The notes under the pieces: model-generated
Told to the model about the DNA's origin: nothing
What the model saw: the letters and a program-made list of their open reading frames with translations, nothing else
Database searches by the model: none
Translations under genes and position numbers: made by a program
Part shown: piece after piece, positions 1 through 64,000 of the stretch
How positions within the stretch are numbered: position 1 is the stretch's first letter
Layout of the letters: every line of letters starts with the position of its first letter
DNA from: Euzebya pacifica
GTDB taxonomy: Bacteria > Actinomycetota > Nitriliruptoria > Euzebyales > Euzebyaceae
DNA: 64,000 bases
Reading direction: 5' to 3'
NCBI RefSeq assembly: GCF_003344865.1
Contig: NZ_CP031165.1
Span: 3,663,910 to 3,727,909 of the forward strand

Positions 1-1083
1 CTCGGGCACCGGCTTGACGATGCAGGGTGTGGTGGGCAGCCGACCGATGACGGCCCCGGCCGCCTCGGCCGCCCGGTCACAGATGGCCTGCGCGTGCGGC
101 ACGATCTCGGAGGGGTCGGCGTAGTCCAGCGACGGATCGTTGAGCAGCCGTTCGGTGATGGCGGCCGGGTCCGACAGGCCCAGGAGCCGTTGCCCGGCCT
201 CGGCGATCTCCTCCTGCAGCGCAGCCACGATGGCCAGGCCCTGCTGGTGGATGCCGGCAGGATCCGGCCGATCGAGGGTGGTGAAGTGCGACAGCATCGC
301 GCCGTACACCTCCGCGCCGTCGTCGGTCCAGCACAGGCCTGCCCGGTCGTCGGGCCGTGCGGACGGGGCGACGTCGCGCTGCAGGCCATCCGCGTAGCGG
401 TGCAGGGCCGGGACCACGACCTCTCGGTAGGCGTTGGCGGCCTGCTCCCTGACCAGCGGACCACGGTCCGACAGCGGCGCGAGGAGCGGGCTGGTCCCGG
501 CGGGCGTGACTGCCACCCGGCGAACGCGCTCGACCGCCTCGGCAACACCCCGTGCGGTCGGGGTCATACGATCGGCAACGGCCCGGCGGTGTTCCTCCAG
601 CGCGCCGTCGAGGAAGGCGCCGACCGCGGCCAGCCGGCGGACGTGCGCGTGGCCGTGCCCGTCGTCGAGCACCTGGGTGCGCCCGAGGTGGTACAGCAGC
701 TCCGCGGACGGCGCGAAGGCGAAGTCGTCGACCGACCGGGCCGACCAGCGGCCGTCGAGGGCGGCCAGGTCGTCGCCCATCAGCCGCAGCAGCATCACCC
801 GAGAGGTCTCCTCCGTCGGTGACAGGCCGGAGGGGTCGATCCTGCCGACCCGGTGGCGCAGGGCGGCGGTGTCGTCGCGGACCCGGCCGCGGCCGGCTTC
901 GGTCAGGTCCGGCAACCGGTCGCGGTGGACGTCGAGCCCGTAGTAGGTGGCCAGCAGCGGGTCGGCCGACATCTGCAGCCGGTGGTAGTCCTCGGCCAGC
1001 TCGGCGAGGGCGGTCGCGTTGTCCCTGACCCGATCATGTGGACCGGACGGTGGCGGAGGCGGCGGGACGGCAGACGGCGGCAT
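1..1083 (-). CDS. DUF885 family protein, 3' end outside window
   Basis: The minus-strand frame from the ATG at 1083 stays open to base 1, giving 361 residues without a stop. After a proline-rich start (about residues 2-13) it reads as helical, acidic sequence with an early YYGLDVHRDRLPD segment, which matches the opening of DUF885 proteins (typically 500-600 residues). DUF885 is a broad family of probable secreted or cytosolic metallo-hydrolases of unknown substrate. The C-terminal half, where the family's histidine motifs lie, is beyond the window, so activity cannot be judged. No signal peptide is visible. A GAGG lies just upstream of the ATG. It is divergent from the rhodanese gene. Family assignment is from recognised sequence pattern only. 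Confidence 0.7.
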   Translation of the reverse strand, partial: MPPSAVPPPPPPSGPHDRVRDNATALAELAEDYHRLQMSADPLLATYYGLDVHRDRLPDLTEAGRGRVRDDTAALRHRVGRIDPSGLSPTEETSRVMLLRLMGDDLAALDGRWSARSVDDFAFAPSAELLYHLGRTQVLDDGHGHAHVRRLAAVGAFLDGALEEHRRAVADRMTPTARGVAEAVERVRRVAVTPAGTSPLLAPLSDRGPLVREQAANAYREVVVPALHRYADGLQRDVAPSARPDDRAGLCWTDDGAEVYGAMLSHFTTLDRPDPAGIHQQGLAIVAALQEEIAEAGQRLLGLSDPAAITERLLNDPSLDYADPSEIVPHAQAICDRAAEAAGAVIGRLPTTPCIVKPVPE

Positions 1084-1257
1084 GACCTCGGAGTCTGCCA
1101 CCACACCTCGTTCCCACCGTTCCCACTCCCCCGCCGGCGCGTTGCCACCGTTCCCACGGGCGACCGGCCCGGCGGGCAGCACTAGGCTCCGCGCCGTTGC
1201 CGGACGGGCCCGCTGCCCGCTCCGGGCCCGCCGACCATCCAGACCGAAGGACCCGCC

Positions 1258-2109
1258 ATGCCAACCAATCCGGACGCGCTCGTCACCACCGACTGGGTGG
1301 CCGACCATTCCGACGACACCAGCGTCGTCGTCATCGACGTCGACGAGGACATCGAGGCGTACAGCCGCAGCCACATCCCCGGCTCGATCGGCTTCGACTG
1401 GAAGGACGACTTCCAGGACCCCGTGCGCCGGACGTTCCTCGGTCCCGAGGGCTTCGCCGCCCTCATGGACGCCAACGGCATCACCAACGACACCCACGTC
1501 GTGGTGTACGGCGGCAACAACAACTGGTTCGCCGCCTACGCCTACTGGTACTTCAAGATCTACGGCCACGAGAAGGTGGCGCTGATGGACGGTGGCCGCA
1601 AGAAGTGGGAGCTCGAGGGTCGCAAGCTGACCGACGAGACCACCACGGTCACCCCGACATCGGGCTACGTCACGCAGGAACCCGACGCCGACATCCGTGC
1701 ACGGCGCGAGCAGGTCCTGGCCGAGTACGTCGGCGCCCCCGACGGCGTCGCCCTGGTCGACGTCCGGTCGCCAGCGGAGTTCTCCGGCGAGACGACCGCC
1801 CCGCCGCACCTGCCCCTGGAGGCGGCGATGGTCCCCGGTCACATCCCCGGTGCCACCAACGTCCCGTGGGCGACGGCCGTCAACCCCGACACCGGCGAGT
1901 TCAAGTCCATCGAGCAGCTGAAGGAGGTCTACGAGGGCAAGGGCCTGGACGGCAACGACGAGATCGTCGCCTACTGCCGCATCGGCGAGCGTTCGGCACA
2001 CTCCTGGTTCGTGCTCCACGAGCTGCTCGGCTACGACCGGGTGCGCAACTACGACGGTTCATGGACCGAGTACGGCTCCCTGGTGGACGTACCGGTGGAG
2101 AAGGGCTGA
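1258..2109 (+). CDS. sseA: Thiosulfate/3-mercaptopyruvate sulfurtransferase (tandem rhodanese)
   Basis: 283 residues, the usual size for a two-domain rhodanese. The N-terminal domain (about 8-125) is the inactive copy. The C-terminal domain (about 150-280) carries the active-site loop CRIGERS, with the persulfide-forming Cys at residue 240. The SRSHIPGS and VPGHIPGA segments preceding the loops are typical of the family. It moves sulfane sulfur from thiosulfate or mercaptopyruvate to an acceptor in the cytoplasm. The ATG at 1258 is preceded by GAAGGA. The next gene starts 12 bases after the stop, so co-transcription is likely. Thiosulfate and mercaptopyruvate specificity cannot be separated from the sequence alone; the CRIGER(S) loop is the thiosulfate type commonly seen in actinobacteria. 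Confidence 0.92.
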   Translation: MPTNPDALVTTDWVADHSDDTSVVVIDVDEDIEAYSRSHIPGSIGFDWKDDFQDPVRRTFLGPEGFAALMDANGITNDTHVVVYGGNNNWFAAYAYWYFKIYGHEKVALMDGGRKKWELEGRKLTDETTTVTPTSGYVTQEPDADIRARREQVLAEYVGAPDGVALVDVRSPAEFSGETTAPPHLPLEAAMVPGHIPGATNVPWATAVNPDTGEFKSIEQLKEVYEGKGLDGNDEIVAYCRIGERSAHSWFVLHELLGYDRVRNYDGSWTEYGSLVDVPVEKG

Positions 2110-2121
2110 CACTACGCCCCC

Positions 2122-2673
2122 ATGACGCCCGAGGAGTTCGCCAAGTTCGCCCTCGACCGACGGCGGCTGGCAGTCCTCGGGCTGCTGGCCGTCGAGCCGG
2201 TGGACACCGACGGCCTGGTCGCCGCCACCGGGCAGGACCGGCGGGAGGTGCTGGAGGCCCTCGGGGTCCTGGCGGTGGAGGGGCTGGTCATCAAGGGCGA
2301 CGCCGAGGCCTGGGTCCTGCAGGAGTCCGGCCTGCTGGCCGTGGCCGACCTGCTGCCGAAGGCTCCTCCACCCGCACCACGCGTGTTCTTCGGCATGACC
2401 GCCGACGAGGGCGAGGTCCTGGCCCGCTACACGAGCGGCAACCGGCTGACGGAGATCCCGTCGAAGCGATCGCACCGGCTGGTCGTCCTCGAACGGCTCG
2501 CCCTCGAGTTCGATCCGGGCACCCGCTACGAGGAACGACAGGTCAACGGAATCCTGTCGTTGTGGCATCCCGACTACGCCGCGCTCCGTCGAGCGTTGGT
2601 CGACGAGGGGTTCATGGACCGTGGTGGCGGCGAGTACTGGCGTGCAGGTGGACGGGTGACCGAGCTCGGCTGA
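2122..2673 (+). CDS. DUF2087 protein with N-terminal helix-turn-helix-like region
   Basis: 183 residues. Residues about 12-75 look like an ArsR/MarR-sized winged-helix region (LAVLGLLA..., then an R-E-V-L-E-AL helix). The C-terminal part, about 108-180, matches DUF2087: LTEIPSKRSHRLVVLERLA, then YEERQVNGIL, a DYAALRRALVDEGFMDR stretch and a Y-W ending. DUF2087 proteins are often described as transcriptional regulators, but target and ligand are unknown. The ATG follows the rhodanese stop by 12 nt, so it is probably the second gene of that operon. No metal-binding cysteines are present. Confidence 0.8.
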   Translation: MTPEEFAKFALDRRRLAVLGLLAVEPVDTDGLVAATGQDRREVLEALGVLAVEGLVIKGDAEAWVLQESGLLAVADLLPKAPPPAPRVFFGMTADEGEVLARYTSGNRLTEIPSKRSHRLVVLERLALEFDPGTRYEERQVNGILSLWHPDYAALRRALVDEGFMDRGGGEYWRAGGRVTELG

Positions 2674-2707
2674 CGCGTCTGGCCGGCCGCGGTCCTACGA
2701 TCGCGGC

Positions 2708-3544
2708 ATGGACCACTCGACCGGCAGCTTCATCGCCCGCGGCGGCGTCACCGTCTTCACCCAGACCTGGCGACCCGAGACCCCACCCAAGGCGCAGGTG
2801 GTCCTGGTGCACGGGTTCGGCGAGCACTCCGGCCGCTACACCCACGTGGCCCAGGCGCTGACCGACGCCGGCCACGTCGTGGCCACCTACGACCAGCGCG
2901 GCCACGGCCGCTCGGGCGGACCACGCGGCCTCGTCCGTGACATGCCCTCCCTGGCCCACGACCTGGCGCTGTTCCGCGAGGAGCTCGCCGACATCGCCGA
3001 CGGGGCCCTCCCCCAGGTGCTGCTCGGCCACTCGATGGGCGGCGCGGTGGTCCTGGAGCACCTGTCGGGCGACCACGCGCCCGTCGACGCGGTCGTGCTG
3101 AGCGCGCCGTACGTCCGCAACGCCGCGGAGGTGCCCGGCCTGCTGCGCACGTTGGCCCCCGTCCTCGGCCGGTTCCTGCCGACGGCACCGACGCAGGGAC
3201 TGCCCGCCGAGGCGGTCAGCCGCGACCCCGACGTGGTCCGCGCCTACGAGGACGACCCGTTGGTGTTCCACGGCAAGATCCCCGCGGCCACCGGCGCGAC
3301 CCTCCTGCAGTTCGAGGACCGGATCATGCCGAAGGTGGGCTCGATCACCGAGCCCACGCTCGTCGTGCACGGCACTGCGGATCAGCTGGCCGACCCGGCC
3401 GGCTCGAAGCGGCTGGCCGACGACCTCGGCGGCCAGGTCGAGCTGAAGCTGTACGAGGGCCTGTACCACGAGGTCTTCAACGAGCCCGAGCAGGCGCGTG
3501 TGCTGGCCGACGTGACCGGCTACCTGCTGGCGCGCCTGACCTGA
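2708..3544 (+). CDS. Alpha/beta hydrolase, monoacylglycerol-lipase-like
   Basis: 278 residues of Hydrolase_4/serine aminopeptidase S33 type. The oxyanion segment is LVHGFGEHSGRY (about 32-43), the nucleophile elbow GHSMGG has Ser109, the acid is in HGTADQLAD and the histidine in LYEGLYHEVFNE. GHGRSGGPRG is characteristic of monoacylglycerol lipases. No signal peptide or membrane segment is present, so a cytosolic glycerolipid esterase is expected. It follows the DUF2087 gene by 34 nt on the same strand. Substrate is inferred from family resemblance. Confidence 0.88.
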   Translation: MDHSTGSFIARGGVTVFTQTWRPETPPKAQVVLVHGFGEHSGRYTHVAQALTDAGHVVATYDQRGHGRSGGPRGLVRDMPSLAHDLALFREELADIADGALPQVLLGHSMGGAVVLEHLSGDHAPVDAVVLSAPYVRNAAEVPGLLRTLAPVLGRFLPTAPTQGLPAEAVSRDPDVVRAYEDDPLVFHGKIPAATGATLLQFEDRIMPKVGSITEPTLVVHGTADQLADPAGSKRLADDLGGQVELKLYEGLYHEVFNEPEQARVLADVTGYLLARLT

Positions 3545-3602
3545 CGCCGGACCGCGCAGCCATCGCCGAACGGCACCCGGCAGGCGCGCTACTGTCGCTG
3601 GT

Positions 3603-4175
3603 GTGACGACGTCAGGGATCGTGCTGGCAGGCGGGAGATCCGTCCGCATGGGCACCGACAAGGCGCTGCTGCGGTACGAGGGCAGCCGCCTGGTCGACCG
3701 TGCGGTGGCCCATCTCCAGCGGATCTGCGATGACGTGGTCGTGGCGTCCGGGCCGCGGACCATCCCCGAGCTGCGCGTGGCCCAGGTCCCCGACCGACCG
3801 ACGGGGACCGGACCGCTGGGTGGTCTGGCCGCCGGCCTCGCCCGGGTGGATGGCGACGTCGCGTTCGTCCTGGCCGTCGACCTGCCCGACCCGGACCTGG
3901 GTTTCCTCGCCCGGCTGGAGTCGCACTGGCAGGGCGAGGCCGCGGTCGTCCCGACGGCAGCCGGACATCCGCAGCCCCTCCACGCCGTGTGGGCCACCGC
4001 CTGCGCGCCGGCGCTGTCGTTGCTGGCGGCCAGCGGGACCCGGTCGCTCATCGACGCCGCACGCCAGCTCGACGCCACGATCCTGGACGAGGCACAGACC
4101 GCCTCGCTGGTCGATCACGACCGGTGGGCGTGGAACCTCAACCGCCCGTCAGACCTCGAGGCCGGCAGCGCGTAG
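3603..4175 (+). CDS. mobA: Molybdenum cofactor guanylyltransferase MobA
   Basis: 190 residues. The N-terminal nucleotide-binding signature LAGGRSVRMGTDKALL, the DRPTGTGPLGGL segment and the metal-binding DLP in FVLAVDLPDPDL identify a MobA/IspD-like nucleotidyltransferase. It attaches GMP to molybdopterin to make the bis-MGD or MGD cofactor in the cytoplasm. The GTG start at 3603 places the GIVLAGG strand at the normal distance from the N-terminus. No other molybdenum gene is in the window. Its last 27 bases overlap the convergent gene at 4149-4463. Confidence 0.9.
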   Translation: MTTSGIVLAGGRSVRMGTDKALLRYEGSRLVDRAVAHLQRICDDVVVASGPRTIPELRVAQVPDRPTGTGPLGGLAAGLARVDGDVAFVLAVDLPDPDLGFLARLESHWQGEAAVVPTAAGHPQPLHAVWATACAPALSLLAASGTRSLIDAARQLDATILDEAQTASLVDHDRWAWNLNRPSDLEAGSA

Positions 4176-4463
4176 GGTCGCGGCGGCTCGCGCCGGGGCC
4201 ACCCCGTCTGCGGTGGGCGGGAAGTCACAGGCAGCCAACCCGTCGCGCAGCGCGGCAGCGATCACGCGCGGGTCCGCAGGGTCCGTGTCGCGCTCGAGCA
4301 GCACCAACCGGCGTCCGGCGTCGACCCCGTCGACCAGCCAGAACCGTCGCCCACGTCCGTCCCAGGCGATGCGTGGATCGGACCCGGAGTCCCACCAGAT
4401 GTCGGCGGTCTCGCGGAGCTGCGGCGCCTCGAGGCTGCCGGCGGAGGAACCGGTGTGGCTCAC
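4149..4463 (-). CDS. Hypothetical protein, second gene of a two-gene operon
   Basis: 104 residues, not recognised. The GTG at 4463-4461 overlaps the TGA of the upstream gene (4462-4460) in a GTGA junction, which supports translation from here rather than from the longer frame. The body has conserved-looking aromatic strands (DIWWDSGSDPRI, GRRFWLVDGVDAGRRLVLLERD), then an acidic stretch and a helical C-terminus, as in a small alpha/beta domain. No membrane segment or cysteine pair. Its 3' end runs antisense into the end of mobA for 27 nt. Confidence 0.65.
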   Translation of the reverse strand: MSHTGSSAGSLEAPQLRETADIWWDSGSDPRIAWDGRGRRFWLVDGVDAGRRLVLLERDTDPADPRVIAAALRDGLAACDFPPTADGVAPARAAATLRAAGLEV

Positions 4464-5206
4464 CGCGATGGCAGCTGCGGCAGCTGCGGCAGCAGCGGCA
4501 GCGGACGGCGGCCCTTCGGGCGACGATCGTCCAGGTAGGCCTTGAGCTCGGCGTAGACCTTCGGCGAGGTCATCACCGTCAGCTCGCGCTTCATGGATTC
4601 GTAGACCGGCGTCGACCCGCCGTAGGCCCGGTCGTCGTCGGTGGTGCACCACCAGTCGAAGTCCGACCCGCCCTCGCCCCAGGCACCGCGGTCGTAGGAG
4701 GTGATGGTCGTGGTGACCCGCTCCTCCCCGTCGTCGGCGACGTCGGTGACGATCTCGCGACGCAGCGGCACCAGCCAGCACACCTCGGGCTTGTAGTCCA
4801 CGAAGTGGGCGTCGCGATCCATGGCGTAGTGGTGCAGCGCGCAGCCGGCCCCCCGGTGCCATCCGGTCCGGTTCAGGAAGATGCAGGCACCGTCGACCTT
4901 GCGGGTGCGCTCGGCCCCGTCGGACTCGGTGGCGACGATCCCCTTCTTGACGGCCCTGTCGTAGTGCTGCATGTACTCGGGGCCCAGCACGTCGACCATC
5001 TCGATGGTCCTGTCGCGGTCCTCGTCGTCGACGAAGTGGGCACCGAACCGGCAGCATCCCCGGTCGTCACCCGGCACCCCATCGGTGCCGGGACACCCCT
5101 GCCCGTAGATGCAGGAGTAGTTCGAGGTCAGGAAGGAGACGTCGAACAGGTACCGCTCGTGCGGTTCGTCGGGGTCGGTCAGGCTGACCCATTCACGGTC
5201 GAGCAT
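4460..5206 (-). CDS. Cysteine-cluster protein resembling YkgJ/DUF3109 metal-chelating families
   Basis: 248 residues from the ATG at 5206; an in-frame ATG at 5290 would add 28 poorly structured residues, so the internal start is preferred. Early cysteines occur as NYSCIYGQGCPG followed by GCCRFG. Later ones are in GACIFLN, GAGCALHHYA and KPEVCWLVPL. This spacing (a CC pair, C-FL, C-H and a KP..C..P ending) is like the eight-cysteine arrangement of YkgJ/DUF3109 proteins, thought to bind zinc or iron. The C-terminus ends in a short Pro-Leu-Gln repeat encoded by 9-bp DNA repeats. It is translationally coupled to the next small gene. The metal-binding role is inference. Confidence 0.62.
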   Translation of the reverse strand: MLDREWVSLTDPDEPHERYLFDVSFLTSNYSCIYGQGCPGTDGVPGDDRGCCRFGAHFVDDEDRDRTIEMVDVLGPEYMQHYDRAVKKGIVATESDGAERTRKVDGACIFLNRTGWHRGAGCALHHYAMDRDAHFVDYKPEVCWLVPLRREIVTDVADDGEERVTTTITSYDRGAWGEGGSDFDWWCTTDDDRAYGGSTPVYESMKRELTVMTSPKVYAELKAYLDDRRPKGRRPLPLLPQLPQLPSR

Positions 5207-5310
5207 TGGGCTCGAAAGGCTAGGTGGAGGGGGTCCACACCGCACGTGATCCGACATCGATGCGTGCTGCTTCCCCACCTCGGTGGACAATCCGTGGATA
5301 ATCGGTGTTC

Positions 5311-5823
5311 ATGGACTTCGAGTATGACGGAGCCGACGACCTCGGAGGACGCATCCTGTGGGGCAGGGTGGGCGTCCTCGGCCTCGCGGTGTTGCTTTTC
5401 TTCCTCTTCGGTCGCTGTACCGCAGGAGGTGGTGTCGACCCCGAGGTGCAGGCGAGCCTGGAAGCCCAGCTCGCCTCCGAACAGGCAACGACCGCCCAGC
5501 TGCAGGCCGACATCACGTCGCTGCAGCAGGAGATCGTGACCCTGAACGCCCAGATCGCGTCGGCCGATGGCGGTTCCACGATCACCGGCGACGGTACGAC
5601 GCCCACCGACGGCGCCACCAGCGACGGGACGACGGCCACGCCCAACGCCACCGGCGGCCAGATCTACGTGGTGAAGGAGGGCGACACCCTCTCCGCCATC
5701 GCCGAGGCGGTGTACGGCGACCCGCTGCAGTTCGGTGCGATCGCCAGCGCCAACGGGATCACCGACACCAATCCACTCCAGGTCGGCCAGGAACTGCAGA
5801 TTCCGGCCAACCCCGACGGCTGA
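5311..5823 (+). CDS. Membrane-anchored LysM protein with coiled coil
   Basis: 170 residues from ATG 5311 (an in-frame GTG lies at 5305). A single N-terminal membrane segment (about 15-33, VGVLGLAVLLFFLFG) is followed by a Gln/Ala-rich heptad region (about 45-85), a Thr/Gly/Asp linker and a C-terminal LysM module (about 118-167: YVVKEGDTLSAIAEAVYGD through LQVGQELQIP). The topology puts LysM outside, binding N-acetylglucosamine of peptidoglycan. No catalytic domain is present, so a wall-tethering or scaffold role is likely. Its LysM is strikingly like the one at 60938-61087. It is divergent from the cysteine-cluster operon across about 100 bp. Confidence 0.82.
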   Translation: MDFEYDGADDLGGRILWGRVGVLGLAVLLFFLFGRCTAGGGVDPEVQASLEAQLASEQATTAQLQADITSLQQEIVTLNAQIASADGGSTITGDGTTPTDGATSDGTTATPNATGGQIYVVKEGDTLSAIAEAVYGDPLQFGAIASANGITDTNPLQVGQELQIPANPDG

Positions 5824-6083
5824 TCCCCGATCGGGGCCAGCCGCGGGCGCGGGTCACCCACGTGACCTGATCCGTCCGTCAGCGCGCCCGTTCGACGGCA
5901 CGCTGGTGCCGAACACGAAGTCGAGTATTCTGCGGCGACCACCTCGCCAGAGGTGGTCATCGATTCGACCCTCGCGCAGGGCGACCGGTTGAAGGGGGCA
6001 CATGTGCCCGACCGTCGACCCACCCGCGAGATCACAGGTCCAGGCTGCGAGCGTCAGCGCTCGCGAAAGGCAGGAGGTCCGCC

Positions 6084-8056
6084 ATGACGGCAACGCCGTC
6101 CGATTCGCCCGAGCCCACCACCGACCAGGAGCCCGCACCGCCGGCACCGGTCACCGACTCGGACGGGGCGCCCCCCACCGAGGCGTCCGCTGAGGCGGCC
6201 CCCGTCGAGGCTGCGGCCTCCGAGGCCCCCACGACCGAGGCCCCCACCGCTGAGGCTCCGGCCCCCGAGGCTCCGGCCCCCGAGGCTCCGGCCCCGAGGA
6301 CCCCGCCGCCGACGCGCCGGCCGAGGCCGAGGCACAGCCTGCCGAGGCACAGCCTGCCGGTCAGGACGCCGCCGAGGAACCGGCAGCCGACGCGCAGCCC
6401 ACGGAGGAGGCGCCACAGGCGCCCGCCGAGGGACAGGCCGACGCCGACGCATCCGCAGGCGAGACGCCCGCCGCCGAGGCACCGGCCGAGGACGCCCCCG
6501 CAGGAGAGGCGAAGGCCTCCGGCGATGGGTCCGACGCCAAGCCGGCGGAGAAGAAAAAGAAGAAGAAGAAGCCGACGGGCCCGGACCCCTCGGCGATCGT
6601 CAAGCGGATCGGCGCGACCAGCGAGGCCGCGCTGGAGTACGTGGTCAACCCCGACCCCAAGCTCGCCCGCATGGCACGCAAGCACCGCGAGGCCGTCATC
6701 TCCGAGATCCCGCCGGTCACCGCCGGTGCGCTGCTCGGCCCCGACGCCCTCTGCCGGCACTTCCTCGCCAGCGCCGCCGCCGGTCGCTACCTCGACCTGT
6801 TCCACCTCTGGGAACTCTTCAAGCTCTTCCCCGACGAGTGCAAGCCGGTCCTCGCCTCGCGCCAGAAGGCGCAGGAGAAGGCCCGCAAGAAGATGCAGAC
6901 GGCCACGCACCTGGGCCTGCTCGGCTCCGCCGAACGCGTCGCCAGCGACATCGACCGCGCGGCCGGACTGCCCTGGCGCTGGCTCCAGGAGATCCTCGAG
7001 CCGATGGGCCCGGCGATCCGCCAGCGTCCCGTGGTGCTCGCGGCGATGCTCCGCAAGGACCCCAGCTTCGAGGCCAACGTGCCCGAGGACCCCAGCGACC
7101 GCTGGCTGGCCGAGGCGGCTGCCCTGCGCGAGTCCGGTCAGGACGTCCCCGAGCCGATCGACACGCTCCTGGGTCGGTTCGCCGACCGTCTGCCGGCGAC
7201 CCTCGCCACGCTGTCGATGACCCACGACCAGTACCCCGACCGGGTGCCGGCGCTCATCGACCGGGTCGACCTCGCTGCGAACGACATCGCCGCGGTGCTG
7301 GCCTGGGCCCGCGACCACGGCCACGGCGAGCAGCTCGTCGGCCGCATCGCCGAGGAGGTCCGCAGCGCCGCCGCGGAGAACCGCGCCGAGGGCCTGGCCC
7401 GCTGGAAGTCCTGGACCTCCCGCGGAGTCGAGCTGGAGATGCCCGAGTCCCTGCGCGTCCCCACCCTCGAGGGCCTGGACCTGGGTCGACCCGAGTCCGC
7501 CGACCTGATCAAGGCGATGGTCGACGACGGGGCAGACCTGGTGCCGCAGGAGATCCTCGACGGGGTGGCCGGTGACAACCGGATGCTGGGCGAGAAGGCC
7601 TACGAGGCCTTCGTCTGCGCTGGCTTCACCGACATCCACCTGCCGCTCGTCCTCGAGGGCAACCCGATGGTCCGCCCCGAGACGCGGTGCCCGGCCTGCC
7701 AGGCCTGGACCTGGGTCCGCCCGGGGCACGAGTCCCGTTGCCCGCACGACGGCATGCCGCTGGGCAGCAACCCCGACCAGCAGGCCGCAGAAGCGGTCGA
7801 GGCCGTCGACGCCGCGGTGTCGACCATCGACCCGGCCGGCCTGCAGCTGGACCCGCCGATGCCCAAGCCCGAGGTCGGTGAGCGGCCCTCCGCTCCCCCG
7901 CCCCCGTCGGCTCCGGTCGACGCCCCGACGACGAACGACGCGGTGCCGGCAGCTCCCGAGCAGGCCACTCCCGAGCAGGGACAGCCCGAGCAGGGACAGC
8001 CCGAGCAGGCACAGGCGCCCGCTGAGCAGCAGCCGGCGGCCCCCGAGGGATCATGA
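6084..8056 (+). CDS. Large low-complexity/helical protein, reading frame broken by a 1-nt deletion near 6292-6295
   Basis: Translation clearly starts at ATG 6084, behind a strong AGGAGGT. The first about 70 residues are Ala/Pro/Glu-rich. At the third copy of a 15-bp repeat the C run is four rather than five bases (6292-6295, against 6262-6266 and 6277-6281). Beyond this the start frame becomes Arg/Pro nonsense, while the frame one base back continues the same acidic composition, with no ATG or GTG until 6641. It then has a poly-Lys stretch (about 6550-6573), a helical domain and a possible zinc knuckle (CPAC...CPHDG, 7690-7750). It ends in PEQGQ repeats. Adding one base gives 657 residues. 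Function is not recognised. The 3' end overlaps the S9 peptidase start (ATGA). Confidence 0.7.
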
Positions 8057-10176
8057 GCCGCGAGGAGGTCCGGCCCGTCGACCTGACGGCGCCGGACTTT
8101 CCCCGCCTCCATGCCCGTACCCAGGGCTTCTCCCTCGGTGTCCCGCGCAGCCTCACCGTCGCGGCCGAGCGGACGCTGTTCCTCCGCGGTGAGGGCGACC
8201 GTCCCGAGCAGGCGCTGTGGTGCCTCGACGGCGATGGGGAACGCTTGCTGGCCGATGCGTCGACGCTGATGCCGGCCGACCTGGCCGAGGACATCCCCGC
8301 AGAGGAGCTGGCCCGCCGGGAACGTGCCCGCGAGCGTGGCAGCGGCATCGTCGCCTACGCCACCGACACCGACGCCGACATCGCGGTCTTCGCCCTGTCC
8401 GGCAAGCTGATGGCCTGCGACGTGGCCAGCGGCCTGACCGAGCAGCTCGCGGTCGACGGTCCCGTGGTCGACCCGCGGCCGAGCCCCGACGGTCGCATGA
8501 TCGCCTACGTCGAGCACGAGGCCCTCTGGGTCGTCCGCGCCGACGGCACCAACGCCCCACGCCTGCTGGCCCGTGACGCCTCCCCCGACGTCAGCTGGGG
8601 GCTGGCGGAGTTCGTCGCCGGCGAGGAGATGGGCCGCACCCGTGGCTTCTGGTGGGCACCGGACGGTCGCTCGCTGATCGCCGCGCGCGTGGACACCGCC
8701 CCGGTGCAGCAGTGGTGGATCGCCGGCCCGGTCGACCCCGATGCCCGTCCCGTCCGCATCCGCTACCCCGCTGCGGGCACGCCCAACGCCGACGTCACCC
8801 TCTCGGTGGTGGACCTCGGGGGCAACCGCACCGACATCGACTGGGACCGCGAGGCGCTGCCGTACGTCGCCGACGTCGTCTGGACTCCCGCCGGGCCGCC
8901 CCTGCTGGTGGTGCAGAGCCGCGACCAGCGGCGCGTTGCCGTGCTGCGGGTCGACCCGGCCACCGGCGCGACCGATGTCCTGGTCGACGACGTCGCCGAC
9001 CCGTGGATCGAGCTCGTCCCCGGGAGCCCCACCCGCACCCCCGACGGACGGCTCGTCAGGGTCGTGCAGGTCGACGACACCCGGCGGATCGCGCTCGGCA
9101 CCGGTGCGGACGAACGGCTGCTCGGCGACCGCGGCTTGACGGTGGCCAGCATCGTGTGCGCCTCCGACGATGCCGTCACCGTGACCGCCCACGTGCGCGC
9201 CACGCCATGGTGCACGGTCGTCGCGACCGTCGGCACCGACGGCACGACGACCATCCTGTCGGATCCCGATGGGGTCGCCGGAGCGACCGGTCGCCCCGAC
9301 CGCCTGGCGATCGTCCAGCGACATCTGTCCGACACGACGACGACCGTGACCGTCGACGGCACGCCGCTGGCCTCCAACGCGCAGGTGGCTCCCGAGCTAC
9401 CCGTGACCGTCGTCGGCCCCGTCGGCGGTGGCGACACCCCGGCGAGCTTGCTGCTGCACCCCTCCGGGTGGACGCCCGCCGACGGGCCGCTTCCCGTGCT
9501 GGTCGACTCCTACGGTGGTCCGCACGCCCGCAGGGTCCTTGCCGCCGGTGGCGCCCACCTGACCCCCTCGTGGTTCGCCGCCAACGGCTTCGCCGTGCTG
9601 GTCACCGACGGGCCCGGTGCCCCCGGGCAGTCGCTGGCCTGGGAAGCGGCCATCCATCACGACCTCGCCACCCCGCCCCTCCAGGGACAGATCGATGCCC
9701 TGCACCGGGCCGCCGAGGACCACCCGGGCCTGCTGGACCTCGACCGGGTCGGTATCCGCGGCTGGTCGTTCGGGGGCTACCTCGCCGCGCTGGCCGTGCT
9801 GCGACGGCCCGATGTCTTCCACACCGCCGTCAGCGGCGCCCCGGTCACCGACTGGACGCTGTACGACACCCACTACACCGAGCGGTACCTGGGTGTGGAC
9901 GCCACCGGCCAGCCCTACGCCGACTCGTCGATCATCGACGATGCCCCCGCGCTGACCCGGCCGCTGCTGCTGATCCACGGGCTCGCCGACGACAACGTCG
10001 TGGCCGCGCACACACTGCGCCTCAGCCGGGCGCTGCTGGAGGCCGGGCGACCCCACGAGGTCCTGCCGCTGTCCGGTGTGACCCACTTCACCCCCAACGA
10101 GGCGGTCAACGCCAACCTGACGGCCTTGCAGCTGACGTTCCTGCAGCGCACGCTTGGCCTCGATGCCCCTGCCTGA
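8053..10176 (+). CDS. Prolyl oligopeptidase family (S9) peptidase, DPP-IV-like
   Basis: 707 residues. Residues 1 to about 450 form a beta-propeller-like region with a WGLAEFVAGEEMGRTRGFWWAPDG segment, the site of the substrate N-terminus-binding EE pair in dipeptidyl peptidase IV (S9B). The C-terminal alpha/beta hydrolase has the nucleophile motif GWSFGGY with Ser572, an Asp in HGLADDNV and the His in SGVTHFT. It probably removes N-terminal dipeptides from oligopeptides in the cytoplasm, as no signal peptide is seen. The ATG overlaps the preceding stop, and the cyclase gene starts inside its last codons, so the three genes look translationally coupled. Confidence 0.9.
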   Translation: MSREEVRPVDLTAPDFPRLHARTQGFSLGVPRSLTVAAERTLFLRGEGDRPEQALWCLDGDGERLLADASTLMPADLAEDIPAEELARRERARERGSGIVAYATDTDADIAVFALSGKLMACDVASGLTEQLAVDGPVVDPRPSPDGRMIAYVEHEALWVVRADGTNAPRLLARDASPDVSWGLAEFVAGEEMGRTRGFWWAPDGRSLIAARVDTAPVQQWWIAGPVDPDARPVRIRYPAAGTPNADVTLSVVDLGGNRTDIDWDREALPYVADVVWTPAGPPLLVVQSRDQRRVAVLRVDPATGATDVLVDDVADPWIELVPGSPTRTPDGRLVRVVQVDDTRRIALGTGADERLLGDRGLTVASIVCASDDAVTVTAHVRATPWCTVVATVGTDGTTTILSDPDGVAGATGRPDRLAIVQRHLSDTTTTVTVDGTPLASNAQVAPELPVTVVGPVGGGDTPASLLLHPSGWTPADGPLPVLVDSYGGPHARRVLAAGGAHLTPSWFAANGFAVLVTDGPGAPGQSLAWEAAIHHDLATPPLQGQIDALHRAAEDHPGLLDLDRVGIRGWSFGGYLAALAVLRRPDVFHTAVSGAPVTDWTLYDTHYTERYLGVDATGQPYADSSIIDDAPALTRPLLLIHGLADDNVVAAHTLRLSRALLEAGRPHEVLPLSGVTHFTPNEAVNANLTALQLTFLQRTLGLDAPA

Positions 10177-13100
10177 GCCGGTCGCCCTCCCCTCCTCGGC
10201 CTGCGCGGGGTGCGGCGGTGCGCTGGCCGATGACGCTCGGTTCTGCCCGTCCTGCGGCACGCCGCGACAGGCCCCCGAGGGTCCGCCACCGGACGAGCGG
10301 CGGTTGGCCACGGTCGTGATCGGCGACCTCGTGGGCTTCACGGCCCTCGCCGAGACGCTGGACCCCGAACGGGTCAAGCAGCTCGTCGACCGGCTGTTCG
10401 GCCGTCTCGCCGCCGACGTCGCAGCGCACGGCGGAACGGTCGACAAGGTCGTCGGCGACTCGATCGTGGCGCTGTTCGGTGCACCCGTGGCCCACGAGGA
10501 CGACCCCGAGCGTGCGGTCCGCGCCGCGCTGGCGATGCAGCGCACCGTTCGGGCCGTCGCCGTCGAGGAGGACGTCGACCTGCGGATGCGGATCGGCGTC
10601 AACACCGGCGAGGTCCTGGTCGGCGGCCTCGTGGCCGACGACTCGTGGACCGCGATGGGCGACGCGGTCAACGTGGCCGCCCGTCTGGAGTCCGCCGCGG
10701 ATCCCGGCGCCGTCCTGGTCGGTGAGCAGACCCACCGTGCGACCCAGGACCGCATCACGTTCAGGCGTCGCGGTCCCCTGACGGTTCGGGGCCGCCGCGA
10801 ACCGCTCGACACCTGGGTGGCCCTGCGCCCGATCGGCGAGCCCGGCAGCGAGCTGGACCGGCGCCGCGGTCCCGTCGTCGGGCGCGAGGTCGAGGAGCGG
10901 TTCCTCGACGCCATCCTCGACGTTGCCGTGGCCCGGCGACGCGCCCACCTCGTCGAGCTGATCGGCGACGCCGGCGTCGGCAAGCGCATGCTGGCCGACG
11001 CGTTCGTGGAACGGGCCCGCCAGCGCCACGACGCGCTGGTCCTGGAGGCCCGGATCCCGCCCTACGGCGAGGCCAGCATGTGGACCCCTGCCGCAGACAT
11101 GCTGCGCAACGCCGTCGGCCTCGACATCGACCTCGACGACGAGGCCGCGATGACCACGGTGGTTGCCGGTGCCATGGGCATGTCGCCCGACGATCCCGAA
11201 GCGGCCCGCATGGCGTCGGCCCTCCACGAGCTGATGGAGCTCTCGCCCGACCGCACCGAGAACGTCGAGGCGGCGCGAGCCGCCGCCACCGCCGCCATCG
11301 TGACGCTGGTCCGCCAGCTCGCCGAACGACGTCCCATCGTGGCGGTCCTGGCGAACATCCAGTGGGCGGATCAGGCGATCATCGACCTGATGACCGACGT
11401 GCTGATGGGCCTGCGGCGCCTGCCGGTGATGGCCGTCACGACCAGCCGAGTCGGTGATCCCACCGACCACGTCCCCGACATCTCGGCGTTCACCGATGCC
11501 GTGAACGTCTCCTGGCTGCGCCTGGGCCCCCTCGAGGACGACGACGCGAGGGCCCTGGCACGCGAGCTGCTGGGACCGGCGGCCACCGACGAAGCCGTGT
11601 CCGCCGCGGTCCGGCGCAGCGGGGGGAACCCGCTCATGCTGGAGGAGATCGCCGCGCTCGCCGACGAGGGCGTTCGGGCAGACCGCGTCGAGGACATGCC
11701 GCTCACCCTGCGGGGACTGCTGTCGGCACGGCTGGACGTGCTCGACCCGGTCGAACGACGGATCGTCGAGGACGCCGCGATGATCGGCTGGACGGGACCT
11801 GTCGACATGCTCCTGGCCGTGGCCACCGACCGTGGGGAGCGCGAGGCGGCCGCGCTGCTGGAGGTCCTCGTCGACCGTGACCTGTTCGTGATCGAGGGCG
11901 ACACCTACCGGTTCAAGACCGATGCCCTTCGCGAGGCCGCCTACCTGCGCCTGCCCAAGCGCGAACGGGTCGAACGGCACCGCGACATCGGTCGTCGGCT
12001 GGCGCATCCCTCCGGTGGCGGCACGACCCTCCGCCGACGCGCCCAACACCTGGCCACGGCCGCCGAGCTGGCGGCCTCGATGGGCCCGGTAGCCGACGAC
12101 CTGCGAACCGACGCGGTCGAGGCGCTTGACGCCGCCGCCGAATGGGCTGGGCAGCGTGACCCGGCGGTGTCCCTCGTGTTCGCGGACCGGGCCATCGCCC
12201 TCGCCGACGACGCGCCGTGGACGATCAGGCTCCACCGGGCGCGTGCGCTGGCAGAGCTCGGCCGGATCGACGAGGCGACCGCGGCCGCCACGGCGATCGT
12301 GGACGCCGACCCCTCCGCTGCCGTCACCGCCCTGGCGTTGGTCGTCATCGGACAGGGCCTGCAGTCCCGAGGGCGCCTCGAGGAGTCCACCCGTGTCCTG
12401 GAGGAGGCGGTCGCGGCCGCACGCCGGTCCGAGGACGAGCACGCCCTCGCCACGGCGCTGCGGATGCTGGGGATGACCCTGATCTTCCGCGGCATGGAGC
12501 AGCCAGCCGCTCGGGCAGTCCACGAGGCCGGAGAGGTCCACGAACGCCTCGGTGACGTGGCGGGCATGGCCTGGGCGGAACAGCACGAGGCCTGGATCGC
12601 GTTCAACGCCGGGGACCTGGCCCGCGCCAGCCTGCTGGCCGCCCGGGCACAGGACCGCTTCGCCGCCGAGGGCAATCGCCTGGGCACGGCCTTCACCGCC
12701 GGGCTGCTGGGCTGGATCGACTTCCTGGCCGGCGACCTCGACGGGGCGATGGAGAAGGCCGAGCAGGCCCTGTCCACCGGGCTGCGGCCGGACACCCACG
12801 CGTTCGGTGCTGGTCTCGCGGAGGTCCTGCTCGCCGGGGTGCACACGTGGCAGGGCCGCACGGTCTCCGCCGCCGGGCACGCCACCGAGGCCATCCGGCT
12901 GCTGCACCACATCGGCCACCGATGGGGCGAGATGCTCGGCCACGCCGTGCGCGCACGGGCGCTGGCCCACCTCGGGCGGGCGGCCGAGGCGGCCGCCGAG
13001 GCCGACCGCGGAGTGGCGATCGCCGACCGCCTCGAGGACGTCGCCCACGGCAGCCTCGCCCGGATCGCTGCTGCCGGGATGGATCTGCACCAGGGCGAAC

Positions 13101-13699
13101 CACGCCGGGCACGCAGCCGGCTGCCGGCCGCGCTGACCGCCACCCCCTCCCCCGACATCGACCGGCACCTGGCCCTGGCGGCCCTCCAGGAGGGCGACAC
13201 CGACACCGCGCTGGTGATGGCCATCCGTTCGCTGCAGCCCGATGCCGGGCCCTCGACCGTCGTCGCCAACAGCGCGCTGGCCGCCCTCGTGCATGCCCGC
13301 GCGGGAGACGTCGAACAGGTGACGCCGTTGGTGGACTTCGTGGAGGCGGCCCCGGTCGCGAGCTACCTCGACCGCACGATGTCCCGGCTGGCCGCCGCCC
13401 TCGCCGCCCACCGCCGTGGCCTCCCGGCTGCCGTTCGTGGCCATCTCGACCACGCCCTCGGGGCCGTCGGTGATGCCCAGGACATCCCCGCACGTGCGCT
13501 CGTGACCCTGCTCGAGGCGGCGCTGTGCGGATCACCCGCGGACGTGGCCGCGGCGATCGAGGCCCTGCCCGGCGCCGGCATCACCGGCGACGGGTGGCTG
13601 CACGCCTTCGGCATCACCGTCCCAGCCGACACCGCCCCGACCGACACCGTCCCAGCCGAGACCGCCCCCGATATCCTCGGCGCCGATGTACCGAGATGA
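10163..13699 (+). CDS. Class III nucleotidyl cyclase fused to an ATPase-like domain and TPR region, with N-terminal zinc ribbon
   Basis: 1178 residues from ATG 10163 (a TTG nine bases upstream is also possible). A zinc ribbon has Cys14, 17, 28 and 31. The cyclase domain (about 48-210) keeps the metal aspartates Asp55 and Asp99, adenine-selecting Lys95 and Asp167, and transition-state Asn170 and Arg174, so it should make cAMP. An AAA/AfsR-type ATPase follows (about 236-560), but its P-loop reads GDAGVGKR instead of ending KS or KT, and the usual Walker B acidic site reads VLANIQWAD. The rest is helical TPR-like sequence. Such fusions are common in actinobacteria as cytosolic signal integrators; the input is unknown. 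Loss of the P-loop Ser/Thr suggests weak or no ATP hydrolysis. Confidence 0.87.
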   Translation: MPLPEPVALPSSACAGCGGALADDARFCPSCGTPRQAPEGPPPDERRLATVVIGDLVGFTALAETLDPERVKQLVDRLFGRLAADVAAHGGTVDKVVGDSIVALFGAPVAHEDDPERAVRAALAMQRTVRAVAVEEDVDLRMRIGVNTGEVLVGGLVADDSWTAMGDAVNVAARLESAADPGAVLVGEQTHRATQDRITFRRRGPLTVRGRREPLDTWVALRPIGEPGSELDRRRGPVVGREVEERFLDAILDVAVARRRAHLVELIGDAGVGKRMLADAFVERARQRHDALVLEARIPPYGEASMWTPAADMLRNAVGLDIDLDDEAAMTTVVAGAMGMSPDDPEAARMASALHELMELSPDRTENVEAARAAATAAIVTLVRQLAERRPIVAVLANIQWADQAIIDLMTDVLMGLRRLPVMAVTTSRVGDPTDHVPDISAFTDAVNVSWLRLGPLEDDDARALARELLGPAATDEAVSAAVRRSGGNPLMLEEIAALADEGVRADRVEDMPLTLRGLLSARLDVLDPVERRIVEDAAMIGWTGPVDMLLAVATDRGEREAAALLEVLVDRDLFVIEGDTYRFKTDALREAAYLRLPKRERVERHRDIGRRLAHPSGGGTTLRRRAQHLATAAELAASMGPVADDLRTDAVEALDAAAEWAGQRDPAVSLVFADRAIALADDAPWTIRLHRARALAELGRIDEATAAATAIVDADPSAAVTALALVVIGQGLQSRGRLEESTRVLEEAVAAARRSEDEHALATALRMLGMTLIFRGMEQPAARAVHEAGEVHERLGDVAGMAWAEQHEAWIAFNAGDLARASLLAARAQDRFAAEGNRLGTAFTAGLLGWIDFLAGDLDGAMEKAEQALSTGLRPDTHAFGAGLAEVLLAGVHTWQGRTVSAAGHATEAIRLLHHIGHRWGEMLGHAVRARALAHLGRAAEAAAEADRGVAIADRLEDVAHGSLARIAAAGMDLHQGEPRRARSRLPAALTATPSPDIDRHLALAALQEGDTDTALVMAIRSLQPDAGPSTVVANSALAALVHARAGDVEQVTPLVDFVEAAPVASYLDRTMSRLAAALAAHRRGLPAAVRGHLDHALGAVGDAQDIPARALVTLLEAALCGSPADVAAAIEALPGAGITGDGWLHAFGITVPADTAPTDTVPAETAPDILGADVPR

Positions 13700-14111
13700 T
13701 GTCTGCGCGGTGTGCGGGGAGTCCCTGCCACCGGACCACCTCTACTGCCGTGAACACGCCGCGGTGGTCGACGACCTGCTGCACGAGGTCGGCGAGGCCC
13801 TCCCCCGCCTCATCGGCGACCTCGACCGCGTCGCCGAGCTGCTGGACTCCATCGCGCCGGAGACCTGGGATTACCTGGCCGAGGACCACCCGGACGATCC
13901 GGAGTGGCCGCCCCCCGCCACGACGGTGCTGACCGCCGACGGGGCCGACGTGGACGTGGACGTCGACGCCGAACCCGGCATGGTCACCGTGTCGGTCCGC
14001 CACACCCTTGCCGCAACCCTCCGTGCGGTCCACGCCGCGCTTGCCGCCAGCGGCCTGGAGGACATGGTCGACGCTGCGCGCGACGCCGACGGTGCCGGGG
14101 CCACGCACTGA
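13686..14111 (+). CDS. Small zinc-finger-like hypothetical protein
   Basis: 141 residues, start overlapping the end of the cyclase gene by 14 nt. The N-terminus reads CAVCGESLPPDHLYCREH, a CxxC...C..H arrangement resembling a treble-clef or zinc ribbon. It echoes the CxxC pair that opens the cyclase protein just upstream. A helical middle (DDLLHEVGEALPRLIGDLDRVAELLD) and an acidic Asp-Val repeat (about 87-94) follow. Family not recognised. Tight coupling to the cyclase suggests a related role, which is inference. Confidence 0.68.
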   Translation: MYRDDVCAVCGESLPPDHLYCREHAAVVDDLLHEVGEALPRLIGDLDRVAELLDSIAPETWDYLAEDHPDDPEWPPPATTVLTADGADVDVDVDAEPGMVTVSVRHTLAATLRAVHAALAASGLEDMVDAARDADGAGATH

Positions 14112-14159
14112 CCCCTCGGGCGGGCCACCCGTCCACCACACCCGGATAGGCTGCCGCCC

Positions 14160-16013
14160 GTGACGACCTCCGCACCACCGCCGGCACGGACCACCGACGA
14201 CCCGCCCACGTGGGACCTGACCGACCTGTTCGACGGACCCGACGACCGCGCGCTGCTCGACGTCGTCGAGGGCACCCTCGGCCACGCGAAGGCCTACGCA
14301 ACCCGGTGGCGGGGGCGCATCGCCGACCTCGACGCCCCGCGCCTGGCCGCGGCGATCACCGAGTACGAACAGCTGGTGCTGCCGGTCCGTCGGGCGTCGA
14401 CCTACGCCAACCTGCGCGTGGCCACGGATGGTGACGACCCGGCACGACAGGCGCTGGCCGCACGGCTGGCGGAGGTCACCGCGACCGCGCAGCAGGAGGT
14501 GCTGTTCCTCGAGCTGGAGCTGCTGGCGCTGCCGGAGGACCGGATCGCGACCCTGCTGCAGGAGCCGGCGCTGGCCGGGCACCGGCACTACCTGACGACC
14601 CTTCGTCGCCAACGCGAGCACGTGCTGGGCGAACCCGAGGAACGGGTGCTCACCGCGCTCGGACCCACCGGCCCGTCGGCCTGGCAGCGGCTGTTCGCCA
14701 ACATGAGCTCCTCCATCCAGGTCCCGCGTCCCGACGGCCCGCCCCGACCGCTCGAGCACGCAACCGCCGACCTGCAGTCCCCCGACCGGCGTGTCCGCGA
14801 CATCGCCACCGAGGGCATCTCGATGGCGCTGATGGGCGAGCTGCGGATCCGCGCGTCCATCTACGACACCCTCGTGCAGGACCACGCCATCCGCGACGAC
14901 CTCCGGGGCCACGACAGCTGGCTGCACGTCCGCAACCTGGCCAACGAGGTCAACGACACACAGGTCCGCGCCCTCGTCGACGCGGTGACCGCGCGCTACG
15001 ACCTCGTCGGGCGCTGGTACCGCCTCAAGGCACGGTTGATGGGGCTGGACACCCTTGCCGAACACGACCGCTACGCGCCCTTGCCGCTGGGCGACGCCCC
15101 GCAGCAGTTCAGCTGGACCGAGGCCCGTGAGCTCGTGACGGCGGCCTACGCCGACTTCTCCCCCGTCGCTGCGGAGATCGTGGAGATGCACTTCGACGAG
15201 GCGTGGATCGACGCGGTCCCCGGGGAGCACAAGCAGCCCGGGGCCTTCTGCGTGGCCGTCCCCGGCCAGCACCCGTGGGTCAACCTCAGCTTCACGGGCG
15301 CCGACAACGACGTGATGACCCTGGCCCACGAGCTCGGCCACGGCATCCACGGCTTCCTGCAGCGCGACGTCGTCCAGTCCTCCTTCGACGTCCCGTTGAC
15401 GATGGCGGAAACCGCCTCGGTCTTCGGCGAGACCGTCACCCACCGTCGGCTGGAGGCCGCCAGCACCGACAACGCGACCACGCTGCGCCTCCTCGCACGT
15501 CGCATCGACGGCGAGATCGCCACGATCTTCCGGCAGGTCGCGATGTTCCGCTTCGAGGACGAGGTGCACACCCGGCGACGGGCCAGCGGCCAGCTCTCGG
15601 TGGAGGACCTCAACGGCATCTGGATGGCCACCCAGCGGGAGATGTTCGACGGTGCGGTCCAGCTGGGCGATCGGTACGCCCACTGGTGGTCCTACGTCCC
15701 GCACTTCGTGCATTCACCGGGCTACGTCTACGCCTACGCCTTCGGGAACCTGCTGTCCTTCGCCCTGCTGGAGCGTTGGGAAGCCGACGGGGACCGCTTC
15801 GTCAACGCCTACCTGACCATGCTGTCCAAGGGCGGCAGCGAGTCACCCGAGGACCTGCTGGCGCCGCTGGGCGTCGACCTGGCCGACCCGGAGTTCTGGC
15901 AGTCCGGCCTGGCGGTGCTCGAGGGGCTGATCGAGCGGGCCGAACGCCTCGCCGACACGGTGACGACCGCTCGCACGACCGGACCCTCCGCCGGCGCCCT
16001 CCCGGGCCGGTGA
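14160..16013 (+). CDS. pepF: Oligoendopeptidase F, M3 family
   Basis: 617 residues. The zinc-binding motif HELGHGIHG has ligands His390 and His394 with catalytic Glu391, and the third ligand Glu lies in the downstream ETASVFGE helix. The long all-helical N-terminus fits the M3B PepF/PepB class. It degrades short cytosolic peptides. The start is GTG 14160; the frame opens with a Pro/Thr-rich tail and then WDLTDLF, the usual family opening. It follows the zinc-finger gene by 48 nt, and its stop overlaps a GTG that could start the next gene (GTGA). Confidence 0.93.
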   Translation: MTTSAPPPARTTDDPPTWDLTDLFDGPDDRALLDVVEGTLGHAKAYATRWRGRIADLDAPRLAAAITEYEQLVLPVRRASTYANLRVATDGDDPARQALAARLAEVTATAQQEVLFLELELLALPEDRIATLLQEPALAGHRHYLTTLRRQREHVLGEPEERVLTALGPTGPSAWQRLFANMSSSIQVPRPDGPPRPLEHATADLQSPDRRVRDIATEGISMALMGELRIRASIYDTLVQDHAIRDDLRGHDSWLHVRNLANEVNDTQVRALVDAVTARYDLVGRWYRLKARLMGLDTLAEHDRYAPLPLGDAPQQFSWTEARELVTAAYADFSPVAAEIVEMHFDEAWIDAVPGEHKQPGAFCVAVPGQHPWVNLSFTGADNDVMTLAHELGHGIHGFLQRDVVQSSFDVPLTMAETASVFGETVTHRRLEAASTDNATTLRLLARRIDGEIATIFRQVAMFRFEDEVHTRRRASGQLSVEDLNGIWMATQREMFDGAVQLGDRYAHWWSYVPHFVHSPGYVYAYAFGNLLSFALLERWEADGDRFVNAYLTMLSKGGSESPEDLLAPLGVDLADPEFWQSGLAVLEGLIERAERLADTVTTARTTGPSAGALPGR

Positions 16014-16015
16014 CG

Positions 16016-16990
16016 ATGGCCGACGCACCTCCGGGCCGGGCGGTCGTCACGGGTGGCGCCGGCTTCCTCGGCCGGGCGTTCGTCCAGCGGCTGAAGGGCG
16101 ACGGCTGGGACGTGGTCGGGGTCGACGTGCGCCCGGGGCCGCTGGTGGTCAGCGGGGACGTGACCCGGCAGGGCGACTGGCTCGACCTGCTCGAGGGGGC
16201 CGACCTGGTCGTGCACACCGCGGCCCTGCTGGCGGAGACCGGTGACGAACGCGCGCACTGGGACGTCAACGTCGGCGGGACCCGGACGGTTGCCCGCGCC
16301 TGCCTGGACGCCGGCGTCGGCCGCATGTTGCACCTCTCCTCCGCGGTGGTGCTGGGGCGCGGGTTCCCCGACGGCGCCGAGGAGACCCAGCCGGTGCGGA
16401 TGAGCGGCCACCCCTACACCGACTCGAAGGTGGCGGCCGAACACCAGGCGCTGATGGTTGCTGCCCGCGGCCTGCCCTTGACGATCGTCCGGCCGCTGCA
16501 CGTCTACGGCCCCCATTCGGCGCAGTGGACGGTGCGCATCGTGCAGCTCATCGACAGGAACCTCTTCGTCCTGGTCGACGGCGGCCAGGGCACCATGACC
16601 CCGACGTACGTCGACGACCTGGTCGACGGGGCGTTGCTGGCGGCCACGAGCCCTGCCGGTGTCGGCGAGGTGTTCCACATCACCGGTGGGACCTCCGTGA
16701 CCGCAGCCGACTTCTTCGGGGCCTACGGCGAGATGCTCGAGCGCACGCTCCCGTCGTTGCCGAGGGCTGCCGCCGGGGCGTTGACGGTCGCGGCGGAGAA
16801 GGTCATGCGCCCCCTCGGCCTGGCCCCGCCCTTCTCCAGCCGGGCGCTGGAGTTCATCAGCCAGACGGGCACGCCGTCGATCGACAAGGCCCAGCGGTTG
16901 CTGGGTTGGTCACCGAGGGTGACCCTGGAGGCCGGCATGGCCGCGACCGAGACGTGGCTGCGCGACGTGGGATTGATCGCGCGGGACTGA
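16016..16990 (+). CDS. NAD(P)-dependent epimerase/dehydratase (extended SDR; 3-beta-HSD-like)
   Basis: 324 residues. The Rossmann motif VTGGAGFLGR (about 11-20) and the catalytic Tyr-Lys pair in YTDSKVAAE, with a Ser in LSSAVVLG upstream, define an extended short-chain dehydrogenase. The IVRPLHVYGP and TYVDDLVDG segments are typical of nucleotide-sugar epimerases and 3-beta-hydroxysteroid dehydrogenase relatives. Substrate cannot be told. ATG 16016 is used; a GTG at 16010 overlapping the pepF stop would add two residues. It is probably co-transcribed with pepF. Confidence 0.88.
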   Translation: MADAPPGRAVVTGGAGFLGRAFVQRLKGDGWDVVGVDVRPGPLVVSGDVTRQGDWLDLLEGADLVVHTAALLAETGDERAHWDVNVGGTRTVARACLDAGVGRMLHLSSAVVLGRGFPDGAEETQPVRMSGHPYTDSKVAAEHQALMVAARGLPLTIVRPLHVYGPHSAQWTVRIVQLIDRNLFVLVDGGQGTMTPTYVDDLVDGALLAATSPAGVGEVFHITGGTSVTAADFFGAYGEMLERTLPSLPRAAAGALTVAAEKVMRPLGLAPPFSSRALEFISQTGTPSIDKAQRLLGWSPRVTLEAGMAATETWLRDVGLIARD

Positions 16991-17038
16991 CCAGCGCCGC
17001 CACTCGACCGGGCTGCGAAGGTTCCCGCGCTTCCGGCC

Positions 17039-18163
17039 GTGATCGAGGTTCAATCGTCACCGATGGTGATCACGGCAAGCGTTTCGAGGTCGGCGTGCGA
17101 GCGCGCGACGCTGCTGCACGACGGTGCACGCCTGTCGCTCGGGGTCGTCGCCGACGTGCTGGAGTGCGACCGGGACGCGGCCGCCGGGCTGGTGATCGTC
17201 GGACGGCTGCTGGCCTCCGACGACCTCGCGATCGTGCCCGAGGAGTGCGAGCCGTACCTCGCCGGGTTCCTCCGGCCCACGGCAGGCGCGGCAGCCCATC
17301 ACCTGTCCTGCCAGCACTGTGCGCTGGTCGAGGACTCGATGGCGGTCGGCATCGCGGCTGCCCGTGCCCGCTGGACCTGCATGCCGGCCCCCACCGCCGA
17401 ACAGCTCGTGCCGCCGACCCCACCGCCGTCGCGCCATCCGGCCCGACAGGTCCCCGAGCCGCCGCCCCTGCCGCCCCCGGTCACGGCCCCGCAGGACAGC
17501 CCCTCGCTGCCCAGCGACCCGCGGCAGACCGCCGTGTACGGCCTGGTCGCTGCCCGCGTCGCCGATCCCGAGGCCGACGGCGGCATCGTCGACCCCGACC
17601 GAACCGTGGACCTGTCGCCGCTCCGGGCCCTGATGCAGGCAACGGACGCGGTCGAGCAGCCGGTCGACAGCCCAGCCGAGGTGGGGGTCCCCGATGCCGT
17701 CGACGAGGTCCTTTCGACCGGACGACCACGATGGATGGTGGCCGCGAGCCGCCTGGTCGCCGCCACGCTGATGGCGGTGGTCGGGCTGACCGCGGTCCTC
17801 GGTGGCGCGTCGTTGATGGCGGGGCCTGCCGATGCGCGTTCGCTGGCCCGCGGCGGCGTGGTCGGCAAGGACCTGCCGAGGGCCACGCTGCCCGACGACC
17901 TCCGCATCGGCGATCCCTACTACACCCCGACGTGGGACCGGCTGGCCGACTGCGCCTCCGGTGGGGACTGGTCGGCGCCGTCGGATGCGACCGGACGGGC
18001 CGGCGGCCTGGCCATCGGCCCCGCCGACTGGCGTCGGGTCGGCGGCATCGGGCCGGTCGAGGAGGCCTCCCGTGAACGCCAGGTCCAGGCCGGGATCTCG
18101 CTGTGGGAGCTCCGCGGATGGTCGGCCTGGCCGAGCTGCGCCGAGGCGCTGGGCCTGCGCTGA
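17039..18163 (+). CDS. Membrane protein with Rpf-like transglycosylase domain lacking the catalytic glutamate
   Basis: 374 residues from GTG 17039 (ATG 17063 is an alternative). The cytosolic N-terminus (about 1-115) is helical with Cys pairs (CQHC at 91-94); a Pro-rich linker follows, then one membrane segment (about 236-262). The outside C-terminus (about 298-374) matches the resuscitation-promoting-factor fold: WDRLADC, GGD-W, GGLAIGPADW, a SRERQVQAG helix and WSAWPSC, with Cys305 and Cys367 positioned for the family disulfide. In active Rpf proteins the motif is CESGG-W, and the Glu is the muralytic acid. Here residue 306 is Ala (codon GCC). The domain may bind rather than cut peptidoglycan. 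The topology, with a soluble domain inside, suggests a sensor; that is inference. Confidence 0.8.
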   Translation: MIEVQSSPMVITASVSRSACERATLLHDGARLSLGVVADVLECDRDAAAGLVIVGRLLASDDLAIVPEECEPYLAGFLRPTAGAAAHHLSCQHCALVEDSMAVGIAAARARWTCMPAPTAEQLVPPTPPPSRHPARQVPEPPPLPPPVTAPQDSPSLPSDPRQTAVYGLVAARVADPEADGGIVDPDRTVDLSPLRALMQATDAVEQPVDSPAEVGVPDAVDEVLSTGRPRWMVAASRLVAATLMAVVGLTAVLGGASLMAGPADARSLARGGVVGKDLPRATLPDDLRIGDPYYTPTWDRLADCASGGDWSAPSDATGRAGGLAIGPADWRRVGGIGPVEEASRERQVQAGISLWELRGWSAWPSCAEALGLR

Positions 18164-18185
18164 GGTGACGTGCTGGGCCAGCGTG

Positions 18186-18255
18186 CCCGGATCAGCAGGC
18201 CCGGATCGACAGGCCCCGATCAGCAGGCCCGGATCAGCAGGCCCACGTCAGCAGG
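18186..18255. repeat. Five 14-bp tandem repeats between convergent genes
   Basis: Five adjoining 14-bp units (consensus CCCGGATCAGCAGG) fill 18186-18255, starting 22 bp after the Rpf-like stop. The stop of the minus-strand HAD gene lies in the fourth unit. Most units contain TCA, a TGA on the minus strand, so copy-number change would shift the stop by only a few codons. Confidence 0.8.
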
Positions 18256-19106
18256 TCGTGCAGGGCGACAGCAGCTCCGTCGTTCAGCACGACGTCGGTG
18301 ACCAGGTGGGCGGCGTCCCTGACCGGCTGCGGGGCGTCCCCCATCGCGATGGCGGTACCGACAACACCCATCATGGGCAGGTCGTTGGCGCCGTCGCCCA
18401 CCACGGCGATCTGCGACGGGTCGATCCCCATCGCCTCGGCGGTGGCCAGGATCGCGGTGCCCTTGTCGACGTCGCCACGGGTGATGTTGACGTAGGTCAG
18501 GCCGGGGGTGACCGGCGAGGTTGCGGCGCCAGCGCTCAGGCCGAGCGCCGTCACCGCGTCGACCACGCTGACCAGCTCGGCATCGGTGTGCGCCACGATG
18601 GTGGCCTTGATGACCTCACCCGGGGCCGGTGGGTTGGTCTCGATCGTCCCGATCGGCTGGCCGATCACCTCGTCCCAGTGGGGGCGGTACCGCTCGTCCA
18701 TCGCGGTCACGAGGAAACCCTCGTCGGTGTAGAGCTCCGCGTAGAGGCCCTCGGCGTCGCACAGCTGCAGGATCTCGGCCAGGTGTTCGTCAGTCAGGGC
18801 CCGGGTCACGACCGCGCGGCCGTCCTGTCGCACCTGCGCGCCGTTGAGGACGACATGCGGCCCGGACAGGCCCAGGCGTCCGTGCACGTCGACGACCCCG
18901 GCGACGTTGCGTCCGGTGGCGTAGCCCACTGCCACACCGGTGGCGGCGAGCGCACGGGTGGCCTCGGCGACGACGTCGGTGACGGTGCCGCTCGGCCCCA
19001 CCAGGGTGCCGTCGACGTCGAGGAGGACCCATCGGATCGGCAGGGTCGGGTTCCAGTCGGCCCGGCGGCCACCGGGCCCCAGGGCGGAGGTCTCGATCGT
19101 GGTCAT
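18234..19106 (-). CDS. HAD-superfamily (Cof-type IIB) phosphatase
   Basis: 290 residues from ATG 19106. Motif I is LLDVDGTLV with nucleophile Asp30 and acid/base Asp32. Motif III/IV is VVGDGANDLPMM. The large cap between them (about 90-200) with KATIVAH and TPGLTYVNITRGDVDKGTA is typical of Cof/sugar-phosphatase-like IIB members. It probably dephosphorylates a small phosphometabolite in the cytosol. It is divergent from the YqeY gene. The coding sequence ends inside a tandem repeat. Confidence 0.88.
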   Translation of the reverse strand: MTTIETSALGPGGRRADWNPTLPIRWVLLDVDGTLVGPSGTVTDVVAEATRALAATGVAVGYATGRNVAGVVDVHGRLGLSGPHVVLNGAQVRQDGRAVVTRALTDEHLAEILQLCDAEGLYAELYTDEGFLVTAMDERYRPHWDEVIGQPIGTIETNPPAPGEVIKATIVAHTDAELVSVVDAVTALGLSAGAATSPVTPGLTYVNITRGDVDKGTAILATAEAMGIDPSQIAVVGDGANDLPMMGVVGTAIAMGDAPQPVRDAAHLVTDVVLNDGAAVALHDLLTWAC

Positions 19107-19167
19107 GGCCCCAGAGGGTACGCAGCCTCGATGGGCAGGCACGGCTGCAGGGCGTACCCTGCCGGCC

Positions 19168-19623
19168 ATGAGCCTTGCCGACCAGATCAGCGACGACCTC
19201 AAGACCTCCATGAAGGCGCGGGACACCATCCGTACCGCGACGCTCCGCCAGGTGCTCGCGGGCATCAAGAACCTGCGCGTGCAGGAGGGCCGCGGTGGGA
19301 CCGACGTGACCGACGAGGAGGTCACCGAGATCCTGACTCGCGAGGCGAAGAAGCGCCGCGAGTCCATCGAGACCTACACCCAGCACGGGCGCGACGAGCT
19401 GGCCGCCAAGGAGCAGGCCGAGCTGGCCGTCATCGAGGACTACCTGCCCGAGCAGATGGGTGCCGACGAGATCCGCGCCATCGTGACCGAGGTCGTCGCC
19501 GCCACGGGCGCCAGCCAGCCGGGTGACCTGGGCAAGGTCATGGGCCAGCTGATGCCGCGGGTGAAGGGCAAGGCCGACGGCAAGCTGGTCAACCGGATCG
19601 TCCGCGAGCAGCTGGGCGCCTGA
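19168..19623 (+). CDS. GatB/YqeY domain protein
   Basis: 151 residues covering a complete YqeY protein: helical N-half (LADQISDDLKTSMKARD, TLRQVLAGIKN) and C-terminal YqeY tail (EDYLPEQMGADEIRAIV, GKVMGQLMPRVKGKADGKLVNRIV). The C-terminal fold is shared with GatB, the tRNA-amidotransferase subunit, and may bind tRNA or help amidation; the free-standing form has no firmly assigned role. ATG 19168 gives the family's usual start. It lies 7 bp from the convergent PAC2 gene. Confidence 0.92.
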   Translation: MSLADQISDDLKTSMKARDTIRTATLRQVLAGIKNLRVQEGRGGTDVTDEEVTEILTREAKKRRESIETYTQHGRDELAAKEQAELAVIEDYLPEQMGADEIRAIVTEVVAATGASQPGDLGKVMGQLMPRVKGKADGKLVNRIVREQLGA

Positions 19624-19630
19624 TCCGCGG

Positions 19631-20524
19631 TCAGTCCGCCGGGCGATCCCGCAGGTAGCGCTCGAACTCGCGGGCCAGCTCCTCACCGCTGACGGGCGGC
19701 GTGGGCAGCTCGTCGTTGTGCAGCGGGTCGGGCTCGGAGTCCGCCCGCCGTTCGAGCTCCTCGACGTAGTCGGCGAGCTCGTCGTCCTCGGCGACCAGCT
19801 CGGCGATGTCCTGCAGCTGGTCCTGCGCCTCCTCGCGGAGCTCGTCCAGGTCGAAGCTGTCGCCGACGAGGCGACCGACCTGCTCGGCCAGCGTCAAGGA
19901 GGCCTGCAGGTACGCGGTGCCGGCCAGGTAGTGGGGGACGCCCACCCAGAACGAGATGGCCTCGATGCCCGCGTCGCTGGCGGCCTGGTGCAGGACGCCG
20001 ACGATCCCGGTCGGCCCCTCGTAGGAGGACCGACGCAGCCCGTGGCGCATCGCCACCTCGTCGTCGCTGGCGGTGCCGGTCATCGACACGGGGCGTGTGT
20101 GCGGTCGGTCCACCTGCAGCGCACCGACGGTGACGATGCGGGCGACGTCCAGCGCACGAGCCGTCTCGACGATTCCCTCGGTGAACGTCCGCCACCGCAG
20201 GTTCGGTTCGCGTCCGCGGAGGAACACCACGTCGGTGTCCCCGCCGAGGCTCGCGGCGCTGAACTCGTTGATCGGCCATTCCAGCGAGCGCTGTTCGCCC
20301 TCCCACCTGACCATGGGACGGGCGACCTGGAAGTCGAAGAACTCCTCCGGGTCGATGTCGGCGAACCGGCTGGCCTCCGTCGCCACCGCCATCGCCTCCA
20401 CCGCACCGGTGGCGGCTTCGCCCGCGTCGTTCCACCCCTCGAAGGCAGCGACGAGGGTGGGGCGGCGGAGCCCCTCGGGACGGTGATCGAATCGGACGAC
20501 GTTCACGACGACCGATTCTTCCAT
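19631..20524 (-). CDS. PAC2 family protein (proteasome assembly chaperone-like)
   Basis: 297 residues. The PAC2 fold is visible as LVAAFEGWNDAGEAATGAVEAM (about 24-45), VVFLRGREPNLRWRTF, IVTVGALQVDRPHTRPV and GIVGVLHQAASDAGIEAISFWVGVPHYLAG. The C-terminus is acidic and helical (EELREEAQDQLQDIAELVAEDDELADYVEEL). Actinobacterial PAC2 proteins occur widely, usually with 20S proteasomes, but their chaperone role has not been shown in general. No proteasome gene is in the window. The upstream hydrolase gene ends 13 nt away on the same strand, indicating an operon. Confidence 0.9.
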   Translation of the reverse strand: MEESVVVNVVRFDHRPEGLRRPTLVAAFEGWNDAGEAATGAVEAMAVATEASRFADIDPEEFFDFQVARPMVRWEGEQRSLEWPINEFSAASLGGDTDVVFLRGREPNLRWRTFTEGIVETARALDVARIVTVGALQVDRPHTRPVSMTGTASDDEVAMRHGLRRSSYEGPTGIVGVLHQAASDAGIEAISFWVGVPHYLAGTAYLQASLTLAEQVGRLVGDSFDLDELREEAQDQLQDIAELVAEDDELADYVEELERRADSEPDPLHNDELPTPPVSGEELAREFERYLRDRPAD

Positions 20525-20537
20525 GCAGCTGCAACCG

Positions 20538-21266
20538 TCATGCGGCAGCTGCCCGGCCGAGGAAGTCCAGCAGCCCCGGCGCGACCACCTTCGAGCGCGT
20601 CAGCTGCACGTCGTGGCCCCCACCGGGCACCACGAACTCCTCCGCGTGTGGCCAGATGTCGCGCAGCTCCGCGAAGTGGGCCGGGTCGACGGTCGTGTCG
20701 CCGTCGCCCCGGATCAGCAGGGTGGGCACGTCGAGGCGGCCCAGCTTCCCCAGGTCGACATCGACCTTCAACCCGCCCGAGTCACGGATGCACACCTCGC
20801 GCCAGGCGTCGGGACCGCCCAGGGGTGCGTGAAGCTTCGACAGCTGCTTGGCCCACAGCTCGTAGCGCTCCTCCAGGACGTCGGGGTCGAAGTTGGTCCG
20901 CCAGCGGCGCAGTCCGTCGTGGTCGCGCACGCTGACGCCGACGACGACGAGCCCGGCGAACAGCTCGGGGTGGTCCTCGGCGAGCGCGAGGGCGGTGTGA
21001 CCGCCCATGGAGAAGCCAGCCACGATCGGCGTCCGGTCGAGGGACTCCAGGTGCGTCCGCACCGCGTCGACCAGCATCTGCCGGCTGTAGGTCCCCTCCC
21101 CCACCGGCGTGTGGCCGTGTCCGGGAAGGTCGGGCATGTGCAGCCGGAACCCGGCAGCGGCCAACCCCTTGACCTGCTTTGACCAGTGGTAGCGGCCGGT
21201 GCCGATGCCGCCGTGCAGCAGCACGAGCGGCACGCCGTCCTCGGGACCGTCGTAGTCGATGTGCAT
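20538..21266 (-). CDS. Alpha/beta hydrolase
   Basis: 242 residues from the ATG at 21266. The longer frame from 21341 adds residues that would overlap the divergent ychF gene and lack family resemblance. The oxyanion motif is LLHGGIGTGRYHW, the nucleophile elbow AGFSMGGH has Ser86, the acid lies in IRGDGDTTVDPAH and the His in VPGGGHDV. Broad hydrolase family; substrate unknown. It is the first gene of a pair with PAC2. Confidence 0.85.
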   Translation of the reverse strand: MHIDYDGPEDGVPLVLLHGGIGTGRYHWSKQVKGLAAAGFRLHMPDLPGHGHTPVGEGTYSRQMLVDAVRTHLESLDRTPIVAGFSMGGHTALALAEDHPELFAGLVVVGVSVRDHDGLRRWRTNFDPDVLEERYELWAKQLSKLHAPLGGPDAWREVCIRDSGGLKVDVDLGKLGRLDVPTLLIRGDGDTTVDPAHFAELRDIWPHAEEFVVPGGGHDVQLTRSKVVAPGLLDFLGRAAAA

Positions 21267-21334
21267 CACGGGGGCGAGGATACGTGGGGGATGCGCTTCG
21301 ACATCGCGGGGGGCAGCGGGCACAGTGGGTGGCC

Positions 21335-22429
21335 ATGGCACTTCAGGTCGGCATCGTCGGGCTCCCCAACGTGGGCAAGTCCACCCTCTTCAACGCGGTC
21401 AGCGCCGCAGGCGCGGAAGCGGCGAACTATCCGTTCGCCACGATCGAGCCCAACGTCGGGAGCGTCCCCGTCCCCGACGAGCGACTGGACACGCTCCGGC
21501 GGCTGGCGGACTCCAAGCGCAGGATCGCCACCACGGTGGAGTTCCTCGACATCGCCGGCCTGGTGAAGGGCGCGTCGCAGGGCGAGGGGCTCGGCAACAA
21601 GTTCCTGTCCCACATCCAGTCCGTGGACGCCGTGGCCCATGTCGTCCGCTGCTTCGACGACGACGACATCGTGCACGTCGACGGGTCGGTGGACCCGGCG
21701 CGTGACATCGAGGTCATCAACACCGAGCTGCTGCTGAAGGACCTCGACGCGGTGACCAAGCGCGTCGAGCGCGCCAAGCGGTCGTCCAAGTCCGGCGACA
21801 AGGTGGCCATCCGCCACACCGAGCTGTTCAGCCGGCTCGAGGCGCACCTCGAGGCAGGCAACGTCGCCCGGACCTTCGAGATCCCGGACGAGGACGCCAA
21901 GGAGGTTGCCGAGGTCGGCCTCCTGACCGCCAAGCCCATGCTCTACGTCGCCAACGTCGGCGAGGGGGACCTGCCCGACGGCAACGCCCACGTGGACAAG
22001 GTCCGCGAGATCGCCGCAGCCGAGGGCGCGGAGGTCGTGGTCATCTCCGCCGAGGCCGAGGCGCAGATCGCCGAGCTCGACGCCGAGGAGCGCACCGAGT
22101 TCCTGGCCGAGCTGGGGCTGGAACGCTCCGGCCTCGACCGCTTGATCCACGCGGCCTACCGCCTGCTGGGCCTGCTGACGTTCTTCACCGTCGGGCCACA
22201 GGAGGCCCGGGCCTGGACGGTCCGCGACGGCTCTCCCGCCCCGGTCGCCGCCGGCAAGATCCACTCCGACATCCAGCAGGGCTTCATCCGCGCCAACGTC
22301 ATCGGCTATGCGGACTTCGTCGAGCACGGGGGCGAGCAGGCCGCCAAGAACGCCGGGAAGATGCGCCAGGAGGGCAAGGAGTACGTCGTCGTCGACGGCG
22401 ACGTCATCCACTTCCTGCACTCGAACTGA
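21335..22429 (+). CDS. ychF: Redox-regulated P-loop NTPase YchF (OLA1 family)
   Basis: 364 residues, the standard YchF size. The P-loop GLPNVGKST (about 9-17), the NYPFATIEPN switch segment, DIAGLVKGASQGEGLGNKFL and the NVGE motif in place of the GTPase NKxD define YchF, which prefers ATP to GTP. The C-terminal TGS-like domain is complete (FFTVGPQEARAWTVRDG...GFIRANVI). It associates with ribosomes and affects stress responses. The convergent CoA-binding gene ends 8 bp away, inside a palindrome shared by both stop codons. Confidence 0.96.
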   Translation: MALQVGIVGLPNVGKSTLFNAVSAAGAEAANYPFATIEPNVGSVPVPDERLDTLRRLADSKRRIATTVEFLDIAGLVKGASQGEGLGNKFLSHIQSVDAVAHVVRCFDDDDIVHVDGSVDPARDIEVINTELLLKDLDAVTKRVERAKRSSKSGDKVAIRHTELFSRLEAHLEAGNVARTFEIPDEDAKEVAEVGLLTAKPMLYVANVGEGDLPDGNAHVDKVREIAAAEGAEVVVISAEAEAQIAELDAEERTEFLAELGLERSGLDRLIHAAYRLLGLLTFFTVGPQEARAWTVRDGSPAPVAAGKIHSDIQQGFIRANVIGYADFVEHGGEQAAKNAGKMRQEGKEYVVVDGDVIHFLHSN

Positions 22430-22441
22430 CCCACGGGTCAG
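22426..22441. terminator. Palindrome joining two convergent stop codons
   Basis: CTGACCC-AC-GGGTCAG is a perfect 7-bp inverted repeat with a 2-nt centre. It contains the ychF TGA (22427-22429) and the minus-strand TGA of the CoA-binding gene (22438-22440). No T-run follows on either strand, so a termination role is uncertain. Confidence 0.3.
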
Positions 22442-22857
22442 GCGACCGATCGCTTGTCGATGCCGAACGAACGGGCGTCGACCCCGGAGCAGCGGTCCTC
22501 CACGTAGTCGATGCCCGCGTCGGCGGCCAGACGGGCGGCCTCCATCGAGGTGATGCCCAGCTGCAGCCACACCGCGGCCGCCCCGACCCAGATCGCCTGT
22601 CGGGTCACGTCGGCAGCCTCCGCCGACGGCCGGAAGACCACGACCAGGTCGGGGACGATGTCGAGGTCCGCGAGGGTGGGCACGGCTGGGACACCCAGGA
22701 TCTCCGTCGCGGTCGGATGGACCGGACGGACGTCGTACCCCATCTGCTGCAGCATCAGGGGGATGCGATGGGCGGCCTTCATCGGCGAGGTCGAACACCC
22801 GACCACCGCCACGGAATCGGCCGCCTCCAGGACTGCTCTCGGATCTGCATCGACCAT
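22438..22857 (-). CDS. CoA-binding domain protein (CoA_binding_2, YccU-like)
   Basis: 139 residues covering one Rossmann-like CoA-binding domain. Features are VAVVGCSTSPMKAAHRIPLMLQQMGYDVRPVHP (about 18-50), a PDLVVVFRPSAEA strand-turn, VWLQLGI and a DRCSGVD ending. The family binds coenzyme A and related ligands in the cytosol without known catalysis. It is divergent from the tRNA gene, with 65 bp between them. Confidence 0.9.
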   Translation of the reverse strand: MVDADPRAVLEAADSVAVVGCSTSPMKAAHRIPLMLQQMGYDVRPVHPTATEILGVPAVPTLADLDIVPDLVVVFRPSAEAADVTRQAIWVGAAAVWLQLGITSMEAARLAADAGIDYVEDRCSGVDARSFGIDKRSVA

Positions 22858-22922
22858 GTCGCCATCCTGCCGTGTCCCCGAATTGCTGCCGCGATCCCGA
22901 GCCGCTACTATCTCCCGTCCCC

Positions 22923-22995
22923 GGGCGATTAGCTCAGCTGGGAGAGCGTTTGGTCGACAACCAAAAGGTCACAGGTTCGAGCCCTGTATCGCCCA
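22923..22995 (+). tRNA. tRNA-Val (anticodon GAC), unusual C33
   Basis: The cloverleaf is complete: 7-bp acceptor stem GGGCGAT/ATCGCCC, D-arm GCTC/GAGC with GG in the loop, anticodon stem TTTGG/CCAAA, 5-nt variable loop, T-arm ACAGG/CCTGT with TTCGAGC, and discriminator A73. The seven-base anticodon loop is TCGACAA, giving anticodon GAC (Val), but base 33 is C where U is nearly universal. CCA is not encoded. A strong terminator follows at 23009. Confidence 0.88.
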
Positions 22996-23008
22996 CATAA
23001 CAGACACC

Positions 23009-23041
23009 GCAGAGCCCCCGGTCCTTGACCGGGGGCTCTGC
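23009..23041 (+). terminator. Rho-independent-type hairpin after tRNA-Val
   Basis: GCAGAGCCCCCGGT pairs perfectly over 14 bp with ACCGGGGGCTCTGC around a 5-nt loop, 13 nt after the tRNA, followed by TGTTC. Confidence 0.8.
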
Positions 23042-23246
23042 TGTTCAGGTCCTCGCCCGGAACCAGTCCCCTCGTCCCCGAACCCAGACGATTCGTCCCC
23101 ACAGTGGGGGCGAGTTGGCTTCTCGCGGACGTTCTGTCTGCGCTGGTCGGCAATTCGGGCGTCCGGGAGGATTCGGGGGTCGAACCGCGAACGTTCCGTG
23201 CAACCCGAACCATTTCCTGGCGCCGATCCGAAGGGTCCACACCATC

Positions 23247-24674
23247 ATGAACACCAACAAGACCAATCTGGCGCTGCTCGTGGCGCTGGTGCTGACCGTG
23301 GGCTGGAGCTCCGTCAGCGTGATGCAGGTCGAACCACGTGACCTCAAGGCCGAGTTCGCCTTCTCCGGCGTCGCCGACGTGTCCCGGGAGGCGCTGGAGG
23401 CCCTGTCCACGACAGTCGTCGGGCTGCCGTGCACCACCGACGTGGGAACCCTCCCCGGTGTCAGCGACGGCAACGGCAACGTCGGCATGTCCGGGCCCTA
23501 CCCGTGCACCAACGTCGGCCTGCAGGCACTCGTGCCCCTCGCCGAGCTCGGCGGTGGCGCTGGCAACGACTCGTGGGGCTGGGAGGACCCGGATTCGGAG
23601 GACCCCGACAACCCCTTCCGCGTGGCCATCATGGGCACCGGCGTCGGCACCGCGTTCGTCGACGTGTCCAACCCGACCGTGCCCGTGGTGCTCGGCACCG
23701 TGGCCCAGGCCGGAAGTGCCACCACCGGCGCCACCGGCGCGGTGTGGCGTGACATCAAGGTCAATGACAACCACGCGTTCATCGTCACCGAACGGGGCGG
23801 CGGCATGCAGGTCGTCGACCTCACCCAGCTGCGTGCCCTGCGTGGCACCCCCAGCCTCGACCAGCTCGACGTGCTCACCACCTACACCGAGCACGACGCC
23901 GACTCCAACTTCCACAACATCGTCATCAACGAGGACACCGACCGGGCCTACCTGGTGGGTGGCACCTTCCAGGGCGGTCTGCACATCGTCGACATCGCCG
24001 ACCCGGCGCAGCCCAGGACCATCGGTGCCTTCGCGACCGACGGCTACACCCACGACGCCCAGTGCGTGGTGTACGCCGGGCCCGATGACGACTACAACGG
24101 CACCAACGCCGTGGATGGTGAGCCGTCCGAGATCTGCTTCGCCTACAACGAGGACAGCTTGACCATCGTCGACGTCACCGACCCCCTCGCCACCCGGCTG
24201 ATCAACAAGCTGGACTACGAGCGGGAGGGCTACACCCACCAGGGGTGGTTGACCCCGGACCACGCGTTCGCCGTCTTCAACGACGAGCTCGACGAGGGCC
24301 CGACGGCTGCGCTCGGCACGCGCACGTTCATGGTCGAGCTCCAGGACCTCGACGCGGCGTACACGGCGGACGATGTGAAGATCTACACCCACGACACCGT
24401 GTCGACCGACCACAACCTCTACATCCGTGGCGACCTCATCTTCGAGGCCAACTACAACGCCGGCCTCAAGATCTTCCGTTACACCGCCGAGGGGCTGCGC
24501 AACGGCGAGCTCGACCTCGTCGGCTCCTTCGACGTCGACCCGGGCCTGGACGTCCCGGCGTACGGTGGCGCATGGAACGTCTTCCCGTACTTCGATGACG
24601 ACACGATCATCGTGTCATCGCTGGACGAGGGCCTGTACGTCCTCGCGTTCACCGACCCCGGCGCACCCGAGTAA
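23247..24674 (+). CDS. Secreted choice-of-anchor B family beta-propeller protein (LVIVD-like)
   Basis: 475 residues. An N-terminal hydrophobic segment (about 6-24) serves as signal or anchor. The rest is a repeated beta-propeller with the family signatures: VWRDIKVNDNHAFIVTE, HNIVINEDTDRAYLVGG, GGLHIVDIADPAQP, a Cys-containing THDAQCVVYAGPDDDYNG, FAYNEDSLTIVDVTDP, YTHQGWLTPDHAFAVFNDE, STDHNLYIRGD and NAGLKIFR. These match the choice-of-anchor-B family of surface proteins of unknown function. ATG 23247 is chosen because the upstream in-frame sequence has terminator-like DNA and no hydrophobic start. The 205 bp between tRNA terminator and this gene show no other feature. Confidence 0.85.
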   Translation: MNTNKTNLALLVALVLTVGWSSVSVMQVEPRDLKAEFAFSGVADVSREALEALSTTVVGLPCTTDVGTLPGVSDGNGNVGMSGPYPCTNVGLQALVPLAELGGGAGNDSWGWEDPDSEDPDNPFRVAIMGTGVGTAFVDVSNPTVPVVLGTVAQAGSATTGATGAVWRDIKVNDNHAFIVTERGGGMQVVDLTQLRALRGTPSLDQLDVLTTYTEHDADSNFHNIVINEDTDRAYLVGGTFQGGLHIVDIADPAQPRTIGAFATDGYTHDAQCVVYAGPDDDYNGTNAVDGEPSEICFAYNEDSLTIVDVTDPLATRLINKLDYEREGYTHQGWLTPDHAFAVFNDELDEGPTAALGTRTFMVELQDLDAAYTADDVKIYTHDTVSTDHNLYIRGDLIFEANYNAGLKIFRYTAEGLRNGELDLVGSFDVDPGLDVPAYGGAWNVFPYFDDDTIIVSSLDEGLYVLAFTDPGAPE

Positions 24675-24716
24675 CCCGCGGCGCAGTCCGAACGGCGAAC
24701 GTTCGGCCGCAACGAA

Positions 24717-24742
24717 AGGGCCCCCGCTGCGGCGGGGGCCCT
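24717..24742. terminator. Strong hairpin between convergent genes
   Basis: AGGGCCCCCGC and GCGGGGGCCCT form an 11-bp perfect stem around TGCG, 42 bp after the choice-of-anchor-B stop and 32 bp beyond the end of the minus-strand GAF-ANTAR gene. It could serve both. Confidence 0.8.
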
Positions 24743-24774
24743 CTGCGGTTCCGGTCCGTCGAGGAGCGCTGCCG

Positions 24775-25518
24775 TCAGCGACCCGACCGGCGGGGCATCT
24801 CCCGCTCGAGGGTGTCGGCCAGGGCGGTGTCGTCGGTCACCTGCTGGGCCAGGACGGCCAGGCGCAGGTTGTGGTTCCGGGCGTGGCGGCGGAGCAGGTC
24901 GAAGGCGTCGGCGATCGACAGCTGGCGACGCTCGGCCACGACGCCCTTCGCCTGCTCGATGATGATCCTCGAGTTGAGCACGTCGCTCAGCTGCTGGGCC
25001 AGGGTCTGTGCTTCCTCGGCCGCTCGGGTCTGGAGTATCGCGATCGTGGCGATGTCGGCCAGGGCCTGCGCCGCCAGGATGTCGTTCTCCTCGAGGACGA
25101 CCCGTCGACGGCTGAACAGGTTGAGGGCGCCGAGCATCGTGCCCCGCAGCCGCATGGGGATGGCATGGACCGTGCTGAAGCCGGCGGCGCGTGCTTCGGC
25201 GGCGAACCGTGGCCAGCGATCGACGTCCTCGGCCATGTCGCGGTTCACGATCTGTTCGCCGGTACCCAGGCAGTCCAGGCAGGGCCCCTCCTCGGCCTGG
25301 AGCTGGAAGAGGTCCAGCAGTCGTACCCGGTCGCTGGAGGACGCCATGGTCCGGAGGTCCCCACCCACACCCGCGATCAGCAGGCCTGCCTCGTCGACCT
25401 CGAGCAAGTCCACGCAGCGTGTGGTCAGCAGCGTCAGGAGGTCGACGACGTCGAAATCCGCCACGAGTGTGTCGGCCAGCTCCACCATCGTCCGGGCAAG
25501 CAACGCGTCCATCGTCAT
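24775..25518 (-). CDS. GAF-ANTAR RNA-binding antiterminator
   Basis: 247 residues from ATG 25518, behind GGGAGAG. A longer frame from 25707 would overlap the upstream ANTAR gene and looks non-coding. The GAF domain (about 18-165) has VDEAGLLIAGVGG, EEGPCLDCLGTGE and MRLRGTMLGALNLF. The C-terminal ANTAR (about 175-235) has the three-helix LNSRIIIEQAKGVVAERR signature. ANTAR domains bind paired-hexaloop RNA and prevent termination; the GAF part senses an unknown ligand. It is one of two adjacent, unlike GAF-ANTAR genes. Confidence 0.9.
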   Translation of the reverse strand: MTMDALLARTMVELADTLVADFDVVDLLTLLTTRCVDLLEVDEAGLLIAGVGGDLRTMASSSDRVRLLDLFQLQAEEGPCLDCLGTGEQIVNRDMAEDVDRWPRFAAEARAAGFSTVHAIPMRLRGTMLGALNLFSRRRVVLEENDILAAQALADIATIAILQTRAAEEAQTLAQQLSDVLNSRIIIEQAKGVVAERRQLSIADAFDLLRRHARNHNLRLAVLAQQVTDDTALADTLEREMPRRSGR

Positions 25519-25615
25519 GGCCGCTCTCCCTCCCTGTGGGTCGACGTCGACCCGACATCGACGTTCCTCACGGTAGGCCAAGGACCTCCGCCGCGCACTC
25601 CCGGTTCGTTGAGCA

Positions 25616-26341
25616 TCAGACCTCGTGGGCGTCGTCGTCGAACCGCAGGCGGCGGTCGACGACCGCCTCCGCCACGTCCCGGAGCGGTTGATCGCTGCCG
25701 AACGCATGGGCGCGCAACCGCACCAGCGCCAACGTCAGGGGGATCTCCAGCTGCACGGCAACCATGCCGGCCGCCTGGTGGACGATGGCATGGAGGTCCG
25801 CGCCGATCTCCAGCTCGTGCGCCAGCTGACCGGGGGAGGCCTCCGTCTGGGCGAGCAGCACCGACTGGGCGGCCAGCTCGGCCATGATCGTGCCGTCGCT
25901 CACCTGATCGGGTTCGAGCGCACCCGGCGTGTCACGGTAGGTGCAGACCACCCCCGGGCGGACCAAACCGACCCGCATCGGGAACGCCGCGACCGTGGCG
26001 ACGCCGAGCGAGACCGCTTGGTGCTCGTAGGCGTTGTACCGCGGTTCGTCGCTCCCGAGCTCGGCCTGCACGACGACGCCCTGTTCGTGGGCCTCCACCG
26101 ACGGCCCCTCGCCCAGCAGGTGCTCGAGGGCCTCGAGCTGGCTGGCCACCGGATCGCTGCTCGCCAGCAGCCCGGTCACGACCCCACGTTCCAGCAGGAC
26201 GATGGTCGCCCCGGTGGTGCCCGTCACCTCGGCGGTCACCCGGCACAGCTGGTCGAACGCCGGAGGTGGTCCGCACGCGAGGACCCGTCGCAGGAGCAGC
26301 AGGCGTCGCGACGCACCGTTGTTCACGGGTCTGTCTGCCAA
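25616..26341 (-). CDS. GAF-ANTAR regulator, second copy
   Basis: 241 residues. The GAF domain (about 25-160) includes TGTTGATIVLLERG, HLLGEGPSVEAHEQG and VATVAAFPMRVG. The ANTAR region (about 180-235) reads LHAIVHQAAGMVAVQLE...ALVRLRAHAF, more diverged than the neighbour's but with the same AxGMVA core. The same order of domains as the next gene suggests an old duplication. The 97 bp to the next gene leave room for a separate promoter. RNA targets are unknown. Confidence 0.87.
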   Translation of the reverse strand: MADRPVNNGASRRLLLLRRVLACGPPPAFDQLCRVTAEVTGTTGATIVLLERGVVTGLLASSDPVASQLEALEHLLGEGPSVEAHEQGVVVQAELGSDEPRYNAYEHQAVSLGVATVAAFPMRVGLVRPGVVCTYRDTPGALEPDQVSDGTIMAELAAQSVLLAQTEASPGQLAHELEIGADLHAIVHQAAGMVAVQLEIPLTLALVRLRAHAFGSDQPLRDVAEAVVDRRLRFDDDAHEV

Positions 26342-26464
26342 GACGACTCCGGAACTCGTGTGGTGCGTCGCCCACCGCGACGGACCGGGGCTGCTGACGC
26401 GTCTGCGTCGACCCTACACCCGGGGTGCGGTTCCAGCGGCCGAGGACGGCTCGCGCATATCACG

Positions 26465-26483
26465 GTGAGAAGTTTCTCCTCAC
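26465..26483. promoter_or_regulatory. Imperfect palindrome in an intergenic region
   Basis: In the 205-bp gap between the GAF-ANTAR start (26341) and the GTG at 26547, GTGAG and CTCAC flank an inner GAGAA-GT-TTCTC near-palindrome. It could be an operator or a small hairpin for either divergent gene. No other structure is seen in this gap. Confidence 0.3.
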
Positions 26484-26546
26484 GCATCGTCACAACACTG
26501 TCGGGCGCTCGTTGGGACCGGCAGCATACGCCCTCGAGGAGCCACC

Positions 26547-26888
26547 GTGACCCACCCCACCACCGACGACGCCATCCGCATCCAGCAGGTTGCCGAGGGC
26601 CTGATGCGGATCACCCACGCCGACGTCGCCGCGGAGCAGCTCCGCCGGCTCTACGGCGAGCGCCGCTCCACCGAGGCCCTGCTCTCTCTCGTGGGCGTCG
26701 CGCCGGTCGGCCCGACCGCGACGGTCGACCCGACAGCAACGGTCCGCCCGGCGACGACGGGCGGACCGGCAACGCCGGTCGGCGGGATCGTGGTCGTGCC
26801 CGGCACCCGCCAGCACACGATCGAGCGCCTGCGTCCCGAGTCCAACGGCTGCCGCCGCCGGGGCTCGCGTCCGGTCGACTGGGTCTGA
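26547..26888 (+). CDS. Small hypothetical protein
   Basis: 113 residues, GTG start with GAGGAG six bases upstream. The first half is helical (IRIQQVAEGLMRITHADVAAEQLRRLYGERRSTEALLSLVG). Then comes a Thr/Val/Pro repeat region (about 55-80) encoded by loosely repeated DNA, and a basic C-terminus. Family not recognised. It is divergent from the GAF-ANTAR gene and ends 18 bp before the convergent haloacid dehalogenase. Confidence 0.55.
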   Translation: MTHPTTDDAIRIQQVAEGLMRITHADVAAEQLRRLYGERRSTEALLSLVGVAPVGPTATVDPTATVRPATTGGPATPVGGIVVVPGTRQHTIERLRPESNGCRRRGSRPVDWV

Positions 26889-26906
26889 GCGAGACCCCCC
26901 GGGAGG

Positions 26907-27578
26907 TCAGCGCCCGTCGCCGATGGCCGTGGCCAGCGCGAGCAGGTCGGGCGCCCGCCACGTCGGTGGCTGCAGCAGCGGGTTGTAGGTCTGCCCCGGA
27001 CGGCTGACGAACCCCGACCGCCATCCGCACCGCATCGCGCCCGCGCAGTCCCAGTCGTGGGCGGCAACCATGACGAGGTCCCCCGGCTTCGCACCGAGCT
27101 CGTCCGCGGCATGGGCGTACACCGCCGGGTCGGGCTTGAACCGCAGCGTCGGGTCGACCGACAGGATGCGGTCCAGCAGCACGTCCAGGCCCGCGTGGGC
27201 CAGCTGTGCCTCTGCCGTTGCCTGCCCGGAGTTGGTCAGGGCAACGACCCGATGACCGGCCCCGACGAGGGCCGCGATGCCGTCGACGACATCAGGGTGT
27301 GCCCGGAGCCGACGCATCCCCCCGACGAGGTCGCCGGCCTGTGCGTCCTCCAGCGGCAGCCCCAGGCGGTCGGCGGTGTCCCGCAGGACCGTCCGGGCCA
27401 CGACGCCGAAGTCCTGCCACGTGCCCACCGTGGTCATGACCGTCGATGTGTGGAGCAGCCGGGCGAACCACAGGCGCTTCACCTCCTCGGCGCGTTCGCA
27501 GAACGCCTCCGTGAAGGGACCGTCCAGCCCGGCGAGGTCCAGCAGCGTCTCGTTCACGTCGCACACGATCGTGGCCAT
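26907..27578 (-). CDS. Haloacid dehalogenase, type II (HAD-like hydrolase)
   Basis: 223 residues. The opening CDVNETLLDL is the type II dehalogenase motif I with nucleophile Asp7 and Asn in place of the second phosphatase Asp. LTNSGQATAEAQL (motif II), KPDPAVYAHAADELG with the motif III lysine, and VAAHDWDCAGAMRCGWRSGFVSRPG (motif IV) complete the site. These enzymes hydrolyse L-2-haloacids, though many close relatives have other substrates. Cytosolic. It is divergent from padR across 155 bp. Confidence 0.88.
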   Translation of the reverse strand: MATIVCDVNETLLDLAGLDGPFTEAFCERAEEVKRLWFARLLHTSTVMTTVGTWQDFGVVARTVLRDTADRLGLPLEDAQAGDLVGGMRRLRAHPDVVDGIAALVGAGHRVVALTNSGQATAEAQLAHAGLDVLLDRILSVDPTLRFKPDPAVYAHAADELGAKPGDLVMVAAHDWDCAGAMRCGWRSGFVSRPGQTYNPLLQPPTWRAPDLLALATAIGDGR

Positions 27579-27656
27579 GGCCCGACCCTATGCCGGTCAC
27601 CGCCGGTCGTGTCGGGCGGCAAAGAAACGGTCAAGGGCGTGACGTTCGACATGTTC

Positions 27657-27666
27657 CGATATATCG
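27657..27666. promoter_or_regulatory. Palindrome CGATATATCG, candidate PadR operator or promoter element
   Basis: A perfect 10-bp AT-rich palindrome, standing out in this GC-rich DNA, lies 67 bp upstream of the padR start and 78 bp from the divergent dehalogenase start. PadR proteins usually autoregulate through such AT-rich inverted repeats. It may also overlap a -10 element. Confidence 0.4.
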
Positions 27667-27733
27667 TGATGCCTCGCGAGGGTCGATCCTGCCCCGAGCA
27701 CCAACACGTTCAACAGCACGAAAGGTGGTTGCG

Positions 27734-28417
27734 ATGCACAGCTCATCCATCCCCTACGACGACCCCTGGCGACAGGCCTACGACGCCATGCCGCCCTGGG
27801 TCCGCAAGATGATCGCCATGGCCAGCGATCCCGACCACGACCACGACCACACGCCGCCCCCCGGACGGGGCCGACGGCACCGCCACGGCAGCCCCCCACC
27901 CTTCGACCCGTTCACCATGATGTTCGGTGGCGGCCGGGGTGGACGCGGCGGTCGACGCGGTGGCCCCTGGGGCCGTGGCCCCCGTGCCAGCCGCGGTGAC
28001 ATCCGCGCAGCCATCCTCTCCCTCCTCGCCGAGGAGCCCATGCACGGCTACCAGCTGATGCAGGAGATGTCGGAGCGATCGGGCGGCGTGTGGCGCCCCT
28101 CCCCCGGCTCGGTGTACCCCACCCTGTCCCAGCTGGAGGACGAAGGCCTGGTCGAGGGCGAGAAGGACGGCGGCCGCCGGGTCTTCTCCCTGACCGACGA
28201 CGGCCGCGCCGCCGCCGAAGAGGCCGACGACAGCCCCTGGGACGCCGTCGGCGACACCGCCGACGACCACCTCTCCTCGCTTCGTGAGGAGATCGCCAGC
28301 ACCGCCGGTGCGGTGATGGCCGTGGCCACCAGCGGCGACCCCGACCATGTCGAGGCTGCCAAGGAGATCCTGGCCGACGCACGCAAGGCGCTCTACCGCC
28401 TGCTTGCGGAGGACTGA
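27734..28417 (+). CDS. PadR family transcriptional regulator with His- and Gly/Arg-rich N-terminus
   Basis: 227 residues from ATG 27734, preceded by AAAGGTGG. The N-terminal about 85 residues contain DPDHDHDH and a Gly/Arg-rich run (GGGRGGRGG...RGP), which could bind metal or nucleic acid. The PadR winged helix (about 87-160) has RGDIRAAILSLLAEEPMHGYQLMQEM, PSPGSVYPTLSQLEDEGLV and GGRRVFSLTDDGR. The C-terminus is a dimerisation helix. It is followed by a strong terminator. Probable autoregulator; effector unknown, with metal as one possibility from the His cluster (inference). Confidence 0.9.
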   Translation: MHSSSIPYDDPWRQAYDAMPPWVRKMIAMASDPDHDHDHTPPPGRGRRHRHGSPPPFDPFTMMFGGGRGGRGGRRGGPWGRGPRASRGDIRAAILSLLAEEPMHGYQLMQEMSERSGGVWRPSPGSVYPTLSQLEDEGLVEGEKDGGRRVFSLTDDGRAAAEEADDSPWDAVGDTADDHLSSLREEIASTAGAVMAVATSGDPDHVEAAKEILADARKALYRLLAED

Positions 28418-28440
28418 CACAGCATCCAGCCCACGTGACG

Positions 28441-28470
28441 ACGCCCCCACCTCCGAAGAGGTGGGGGCGT
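28441..28470. terminator. Perfect 13-bp hairpin with CGAA loop
   Basis: ACGCCCCCACCTC and GAGGTGGGGGCGT pair perfectly around CGAA, between the convergent padR gene and the Rho_N-like gene. Confidence 0.85.
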
Positions 28471-28492
28471 CCGCCGTTGCAGGGTCTGTTGG

Positions 28493-29104
28493 CTAGCTCG
28501 TCGCGCTCAGGGCGTCGACCAGCTCGGCCTTGGACATCGTCGACCGTCCGTCGATGTCGGCTGTCGTGGCCATCTCGTACAGCTCGCCCTTGGTCATGTC
28601 CTGCAGCTGGGCGCGGTCGCGAGCCTCCACGACGTTGTCGCCCATGGACTCCGCGGCACGAACCGTGCTGGTGGCGGCCTCACCGGTCATGGTGCCGGCA
28701 GCCTTCACGCGGCTGACGACGCCCTCGGCGTTGCGGCGCAGGGTCGTGACGGCACCCATCCAGCCCTGACGGGCCTGATCGATGTCGGCCTGGGCCCCCG
28801 AGACCTCCTCGGTCTCGCGGATCCGGTCGAGGATCGCCCGACCACGGGCGGCGAAGTCGTCCAGGGTCTCGCCGGCGTCGCCGGTCGTCTGCTTGACGCG
28901 GCTGCCGAGGTGGTCGACCACCTTGTCGAGGGAGTCGCGCATCTGGGCCACGGACTCCTCCAGCTGGCGTGCGAGGTCGTCGGGGAGCTCCTCGCGGCGA
29001 CCGGCCAGGGAACGGGTCTCCTGCAGGGCTCGGTCGGCCGCGCCGATCAGGGCGTAGGCGCTGTAGGACAGGACGTTCGGGCGGGTGCGGGTCGCGGTTG
29101 CCAT
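28493..29104 (-). CDS. Helical protein with C-terminal Rho_N/SAP-like motif
   Basis: 203 residues from ATG 29104. Long amphipathic helices (about 15-150) with LEESVAQMRDSLDKVVDHLGSRVKQ resemble heparin-binding or phasin-like actinobacterial proteins. The C-terminus (about 168-200: LQDMTKGELYEMATTADIDGRSTMSKAELVDAL) is a Rho_N/SAP-type helix-extended-helix, which can bind nucleic acid. Possible role in nucleoid or membrane association; not proven. It has its own terminator and no operon partner. Confidence 0.75.
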   Translation of the reverse strand: MATATRTRPNVLSYSAYALIGAADRALQETRSLAGRREELPDDLARQLEESVAQMRDSLDKVVDHLGSRVKQTTGDAGETLDDFAARGRAILDRIRETEEVSGAQADIDQARQGWMGAVTTLRRNAEGVVSRVKAAGTMTGEAATSTVRAAESMGDNVVEARDRAQLQDMTKGELYEMATTADIDGRSTMSKAELVDALSATS

Positions 29105-29198
29105 GTGGTGATCACATCTCCAGGGGTCGGGGTGACGTTCACCACTAGACGTGTCCGATCCTGCAGTCCTCACACATGTCCACCCGCACGGGGACCGC

Positions 29199-29657
29199 TC
29201 AACGCCCCCGGGACGACCTGGCGAACTCCACGACCGCGGCCGCACCCAGCCCGGCCGCCACCACCCACCAGCGCTGCAGCTCGGGCACGTCGAACGCCGC
29301 GTAGAACAGCGCGCCGCTGGACAGCATCGTCAGGGCGGCCCCCTTCACGACGCCGTCGCCGCGCCCGTCGGCGACGACCTGTGCCACCAGCAACGCGATG
29401 CCGAGCGCAACCATGTAGACGGGCGCCTCACGCCCCGGCAACGGCCCTTCGCGCACCAGCAGGACGGCGGCACCCCAGACGACGAGGACGATCCCGACCG
29501 TCCACGGCCTGGGGTTGGGAAGCGTCGCGGCGGCCAGCAACGCCACGACCCCCACGGCCAGCGGGGTGATGTTCCAGGTCATGTCGAGCGGGCCGCGGGC
29601 GTAGGCCAGCGCGGCAGCACCGATGGCGAGGACGAGGGGCAGGGAGTAGCGGCGCAT
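29199..29657 (-). CDS. Small multi-spanning membrane protein
   Basis: 152 residues with about five hydrophobic segments (about 5-20, 32-48, 53-68, 80-95 and 108-145) and short charged loops. No transporter or enzyme motif is recognised. It lies between the Rho_N-like gene and aconitase on the same strand but separated from both by about 100 bp. Confidence 0.65.
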   Translation of the reverse strand: MRRYSLPLVLAIGAAALAYARGPLDMTWNITPLAVGVVALLAAATLPNPRPWTVGIVLVVWGAAVLLVREGPLPGREAPVYMVALGIALLVAQVVADGRGDGVVKGAALTMLSSGALFYAAFDVPELQRWWVVAAGLGAAAVVEFARSSRGR

Positions 29658-29769
29658 GGTCCCGCCAGCATGTCAGGCCGCCCCGACACGGGCCGAGTCA
29701 GCGACGACCAGCACGAAATCGGGGCCGCCCGGGACTCCCCGGACGACCCCGACTCCTGATCCCGAAGCG

Positions 29770-32559
<2,790 letters not shown>

Positions 32560-32780
32560 GGTGGGGTGTCTCCTGTGCAGTTGCTCGTGGACGGTGATTC
32601 TTGCCGATCCGGATGGCGGATGCGTACTCACAGGGTCGCCCTGAGGTACCGGCTGCCGCATCGGGCATCCGCCATGTGTTGGTGCCCACCCTAACCGTCG
32701 CCCGCACGGGAATCGCCTCGTGGACGTCCTCGGCAGCAACTGAACGGGGCCTGGAAACGGCGTGACGGGTCGGTGCACGA

Positions 32781-32814
32781 CGACGCCGGCGACCCCGAGG
32801 GGGCGCCGGCGTCG
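32781..32814 (-). terminator. Hairpin downstream of the secreted-protein gene
   Basis: CGACGCCGGCG and CGCCGGCGTCG make an 11-bp perfect stem with a 12-nt loop, 42 bp beyond the stop of the minus-strand gene at 32856. Confidence 0.65.
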
Positions 32815-32855
32815 ATCGGTGGTTCGTTCGGAGCGAACGGTCGAGCAGTGCTGAC

Positions 32856-33476
32856 CTAGACGGCCTCCTCCAGGAGGTCGATGGTGAAGTAGCTGTCGCC
32901 GCTCATGCCGAGGTTGTTGACGTTGACGTTGGCGCCGCGCACCGAGACCTTCAGCGTGAACCCGGACACGTGCGTCTGGTGCGCCGTGTCGGGGATGTCG
33001 AAGGTGAAGGTGTGGGTGGCGTTGTCCTGGCCGGCAACCAGGATCTCGGAGGTGCCGGAGCCGAGGGTCACCGGCGGGACGAACGGGCCGCCCGTGGCGA
33101 TCGGGTGGGCCGACAGGGACACGTCGACGACCGACTGGCCGGCGCCGGGGAAGCCGTCCCCGACCCAGGACTCGGCCCGGATGACGACCTCGACCTGCCC
33201 GTCACCGTCGAGGATCAGGTCGTAGGCCTTCGTGGTGGACAGGGAGTCCTCCGCGTCGACGGCCTCGTTGACCGGCAGGCCCCCGATGGTGCCGCAGCCG
33301 TCGTACTCGTCGACCGCCGACCTGTCGTCGAGGTAGAGGTTCTCGGTGGCGCCACACCCCTCGCCACGCAGGTAGAAGGTGTCCTCGATCTTGTCGTAGA
33401 CGGGGTTGGCCATCGCGGCGGGCGCCAGGACGGCCAACGCGAACAGGGCGGCGAGCAATCGGACGGTGGTGGTCAC
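32856..33476 (-). CDS. Secreted hypothetical protein
   Basis: 206 residues. A signal peptide (about 1-23, cleavage after AMA) precedes an acidic beta-rich body. Cys residues in [12 protein letters not shown] and [11 protein letters not shown] may form a disulfide. The C-terminal half ([45 protein letters not shown]) looks like a jelly-roll or immunoglobulin-like sandwich. No family is recognised. It is divergent from the acyl-CoA ligase and has its own terminator. Confidence 0.7.
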
Positions 33477-33657
33477 GGGGTCTCCTGAGGTCTGGCGGCG
33501 CTTGCACGAAGGTGGTGCGACGCGGGTCGGTGGTCACACGTTCGCCAGCACCGGGGCCGGTTCCTGCCTCCTGAACGGGATCCATCACAAATGCGGCGAT
33601 GTGTCATCGAGGGCCGATTACCGACCGGCTGGGTGTGCATGGAAAGCTCCTCCCACG

Positions 33658-35253
33658 ATGTTCGGCCTTCCATCCCTGAGTCCCGGCGAGGTGATCGGCG
33701 GCGTCCGCGCGCTCGTCCGTGCCGGCGTCATCCGGCCGATGCTGCCGCGCCCGTCGCTGCTGGGGATGGTCCTCGAGCTGCCGATGCTGCGACCCAACCT
33801 CGGACTCGCCGTCGCCTTCCAGGCCGGAACGCAGCCCGACGCGGTGGCCGTGATCGACGATCGCGGGATGTTGACCTGGGCGGAGCTCGACAACCGGGTC
33901 ACCCGCCTGGCCAACGCGCTGCTGCAGCACGGCGAGCCCCGAGGTTGTGTGGCGTTCATGGTCCGCAACGGCCGCGAGGCGCTGGAGTGCTACGCCGCAG
34001 GGGGACGATCGGGCCTGGCGCCGGTCCCCCTCAACACCTGGGCGACCGGGAGCGAGATCGGCCGCATCCTCCACATGCAGCGCCCCGCGGTGCTGGTCGT
34101 CGACGAGGAGTTCACCGACGCCGTCGCCCACGCCGTCCGGGACCTCGACGACCCACCCGTCCTGCTGACCATCGGCCCCGGCGGCAGCTACGAGACCGCG
34201 CTGGCCTCGGCGTCCAGCTCCGCACCCTTCGTCCGCGGCACCGGCAAGGTCGTCATCCACACTTCGGGCACCACCGGGGCGCCCAAGGGCGCGGAACGCA
34301 GCGTGGGCACGTCGGGGCTCGGGGCCATGCTGGGGTTCGTCACCAAGGTCCCCCTGCAGCGCGGTGACCGGCTGCTGATCGGCCCGCCGCTGTTCCACGG
34401 CTTCGGCGGTGGCGTCGCCGGCGCAGCCGTGCTCATCGGCGCGACGTCGATCCTGTTCAGGGGCTTCGATCCTGCAGACTTCCAGCGGATCGTCGACGAG
34501 CACGTGGTCGACGCAGCTGCGCTGGTCCCCGTCCAGGTGCGACGGGCGCTGGAGGACGGTGGACCGGGCGGACCCGGCCGCCTGCGGATCATCCTCACCA
34601 GCGGCTCGGCCATGCCCGTGGCCCTGCGCCAGCGGGTCCAGCAGCGCTGGGGTGAGGTGACCTACGACCTGTACGGCTCCACGGAGGCGGGCTGGGTGTC
34701 GATCTCCACCCCGGCGGACTTCCGCGAACGACGCGGGACGGTCGGCCAGCCCGGTCCGGGCATGCACGTGGAGGTCATGGGAGAGGACGGCCGACGGCTG
34801 CCGACGGGTGAGATCGGCAGGCTGCGCGTGACCACCGGGATGGAGTTCGCCGGCTACACCGGCTCCGACACCCACCGCGGGCCGGTGGAGATCGGCGACC
34901 TCGGCTACGTCGACGCCGACGGATACCTGTTCGTGACCGGTCGTGGCGACGAGATGATCGTCTCCGGTGGCGAGAACGTGTATCCCTCGGAGGTCGAGGA
35001 GGTGCTCGAGGCCCATCCCGACATCACCGACCTGGCCGTCATCGGCGTGCCCGACGAGGAGTTCGGGCAGGTGCTGCGCGCCTACGTCGTCGGCGACGTC
35101 GAGCCCGGCGAGGTCCGTGACTGGCTACGGGAGCGGATCGCCCGCTACAAGGTCCCCAAGCGGGTCGTCGTGGTCAGCGAGCTGCCGCGCAACGCCACCG
35201 GCAAGGTCCTCAAGCGGCACCTGCTCCGCGCCGAGCACCCCTCCCTCGGCTGA
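33658..35253 (+). CDS. AMP-dependent acyl-CoA synthetase/ligase
   Basis: 531 residues from ATG 33658. The adenylate-forming P-loop HTSGTTGAPKG begins at residue 201. YGSTEAGW, GDLGYVDADGYLFVTGRGDEMIVSGGENVYPSEVE and PRNATGKVLKR, with the catalytic lysine, complete motifs A3 to A10. The hydrophobic N-terminus is like that of FadD-type fatty-acid ligases of actinobacteria. It activates a carboxylic acid, probably fatty, to its CoA ester. It converges on tyrS; a perfect 14-bp palindrome (35264-35277, TCGCAGCGCTGCGA) lies between them. Confidence 0.92.
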   Translation: MFGLPSLSPGEVIGGVRALVRAGVIRPMLPRPSLLGMVLELPMLRPNLGLAVAFQAGTQPDAVAVIDDRGMLTWAELDNRVTRLANALLQHGEPRGCVAFMVRNGREALECYAAGGRSGLAPVPLNTWATGSEIGRILHMQRPAVLVVDEEFTDAVAHAVRDLDDPPVLLTIGPGGSYETALASASSSAPFVRGTGKVVIHTSGTTGAPKGAERSVGTSGLGAMLGFVTKVPLQRGDRLLIGPPLFHGFGGGVAGAAVLIGATSILFRGFDPADFQRIVDEHVVDAAALVPVQVRRALEDGGPGGPGRLRIILTSGSAMPVALRQRVQQRWGEVTYDLYGSTEAGWVSISTPADFRERRGTVGQPGPGMHVEVMGEDGRRLPTGEIGRLRVTTGMEFAGYTGSDTHRGPVEIGDLGYVDADGYLFVTGRGDEMIVSGGENVYPSEVEEVLEAHPDITDLAVIGVPDEEFGQVLRAYVVGDVEPGEVRDWLRERIARYKVPKRVVVVSELPRNATGKVLKRHLLRAEHPSLG

Positions 35254-35280
35254 CCTGCGCTCCTCGCAGCGCTGCGATGC

Positions 35281-36567
35281 TCAGCCGCCCAACCGCGCCA
35301 GCCAGTAGCGTTTCTTGCCCACCCGCAGGACCAGGGTGGTCGTGGTGGCCAGGTCGTCGGGCGTGAGGGCGCGGTCGGCGTCGTCGACCTTGACGTTGTT
35401 GATGCGGACCCCGCCCTGGTCGACCAGCCGACGCGCCTCACCGTTGGACTTGGCCGCCTCGGCGGTGGTCATCAGCTCGGCGACGGTCATGCCGCTGCCG
35501 ATCGCGTCGGCCGGCAGTGACACCGACGGGGCGGCGGCGAAGGCCTCGGCCAGCACCGCGTCGGACAGGCCCGTGAACGCCTCGTTGCCGAACAGCACCT
35601 CCGTGGCCCGTTCGGCGTCGGCCAACCCCTCCTCGCCGTGGGCGATCCTCGTGGCCTCCACGGCCAGCCGACGCTGGGCGATGCGGCGATGTGGCGCCTG
35701 GGCGTGCTCGGCCATCACGGCCTCGACCTCGTGGAGCTCCAGGAAGGTGAACATGGTCAGGAAGCGCCGCACGTCGTCGTCCGCGGCGTTGATCCAGTAC
35801 TGGAAGTAGGCGTAGGGCGACGTCAGCTCGGCATCCAGCCACACGGCGTTGCCGGCGGACTTGCCGAACTTCGCCCCGCTCGCCGTGGTCAGCAGCGGCC
35901 AGGTCAGTCCGAACGCCCTGCCCCCGTGCATGCGGCCGATCAGGTCGGTCCCGGCGGTGATGTTTCCCCACTGGTCCGACCCGCCCCCCTGCAGCACGCA
36001 GCCCTCGGTCTCGAAGAGGTGGGCGAAGTCGTAGGCCTGCAGCAGCTGGTAGGAGAACTCGGTGAAGCTGATCCCCTGCTCACGGTTCTCCAGCCGACGC
36101 TTGACCGACTCGCGGGCGACCATCTGGTTCACGCTGAAGTAGCGGCCCACGTCACGGAGGAACGGGATGAAGCCGATGTCGCGCAGCCAGTCGTAGTTGT
36201 CGACCAGCAGGCCGTGCTCGGGCTCGGACAGGTCGAGGAACCGCCCCAGCTGCGTCCGGATCCCGTCGAGGTGGGTGGCCAGGACGTCCTCGTCCAGCAC
36301 CTGCCGTTCGTCGTCGCGACCGGAGGGGTCACCGATCCGGCCCGTGCCGCCGCCGGCCAGCGCGATCGGTCGATGCCCCATCCGCTGCAGCCACGCCATC
36401 GCCATGATCCCCACGAGGTTGCCCGCGTGCAGGGAGACCGCGGTCGGGTCGAAGCCGACGTAGAAGGTGACCGGCCCCTCGTCGAACCGGGCCCGGAGGC
36501 CATCCTCGTCGGTGATGTCCTGGACGAAGCCGCGTTCGCGAAGCACGTCCACAGGGTTGGTGCTCAT
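35281..36567 (-). CDS. tyrS: Tyrosyl-tRNA synthetase
   Basis: 428 residues from ATG 36567. The HIGH-equivalent is SLHAGN (about 44-49), the tyrosine site includes GGSDQWGNI, the KMSKS-equivalent is KFGKSAGN (about 231-238) and an S4 RNA-binding domain closes the protein (about 360-425, EARRLVDQGGVRINN). The KFGKS loop is the common bacterial TyrS form. The open frame runs on upstream to 38457, but the sequence before this ATG is antisense to other genes and not coding. Confidence 0.97.
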   Translation of the reverse strand: MSTNPVDVLRERGFVQDITDEDGLRARFDEGPVTFYVGFDPTAVSLHAGNLVGIMAMAWLQRMGHRPIALAGGGTGRIGDPSGRDDERQVLDEDVLATHLDGIRTQLGRFLDLSEPEHGLLVDNYDWLRDIGFIPFLRDVGRYFSVNQMVARESVKRRLENREQGISFTEFSYQLLQAYDFAHLFETEGCVLQGGGSDQWGNITAGTDLIGRMHGGRAFGLTWPLLTTASGAKFGKSAGNAVWLDAELTSPYAYFQYWINAADDDVRRFLTMFTFLELHEVEAVMAEHAQAPHRRIAQRRLAVEATRIAHGEEGLADAERATEVLFGNEAFTGLSDAVLAEAFAAAPSVSLPADAIGSGMTVAELMTTAEAAKSNGEARRLVDQGGVRINNVKVDDADRALTPDDLATTTTLVLRVGKKRYWLARLGG

Positions 36568-36629
36568 GCCGAGGAACGGTAGCGGGCCGGTCCCGCTGTG
36601 CCGAACTCCTCGCGGGCGCGTGGCTGCGC

Positions 36630-37745
36630 CTACAGGACCCAGGCCGGCAGGCCGTCGAGGACGATCGCGTCGTAGACGTCCACCCCGTCCGGATGCTGCG
36701 CGGTCTGCACGGCGTGGTGGACGCGGAACCCCAGGGCGCGATCGTCCGGTTCCTCGCTGAGGGGCGGCAGGTGGTGACCGGCGATCATCCGCACGAGCAC
36801 CTTCGGCAACGACCAGCGCCTGGCGAGCAGGGCGCCCGCCGTGGCATGGGTGATGCCGAACCGCTCCTGCTCGGCCTCGTGCAGCGGTTGGCCGCGTCGG
36901 CGGCTCTGGGCACGCAGGTCGGCGTGTTCGTCGGGCCAGGCCAGGGCCATCAGCGGCATGCCGATGTCCATCAGCAACGCCCCGGTCCGGGCATGGGGTG
37001 GCAGGCCCGGCATGCTGGCCGCCATCCGCGCAGCCGCCACGCCGTGGCGCTGTGCCTGCTCGATCACGTCGCGTGGCACGTCCAGCGCCGACACGGCGGA
37101 GAACGCTGCCGAGGCGATCACGACCTGGCGGAGCGTCTCCACACCGAGCAGGGCGGCGGCCTGCGCGAGGCTGGAGATCACGACGTGTTGCGACGCGAAG
37201 CCGGCGTTGGCGAGGTGCAGGACCTTGGCGGCAAGCATCGGGTCCTGCCCCACGGTTGTGGCGATCCGATCGGTGGAGACCTCGGGGTCTGCCACGAGCT
37301 CGCGGAGCTCGAGGAGGATGCCGTGGGTCGGTGGCAGCCGTGCCACCCTCCCGATGGCGTCCTGCAGCTCGGGCGGCACGTTCGCCGGTGCGGCTTCGAG
37401 GGCCGACAGCACGGCATGGAGGGTGACGGCGGTCGGTTCGCGAACGAGGACTCGATGCGCAACGCCGGTCTCCACCCCGGGTGCGGGCAGGCGGTCGTCC
37501 TGCTCGTCGACCAGCAGCCGGACCGCCGACGGCTGGATGCTCTTGACGAGGGTCAACAGGGTGGCCCCGGCGATGTGCCCGACCCTGCGTGCGGCGACGA
37601 CCGCGTCCCACCGCTGGTTGCGCAGCTGGCCGAGGCACCCCACCCCGTCGCTGGCGGTCTCGACGGTCCAACCGAACCGGTCGCGCAGCTCCGTGGCGGT
37701 GCGCGCCAACGCACCCCCCGGCACGTCGACGACGAGCATGAACAT
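36630..37745 (-). CDS. HDOD domain signalling protein (copy 1)
   Basis: 371 residues from ATG 37745. Residues 1-120 resemble a degenerate receiver (MFMLVVDVPGGAL, TVETASDGVGCLGQL) without the usual phospho-acceptor Asp. The HDOD region (about 140-340) has LPPTHGILLELRELVADP, DPMLAAKVLHLANAG, AAALLGVETLRQVV, ALLMDIGMPLMALAWPDEHADL and GALLARRWSLP..MIAGHH. HDOD proteins lack HD-GYP catalysis and act in signalling. A close paralogue lies at 38394-39575, with a plus-strand ACT gene between them. Confidence 0.85.
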   Translation of the reverse strand: MFMLVVDVPGGALARTATELRDRFGWTVETASDGVGCLGQLRNQRWDAVVAARRVGHIAGATLLTLVKSIQPSAVRLLVDEQDDRLPAPGVETGVAHRVLVREPTAVTLHAVLSALEAAPANVPPELQDAIGRVARLPPTHGILLELRELVADPEVSTDRIATTVGQDPMLAAKVLHLANAGFASQHVVISSLAQAAALLGVETLRQVVIASAAFSAVSALDVPRDVIEQAQRHGVAAARMAASMPGLPPHARTGALLMDIGMPLMALAWPDEHADLRAQSRRRGQPLHEAEQERFGITHATAGALLARRWSLPKVLVRMIAGHHLPPLSEEPDDRALGFRVHHAVQTAQHPDGVDVYDAIVLDGLPAWVL

Positions 37746-37854
37746 GGTTGGAGTTCCGATGGACGGACGGACGACGGGACCTCCATCGGCAGCAGGCACC
37801 GGTACATGAGGTGCCGCTGGCTGCGGGAGCCGGTCCGGTGATAGCGTGACGGCC

Positions 37855-37941
37855 GTGCAGCAGCAGCTCGTAGCCACCCGTGCAGCCGACCTCGTACTCG
37901 GCTGCGCTTCTGCTGTGCTCATCACCGGCGGGCGTTCCTAG
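37855..37941 (+). CDS. Possible 28-codon leader peptide upstream of the ACT gene
   Basis: A GTG at 37855 opens a short frame ending in TAG at 37939-37941. A TAGCGT (37842-37847) sits 7 nt upstream, where a -10 would make the transcript leaderless, as is common in actinobacteria. The peptide has eight Leu/Val/Ile among 28 residues, including VLI near the end, which is only mildly enriched. A hairpin follows 12 nt later. Leader function is inference. Confidence 0.35.
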   Translation: MQQQLVATRAADLVLGCASAVLITGGRS

Positions 37942-37952
37942 CCCCCGACCAA

Positions 37953-37981
37953 CCACCGGGCAGGCAGGAGCGGCCCGGTGG
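37953..37981 (+). promoter_or_regulatory. Hairpin between the leader ORF and the ACT gene, possible attenuator
   Basis: CCACCGGGC pairs perfectly over 9 bp with GCCCGGTGG around an 11-nt loop. It lies between the short ORF stop and the GTG at 38041. No T-run follows, so it may act on translation or through Rho if at all. Confidence 0.35.
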
Positions 37982-38040
37982 ACCATCCTGTCGTGCTCCC
38001 CGTGTCGCCCCTCGTCGACCCCCCGACGAAGGACCATCTC

Positions 38041-38370
38041 GTGAGGCGTTCCCCACACGATCCGCACGGACACCACGATCCACGCCAGGACCACGCCCCT
38101 CCGGCGCCGACCCGCCTGCGACTGGAGCTCGACGACCGCTGTCGCGCCCTGGCCAGGGTGATCGCCCTCGTCGAAGGCAGGGGCCTGCACATCGGCGAGC
38201 TTCGGTTCCGGCCGGCCGGGCCGACCCGGGATCGGGCCGAGGCCGTCATCGAGATCATCGGGGCCCCGTCCGGAGACGCCCCCGATCGGCTGACCACACT
38301 GGTGGCACGCATCGAAGCGCTGCCGAGCGTCCGTCGAGCCCACGTGGAGCGTCCGACGCTCGTGGGCTGA
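38041..38370 (+). CDS. ACT-domain protein resembling the acetolactate synthase small subunit IlvM
   Basis: 109 residues from GTG 38041; a GTG at 37978 is in frame but lies in the hairpin. A His/Pro/Asp-rich N-terminus (about 1-25) precedes one ACT domain (about 27-108): LRLELDDRCRALARVIALVEGRGLHIGELRF, then AVIEIIGAPSG, and an RIEALPSVRRAHV ending. Order and spacing match IlvM, which activates acetolactate synthase and confers valine feedback. No large subunit is nearby; the flanking genes are HDOD proteins on the other strand. It may be a stand-alone amino-acid-sensing regulator. Confidence 0.7.
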   Translation: MRRSPHDPHGHHDPRQDHAPPAPTRLRLELDDRCRALARVIALVEGRGLHIGELRFRPAGPTRDRAEAVIEIIGAPSGDAPDRLTTLVARIEALPSVRRAHVERPTLVG

Positions 38371-38393
38371 CGCTGGCCGGACGTCGTCGTCAG

Positions 38394-39575
38394 CTACAGC
38401 TCGACGTCGGGTGGGCCTGTCCGCTCGACGTCCTCCACGCGCCAGCGATCGACCCACTCCGGCACGTCGACCTCGACGCCGTGGTCGTGGATGTCCCGAC
38501 CGGCCGGATCGCCGAGCTGGGCGGCCCGATGCACCACGTACCCCAGGGCGCGTCGTTCGGGGGTGGACGAACGCGGCACGAAGTGGTGGCCTGCGATCAT
38601 CTCCACCACGCCCGTGGGCAACGACCAGCGGCGGGCCAGCAGCGCGCCGGCCTCGGCGTGGGACGTGCCGAGGACCCGCATCTCCTCCACGTGCAACGGC
38701 ACCGCGCGTTCGTGGACCATCTGTCGCAGGTCGGCGTGCACGTCAGGCCAGGTGAGGGCCATCAACGGCAGGCCGATGTCCAGCAGCAACCCACCGACCG
38801 CCGCGTGTGGGGGCAGCGTTCCCGACTCGATGGCTGCGGCCGCAACGGCGACCCCGTGGCGTTGCACCGCGGCGACCAGGGTGGGGTCGACGCCGAGCTG
38901 TTCGGCGGCGGTGAAGGCGGCGGAGGCGAGCACCACCTGGCGGAGCACGCGCATGCCGAGCAGCGCAGCGGCCTGCTCCAGGTCGTGGACGGTGCCGGCC
39001 CGACCGGCGAGTCCCGCGTTGGCGAGGTGCAGGACCTTGGCCGCGATGGCCGGTTCGGTGCGCACGACGGCCGCGACGCGGTCGGCGCTGCACGTCGGAT
39101 CGGTGAGGATCGTCTTGAGGTCGGTGAGGATGCGGGCCACGGACGGTAGCCCCGCAACCGCGCCGATGGTGTCGACGAGGTCCTGGGGGGCGCGCATGCC
39201 CCCGACGCCCATCACGACCAGCATCGCCCTGAGGCTGGCGGGGCTGGGCACGTCGTCGAGGACACGGTGGGCGATCTCGGCGACGGCCAGGGCGCTCGAC
39301 GGGTCGTTGCCCCGGCCGAGGCGGACGAGGCAGCGGGTGGCCGACGGCTGCTTCAGCCGTGCCAACGCCAGGGCGCTGCCGCCGTCCCCGAACTCGTCGT
39401 CGGCGGCGATGAGGGCGTCCCAGCGTTCGGCCGTCAACGCACCGACGACCTCGCCGATCGTGGACACCGTCGTGGTGTTCCAGCGGTAGGTGGACGCGAC
39501 CTGGCCGGCAAGCTGCGTCAGCCTGCCTGGATTCTCGTCGACGAAGAGCACGTGCACGGGTTCGTTCCCCTCCAT
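38394..39575 (-). CDS. HDOD domain signalling protein (copy 2)
   Basis: 393 residues, ATG 39575. A receiver-like N-terminus (VHVLFVDENPGRLTQLAGQV, about 8-27) is followed by an HDOD domain (about 140-345) with EPAIAAKVLHLANAG, AAALLGMRVLRQVVLASAAFTA, GGLLLDIGLPLMALTWPDVHADLR and GALLARRWSLP..MIAGHHF. These segments are nearly the same as in the 36630-37745 protein, showing duplication. Role probably signalling scaffold; partners unknown. Confidence 0.86.
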   Translation of the reverse strand: MEGNEPVHVLFVDENPGRLTQLAGQVASTYRWNTTTVSTIGEVVGALTAERWDALIAADDEFGDGGSALALARLKQPSATRCLVRLGRGNDPSSALAVAEIAHRVLDDVPSPASLRAMLVVMGVGGMRAPQDLVDTIGAVAGLPSVARILTDLKTILTDPTCSADRVAAVVRTEPAIAAKVLHLANAGLAGRAGTVHDLEQAAALLGMRVLRQVVLASAAFTAAEQLGVDPTLVAAVQRHGVAVAAAAIESGTLPPHAAVGGLLLDIGLPLMALTWPDVHADLRQMVHERAVPLHVEEMRVLGTSHAEAGALLARRWSLPTGVVEMIAGHHFVPRSSTPERRALGYVVHRAAQLGDPAGRDIHDHGVEVDVPEWVDRWRVEDVERTGPPDVEL

Positions 39576-39658
39576 ACGGGAGGGCCTCCACCGACCATGA
39601 TCGGCCCGCGCCGACCTGACCTGAGGCGGCGACCTTCACACAGGGTGATGCACGCGCG

Positions 39659-40687
39659 TCACCCCGTGGGGGTCGTCCTGACCCGCCGATCGGGCACGGC
39701 CAGCAACCCCAGGCCGATGCCGATCGCGGCCGCACCGATGACCTGGGTCACGCTGGGTCGTTCCGCCAGGATGCCGACGGCCAGGATCGCCGCTGTCAGC
39801 GGCTCGGCCAGGCTGAGGGTGGCACCGACCGCAGCCGTCACCTCTCGCAGCCCGGCGCCGAACAGCAGGTAGGCGACGAGGATGGTCGGGCCGGCCAGCC
39901 AGAGGAGCATCGCGACGCCCCTCCAGTCGGCCAGCCACCCCAGGTCCAGCCCGACCAGCAGCGGGAGGAGGAGGACCGCTCCCCCGCCGAACACCGCGGC
40001 CATGGCCTGCGCCGGCGACCACCGGTCGAGGAGCTGCTTGGAGGCCACGGCATAGGTGGCGTAGCTGAGGCCGGCGACGAGCGCCAGCCCGATGTCGCCG
40101 AACGCGCCGCCACCCGGCCCTGCGAGGAGGACCAGCCCGACCGTCGCGATGGTGGTGGACCGCCACCACCTTGTCGTGGGGGCCTGTCGGCGGACCGCCC
40201 ATTCGATGAGGCCGGTGAAGACCGGCGAGGAGCCGATGGCCACGGCCGTTCCCACCGCGACACCGGCACGGTCGACCGCCGCGAAGAACGACAGCTGGTA
40301 GGCCGCCACCCCGATCGCCCCGGCGAGGACCGGCAGCACGGGCCGACCCGTCGGGCGGGCGTCCGTGCCCGTCACCGGGCCGGATCCTCGTGTGGAGCGC
40401 CCTCGTGTGGAGCGCCCTCGTGTTGAGCGTCCTCGCGTGGAGCGCCCTCGGGTGGAGACCAGCATCCAGAGGGTCAGCAGTGCCCCGCCGGCGACCAGGC
40501 GGGTGGTGCCCACCGCCAGCGGACCGGCGCTGTCGGGACCGAGCGCCTGGGCGGTGCCCGTGGTTCCCCACAGGACCGCCCCGAGCAGCACCAGCACCAC
40601 CCCGCGGGTGCGGCCGGAGACAGCCTTTCGATCCATGGGCTCGTCGGGTTCCGGCGGGGTCGAGGAGGTTGGCTGGGTGATGGGCAT
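39659..40687 (-). CDS. EamA/DMT-family exporter
   Basis: 342 residues from ATG 40687 (ATG 40636 is an alternative). About ten hydrophobic helices occur in two EamA halves (LVLLGAVLWGTTGTA; IGLALVAGLSYATYAVASKQLL and SLAEPLTAAILAVGILAE). DMT exporters move amino acids or other metabolites out of the cell. The loop after the second helix contains five Ser-Thr-Arg-Gly-Arg units encoded by a 15-bp tandem repeat, giving a strongly basic cytosolic loop. It is divergent from the GlcD-like gene over 51 bp. Confidence 0.88.
   Translation of the reverse strand: MPITQPTSSTPPEPDEPMDRKAVSGRTRGVVLVLLGAVLWGTTGTAQALGPDSAGPLAVGTTRLVAGGALLTLWMLVSTRGRSTRGRSTRGRSTRGRSTRGSGPVTGTDARPTGRPVLPVLAGAIGVAAYQLSFFAAVDRAGVAVGTAVAIGSSPVFTGLIEWAVRRQAPTTRWWRSTTIATVGLVLLAGPGGGAFGDIGLALVAGLSYATYAVASKQLLDRWSPAQAMAAVFGGGAVLLLPLLVGLDLGWLADWRGVAMLLWLAGPTILVAYLLFGAGLREVTAAVGATLSLAEPLTAAILAVGILAERPSVTQVIGAAAIGIGLGLLAVPDRRVRTTPTG
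40386..40460. repeat. Five 15-bp tandem repeats in the EamA gene
   Basis: Five adjoining units of CCTCGTGTGGAGCGC or close variants fill 40386-40460. Being a multiple of three, copy-number change would keep the frame and alter the number of STRGR units. Confidence 0.9.
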
Positions 40688-40738
40688 CACGGCACAGTGT
40701 GAACTCGGCCCGCACCATCGCCACCGTATGGTGGACGG

Positions 40739-42154
40739 GTGCGCACCCCGACCGAGACCCACCCCGTCCCCGAGCACGTCGCCGCGGCGCTGGACGAGCT
40801 GACCCGGGCCCTCCCTGCCGGACGACTCCTGACCGATCCCGATGTCCTGTCGTCCTACCGGACCGACCGCGCACCCGACCTGCGCGCCGGCACCCCCGCC
40901 GCCGTGGTCCGCGTCCGGTCCACCGGTGAGGTCCAGCAGGTCATGCGCGCGGCCACGCGCCACCGGGTGCCGGTCGTGCCCCGCGGCGCCGGCGCCGGAC
41001 TGCACGGTGGCTCCAACGCCGTCGACGACGGCATCGTGCTGTCGATGGAGGCGATGACGTCGATCCTCGACGTCGACCCCGCCGACCGGCTCTGCGAGGT
41101 CGAACCCGGCATCATGAACCTGGCCCTCAAGGAGGAGCTGGCGGTCGACGGGCTGTGGTACGCCCCGGACCCGGCGTCGATGGCGTTCTGCTCCATCGGC
41201 GGCAACGTGGCCACCAACGCCGGCGGCCTGTGCTGCCTGAAGTACGGCGTCACCCGCGACTGGGTGGCGGGGCTCGAGGTCGTCCTCGCCGATGGCCGGG
41301 TGATCGAAACGGGCAGCCGCACCATCAAGTCCGTGGCCGGCTACGACCTGACGTCGTTGATCGTCGGCAGCGAGGGCACCCTCGGGGTCGTCACACGAGC
41401 ACGGCTTCGCATCAGGCCGCTGCCCCCGCCGGCCAGCACGCTGGTTGCCTTCTTCGGTGACCTCGGCGATGCAGGTCGGGCGGTCGTGGAGATCTGCGAG
41501 GGCGAACCACCCGCCCTCCTGGAGATCATGGACGCCTCCACGATCCGCGCGGTCGAGGAGTGGCAGCGGATGGACCTGGACACCGACGCCGCGGCGTTGC
41601 TGCTGATGCGCAGCGACGTGGCCGTCGACCGGTCGGGGCATGTCGCTGCCATGGAGGAGATCTGTGCCCGCCACGGGGCGACCTTCGTGGCGCGGACCGA
41701 CGATCCCGACGAGGGCGAGGCGTTCCTGCAGGCCAGGCGCCTGGCGTTGCCCGCCGTCGAGCGACACGGCGTGGCGCTGCTCGAGGACGTCGGGGTCCCG
41801 CGGTCGCAGGTTCCGGCGTTGCTGGCCAGCACCGGCCGGATCGCCGAGCACCGCGGCACGGAGATCTACAGCTACGGCCATGCCGGTGACGGCAACATGC
41901 ACCCGACCCTGCGGTGGGACCACGACGACGCCGACGGCAAGGCGCGGGCGATGCAGGCCTTCGACGACATCCTCGAGGCGGCGCTGGCCCTCGGGGGGAC
42001 CGTCACCGGCGAACACGGCGTCGGGCTGCTCAAGGAGCAGTGGTTGCCACGGGAGATCGGTGCGGACGCGATGGACGTGCAGCAGGCCATCAAGGACGCC
42101 CTGGACCCTGCCGGCATCCTCAACCCCGGGAAGATGGCGCTGCGGTTGCGGTGA
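40739..42154 (+). CDS. FAD-linked oxidase, glycolate oxidase GlcD/D-lactate dehydrogenase type
   Basis: 471 residues from GTG 40739; TATGGT at 40726 suggests a leaderless transcript. The FAD-binding PCMH domain has VPVVPRGAGAGLHGGSNA, SIGGNVATNAGG and KSVAGYDLTSLIVGSEGTLGVVT. The C-terminal oxidase half has YSYGHAGDGNMHPTLRW, TGEHGVGLLKEQWL and DPAGILNPGKM. It oxidises a 2-hydroxy acid (glycolate or lactate) in the cytosol. No GlcE or GlcF partner is next to it, so D-lactate dehydrogenase is as likely. Confidence 0.92.
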   Translation: MRTPTETHPVPEHVAAALDELTRALPAGRLLTDPDVLSSYRTDRAPDLRAGTPAAVVRVRSTGEVQQVMRAATRHRVPVVPRGAGAGLHGGSNAVDDGIVLSMEAMTSILDVDPADRLCEVEPGIMNLALKEELAVDGLWYAPDPASMAFCSIGGNVATNAGGLCCLKYGVTRDWVAGLEVVLADGRVIETGSRTIKSVAGYDLTSLIVGSEGTLGVVTRARLRIRPLPPPASTLVAFFGDLGDAGRAVVEICEGEPPALLEIMDASTIRAVEEWQRMDLDTDAAALLLMRSDVAVDRSGHVAAMEEICARHGATFVARTDDPDEGEAFLQARRLALPAVERHGVALLEDVGVPRSQVPALLASTGRIAEHRGTEIYSYGHAGDGNMHPTLRWDHDDADGKARAMQAFDDILEAALALGGTVTGEHGVGLLKEQWLPREIGADAMDVQQAIKDALDPAGILNPGKMALRLR

Positions 42155-42204
42155 GGGCGTCCACGTGGTTGGGGTGGCGCCCGGCCGGATAGGGTGAAGC
42201 CCAC

Positions 42205-42657
42205 ATGGCCTACAAGCTCCCCAACCCCGAACGCGAGCGGACCGAACGCAACCGCGAGCTGAAGCGGCTGCGCAGCCCCGACGAGGAGGACCGGGTCGAG
42301 CGGGCAGCCGCGCTGATGCTCGTGTTCCACGAGGAGCGCGACATCAACCACGTGATGGAGCTTGCACAGATAGTGATGGACGCCGCTGACGACGGCGTGG
42401 ACGTCATGGTGACCACCTACCTCCACGAGGTGGTCGACGACGAGGACCGGATGGAACGGCTGGCCATGCTGGCCAACGTCGGTCGCTGGATCGAGTCGAC
42501 GCCGCTGGAGAACGCCGCGCGCGACCGCGGTGTCACCGTCGCGGCCGACTGGTGCGCCCAGGTCAACGACGAGATCGATCGGGCCGAGCGGTTCAGCGTC
42601 GTCGAGCGTCGGTTCGATGCGGAGGTCCGCAAGGCCGTGCAGGCCACGCTCGCCTGA
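42205..42657 (+). CDS. Conserved-looking hypothetical protein
   Basis: 150 residues, soluble and highly charged. It opens with an ERERTERNRELKRLRSPDEEDR helix and continues helical to the end. No family motif, signal or membrane segment is recognised. It starts 50 bp after the GlcD-like stop on the same strand, so it may share its transcript. Codon use matches that of its neighbours. Confidence 0.65.
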   Translation: MAYKLPNPERERTERNRELKRLRSPDEEDRVERAAALMLVFHEERDINHVMELAQIVMDAADDGVDVMVTTYLHEVVDDEDRMERLAMLANVGRWIESTPLENAARDRGVTVAADWCAQVNDEIDRAERFSVVERRFDAEVRKAVQATLA

Positions 42658-42792
42658 GGCATCCGGCCGGGACCTCGCCCGGCGCTCGACCTGCCGGCCG
42701 CTGCACGGCCCGCTGCAGCCTGCCCCGCTGCAGCAAGGGTCCACTTGGCGGGCCTGTTGCAGGGTGCGGGCTCGCGTCCCACAGTGTTCCGG

Positions 42793-43602
42793 ATGCCCCC
42801 TCCTCCCGCGTTGTCGTCAACGACGTTCGTGTCGGCCCGATCCGCGGTGCTCGCGGGTGTGCGCGACATCTCCCCCGTCGTGCTCGGCATGGCGCCGTTC
42901 GGGCTGCTCGCCGGGATCGCGGCGATCGAGGCCGGGATGCCGGCCTGGGGTGCCAGCGTCTTCTCCACCTTCGTGTTCGCCGGGGCCGCGCAGCTCGCTG
43001 CCCTCGACCTGATCGCCCAGGGTGCGGCTGCCCCGATCGTCATCGGCACGATCGTGGTGATCAACGCCCGCTTCCTGATGTACTCCGCGAGCCTTGCCGT
43101 GCACCTCGGCGACGAGCCGGCAGGGCGGCGGCTCGGCGTCGCCTACCTGCTGACCGACCAGGCCTACGCGGTCACGATCGCCCGCCTGACGGAGAACCCG
43201 CGCCTCGCGCACCGCGTCGCCTACTACACGGGTGCCGGCGCGCTGCTGTGGGCGTGCTGGCAGGGCTACACCATCACCGGGACGCTGGCCGGGGCCGCCA
43301 TCCCCGACGACGTCCCCATCGAGTTCGCGATCCCGCTGGTGTTCGCCGCGCTGCTGGTCCCGGCGCTGACCGACCGGGCCACGCTGGCCGCGGCGCTGAC
43401 CAGCGCCCTCGTCGCCACCCTCGCCGCCGACCTGCCCGCCAACCTCGGGCTGCTGCTGGCTGCCGCCGCGGGCGTCGCGGTGGGCCTGACGACGTCGGTT
43501 CGCGGCGGCTCGTTCGAGCGCCAGGCGGTCCCGACCCCCGGTGGCCAACCGCTCCACGACGACAGGTTCCGGGACGACTCGGGCGAGGAGGACGCGGCGT
43601 GA
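42793..43602 (+). CDS. azlC: AzlC family branched-chain amino acid exporter, large subunit
   Basis: 269 residues from ATG 42793 (GTG 42784 is an alternative). About eight hydrophobic helices. The family core is present in MAPFGLLAGIAAIEAG, STFVFAGAAQLAALDLI, VVINARFLMYSASLAVHL and YLLTDQAYAVTI. With AzlD it exports branched-chain amino acids or analogues. The stop overlaps the azlD start (GTGA). The 135 bp upstream contain CTGCAG-type inverted repeats but no clear riboswitch. Confidence 0.93.
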   Translation: MPPPPALSSTTFVSARSAVLAGVRDISPVVLGMAPFGLLAGIAAIEAGMPAWGASVFSTFVFAGAAQLAALDLIAQGAAAPIVIGTIVVINARFLMYSASLAVHLGDEPAGRRLGVAYLLTDQAYAVTIARLTENPRLAHRVAYYTGAGALLWACWQGYTITGTLAGAAIPDDVPIEFAIPLVFAALLVPALTDRATLAAALTSALVATLAADLPANLGLLLAAAAGVAVGLTTSVRGGSFERQAVPTPGGQPLHDDRFRDDSGEEDAA

Positions 43603-43925
43603 GCGGCACCCTCTGGACGATCGCGATCCTCGGTGGGATCGGCACGTTCCTGGAGCGCTGGTCGTTCCTGTCCGTCGCCCACCGCGCAACTTCCCTGCCG
43701 CCGATGGTTCGGGAGGGGCTGCGCATGATCCCGGCCGCAGCCCTGGCGGCGCTCGTGGCCCCGGCGGTGTTCCGAGGCGGGTCCGTCGACGGGTCCATCG
43801 ACCTCCTCGACCCCCGTCTGCCCGCCGCCGTCCTGGCCGTCCTGGTCATGTGGCGGACCCGAAACATCGTGCTGACGCTGCTGGTCGGGATGGGCGTCCT
43901 GCTCGGCCTCGACGCCCTGGTGTAG
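43599..43925 (+). CDS. azlD: AzlD family branched-chain amino acid exporter, small subunit
   Basis: 108 residues from GTG 43599, overlapping azlC by 4 nt. Four hydrophobic segments. The family pattern is GTFLERWSFLSVAHRATSLPPMVREGLRMIPAAALAALVAPAVF near the start and VLAVLVMWRTRNIVLTLLVGMG near the end. It forms the two-subunit exporter with AzlC. The first methionine of the long upstream frame is a shadow of azlC. Confidence 0.92.
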   Translation: MSGTLWTIAILGGIGTFLERWSFLSVAHRATSLPPMVREGLRMIPAAALAALVAPAVFRGGSVDGSIDLLDPRLPAAVLAVLVMWRTRNIVLTLLVGMGVLLGLDALV

Positions 43926-43978
43926 CGCCCCTCGGTGCATCGACAGGGGGACGGCGAGGCCGGGACGCGGTTCAGCGC

Positions 43979-44902
43979 CTACGCGAGCAGGCCACGGAGG
44001 CCGCCGACGACGGCGTCGATGGCGGCAGCCGCCGCACGGCTGGTCCCGCCCATGCCCATGAACCCGTGGATCAGACCCGGGAAGTGCAGGCCGGCCACGG
44101 GGACGCCGGCCTCGCGCAGCCGTTCGGCGAACCGGAGGCCGTCGTCCTTCAGCAGGTCATAGCCCGCCGTGGCCACGACCGCAGGGGGCAGCCCGGAGAG
44201 GTCCGACATCTCCGACGGGGAGAACCCGCTCTGCGGCGCGTACGCGTCGTAGAACCACTTCATCGTGGACCTGGTCAGGCCGTAGCCCTCGGCCAGGTCG
44301 TCGTGGGACGCCGAACCCATCGTGGGCTCCATTGCGGGATACACGAGGCACTGGGCGTCGATGGTCGGGGCACCCTCGGTGTCTCGAGCACGGGCCGCGA
44401 CCGCCCCCGCGAGCAGCGCACCCGCCGAGTCGCCGGCCACGACCAACCGGTCGGCGTGGAAGCTGTCGCCCATCTCGCTGGCGGCGTACTGCACGGCGTC
44501 CCACGCGTCGTCGTGGGCAGCGGGATAGGGGTGCTCGGGGGCCAGGCGGTAGTCCACCGACAGCACGATGGCCGGCAGGGCCGCGAAGGCCCGGGCCATC
44601 TCGTCATGGGTCCTCGGGTTGCCCAGCACCCAGCCACCGCCGTGGAAGAACACCACCAGCGGGAGGGGGCCGTCGTGCACGGAACGGCCCAGCGGACGGT
44701 ACGCCCGGTACCACAGGTCCCCGATCCGGTACTCCTCCACCGAGCACTCGGCGCCGCGGGGCGGACCGTCGCCCCGTCGCAGGGCGACGACCTGCTCGTA
44801 GGCGGCCCGCGCCTGGGCGGCGGTCTCCATCTCCTCGTACGGCGTGCCGCCCGCCTCGGCGAGGTCGGCCAGATAACGTGCGGTGTCGGGGTCCAGCGTC
44901 AT
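43979..44902 (-). CDS. HSL-family alpha/beta hydrolase (esterase/lipase)
   Basis: 307 residues from ATG 44902. The oxyanion motif HGGGW (about 87-91), [16 protein letters not shown] and the nucleophile GDSAG (Ser159) define hormone-sensitive-lipase-type esterases, with the acid in [10 protein letters not shown] and His in FPGLIHGF. It hydrolyses short- to medium-chain esters; no signal peptide. It is divergent from adenosine deaminase (70 bp). Confidence 0.92.
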
Positions 44903-44972
44903 TCCCCAATCATGGCGCACGTGTCCACCCGACTGGCGCACGAGACCTTGTCCACGCTGGCATGATCGCGGC

Positions 44973-46046
44973 ATGTCCCTCGACGCCGAAACCATCCGCA
45001 AGGCACCGAAGGTCCTCCTCCACGATCACCTCGATGGAGGGCTGCGACCCCAGACCGTGATCGACCTCGCCGCCGAACACGGCTACCGAGAGCTGCCCAC
45101 CACCGACGCCGACGACCTGGCGACCTGGTTCACCCGCGGTGCGGACCGCAAGTCCCTGGAGCTGTACCTCGAGGGCTTTCGCCACACCGTCGCCGTCATG
45201 CAGGACCCCGACTCGCTGATGCGTGTCGCCCAGGAGTGCGCCGAGGACCTCGCCGACGACGGGGTCGTCTACGCCGAGGTCCGCTTCGCACCCGAGCAGC
45301 ACCTCGAGCACGGGCTGGACATGGACCAGGTCGTCGAGGCCGTCCTCGCCGGATTCCGGAAGGGGTCAGCGGACCGCGGCATCACCATCGGCACCCTGAT
45401 CACCGCCATGCGCCACGCCGCCCATTCCCGTGAGGTCGCCGAGCTCGCGATGCGCCACAAGGACGAAGGCGTGGTCGGCTTCGACATCGCCGGCGCCGAG
45501 TCGGGGTACCCCCCCACGCGCCACCTCGACGCGTTCCAGCTGATCCAGCGCGAGCTGTCCCACATCACCATCCACGCCGGCGAGGCCTTCGGGCTGCCGT
45601 CCATCTGGGAGGCCCTGCAGTTCTGCAACGCCGAGCGCCTGGGACACGGCGTGCGGATCGTCGACGACATCACCGTCGACGACGACGGTGACGCCCATCT
45701 GGGGCGCCTCGCGGCGTTCGTGCGCGACAACCGCGTGCCCCTGGAGATGTGCCCCACCTCCAACGTGCACTCCGGCGCCGCCCCGTCGCTGGCCGAGCAC
45801 CCCATCGACCTGCTCAAGCGGCTGCGCTACCGGGTGACGGTCAACACCGACAACCGGCTGATGAGCAACGTGACGATGACCTCGGAGATGACCGCGCTCG
45901 TCGAGACGTTCGGCTGGACGCTGGAGGACCTCCGTTGGGTCACCATCAACGCCATGAAGAGCGCCTTCTGGCCCTTCGACCAACGGCTGGCGTTGATCGA
46001 CGACGTCATCAAGCCGGGATACGAGGCGCTGGGCGCCACCCGGTGA
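44973..46046 (+). CDS. add: Adenosine deaminase
   Basis: 357 residues from ATG 44973. Zinc ligands are in LLHDHLDGG (His17, His19), the catalytic Glu is in HAGEAFG, the catalytic His region is ERLGHGVRI and the last Asp ligand is in [10 protein letters not shown]. It deaminates adenosine to inosine in purine salvage. The stop overlaps the next GTG start (GTGA). Length is typical for actinobacterial Add. Confidence 0.95.
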
Positions 46047-46444
46047 GCATCGACCACACCGCTCCCCCACCGGGCGCGCTGGCTTTCCTCAACGAGCGCC
46101 ATCTGGCGACGCTCACCACCCTGCGGCCCGACGGCACCCCGCACGTGGTCCCCGTCGGCTTCACCTGGGACCCCGAGGGGCCGACCGTCCGGATCATCAC
46201 GTCGGCGACCAGCGTCAAGGCCGCCAACATCGGCGGGGGCGGTCGCGCCTCGGTCTGCCAGGTCGACGGCGGCCGCTGGCTGACCATCGAGGGGCGGGGC
46301 CGCGTCACCGACGACGCCGCCGACGTTGCCGAGGCGGTGCGTCGCTACACCGAGCGGTACCGCGTTCCGCGAGACAACCCCCGACGGGTTGCCATCGAGA
46401 TCACCGTCGACCGGATGATGGGCCGCCCGCCCGACGACGTCTGA
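46043..46444 (+). CDS. PPOX-class, probably F420-dependent, oxidoreductase
   Basis: 133 residues from GTG 46043, coupled to add by 4 nt. The split-barrel flavin fold is seen in [32 protein letters not shown] (about 14-45), [12 protein letters not shown] and [16 protein letters not shown]. This resembles the Rv1155-type PPOX proteins of actinobacteria that use F420. The cofactor is inferred from family and phylum; FMN is possible. Substrate unknown. Confidence 0.87.
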
Positions 46445-46564
46445 CTAGCTGCTGGGGACGGCCGGACGGACCGGTGAGGGACACCTGACGGCCGCTACCC
46501 TTGACGGCCAGAGCGGGCCCGTCGACCGATGGGCCCGCCGTCCGTTCGCCCGAAGGCTCCTCCG

Positions 46565-48451
46565 ATGTCCACCTCCACCCGCGCAACCCGCGACGACTCG
46601 CGCAACATCGCCATCGTCGCCCACGTCGACCACGGCAAGACCACCCTTGTCGACGCGATGCTCCACCAGTCCGGCACGTTCCGGGCCAACCAGGACGTCG
46701 CCAACCGCGTGATGGACTCCGGGGACCTGGAGAAGGAGAAGGGCATCACCATCCTGGCCAAGCACACCGCGGTGCGGCTGCCGGCCAAGGGCGACCGTGA
46801 CGAGACGAAGGTCACGATCGTCGACACCCCGGGTCACGCCGACTTCGGTGGCGAGGTCGAGCGCGCCCTGTCCATGGTCGACGGGATCGCCCTGCTGGTC
46901 GACGCCGCCGAGGGGCCGCTGCCGCAGACGCGCTTCGTGCTGCGCAAGGCGATGCAGATGACCCGGACGGGCGCCGACCGTCCCGGGCTGCCGATGATCC
47001 TGGTCATCAACAAGATCGACCGTCCCGACGCGCGCCCGGCCGAGGTGGTCGACGAGGTGTTCGAGCTGCTGTTCGACCTCGACGCCGACGAGGACAGCAT
47101 CGACTTCCCGATCGTCTACACCAACGCCAAGGCCGGGACTGCCTCGCTGGACCCCGACGTGCCCGGCGAGGACCTGACGGCGTTGTTCGACACGATCCTC
47201 GACACGATCCCGCCGCCCTCCCACGACCCCGAGCACCCGCTGCAGGCCCTGGTCACCAACCTCGACGCCTCGCCGTACCTCGGCCGGCTCGCGCTGTGCC
47301 GGGTCCACAACGGCTACCTCGAGAAGGGCAAGCAGGTCGCGTGGATCGACGAGCACGGCGAGAAGCGCAACGTGAAAGTCGTCGAGCTCTTCACCACCGA
47401 GGGCCTGGAGCGCGTGCCCACCGAACGGGTCGGCCCGGGTGAGATCTGCGCCGTCGCCGGCCTCGAGCAGGTGATGATCGGTGACACGCTGGCCGACCCC
47501 GAGCACCCCGAGGCGCTGCCGGGCATCCGCGTGGACGAGCCGACGCTGGCCATGACCATCGGGATCAACACCTCGCCGCTGTCGGGCCGATCGGGTGACA
47601 AGGTCACCGCGCGTGTGCTCAAGGACCGCCTCGACCGCGAGCTCATCGGCAACGTCGCGCTGCGGGTGTCCAACACCGACCGTCCCGACGCATGGGAGGT
47701 CAAGGGCCGCGGCGAGCTGCAGCTGGCCATCCTGGTGGAGCAGATGCGCCGCGAGGGCTTCGAGCTGACGGTCGGCAAGCCGCAGGTCATCCCCCAGGAC
47801 ATCGACGGCAAGACCCACGAGCCGCTCGAGCGCGTCACCGTCGACGTCCCCGAGGAGCACTCGGGCACCGTCACCCAGCTGCTGGCCGAGCGCCGTGGCC
47901 GCATGGTCGCCATGACCAACCACGGCACCGGCTGGGTCCGCATCGACTACCTCGCCCCCACCCGTGGCCTGATCGGCTTCCGGACCGAGTTCCTGACCGC
48001 CACCCGCGGCACGGGTGTGCTCAACCGCGTGTTCGAGGAGTACGTCCCCTGGATGGGCGAGGTCCGCACCCGCAACACCGGTTCGCTGGTGGCCGACCGC
48101 AAGGGTCCGGTGACCGCGTTCGCGCTGCAGAACCTGTCGGACCGTGGCGTGATGTTCGTCGGCCCCGGCGAGGACGTCTACGAGGGCATGATCGTCGGCG
48201 AGAACGCCCGGTCGGAGGACATGGACCTCAACGTCACCAAGGAGAAGAAGCTCAACAACATCCGCTCCGCCACCGGTGAGGAGCTGGTCCGCCTGACCCC
48301 GCCGAAGGTCATGGCGCTGGAGCAGGCGCTGGAGTGGATGCGCGGCGACGAGTGCGTCGAGGTCACCCCCGACGCCATCCGCCTGCGCAAGGTCGAGCTC
48401 GACCAGAACCTCCGCGCCCGCCAGGCCAAGCGCGCCAAGAACGACGGCTGA
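46565..48451 (+). CDS. typA: Translational GTPase TypA/BipA
   Basis: 628 residues from ATG 46565 (ATG 46529 is in frame). G1 is AHVDHGKT (about 19-26), the switch is EKEKGITILAK, G3 is DTPGHADFGGEVERAL and G4 NKID. The C-terminal domain V and the TypA-specific end (VPWMGEVRTRNTGSLVADRKGPVTAFAL, MIVGENARSEDMDLNVTKEKKLNNIR) are complete. It helps ribosome assembly and stress adaptation. Its own terminator follows. Confidence 0.97.
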   Translation: MSTSTRATRDDSRNIAIVAHVDHGKTTLVDAMLHQSGTFRANQDVANRVMDSGDLEKEKGITILAKHTAVRLPAKGDRDETKVTIVDTPGHADFGGEVERALSMVDGIALLVDAAEGPLPQTRFVLRKAMQMTRTGADRPGLPMILVINKIDRPDARPAEVVDEVFELLFDLDADEDSIDFPIVYTNAKAGTASLDPDVPGEDLTALFDTILDTIPPPSHDPEHPLQALVTNLDASPYLGRLALCRVHNGYLEKGKQVAWIDEHGEKRNVKVVELFTTEGLERVPTERVGPGEICAVAGLEQVMIGDTLADPEHPEALPGIRVDEPTLAMTIGINTSPLSGRSGDKVTARVLKDRLDRELIGNVALRVSNTDRPDAWEVKGRGELQLAILVEQMRREGFELTVGKPQVIPQDIDGKTHEPLERVTVDVPEEHSGTVTQLLAERRGRMVAMTNHGTGWVRIDYLAPTRGLIGFRTEFLTATRGTGVLNRVFEEYVPWMGEVRTRNTGSLVADRKGPVTAFALQNLSDRGVMFVGPGEDVYEGMIVGENARSEDMDLNVTKEKKLNNIRSATGEELVRLTPPKVMALEQALEWMRGDECVEVTPDAIRLRKVELDQNLRARQAKRAKNDG

Positions 48452-48461
48452 TCCCGCTGAT

Positions 48462-48484
48462 CGCCCGCCGGTGACCGGCGGGCG
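48462..48484. terminator. Hairpin between typA and the convergent response regulator
   Basis: CGCCCGCCGG and CCGGCGGGCG form a perfect 10-bp stem with a TGA loop, 10 bp after the typA stop. Confidence 0.75.
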
Positions 48485-48507
48485 TCGGGGTCAGGCGGTC
48501 GTCCGGG

Positions 48508-49551
48508 TCAGGCGGTCGTGACCGGCCGGTCGACGACCTCGAGGAACGCGTCGACGACCGACGGGTCGAACTGCCGCCCCGACGCGTCCGCGATCTCCAC
48601 GAGCGCGACCTCCTCGGGCCACGCCTCCTTGTAGCAGCGTTCGTGGGTGAGCGCGTCGTAGACGTCGGCGACGCTCACGATGCGGGCCTCGAGGGGGATG
48701 TCCTCGCCCCGGACGTCGTGGTAGCCCTGCCCGTCCCATCGATCGTGGTGGTACAGCGCCATGACCGAGGCCAGCTGCAGCAGCGGGGACTCGCTGTCGC
48801 GGAGCAGCTGGTGGCCGACCTCGGTGTGGGTCCGGATGATGGCGAACTCCTCCTCGTCCAGCGGGCCCGGCTTGAGCAGCACGCGGTCGGGCACCTTGAT
48901 CTTGCCGAGGTCGTGCAGCGGGGCAGCGAGCCCGATCAGCTCGGCCCGGTCGTCGTCGAGCCCCAGCTCCAGGGCGATCGCCCTGGACGTCTCACCGACC
49001 CGGCGGATGTGCGCACCCGTGCTGTCGTCGCGGAACTCCGCCGCCATGGCCAGCCGGTCCACGGTCTCGGCCTGTGCCTGCCACAGCGCAGCGGTGCGTT
49101 CCCGGACACGTGACTCCAGCGTCCGGTTGCTCTCCTCCAGCCGAGCGTGCAGCCAGCGGGTCTGCAGGAGGTTGTGCATGCGCAGCAGGACCTCGGTCCG
49201 ATCGAACGGCTTGGTCACGAAGTCCATCGCACCGCCGGCGAGCGCCCGGTCCCGGGTGGCGGTGTTGGCGTCGGCGGTGAGGACGAGGATCGGCAGGAAC
49301 GTGGCGTGTTCGTTGAGGTCGTCGAGGAGATCCATCACTTCGAACCCGTCCATGGCCGGCATGTTGAGGTCCAGCAGCACCAGGTCGGGCCAGCCGAGCT
49401 CGAGGAGCTGCGGCAACGCCATCGGGTCGGTGGCCGTGTGCACGTGCCGGTACCCCTCGTGGCCGAGGATCCGTCGCAGCAGCAGCACGTTCGTCGGCTC
49501 GTCGTCGATCACGAAGATCCGGGCATCGTGGTGGTTCTCGGGAGGGTGCAC
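48508..49551 (-). CDS. Response regulator with HD-GYP-like output domain (GYH variant)
   Basis: 347 residues from GTG 49551. The receiver (about 10-125) has acid pocket IDDE and phospho-acceptor Asp61 in LLDLNMP, with Lys in FVTKPFD. A coiled linker leads to an HD-GYP domain (about 165-345) with HDLGK (about 211-215), the HHDRWDGQGY signature (about 267-276) and VADVYDALTHERCY. The GYP proline is His here, but the metal ligands remain, so cyclic-di-GMP hydrolysis is plausible. It starts 13 nt after the hybrid kinase stop, so the two form an operon. Confidence 0.9.
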   Translation of the reverse strand: MHPPENHHDARIFVIDDEPTNVLLLRRILGHEGYRHVHTATDPMALPQLLELGWPDLVLLDLNMPAMDGFEVMDLLDDLNEHATFLPILVLTADANTATRDRALAGGAMDFVTKPFDRTEVLLRMHNLLQTRWLHARLEESNRTLESRVRERTAALWQAQAETVDRLAMAAEFRDDSTGAHIRRVGETSRAIALELGLDDDRAELIGLAAPLHDLGKIKVPDRVLLKPGPLDEEEFAIIRTHTEVGHQLLRDSESPLLQLASVMALYHHDRWDGQGYHDVRGEDIPLEARIVSVADVYDALTHERCYKEAWPEEVALVEIADASGRQFDPSVVDAFLEVVDRPVTTA

Positions 49552-49564
49552 GCGAGGCCTCTTG

Positions 49565-51589
49565 TCAGTCCATCGGGATGCGGTTGCCGATGGTGGAGTC
49601 GACCACACCGAGCAAGGACTCGATGTCGAACGGCTTGGACAGGTAATGGCTGGCGCCCGCGTCGATCAGCACGCCGATGCGGTCTGGCGTCGCGTCGGCG
49701 CTGACGACGACCACAGGGATGGTGGCCGTCCGGGGGGCCGCGCGGAGGCGCCGCAGCACCTCCGATCCCGGGATGTCGGGCAGGCCCAGGTCCAGCAGCA
49801 CCAGGTCAGGACGTTCGCTGGCCGCTCGCGCCAGCCCCTGTTCGCCGTTGGACTCGTGCACCACGCGGAGGCCGGGCCGGCGTCGGAGGATCCGCTCGAC
49901 CAGCTTGGCGTTCGTCCGGCTGTCCTCGACGTACAGGACGGTTCCTGTCGTACCCGTCCCGGCAGGCTCGAGCGGTGTCGGCTGAGGAGGATCCACGAGA
50001 TCGAGCGTGGGGTCCGCTGCGACCAGCGCCAGCCGGAACTCCGTGCCCACGCCGACCCTGGACGTGGCGTCCAGCCCCCCGCCCATGGCCTCCGCGAGCC
50101 GCTGCGACAGGGCCATCCCGAGGCCCGTGCCCTCCACTCCGGACACCTCCGCGCCGAGCCGCTCGAAGGGCATGAACAGCTGGGCGATGCGGTCGGAAGG
50201 AATGCCGACGCCGGTGTCCCGGACCCGGACGGTCACTCCGCCGTCGTCCCGCTCGAGCCGGATCACGACCCGACCCCCCGGGCGGTTGTACTTGACCCCG
50301 TTGGACAGCAGGTTCAGCAGGATCTGGGTCACGCGTTGTCGGTCGGCGCTCGCCCAGGGCCCCGGCCCCTCGGGCGGCTCGACGACGAAGGTGACGTCGT
50401 TCGCCTCGGCGGCGGGCGCCACGAGCGAGCAGCACTGGAGCACGACCTCGTGCACGTCGAGCGACTCCGACGTCAGCGGCAGGTGACCGGCCTCGATCCG
50501 GGAGATGTCGAGCACTTCGTCGACCAACCCGAGGAGGTGCTGGCCGGCCGCACGGATCTGCTGGAGGGAGTCCCGGGCATCGTCGCCCAGCGGTTCGAGC
50601 TCCAGCAGCTGGGCGAACCCGAGGACGGCGTTCAGCGGCGTACGCAGCTCGTGGCTCATGCGAGAGACGAAGTCCGACTTGGCGCGGTTGGCCCGCTCCG
50701 CTTCGTGGGCGCGCCGCTCTCGCACTTCCTGCTCGATGCGTTCCAGGCCCGCTCGCACGAGCGAGGCGATCTGCGCAGTGGAGGCCAGCAGGCTGCCCAT
50801 TCCCGCGGGAAGGCCGTGGGCACCGGTGCTGACCATGATCAGCCTGGTGTTGGTCGGGGCGTGCAGCGGCCAGACGAGCCCGTGCACGAGGTTGCCGGGA
50901 AGGGTCTCTCCGGCCCGTTCGCCCCGCAGGCCCTGTCCGCCGGCGACGACGACGGCCAGGTCGGCCCGGTCAATGCCGTCGGTGCCGAGCTCGGCGAGGA
51001 CGACGGCGCCGGCCACCAGAGGTGTCAGTCCCTCGACGACGTCGTCGTAGCCCTGGTCGCGCACCACCAGTCCTGCGGTCCAGCCGAAGGCGTCGACCAT
51101 GACCTGCACGGCCGTTGCCGCGACGTCCTGGGCCGTCGTGGCGGCCGCAACACCTTCCATGATCTGGTGGAGCGCCGCGACCTCGGCGGCCTGGGCTCCG
51201 CGCCGCTCGGCGTCGAGCAGCCGTTCGCATGCCACGCCGGCCGTCCGGGCCAGCCCCTCGAGCAGCTCGCGGGACGGTCCCTCCTCGGCGTCGACCACCA
51301 GGTCGAGGATCCCCACCACGCGACCACCGGCCCCCACCGTCAGGACCGTCCGCTGGTCGACGTGCTTGCTCACCGGTGCCTCGGAGGCAAGCACCTGCTG
51401 GATGCGGGCAGGCAGGGCGACGAGGTCCCGCTGTCCGTGCACGTCCGGGACCGGCCATCGCGTGACACCGCGCACGCCCGGGACGGCGGTCAGCACCGCG
51501 GCGAAGCCGGCGAGGACCGCGTCGATGGTGGCCGCGCGATCGATGTGATCGAGCAGGTCGAGGAGCGGAGCGGCAGGGGCGGCAGTCAT
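49565..51589 (-). CDS. Hybrid sensor histidine kinase with C-terminal receiver
   Basis: 674 residues. Two GAF-like sensing regions (about 15-130 and 150-290) precede a dimerisation helix with the SHELRTPLN H-box (His about 312), an ATPase domain (N-box NLLSNGVKYN, G boxes DTGVGI and GTGLGM), and a receiver (about 550-670) with phospho-acceptor Asp in LLDLGLPD and SKPFD lysine. No membrane segment is visible, so sensing is intracellular. It probably phosphorylates its own receiver and the HD-GYP-like regulator encoded next. It is divergent from sigH-like across 160 bp. Confidence 0.92.
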   Translation of the reverse strand: MTAAPAAPLLDLLDHIDRAATIDAVLAGFAAVLTAVPGVRGVTRWPVPDVHGQRDLVALPARIQQVLASEAPVSKHVDQRTVLTVGAGGRVVGILDLVVDAEEGPSRELLEGLARTAGVACERLLDAERRGAQAAEVAALHQIMEGVAAATTAQDVAATAVQVMVDAFGWTAGLVVRDQGYDDVVEGLTPLVAGAVVLAELGTDGIDRADLAVVVAGGQGLRGERAGETLPGNLVHGLVWPLHAPTNTRLIMVSTGAHGLPAGMGSLLASTAQIASLVRAGLERIEQEVRERRAHEAERANRAKSDFVSRMSHELRTPLNAVLGFAQLLELEPLGDDARDSLQQIRAAGQHLLGLVDEVLDISRIEAGHLPLTSESLDVHEVVLQCCSLVAPAAEANDVTFVVEPPEGPGPWASADRQRVTQILLNLLSNGVKYNRPGGRVVIRLERDDGGVTVRVRDTGVGIPSDRIAQLFMPFERLGAEVSGVEGTGLGMALSQRLAEAMGGGLDATSRVGVGTEFRLALVAADPTLDLVDPPQPTPLEPAGTGTTGTVLYVEDSRTNAKLVERILRRRPGLRVVHESNGEQGLARAASERPDLVLLDLGLPDIPGSEVLRRLRAAPRTATIPVVVVSADATPDRIGVLIDAGASHYLSKPFDIESLLGVVDSTIGNRIPMD

Positions 51590-51617
51590 TGATGAACCAT
51601 GTTCGCCTACGCAGTGT

Positions 51618-51635
51618 GCCCGTTGTTGAACGGGC
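51618..51635. promoter_or_regulatory. Inverted repeat in the kinase/sigH intergenic region
   Basis: GCCCGTT and AACGGGC flank GTTG, 28 bp from the kinase start and 114 bp before the sigma GTG. It could be an operator or an RNA hairpin in either divergent transcript. Confidence 0.35.
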
Positions 51636-51749
51636 TGGCAGGTTCAAGAACTGGGGAGAAAGAACGTAACGCCCGCTGGGCTGGCTCGTTGAGCTTCACG
51701 AGACGGCGGCTGGACGACCAGCCGGCTGCCCACCGGAAGGACGAGGACT

Positions 51750-52397
51750 GTGACCACCGCGACGCTTGCGCCCGACAGCACCGAGCTTGCCGACGAGGAC
51801 CTTGTCGAGGTCGCCCGCACCGGTGACGAGGCGGCACTGGCCGAGCTGCTGCGACGCTTCCGTCCGCAGGTCCGCGCCAAGGCGAAGACGTACTTCCTGT
51901 CCGGTGGCGACCGCCAGGACGTCATCCAGGAAGGCATGATCGGGCTGTACAAGGCCGTCCGGGACTACGACCGCAGCAAGCATCCCAGCTTCCGCCACTT
52001 CGCCGACCTCTGCGTCACCCGTCAGGTCATCACCGCCATCAAGGGCGCCAACCGCCGCAAGCACGCCCCCCTGAACGCCTACGTGTCCCTCACCGGCTCG
52101 GTCAGCCACGAGGACGACTCCGACATGGAGTACCGGGAGCGGATCGCCGACGACGGGCAGGACCCGATCCACAAGATCACGTCCGCGACCGACCTCGACC
52201 AGCTCCGCTCGTTCTGCGCAGAGGTGCTCAGCGACCTGGAGACCGAGGTGCTCGTGCGCTACGTCAGCGGTGAGTCCTACTCCGACATCGCCGTCGAGCT
52301 CGGCCGCCACGCCAAGGCCATCGACAACGCCCTCCAGCGGGTCAAGCGCAAGCTCGAGCAGTACGTCGAGGAGCGCCGCATCCGCCCGACGGACTGA
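51750..52397 (+). CDS. sigH: SigH (Spo0H)-like RNA polymerase sigma factor
   Basis: 215 residues from GTG 51750, behind GGAAGGACGAGGA. Region 2 is full length: EDLVEVARTGDEAALAELLRRFRPQVRAKAKTYFLSGGDRQDVIQEGMIGLYKAVRDYD. Region 4 ends with LSDLETEVLVRYVSGESYSDIAVELGRHAKAIDNALQRVKRKL. The YFLSGGDRQDVIQEGMIGLYKA stretch is the hallmark of sigma-30/SigH of Firmicutes, also found in deep actinobacteria. It probably directs stationary or developmental genes. The divergent kinase/HD-GYP operon may control it (inference). The symbol reflects this subfamily, not mycobacterial SigH. Confidence 0.88.
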   Translation: MTTATLAPDSTELADEDLVEVARTGDEAALAELLRRFRPQVRAKAKTYFLSGGDRQDVIQEGMIGLYKAVRDYDRSKHPSFRHFADLCVTRQVITAIKGANRRKHAPLNAYVSLTGSVSHEDDSDMEYRERIADDGQDPIHKITSATDLDQLRSFCAEVLSDLETEVLVRYVSGESYSDIAVELGRHAKAIDNALQRVKRKLEQYVEERRIRPTD

Positions 52398-52442
52398 CCC
52401 AGACCAACGACCAAGCGGCCGCCGCCCAACCCCGCCGCCACA

Positions 52443-52480
52443 CGCCCTGCCCGGGAACCTCCTCTTCTCCGGGCAGGGCG
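52443..52480. terminator. Hairpin after the sigma factor gene
   Basis: CGCCCTGCCCGG and CCGGGCAGGGCG form a 12-bp perfect stem with a 14-nt loop, followed by CTGTGCTTTCT. It lies between convergent genes. Confidence 0.75.
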
Positions 52481-52513
52481 CTGTGCTTTCTGGACCCCAC
52501 CGCTGTCCGGACC

Positions 52514-53485
52514 TCAGTTCGTGAGGGCGCGGGTGTCCACGTCGATGGTGCGGGGTGCGTCAGCACCACGGACGGCGATCAGCTGCAGCTGCTCGCCGGC
52601 GTTCCGGAGGGCAAGCAGGAGGTCGTCGGGTCCGTGGAGGGCTGCCCCGTCGAGGGCAGTCAGCAGGTCGCCACGATCGAGCCCGGCCACCGCGGCTGGC
52701 CCCTCGGGGTCGACGCCCGCCAGCAGGACGCCCTCCGCCGGGTCGAGGCCGACGGCCGCACGCAGCCATGCGGCCCTGCGGCGCGGCACGACCTGCACAC
52801 CCAGCCGACGAGGGCGGGGGACCTCTCCCTGCGCCAGCTGCCCGATGATCCCGCGAAGCACGTCGTCGGCACGGACCGCCTGGTACAGGCCACCCTCGAT
52901 CCGGTTGACGTCCATGCCCACCAGCCGACCCTCCCCGTCGACGACGGGGCCACCCGATGCCCCACGTGGCAACGGGGCGGTGTGCTCCAGCAGGTCGGCC
53001 AGCGGGCTGCCGGTGGCGGTCCGCAGCCGTGCCCGTGACGTGGACACGGACCCAGCGGTGACCCTGACCACCCCATCGGGGGCGGCTGCCGCCGCGACCG
53101 CAGCCCCGACCGACGGCACCGCGTCAGCGGGGGCCCAGGACAACGGTGTCCGGTCGATGCCGGCCCGGTCGGTACCGGCCGAGTTGGCCCCGGCGTGGTC
53201 CTGTCCGGCGTGGTCCTGTCCGGCGTGGTCCTGTCCAGCGTGGTCGGCCACCGCGAGGACCGCCAGGTCCAGGTCCTCGGCGACGCCGAGCACGCGAGCC
53301 GGCAGGCGCACACCCGAGTCGAGGAGGACCTCCACGCGGTCACCCCGGACGTTGTGCGCGGTGGTGAGGAGCTGGTTGTCGGGCAACACGACGGCGGTCC
53401 CCCGTCGCCCTCGAGCGCGAATGCCGACGGTGCCCGCGGCGACGCGGTCGGCGAGCGTGGTGATGTCGATGGTTGGGACGGACAT
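52514..53485 (-). CDS. HtrA-like trypsin-family protease with PDZ, no signal peptide
   Basis: 323 residues. The triad is visible: His44 in TTAHNV, Asp71/73 in EDLDLAVL and Ser177 in PRGASGGPVV. A PDZ domain (about 220-320) with GVLLAGVDPEGPAAVAGLDRGDLLTALDG follows. Unlike classical HtrA, it has neither signal nor membrane segment, so it should be cytosolic. Between Asp and Ser is a DHAGQ repeat run (about 81-100) encoded by 15-bp DNA repeats. Function probably protein quality control. Confidence 0.87.
   Translation of the reverse strand: MSVPTIDITTLADRVAAGTVGIRARGRRGTAVVLPDNQLLTTAHNVRGDRVEVLLDSGVRLPARVLGVAEDLDLAVLAVADHAGQDHAGQDHAGQDHAGANSAGTDRAGIDRTPLSWAPADAVPSVGAAVAAAAAPDGVVRVTAGSVSTSRARLRTATGSPLADLLEHTAPLPRGASGGPVVDGEGRLVGMDVNRIEGGLYQAVRADDVLRGIIGQLAQGEVPRPRRLGVQVVPRRRAAWLRAAVGLDPAEGVLLAGVDPEGPAAVAGLDRGDLLTALDGAALHGPDDLLLALRNAGEQLQLIAVRGADAPRTIDVDTRALTN
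53191..53250. repeat. 15-bp tandem repeats in the HtrA-like gene
   Basis: Three identical 15-bp units (CGGCGTGGTCCTGTC) at 53191-53235 and a fourth diverged unit to 53250 encode the DHAGQ run. Confidence 0.9.
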
Positions 53486-53551
53486 GACGACAACCTTCCT
53501 GGGCTAGTTACATGATTACAAATGCTAGCGCGAGGGAGGATGCCGGGCTTG

Positions 53552-55618
53552 TCACCAGAGCTCGTCGAGCAACGCATCGACCCGGTCAGCCGCGGTGCCG
53601 GCGAGCACGGGGACGTCCCGCTCGGCGTCCCGGGGACCGACGCGGGCCATGGTGTCGCGCACCGGACCCTGGAGGAACCGCGACACCTGCCCGAAGCTGT
53701 GCCGGTCGCCGGAGCCGAATCGCTGGTGGTAGTACCGCAGCGGGACGTACACGTCGAGCTCGTGCCGGGGGCGCGTGAGCGCCACGTAGAGCAGACGCCG
53801 TTCTTCCTCCACCTCGTCGGGATCACCGGTGCTCATGTCCGACGGGATCATCCCGTCGGCGGCGTGCAGGAGGTGCACGGTGTCCCACTCCAGCCCCTTG
53901 GCGGAGTGGATGGTGGACAGGATCAGGTAGTCCTCGTCGAGCAGCGGCGGACCGGCGAGGTCGCCGGTCGATGCCGGAGGGTCGAGCACGAGGTCGTCGA
54001 GGAAGCGCGTTCGGCTGGTCGACTGCTCGGCCAGGACCTCCAGCTGCTGCAGGTCGGCCATTCGCGGGATCGGGTCCTCGAACGTCTGGGCGCACACCGG
54101 GCCGTACCACTCGCGCAGCCGCTGGACCTGCCCGGCGACCTCGTCGATCGCGGCGGTGTCGCCAAGCGCAACGGCGAGCCCGACCACGGCCCGCTCTGCC
54201 GCGGCGGGCAGGTGCACGGCAGCCTCGACCACACGGTCGCCGAGCTGGGCGACGGCGACCCCGCCCTCCCCCACCCCGATGGCCTCCATGAGCACTCGCG
54301 CCCGTCCCGGGCCGATGCCCTCGAGACGCTGGAGGATCCGGAACCACGCCAGCTCGTCGTCGGGGTTGTCCAGCAGCCGGAGCAGCGCGACGAGGTCCTT
54401 GACGTGGGCGGCCTCCAGGAACTTGAGCCCGCCGTACTTGACGTAGGGGATGTTGCGTCGCGACAGCTCGAGCTCGAGCAGGTCCGCATGGTGGGAGGTC
54501 CGGAACAGGACCGCTTGCTGCACGAGCGGGGTGCCCTGCTCGCGCCGGTCGAGGACGGCATCGCAGACACGGGCGCTCTGGTCGTCCTCGTCGTGGCAGG
54601 TGTGGAGGCGGGGCTGCGGTCCGTCGAGGCGATCGCTGAACAGCGACTTGCGGAACTCGGGGTTGTCCTTGGTCTGCGCCATCTCGGCCACCAGCGCGTT
54701 GGCGGTGTCGAGGATCGGCTGGGTCGAGCGGTAGGACTGCTCGAGTCGGACGATCCTGGTGCCCGGGAAGGTCTGTGGGAAGTCGAGGATGTTGCGGACC
54801 GACGCGGCACGGAAGCCGTACACCGCCTGTGCGTCGTCACCGACGACCGTGACGTTGTCGTTGGTGCGCCGCAGGGCCGCGACGATCTCGGCCTGCAGGG
54901 CGTTGGTGTCCTGGTACTCGTCGACAAGGACGTGGTCGAAGCTGCCGCCCAGCTCGTCACCGATGCCCTCGGCCTCGGCGAGGACCTTCCAGAACAGCAG
55001 CAGGTCGTCGTAGTCCAGCAGGTTTCGAGCACGCTTGCGCTGGCCGTACCCGGTGAACACTCGCCCGATGGCCTCGGTGTGTTCTGCACACCAGGGGTAC
55101 TGGGACTCCAGCGTCGCCTTCAGCGGGACCCTGCTGTTGACGACCCGCCCGTAGATGCTGGCGAGGGTGGCCTTGCGGGGGAACCTGGAGGTGCCCTTGG
55201 CCACCTCGAGGTCGTCGCGGACGAGGTCGATGAGGTCCGCAGCGTCAGCGGCGTCGAGCAGGCCGAAGTCGGTGGCGAGGCCGATGCGGTCGGCGTAGCG
55301 CCGGAGCAGGCGGTTCGCGATCGCGTGGAACGTCCCGCCCATCACCTTGCCCGTGGAGGCCGGCGCACCAGTCGCGGCAACCATCCGTCGGGCGCGCGAC
55401 AACATCTCGCCGGCGGCCCTGCGGGTGAAGGTCAGCAGCAGGATGCGTTGTGGGTCGACCCCATCGGCGACCAGCCGAGCGACCCGGGCTGCCAGGGTTG
55501 TGGTCTTCCCGGTGCCGGCCCCGGCAAGGATGAGCAGGGGGCCGTCGCCGAAGGCCACGGCGTCGTGCTGGGCGCTGTTGAGGTGGGCGAAGGCATCATG
55601 CACGTCGGAGTCGAACAT
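53552..55618 (-). CDS. UvrD/PcrA-family superfamily 1 DNA helicase
   Basis: 688 residues from ATG 55618. Motif I is AGAGTGKTT (about 32-40), Ia LTFTRRAAGEML, II VDEYQDTN (about 225), III GDDAQAVYGFR, IV LEQSYRS, V STIHSAKGLEW and VI EERRLLYVALTRPR. The order and size fit a 3'-5' helicase of the UvrD/PcrA/Rep group, acting in repair or fork clearance. It is somewhat shorter than PcrA (about 720-780), so UvrD2- or Rep-like roles are possible. The 144 bp upstream hold nothing recognisable. Confidence 0.93.
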   Translation of the reverse strand: MFDSDVHDAFAHLNSAQHDAVAFGDGPLLILAGAGTGKTTTLAARVARLVADGVDPQRILLLTFTRRAAGEMLSRARRMVAATGAPASTGKVMGGTFHAIANRLLRRYADRIGLATDFGLLDAADAADLIDLVRDDLEVAKGTSRFPRKATLASIYGRVVNSRVPLKATLESQYPWCAEHTEAIGRVFTGYGQRKRARNLLDYDDLLLFWKVLAEAEGIGDELGGSFDHVLVDEYQDTNALQAEIVAALRRTNDNVTVVGDDAQAVYGFRAASVRNILDFPQTFPGTRIVRLEQSYRSTQPILDTANALVAEMAQTKDNPEFRKSLFSDRLDGPQPRLHTCHDEDDQSARVCDAVLDRREQGTPLVQQAVLFRTSHHADLLELELSRRNIPYVKYGGLKFLEAAHVKDLVALLRLLDNPDDELAWFRILQRLEGIGPGRARVLMEAIGVGEGGVAVAQLGDRVVEAAVHLPAAAERAVVGLAVALGDTAAIDEVAGQVQRLREWYGPVCAQTFEDPIPRMADLQQLEVLAEQSTSRTRFLDDLVLDPPASTGDLAGPPLLDEDYLILSTIHSAKGLEWDTVHLLHAADGMIPSDMSTGDPDEVEEERRLLYVALTRPRHELDVYVPLRYYHQRFGSGDRHSFGQVSRFLQGPVRDTMARVGPRDAERDVPVLAGTAADRVDALLDELW

Positions 55619-55762
55619 CTGTTCACCATAGCCCGACGGTGTGACACTCCCCGCGAGGCCCACACGTCGCAGCCGGTCCCCTGTCGGGGCATCGCCGTCT
55701 GGCCACCACCGGTCATCGTCCCAGCGGGCAGCCCGACAGCCCCGCCGGCGGCGGGGTGCGGG

Positions 55763-58192
55763 TCAGATCGGCAATCGCCCATCACCGGGATCGTCCTGGT
55801 CAGGGTCGCTCCGGTTGGGGTCAGCCCGGTTCGGATCAGCCCGGTCTGCATCGGCCCGGCCAGGACCAGCCCGGTCTGGACCGGACCCGTCGGGATCAGC
55901 CCGGCTGGCATCAGCCCGGTCGAGACCAGGGCAGTCGAGACCAGGGCGGCCGAGACCAGGGCGGCCGAGGCCAGCCCGGTTGGGACCAAGCCCGTCGGGA
56001 CCGGGTCTGTCGGGAGTGTCCTGTCCCAGGCTGCGTCTGGGGTTGTCGTGGGGGAACCGGGCTCGGCGTGTGACCGTGCGGCCGTCTGCGGTCCGTTGCA
56101 CCGTCACGGTGCCGGTGGGCAGGTCGAAGGCGAGCTGCCAGCCGTCGTGGTGCACGGCGTTGTGGTGATGCCGGCACAGCGACACGCCGTTGTCCTGGTC
56201 GGTGGGGCCGTCGTGACGCCACCAGATGACGTGATGCAGATCCGTCCAGCCGATCGGCCGGCCACAGGGTGTCCGGTCGGCGATGGGAAACGCACAGCCA
56301 CCGAACAGCTGCTCCGCCGCGGTGTGCTGCGCGGTCGTCCACGCCCTGGTGGTGCGACCGATGTCCAAGGGCATCCCCGTCGCGTCGACGATCGCGCGGG
56401 TCAACCGGGCATCACACGCCAACCGCCGGACCGTCTCCGGCGAGATCACCGTCCCGAACCCACCGACACCCGCCACCTCCGCCTCCCCCGTCAGGGTCGC
56501 CAGCGGGACGGTGACGGTCACGTGGGGCTTGGTCCCACGGGAGGTCGGCAGCTCCCCCGCCTTGAGTCCAGCAGCCAGCAGATCGAGGAAGGCGTCGTAG
56601 CGCCGCTGCACAGCCGTTCGCCGTTCGTCTTCGGGGGTGCCTGGTGGGTCGAAGGTGTGGGCGGCTTCGATGCCGGACTGGACCAGCTCGTAGTCGGCAT
56701 CGGTCAGCACCACCCGCATCACCCGCTGCCCGGTGATCCCATCGGGTCGGAAGGTGACGGAGCGGCGGGCCCGCTGCGCCGCCACCGCCCGCTCCAGCGC
56801 CGCCGCGTCGGCGGCGCGCATCCGGTTGGCGTCGGTCCGTACTTGATCCGGTGACGCCCCCTGCACTGCCGAGTCGAGCAGGGCGTCCTGCCGGGCCTTG
56901 CGGGCTGCCTCGTTGGCTGCGGCCTGCTGTTCGTCCCGTTCGGCCCGCTCCCGGGCGAGCTGTTCCTCCCGGGCAGCGGCCTCACGGGCCAGCCGCATCC
57001 GCTCCGCCATCGACGCCGCCTCTGCCTGAGCCTGCTCGTCCGCACGGCGGCGTTCCTCCCGTTCGGCGTCCTGCCGTGCCGCCTCCACCCGAGCAGCCGC
57101 GTCCTGATCGGCCGCCTGCTTCTCCGCCGCCGCCACCAGCCCCGCCGCATGATCCCGCGAGATCACCCCGGCCTGCAGCTGGTCGAGCACCGTCTCCTCA
57201 TCGACCAGCCCGATCGCCAACCGGACCTCCCGCGCGGCTGTGCTGCCGGTCAGGCCCCACCGATCCGCGATCCACGCCGACAAGGACGCCGCCCCGTCCA
57301 CTGACGGCAGCCCCGTCTGATCGGCGGTCACGACCGCCCGCAACCTGGCCGCAGCAAGCGCCGCATCGATCCCCGCCAGCCCATCCACCACCAGCCGCAC
57401 CGACTCCACATCGACCGGCCCGCCAGCAGCCCCAATCCCTTCCCCGGCCTCGCCCGCAGACGCCCGGGCCAACCACCCGTTGAGCCGGCCGAGCACCCCC
57501 AACGCCTCACCCACCAACACCGCCGGATCACCAGCAACCCCCGGACCCACCGCCGACCCATCAGCCGATACGGCAGCCGCCAGACCGGATGCGGACTCCG
57601 GTCCACCACCATCGGCAGCCGCTTTGCCGGGTGCGGACTCCAACGCCTGGCCGGCACCATCGGCAGCCGCCGGTACGGCAGCGGCCACACCGGATGCGCA
57701 CTCGGACGCCGGGCCGCCACCCTCAGCCGTCGACCCACCGCCAGCCGTCGAGCCACCCTCAGCCGTCGACCCACCGCCAGCCGTCGAGCCACCCTCAGCC
57801 GTCGAGCCACCGCCAGCCGTCGACCAACCGCCAGCCGTCGACCCACCGTCAGCTGCCGACCCGCGGTCGGCCGCTTCGTCATCATCCTCTGACGGTGGCT
57901 GGGCGAGGTAGGCGGCGACGTCCTCCTCCGCCAGCCACACCTCCCCGATGCGACCACCCCACCAGCTGACCCCCGACGGCTCGCCCGGCCCGTCCCAAGG
58001 CGCACAACTGCCCCTCGGTCCCGCGGACCCGCCATGGTCCGTGGACACCGACGACGGCACAACGCGCGACGAGTCAGCTTGGGGCTCGGCGAGGTAGACA
58101 GCGACCTCGTCCTCCGACAACCACACCTCCGCCAGCCGGCCACCCCAGCTGTCCGGAACCGCGTCCACCCCCCGGTCCACCACCGCACTCAT
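55763..58192 (-). CDS. DUF222/13E12-type protein with HNH endonuclease domain and extensive internal repeats
   Basis: 809 residues from ATG 58192, preceded by GGAGGAGGTGA. An opening motif (S/WWGGR.xEVWLxExxVAxYLAxP) occurs twice (about 15-37 and 77-99). A GGSTA/GGGSTAE run fills 116-160. DUF222 (about 220-600) includes a coiled-coil insertion (about 354-434). The HNH site follows (about 640-680, TDLHHVIWWRHDGPTDQDNGVSLCRHHHNAVHH). The last about 85 residues are 5-residue repeats rich in Gly, Arg, Asp and Pro. DUF222-HNH proteins are abundant in actinobacteria; whether they cut DNA is not known. Length is greater than usual because of the repeats. Confidence 0.85.
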   Translation of the reverse strand: MSAVVDRGVDAVPDSWGGRLAEVWLSEDEVAVYLAEPQADSSRVVPSSVSTDHGGSAGPRGSCAPWDGPGEPSGVSWWGGRIGEVWLAEEDVAAYLAQPPSEDDDEAADRGSAADGGSTAGGWSTAGGGSTAEGGSTAGGGSTAEGGSTAGGGSTAEGGGPASECASGVAAAVPAAADGAGQALESAPGKAAADGGGPESASGLAAAVSADGSAVGPGVAGDPAVLVGEALGVLGRLNGWLARASAGEAGEGIGAAGGPVDVESVRLVVDGLAGIDAALAAARLRAVVTADQTGLPSVDGAASLSAWIADRWGLTGSTAAREVRLAIGLVDEETVLDQLQAGVISRDHAAGLVAAAEKQAADQDAAARVEAARQDAEREERRRADEQAQAEAASMAERMRLAREAAAREEQLARERAERDEQQAAANEAARKARQDALLDSAVQGASPDQVRTDANRMRAADAAALERAVAAQRARRSVTFRPDGITGQRVMRVVLTDADYELVQSGIEAAHTFDPPGTPEDERRTAVQRRYDAFLDLLAAGLKAGELPTSRGTKPHVTVTVPLATLTGEAEVAGVGGFGTVISPETVRRLACDARLTRAIVDATGMPLDIGRTTRAWTTAQHTAAEQLFGGCAFPIADRTPCGRPIGWTDLHHVIWWRHDGPTDQDNGVSLCRHHHNAVHHDGWQLAFDLPTGTVTVQRTADGRTVTRRARFPHDNPRRSLGQDTPDRPGPDGLGPNRAGLGRPGLGRPGLDCPGLDRADASRADPDGSGPDRAGPGRADADRADPNRADPNRSDPDQDDPGDGRLPI
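55785..56010. repeat. Degenerate 15-bp repeats at the 3' end of the DUF222-HNH gene
   Basis: The plus strand shows repeated TCAGCCCGGT/GACCAGGGCG-type 15-bp units. They encode Gly-Leu-Xxx-Arg-Pro and Arg-Ala-Asp-Pro-Asp-like pentapeptides on the minus strand. Confidence 0.75.
57715..57850. repeat. 18-bp repeats encoding GGGSTA/EGGSTA units
   Basis: Alternating CCGCCAGCCGTCGA and CCCTCAGCCGTCGA units, 18 bp apart, encode the low-complexity linker of the DUF222-HNH protein. Confidence 0.8.
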
Positions 58193-58240
58193 CGTCGCGC
58201 TCACCTCCTCCCGGAATCCAGTTCTCGATGTACCGATCAA

Positions 58241-58330
58241 GGTACGCCGCGGGTATGACATCCGGCTTCCTGGCCCCACCCCGGAGCCCTGCTCGACCGT
58301 GGAATCACCGTACGCCCGCGGTGTGACATC
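58241..58330. repeat. Pair of near-identical about 21-bp direct repeats upstream of the DUF222-HNH gene
   Basis: GTACGCCGCGGGTATGACATC (58242-58262) and its near copy (58311-58330, one extra C, one missing G, A to G) lie about 69 bp apart. They sit in the 209-bp gap between divergent genes. Candidate binding sites or duplicated promoter parts. Nothing else is recognised in the gap. Confidence 0.65.
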
Positions 58331-58401
58331 AGCCCCGATACGGACAACGTGACGGTTGTTGGCCCGTCACGGCGGCCTCGTCGTCAAGCAGTCATCCGGC
58401 C

Positions 58402-59532
58402 ATGGACGCGTCGCACGACCGCACCCTGGTCCACGGCACACTCGATCGGGTGCCCCTCCCCTCGTCGCTGCAACCTCGACCCCACGCCCGGAACGTCGTG
58501 GCCGCGGTGCTCGTCGCCCTCCTCCTCGCCACCGCCGCAGGCTGCACCGACCAGGCGCCCGATCCGGACGCGGTCGCGGTCGCACCTCCGGACCCCAACG
58601 CCACCGCACTTCCCGCCTCCACTCCTCCCCAGCCCGCCGCGTCGACGTCGACCCCCGAGGACGAACCGCAGGCCCCGCCCTCCACACCCGCAGCCAGCAC
58701 CCCAGAACCCGACAACGACCCACAGCCGACCACCCTCGGCACCTTCCCCGTCGAGACGATCCCGGAGGCGAGCGGCATCGCGGCCAGCGGCATCGATCCC
58801 GACCGGCTGTGGCTGCTCGACGACGGCCCCGGCACGACCTCCGTGTGGGCGACCTCAACCGACGGCACCATCCTGGGCGAGGTCACCATGGCCGGCGTGG
58901 ACGGGGTCGACACCGAAGCCCTGGCCGTCGCCCCCTGCTCCACCACCGACCCCCAGCCCTGCATCTGGGTCGGCGACATCGGCGACAACCTGCCGGCCCA
59001 CGACGCGATCCGGGTCCACCGCTTCCCCGAACCGACGACGGTCGACGGTCCGGCCACCGTGGACGTCACGACCGCCGCCTTCACCTACCCCGAGGGCCCG
59101 GTCAACGCCGAGGCGATGGTGATCGGCCCGGACGCACGGCCCTGGATCCTCACCCGCGAGGAGGACATCACCCGGCTGTTCGCCCCCGCCGCCTTCGCCG
59201 ACGGTCCCCTCGAGCAAGTCGCCACGATGGACATCCCCGTCCCCCGACTCCCCCTCCTCGCGATGTTCGCCGGGCTCCTCGTCACCGACGCCGCCCGCCA
59301 CCCCGACGACGGCCGCCTGCTGCTCCGCACCTACGACAGCGCGGTCGTCCTGACCCCGCCCTCGCCCGACGCCGACCCAGCCACCATCGCGGACTGGACC
59401 GTCGAGGAGGTCCCGACCGCCTCCGAACCACAGGGCGAGGCGATCACCTGGCTAGCCGCCAGCAGCGACCGCCCGGCCGGCTACGCGACGGTCAGCGAGG
59501 GCACTGGCACCATCAGCTTCGTCCCTCGCTGA
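58402..59532 (+). CDS. Probable lipoprotein with beta-propeller-like body
   Basis: 376 residues. A hydrophobic segment ends in TAAGC (Cys48), a fair lipobox, after a longer than normal basic N-terminus (an internal start may be used). A Pro/Ser/Thr-rich tether (about 50-110) leads to a domain with IPEASGIAASGIDPDRLWLLDDG, GVDGVDTEALAV, CIWVGDIGDN and PEGPVNAEAMVIGPDARPWILTREED. These segments suggest a six-bladed propeller of the esterase-like or SdiA-regulated type; no catalytic motif is clear. It is 144 bp upstream of the ECF sigma gene on the same strand. Confidence 0.72.
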   Translation: MDASHDRTLVHGTLDRVPLPSSLQPRPHARNVVAAVLVALLLATAAGCTDQAPDPDAVAVAPPDPNATALPASTPPQPAASTSTPEDEPQAPPSTPAASTPEPDNDPQPTTLGTFPVETIPEASGIAASGIDPDRLWLLDDGPGTTSVWATSTDGTILGEVTMAGVDGVDTEALAVAPCSTTDPQPCIWVGDIGDNLPAHDAIRVHRFPEPTTVDGPATVDVTTAAFTYPEGPVNAEAMVIGPDARPWILTREEDITRLFAPAAFADGPLEQVATMDIPVPRLPLLAMFAGLLVTDAARHPDDGRLLLRTYDSAVVLTPPSPDADPATIADWTVEEVPTASEPQGEAITWLAASSDRPAGYATVSEGTGTISFVPR

Positions 59533-59676
59533 CCCGGGACTCGTGGCATCCAGATCCTGCCGTTGACGGGGTCGCCGGTTGAGGCAGGGGCCGATCGTTG
59601 CTCGATGCGGCAGCGTGCCGGGAAACCTGTCAGGTTGGGCTAAACCGTCACAGGGACTCGATGGGTTGGGAGGGTG

Positions 59677-60207
59677 ATGCAGCACATCCCCGACGACCCC
59701 GAGGCATTCTGCCGCCAGCACTGGCGGCCCCTGGCGCAGTCCCTCGCCGTCTACACCGATGACGTGGCGCTCGGTCAGGACCTGGCGCAGGAGGCGCTCG
59801 CCAGGGTGCTGGTGCGCTGGTCTCGCGTTCGGACCATGCGCTCGCCGGGTGGGTACGCCTACCGGATCGGGGTCAACCTGGCCCGTGACGTCCTGCGCGA
59901 GCGGCAGCGAACGCGACCTGGCGGCGGGGCGACCGGACATGCAGAGGCCCAGGACCCCACCACCCGCATGTCCATCGACCGGGCCCTTGCGGCGCTGCCG
60001 CCCCGTCAGCGGTTGGCGATGTCGCTGCGCCATCTGGCCGACCTGAGCGTCGCCCAGACCGCCCACGCCATGGGTTGCAGACCTGGGACGGTCAAGGCGC
60101 TGTGCCATCAGGCTGCCGCGAACCTTCGCACCAGCCCACAGCTGGACTGGCACCCCGCAAGCCCCGTCCGCCCCCGCGACACACACGAGGTGCCCATCGA
60201 TGAATGA
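59677..60207 (+). CDS. ECF-type (sigma-70 family group 4) sigma factor
   Basis: 176 residues from ATG 59677 (GTG 59674 is adjacent). Region 2 includes DVALGQDLAQEALARVLVRWSRVRTMRSPGGYAYRIGVNLARDVLRER. Region 4 includes ALAALPPRQRLAMSLRHLADLSVAQTAHAMGCRPGTVKALCHQAAANLR. It matches the SigE/SigK-like ECF layout. It overlaps by 8 nt a gene whose product is not a canonical anti-sigma factor but a membrane thioredoxin-LysM fusion, which probably controls it. Confidence 0.92.
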   Translation: MQHIPDDPEAFCRQHWRPLAQSLAVYTDDVALGQDLAQEALARVLVRWSRVRTMRSPGGYAYRIGVNLARDVLRERQRTRPGGGATGHAEAQDPTTRMSIDRALAALPPRQRLAMSLRHLADLSVAQTAHAMGCRPGTVKALCHQAAANLRTSPQLDWHPASPVRPRDTHEVPIDE

Positions 60208-61531
60208 TGTCCGTACAGCGATCCGTGAATCAGCGCCCGGGGTTGACGAGTTGGACATGGACGAGGTCCGACGGCGCGCCGCCCGAATGCGTGTGGCGCA
60301 ACAACAGCGTGCCCGGCGGGTCGTCGTGGGTGTCGCCGCCAGCATGTGCGTCGTCGTCCTGGGGCTGTCGATCGGCAGCGTCGTCAGTCCACCTTCGCCC
60401 GACGTATCAGTCGGCGCGACCCCGACCGCCGGTCCGGTGGCGATCGCCCCGCCGGCCGACAGCCTGCGAGGGACGACACTGGACGGCGGCGAACTCGCGA
60501 TCGCCGACTTTCCGGGTGAGCCGCTGATCCTCTATGCGTTCGCTGACTGGTGCGGACCCTGCCAGGACGACCTTGCGCTCCTGGCGGCCACCGACCTCGA
60601 GGTGCGGACCATCGGGCTGGCCGTCGACGCCGACGAGGATGGATCCCGGATCGCCCTGGCCGATGCCGGGCTGGCCCTGCCGACCATGTTGCTCGACTGG
60701 GACCAGCTGGCGATGTCGGTGACGCCCGTCGAGGCGTTGCCAGTCTGGTTCGCCCTCAACGCCGACCACGAGGTGGTCGACACCATCGCGGGGGCCATCG
60801 GCGGCGAGCTGCGGCTGCGCACCCTCGCTGAGACGGCCCTCACCCGGACCGAGCCCAGCAACGTGGTGACAATGGCTCCCGAGGCGCCGCCCGCAACCTC
60901 GAGCCCGGTCGGCTGCCCGGTGGGCCCTGTCGAGGAACGCACCTACGTCGTCCAGCCCGGGGACTCCCTCTCCGGCATCGCCCGGACGGTCTACGGGGAC
61001 CCGCTACTGTTCGGCATCATCGCGGACGCCAACGGCATCACCGACACGAGTCCGCTGCAGGTGGGGCAGACACTGGTCATTCCCCCATGCGAGGCATCCC
61101 AGGACCCGGGAGTTGCCACCGGAGCTGCGCTGGATGCAATGCTCGCCAGGCTTCGTGCAACGCTCGACCCCGAGGTCGCGCAGGCGCTCGTGGCGGGCCT
61201 CCCCGACACCTACTCGGAGCTGCCGACGGCTGACCCGTCCGCGGTGGCCTTCGGGACCGCCGACCTGACCCTCCTGGTCCACCAGCTCGACCTCCTGCCG
61301 GGCATGACGGCCGAACAGGTCATCGCCGACGCGCTCGCCGCAGGGTCAGGCACGGTCGATCTCGATGGGGTCCCCGCAGCCTTCACCAACCCAGCCGCGA
61401 CCGGTCAGCTGCTGGTGCCGCTGCCAGGAAACCGGGTCATTGTGCTCAGCCCCGAGGAAAGCCGGGCCATCGACTACGAGATCAACGTGCTGCAGCAGTG
61501 GATGGTGGTGGTACGCCTTCAGCTGGGTTGA
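60200..61531 (+). CDS. Membrane TlpA/thioredoxin-like and LysM fusion encoded with an ECF sigma factor
   Basis: 443 residues; ATG 60200 lies inside the end of the sigma gene. Residues 1-40 form a charged cytosolic helix (MDEVRRRAARMRVAQQQRARR), then one membrane segment (about 41-62) and an outside linker. Next come a TlpA-like thioredoxin domain (about 85-213) with ADWCGPC (Cys118, Cys121) and cis-Pro motif ALPVWF (Pro181), and a LysM domain (about 247-296). A C-terminal domain of about 145 residues is unrecognised. The position is that of an anti-sigma factor. It could hold the sigma factor through its short N-terminus and respond to disulfide state or wall binding; this is inference. Confidence 0.87.
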   Translation: MNDVRTAIRESAPGVDELDMDEVRRRAARMRVAQQQRARRVVVGVAASMCVVVLGLSIGSVVSPPSPDVSVGATPTAGPVAIAPPADSLRGTTLDGGELAIADFPGEPLILYAFADWCGPCQDDLALLAATDLEVRTIGLAVDADEDGSRIALADAGLALPTMLLDWDQLAMSVTPVEALPVWFALNADHEVVDTIAGAIGGELRLRTLAETALTRTEPSNVVTMAPEAPPATSSPVGCPVGPVEERTYVVQPGDSLSGIARTVYGDPLLFGIIADANGITDTSPLQVGQTLVIPPCEASQDPGVATGAALDAMLARLRATLDPEVAQALVAGLPDTYSELPTADPSAVAFGTADLTLLVHQLDLLPGMTAEQVIADALAAGSGTVDLDGVPAAFTNPAATGQLLVPLPGNRVIVLSPEESRAIDYEINVLQQWMVVVRLQLG

Positions 61532-61599
61532 ACGCGAGCACTTCGGCCCGTGGGTGCGGCAACCCCAAGGACCCCGGTCTGCCGAATGGCACAGGACGC

Positions 61600-63492
61600 C
61601 TAGTCCGGAGCGGGCACCGGCCACTCGCCCGGCGTGGGGTTCGTGTCGATCACACCGGTCGCCACGACGGACGGCATGTCCTCCCCGATCTCCGCATGGA
61701 ACCCACGCTCGATGGTCACGCTGGACACGTACACGACGTCACCGGCCGCATCCCGCACGGTCACGGTGTACGGCTCGGTGTCACCCACCTCGAAGTCGTC
61801 GAGCTGCTTCTCGTTCAGCAGGAACGGACGGCTCGAGGGCGGCACCCGCAGGTCGAACGCGCCGTCCTGGCCGATGCGAACCGTGCGGCGCAGCTCCTCG
61901 TCGACCAGGGTCGGCCGCAGCAGGTCGCCGGTCGGGTCCTCCACCTCCGGCAGTCCACCGACGGAGATGACCGGCGTCCCCGACAGCTGCAGGTTCGTCG
62001 GCGTCTGGAACGCCTTGTACACCTCGACGGTCCCACCTGCCGGGCCCTCGCCGCTGATGCGGGCATGCACCGTCTCGTCGATCGCCGCCAACGAGTGGCG
62101 GACGAACGCCCCACGGTTCTGCTCGTACATCGCCGGGATCGTGCCCGAGTAGGTCCCGTGGAACTCGGTGCCGTGCTCGAAGGTGTAGATGATCGTCCGG
62201 GTCGCGGCGTGGCCCCAGTCGCGGCTCGTGCCCGACGTCGGGTACAGGTTGAACGCCTGGATCGGGTCGTACCCGTTGCCCTCGAACCGTGTGCCCTCGT
62301 GGTCGAAGCCGTCGCGCATCTCCCGCGCGATCCGCGACATGACCGGCCAGTCGGGGCTGCGGATCTCCCGCGGCTCGCGACCCCACGGGATCAACATCTG
62401 CTGGCCCGAGGTGTGGTGGGTGATGTGGGTGATCGGCAGGTTGCTGCGGACGAGGTCCCGGACGTTGTGGGTCTCGGGCTCGCTGAAGGGCTGGGTGCCG
62501 CGGTAGGTCTGGCTCTCCGGGATCGATGACGACCCGGACTCGTCGCCCCAGTGGAAGGGGTAGTTGCGGTTGAGGTCGATGCCGTAGGCGTCGGGCTGCG
62601 ACGCCCCCACGGGTGAGCCACCGACGATCGGACCGGTGACCTCCAGCGGTCCCTCGTTGCTGAGCGCACGGACGTTCTTGCGCCACATGTCCCCCTTGCC
62701 GGTCACGGCGAGGGGGAAGCCGAGGAAGATGTCGTTGTCGCTGGTCTGTCCGGTGATCGCCGCAGCTTCGACGGTGCGGTCGAACCCGTCGGGGTTGACC
62801 AGCGGAAGGATGATCGTGCGGGCGTTGTCGACGATCGAGGCGATGACCGGGTCGCTGTCGTAGTTCTCCAGCAGCTCGTGTGCCCACATCATCGGCATCT
62901 CGCCGGCCGGCCACTCACGGCAGTGGTGCATGCCGTCGTGCATGACGACGGGTCGGCCGTCGTCGTTGGCGACGTCGGTCGCGATCTCCACGCCGTACAC
63001 GGTCTTCCCCAGCAGCGACGTCGTGGGCATCTCCAGCAGCCGCACGCGTCCGGTGCCCTCGTGGGCGGCGACGAGCGCCTTGAGGTCGGCCTCGTAGACC
63101 GCCGAGCCCAGGCGGTACTCACCGTTGGTCTCGCCCGGCTGCGGCCCCAGCCCGGCAGGCCTGGCGACACCGGCGTCAGCAGCAGTCGGGACCAGCTCGT
63201 AGTCCATGCCGACCGCGTCGAGCCGAGCGGCGTCGCCGTCCCACAGCAGCACCTCGACGGTGCCGTCGTCGAACGTCGTGTGGGTGTCGTCCAGCTGCGC
63301 CATCAGCAGCCGCTGGGCTGCGGTGGTGGGCCGCACGTGCGCAACGACGGGGCCGGCGGAACCAACGACACCGGCGCCGGAGGAAGTCGACGCGGCCGCA
63401 GGGGCGGCCACGAGCAGGGAGCGGCCGGCGGTCAGCGCGGCGGCACCGGCGCCGGAGTAACGAAGCAGGTCACGACGGGACAGGAAGGTCAT
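61600..63492 (-). CDS. Tat-exported M14 zinc carboxypeptidase
   Basis: 630 residues. The start SRRDLLRYSG with an Ala-rich h-region and AAAS cleavage site is a twin-arginine signal. The M14 domain (about 130-460) has zinc ligands HxxE in HHCREWPAGE (about 189-193), the substrate-binding LNRNYPFHWG, a later zinc His in THITHHTSG and catalytic Glu in TIIYTFEHGTEFHG. The C-terminal about 150 residues are a beta-sandwich (carboxypeptidase-regulatory-like). It removes C-terminal residues from peptides outside the cell. Convergent with the thioredoxin-LysM gene. Confidence 0.93.
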   Translation of the reverse strand: MTFLSRRDLLRYSGAGAAALTAGRSLLVAAPAAASTSSGAGVVGSAGPVVAHVRPTTAAQRLLMAQLDDTHTTFDDGTVEVLLWDGDAARLDAVGMDYELVPTAADAGVARPAGLGPQPGETNGEYRLGSAVYEADLKALVAAHEGTGRVRLLEMPTTSLLGKTVYGVEIATDVANDDGRPVVMHDGMHHCREWPAGEMPMMWAHELLENYDSDPVIASIVDNARTIILPLVNPDGFDRTVEAAAITGQTSDNDIFLGFPLAVTGKGDMWRKNVRALSNEGPLEVTGPIVGGSPVGASQPDAYGIDLNRNYPFHWGDESGSSSIPESQTYRGTQPFSEPETHNVRDLVRSNLPITHITHHTSGQQMLIPWGREPREIRSPDWPVMSRIAREMRDGFDHEGTRFEGNGYDPIQAFNLYPTSGTSRDWGHAATRTIIYTFEHGTEFHGTYSGTIPAMYEQNRGAFVRHSLAAIDETVHARISGEGPAGGTVEVYKAFQTPTNLQLSGTPVISVGGLPEVEDPTGDLLRPTLVDEELRRTVRIGQDGAFDLRVPPSSRPFLLNEKQLDDFEVGDTEPYTVTVRDAAGDVVYVSSVTIERGFHAEIGEDMPSVVATGVIDTNPTPGEWPVPAPD

Positions 63493-63565
63493 GCGACAGG
63501 GTTCGACGACACGGCGCCCGTTTCCTGCCCCGGGATCGCTCGGATCTCGTGGAGCAACCCCGCGC

Positions 63566-64000
63566 TCAGCGCAGCAGCGCAGCCACCCGTCGGCCGGCGT
63601 CGGTGTCGGGCACGAAGGCGGGGATGCGGTCCAGCGGCGCGGCCACGGTCACGACGCGACCACCGACGAACGACGTGCCGTCCCAGGCGTCCAGCCACTC
63701 CCCCTCCGGCAGGTGGACCGACCACTCCTCCACCCCGGCCTCGGTGACCGGTGCCACGAGGAGGTGGTCGCCCAGCATGTACTGGTACGGATGGGCCCAG
63801 ACCTCTTGGTCCGTGGGCCACATCAGCGCGAGGGGGCGCATCAACGGCAGTCCCCGCTGTATCCCGGCGTGGTACTGCTCGTCGAGGTAGTCGACCAGCC
63901 GTTCACGGATCTCGGTGAACCGCCGGTACGCGGTCAGCACCGTCGGATCGTCGTGCCGTTCGGCGATGTTCCACGGTGTGCGGTCGCGTGAGGGCGAGCG
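63566..64000 (-). CDS. Glycoside hydrolase family 31 (alpha-glucosidase-like), 5' end outside window
   Basis: The frame is open to base 64000, giving 144 C-terminal residues. It reads SRDRTPWNI, then LMRPLALMWPTDQEVWAHPYQYMLGDHLLVAPVTEAG and WLDAWDGTSFVGGRVVTVAAPLDRIPAFV, the typical end of the GH31 barrel and proximal beta-domain. The catalytic aspartates lie beyond the window. GH31 enzymes hydrolyse alpha-glucosides or alpha-xylosides. 73 bp separate it from the M14 gene, on the same strand. Confidence 0.88.
   Translation of the reverse strand, partial: RSPSRDRTPWNIAERHDDPTVLTAYRRFTEIRERLVDYLDEQYHAGIQRGLPLMRPLALMWPTDQEVWAHPYQYMLGDHLLVAPVTEAGVEEWSVHLPEGEWLDAWDGTSFVGGRVVTVAAPLDRIPAFVPDTDAGRRVAALLR

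Follow-up and report, generated by a model that had tools for sequence, protein, structure and literature searches.

CnrY, the anti-sigma factor of Cupriavidus metallidurans, wraps its sigma factor with two helices (PMC4598750, PMC7406223), and in the class II (CnrY-like) anti-sigma factors the segment that acts in the cytosol has fewer than 50 aa (PMC7406223). The helices of this class embrace sigma-2 and sigma-4 and so prevent binding to RNAP. The RsgI anti-sigma factors bear exchangeable substrate-sensing ectodomains (PMC12203970). Among other membrane anti-sigma factors, RsiV from Bacillus subtilis binds lysozyme and OsrA from Bradyrhizobium uses a periplasmic cysteine (PMC4598750). Release of the sigma factor by conformational change or by regulated proteolysis has precedents in RsgI (PMC12203970) and RsiV (PMC4598750).

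The pair of genes described here is located in the window, a stretch of 64,000 nucleotides on contig 1 of the 6.37 Mb genome of Euzebya pacifica (G000), which was compared with three other species of the genus (G001, G002 and G003). It is formed by an ECF sigma factor gene and a second gene, overlapping it by 8 nt, that codes for the partner protein. The two are probably a sigma/anti-sigma pair, in which the partner would be a one-span receptor, with a tail that restrains the sigma factor and an ectodomain that senses the envelope. The features of the locus are detailed in Table 1.

Table 1. Features of the sigma factor/partner locus (positions in the window).
Feature	Position	Strand	Description
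Candidate promoter AACCTGT-N9-CTAAACCG	59624..59647	+	Precedes the sigma gene; ECF-like -35/-10
ECF sigma factor gene	59677..60207	+	176 aa; ATG 59677, stop 60207 (ORF reading); sigma-2 and sigma-4 only, SigE-family-like (domain search)
Partner gene, probable membrane-bound anti-sigma factor	60200..61531	+	443 aa; ATG 60200, stop 61531
Cytosolic tail, residues 1-39	60200..60316	+	Probable short (class II-like) anti-sigma segment; tail profile, class tail length
Single TM span, residues ~40-62	60317..60385	+	Hydropathy scan of relatives; window sequence read directly
ResA/TlpA-like thioredoxin domain, residues 85-203	60452..60808	+	Redoxin and ResA structure matches
LysM module, residues 247-297	60938..61090	+	Pfam LysM; structural match
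C-terminal alpha/beta domain, residues 303-443	61106..61528	+	LpqN/PsbP/Mog1-like, also RseB C-domain-like by fold

The sigma protein showed the Pfam domains Sigma70_r2 (4e-8, residues 15-79) and Sigma70_r4_2 (6e-12, residues 98-148), and sigma-3 and sigma-1.1 were absent from its 176 residues in the same search; it is thus an ECF sigma factor. The top NCBIfam model was TIGR02983 SigE-fam_strep with 118.6 bits and, since this value is below the cut-off of 141.55, the protein is designated SigE-family-like and not a member of TIGR02983. The candidate promoter consists of conserved blocks within an intergenic region that has otherwise diverged between the window genome and G002. Genome-wide, the pattern occurred once in the window genome, once in G002 and nowhere in G001, G003 or the reversed-pattern controls; in the regulon search across the window genome the sigma factor's own promoter was the sole match. 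This element suggests that the sigma factor may be autoregulated.

Two genes adjoin the pair, one for a secreted protein without Pfam match (58402-59532, +) and one for a Tat-signal M14 carboxypeptidase (61600-63492, -), both in the same position in G002; the gene upstream of the G003 pair differs from that of the window and G002. In the large ORF at 55763-58279 (-), an HNH-like motif (LHHVIWW) is accompanied by highly repetitive stretches at both termini, with units of the GGGSTAEGG and PGLDRPGLG types.

Domain and structure searches confirmed the anatomy proposed for the partner in the initial annotation: a charged tail, one membrane span, a TlpA-like domain with CGPC and cis-Pro, and a LysM module. 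The TM is oriented with its positive side inside. The CGPC, encoded at 60551-60562, corresponds to Cys118 and Cys121, as had been stated. The Redoxin match in Pfam (E 8e-6, 26.1 bits) was narrowly below the cut-off of 26.6 and the NCBIfam ResA score was 24.2 against a cut-off of 170; since the family scores are under the curated cut-offs, the domain is described as ResA-like and not filed as ResA. A ResA structure from the PDB aligned with E 2e-6, including the cis-Pro strand, and with CGPC and LP in register, so that CxxC and cis-Pro both occur in ResA-alignable sequence. The LysM module was assigned to PF01476 (residues 249-295, E 3e-10, 40.4 bits, cut-off 20.9) and matched LysM chains structurally with Z 7-8; it is flanked by Cys239 and Cys297, possibly as a structural disulfide. 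A second one-TM LysM protein is encoded at 5305-5823 (+) of the window; it contains a stretch resembling a coiled coil, and its LysM, at the C-terminus, shares 58% identity with that of the partner. Similar LysM matches were found in the other three genomes of the genus. It may be speculated that the LysM encoded at 5305-5823 was the donor to the partner by domain shuffling.

The C-terminal domain, folded alone with AlphaFold, reached pLDDT 84 and pTM 0.77. Its structure matches (VIA-align) were the Bacteroides protein 3hlz (Z 9.4), LpqN 6e5d (Z 8.0 over 130 residues, 15% identity) and the C-terminal domain of RseB (Z 7.6); MTC28, PsbP, Mog1 and the PknH sensor domain were further look-alikes. 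Foldseek E values were at least 0.01. These scores are in a range where a common arrangement alone may be shared, and a fold class that is LpqN/PsbP/Mog1-like or RseB C-domain-like is a fair guess from weak scores, one that does not extend to function. AlphaFold models of the full-length monomer from four sequences had low confidence in the tail and the thioredoxin region; helices were placed, also with low confidence, at residues 4-11 and 20-59.

In agreement with the earlier reading, the Pfam and NCBIfam searches of the partner gave no anti-sigma domain at E ≤ 1, whether of the zinc type, the RskA type or any other. Class I anti-sigma factors (ASDI/ZAS/RskA) have a cytosolic four-helix domain of at least 50 aa or the HxxxCxxC motif; this motif is absent from the partner and the tail has 39 aa, which places it outside that class. 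The 39 aa before the TM lie within the length of class II, and 39 is also the median of the tails surveyed below.

To compare the layout with those of other sigma factors, 180 loci from genome searches and a named-genome scan were surveyed and the gene after each sigma gene was examined. Close sigma relatives were defined as those scoring 100 bits or more with the genus profile (n = 90 non-redundant actinobacterial loci) and other families as those with less than 65 bits (n = 37). At 82/90 loci of the former and 4/37 of the latter, the sigma gene was overlapped or abutted by one coding for a short-tailed protein with a TM. In the 82 loci, the commonest gene offsets were -8, -4 and -11 nt, and the tails had 30-54 aa (median 39, interquartile range 37-41), with a net charge of about +6 over the last 16 residues. 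A single TM was found in 78 of these partners, and the zinc anti-sigma motif HxxxCxxC in none. The tail consensus is MSSDDLRDLLRRAAAEPPAGPPDLAALRRRARRRRRRRRAAR and the window tail MNDVRTAIRESAPGVDELDMDEVRRRAARMRVAQQQRAR. The window tail scored 16.9 bits with a profile built on 105 tails from outside the genus, a value reached by none of 200 shuffles, which controlled for composition in an alignment that is short and Arg-rich. The tails of G002, G003 and G001 also passed the profile; that of the paralogous pair (L041) did not (2/200 shuffles). The window partner thus shows the overlapping gene, the Arg-rich tail of 25-60 aa, the first TM and the profile match by which the short-tail partner class of SigE-like ECF sigma factors is defined in the present analysis. 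This layout recurs at the Actinomycetota loci L041-L060, L072-L094 and L186-L246.

The ectodomains of these partners were mutually unrelated, with 47 Pfam families, of which the commonest, LysM, was found in 4/82, all from this genus; kelch and other propellers, BsuPI, META, the SecDF head, AMIN-like domains and a periplasmic binding protein followed. Redoxin was detected in two of the 82, and the thioredoxin domain was absent from all partners examined beyond those of the window and G002. Because the tail is kept while the ectodomains are unrelated, the arrangement points to a transmitter that stays constant and receivers that are exchangeable, and the partners of SigE-like ECF sigma factors appear to form a broad, uncharacterised group of anti-sigma receptors. 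The initial annotation had described the partner as standing in place of an anti-sigma factor; this is probably wrong, since the tail is common to the partners of close sigma relatives (82/90) and matches the tail profile, and the protein is best read as a short-tail anti-sigma factor. The layout is probably ordinary for such a factor, and the ectodomain unusual and lineage-specific, as judged from these sequence comparisons.

Within the genus, G002 harboured a syntenic orthologous pair, with a sigma factor 89% and a partner 76% identical to those of the window; the pairing with an overlapping gene reported earlier is therefore not due to chance. The G002 partner keeps the LysM, the C-terminal domain and the CxxC, as CEPC. 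The sigma factor of the G003 pair (52-56% identity) has as its partner a TM-LysM-C-domain protein without thioredoxin; that of the G001 pair (about 47% identity) is encoded with a protein made up of a TM, an unknown region, LysM and another unknown region, also without thioredoxin. LysM and thioredoxin are both missing from the closest paralogous pair in the window genome (C1:799124). LysM is accordingly present in such a pair in 4/4 genomes of the genus and thioredoxin in 2/4 (the window and its G002 orthologue), so that LysM, and not thioredoxin, is the feature common to the genus pairs. Conservation of the pair in relatives had been proposed as the test of the original idea; the thioredoxin-LysM pairing was recovered in one of the three other species, and the sigma factor with a LysM partner in all three. 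Of the combined sensing of disulfide state and peptidoglycan suggested then, the LysM part has its domain in the four pairs, and disulfide sensing as the core function is weakened by the absence of thioredoxin from G003, G001 and all other partners examined. Restricted to the window and its 76% identical orthologue, disulfide sensing would be a lineage-specific addition. The sigma tree placed the G001 sigma factor apart from the other three of the LysM pairs, but a single genus clade could not be rejected (p-AU 0.27 with the four LysM pairs, 0.52 with the paralogue included), and the recruitment of LysM once or twice is compatible with these data. No other protein with thioredoxin and LysM was found among 396 genomes of the phylum at E 1e-10. 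Five TM-thioredoxin proteins of relatives (G001, G042, G260, G072 and G017) aligned to the partner ectodomain, and no sigma gene was detected within about 2.5 kb of them in the fetched regions. A pattern-based contig scan yielded no relative when run with the partner protein, and that with the sigma alignment gave, among the matches listed, more distant sigma factors only.

Pairwise distances of sigma factors and tails were correlated (r = 0.37, reached in 0/2000 global re-pairings), with r = 0.07 for sigma factors and TM spans. When re-pairing was done within genomes only, the tail correlation was reached in 28/2000 with all pairs and in 2/2000 without G002; without the genus of the window it was reached in 158/2000 and that of the TM in 46/2000. 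The excess of co-variation within genomes is modest, dependent on the subset and inconsistent. The correlation is compatible with contact between tail and sigma factor and is not proof of it; co-variation was rejected as such a proof because of the inconsistent within-genome results.

The survey and the genus comparison also bear on other roles for the partner. It could be an envelope effector, namely a wall-anchored thiol-disulfide oxidoreductase co-transcribed as a target of the sigma factor, with the tail as an ordinary positive-inside anchor. The thioredoxin domain appears catalytically complete (CGPC, cis-Pro), DsbD/CcdA-type reductases are encoded in the genome and Arg-rich N-terminal tails before a TM are common, but the partners of related sigma factors have the tail in common and not an enzyme domain, thioredoxin is lacking in the LysM partners of both G001 and G003, and for the five ectodomain-like proteins mentioned above no sigma gene was detected within about 2.5 kb; we regard this role as unlikely. 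Control of the sigma factor by a separate anti-sigma factor encoded elsewhere, or at the level of transcription alone, would leave the partner without a part, and some ECF sigma factors do occur without a co-encoded regulator (PMC8103513); since the two genes overlap tightly and stay paired in all four genus genomes and more widely in the phylum, we find it highly improbable.

Very unlikely as well is an activator or co-factor, that is, a membrane receptor that keeps or makes the sigma factor active. Sequence data cannot tell an inhibitor from an activator, and some ECF partners work both ways, RskA being presented as a dual-function activator-inhibitor in the title of PMC7509140; inhibition is, nevertheless, by far the commonest role described for co-encoded membrane ECF partners (PMC7406223, PMC8103513).

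According to the preferred reading, that of a sigma/anti-sigma pair, the 39-residue Arg-rich tail would, in the manner of CnrY, bind the ECF sigma factor on the cytosolic side and keep it off RNA polymerase. Outside, the LysM would grip or read peptidoglycan, the ResA-like domain may add a thiol/disulfide input or redox activity in this lineage and the LpqN/PsbP-like domain probably binds a ligand or a wall-proximal signal; the sensor role attributed earlier to the outer part is considered probable. A change in the wall or in its redox state would alter the ectodomain, and the receptor would then change conformation or undergo regulated proteolysis, with release of the sigma factor, which probably activates its own operon. 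The genome encodes an M50 site-2 protease, a candidate for the proteolysis of the receptor, and DsbD/CcdA-type proteins that could keep the ResA-like domain reduced.

If the tail inhibits the sigma factor, many "hypothetical" one-TM neighbours of SigE-like ECF sigma factors would be identifiable as anti-sigma receptors, and their ectodomains would name their signals. In the window partner, sensing of the cell wall by an anti-sigma factor and, in one lineage, of the thiol state outside the cytoplasm would then become testable. More tentatively, and with some doubt, there may exist a large, mostly uncharacterised actinobacterial class of one-protein receptors with a constant ECF sigma factor, an inhibitory tail of about 39 residues, a TM and swapped ectodomains, of which this member would be a two-input sensor (LysM for peptidoglycan, thioredoxin for thiols) not described for any ECF system. 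A search of the open literature, which did not cover the main ECF reclassification, gave no LysM or thioredoxin-domain anti-sigma factor; the pair may thus belong to an ECF group already described.

Compared with known systems, the partner resembles CnrY in the short (<50 aa) cytosolic segment, the single TM, the lack of a zinc motif and the co-encoded ECF sigma factor; this likeness is one of layout, and the two-helix wrap is a feature of CnrY. Whereas CnrY senses through the separate protein CnrX, the partner has the sensor fused in the same chain. With RsgI, the inhibitory, polysaccharide-reading anti-SigI factor of Clostridium thermocellum, it shares a constant N-terminus and TM with exchangeable ectodomains. 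RsgI differs in its larger, beta-barrel-like N-terminus, in its self-cleaving periplasmic domain, in its sigma factor, SigI, which is not an ECF, and in its sensors, which are CBM, PA14 or GH domains in place of LysM plus thioredoxin. RsiV and OsrA are likewise anti-sigma factors of the membrane that respond directly to a signal from the envelope, which for the partner is a proposed role; to our knowledge, neither has a thioredoxin fold or LysM. The ResA/TlpA thiol-disulfide oxidoreductases have the same fold, the same positions of CxxC and cis-Pro and a membrane anchor, but in the partner this domain shares its chain with the sigma-linked tail, the LysM and the LpqN/PsbP-like domain. The other partners of SigE-family-like ECF sigma factors in Actinomycetota agree in gene overlap, tail length, Arg-rich tail and single TM, and differ in the ectodomain (LysM in the genus pairs only, Redoxin in two only). 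By analogy, the closest functional model is a short CnrY-like (class II) anti-sigma tail carrying an exchangeable RsgI-like sensor.
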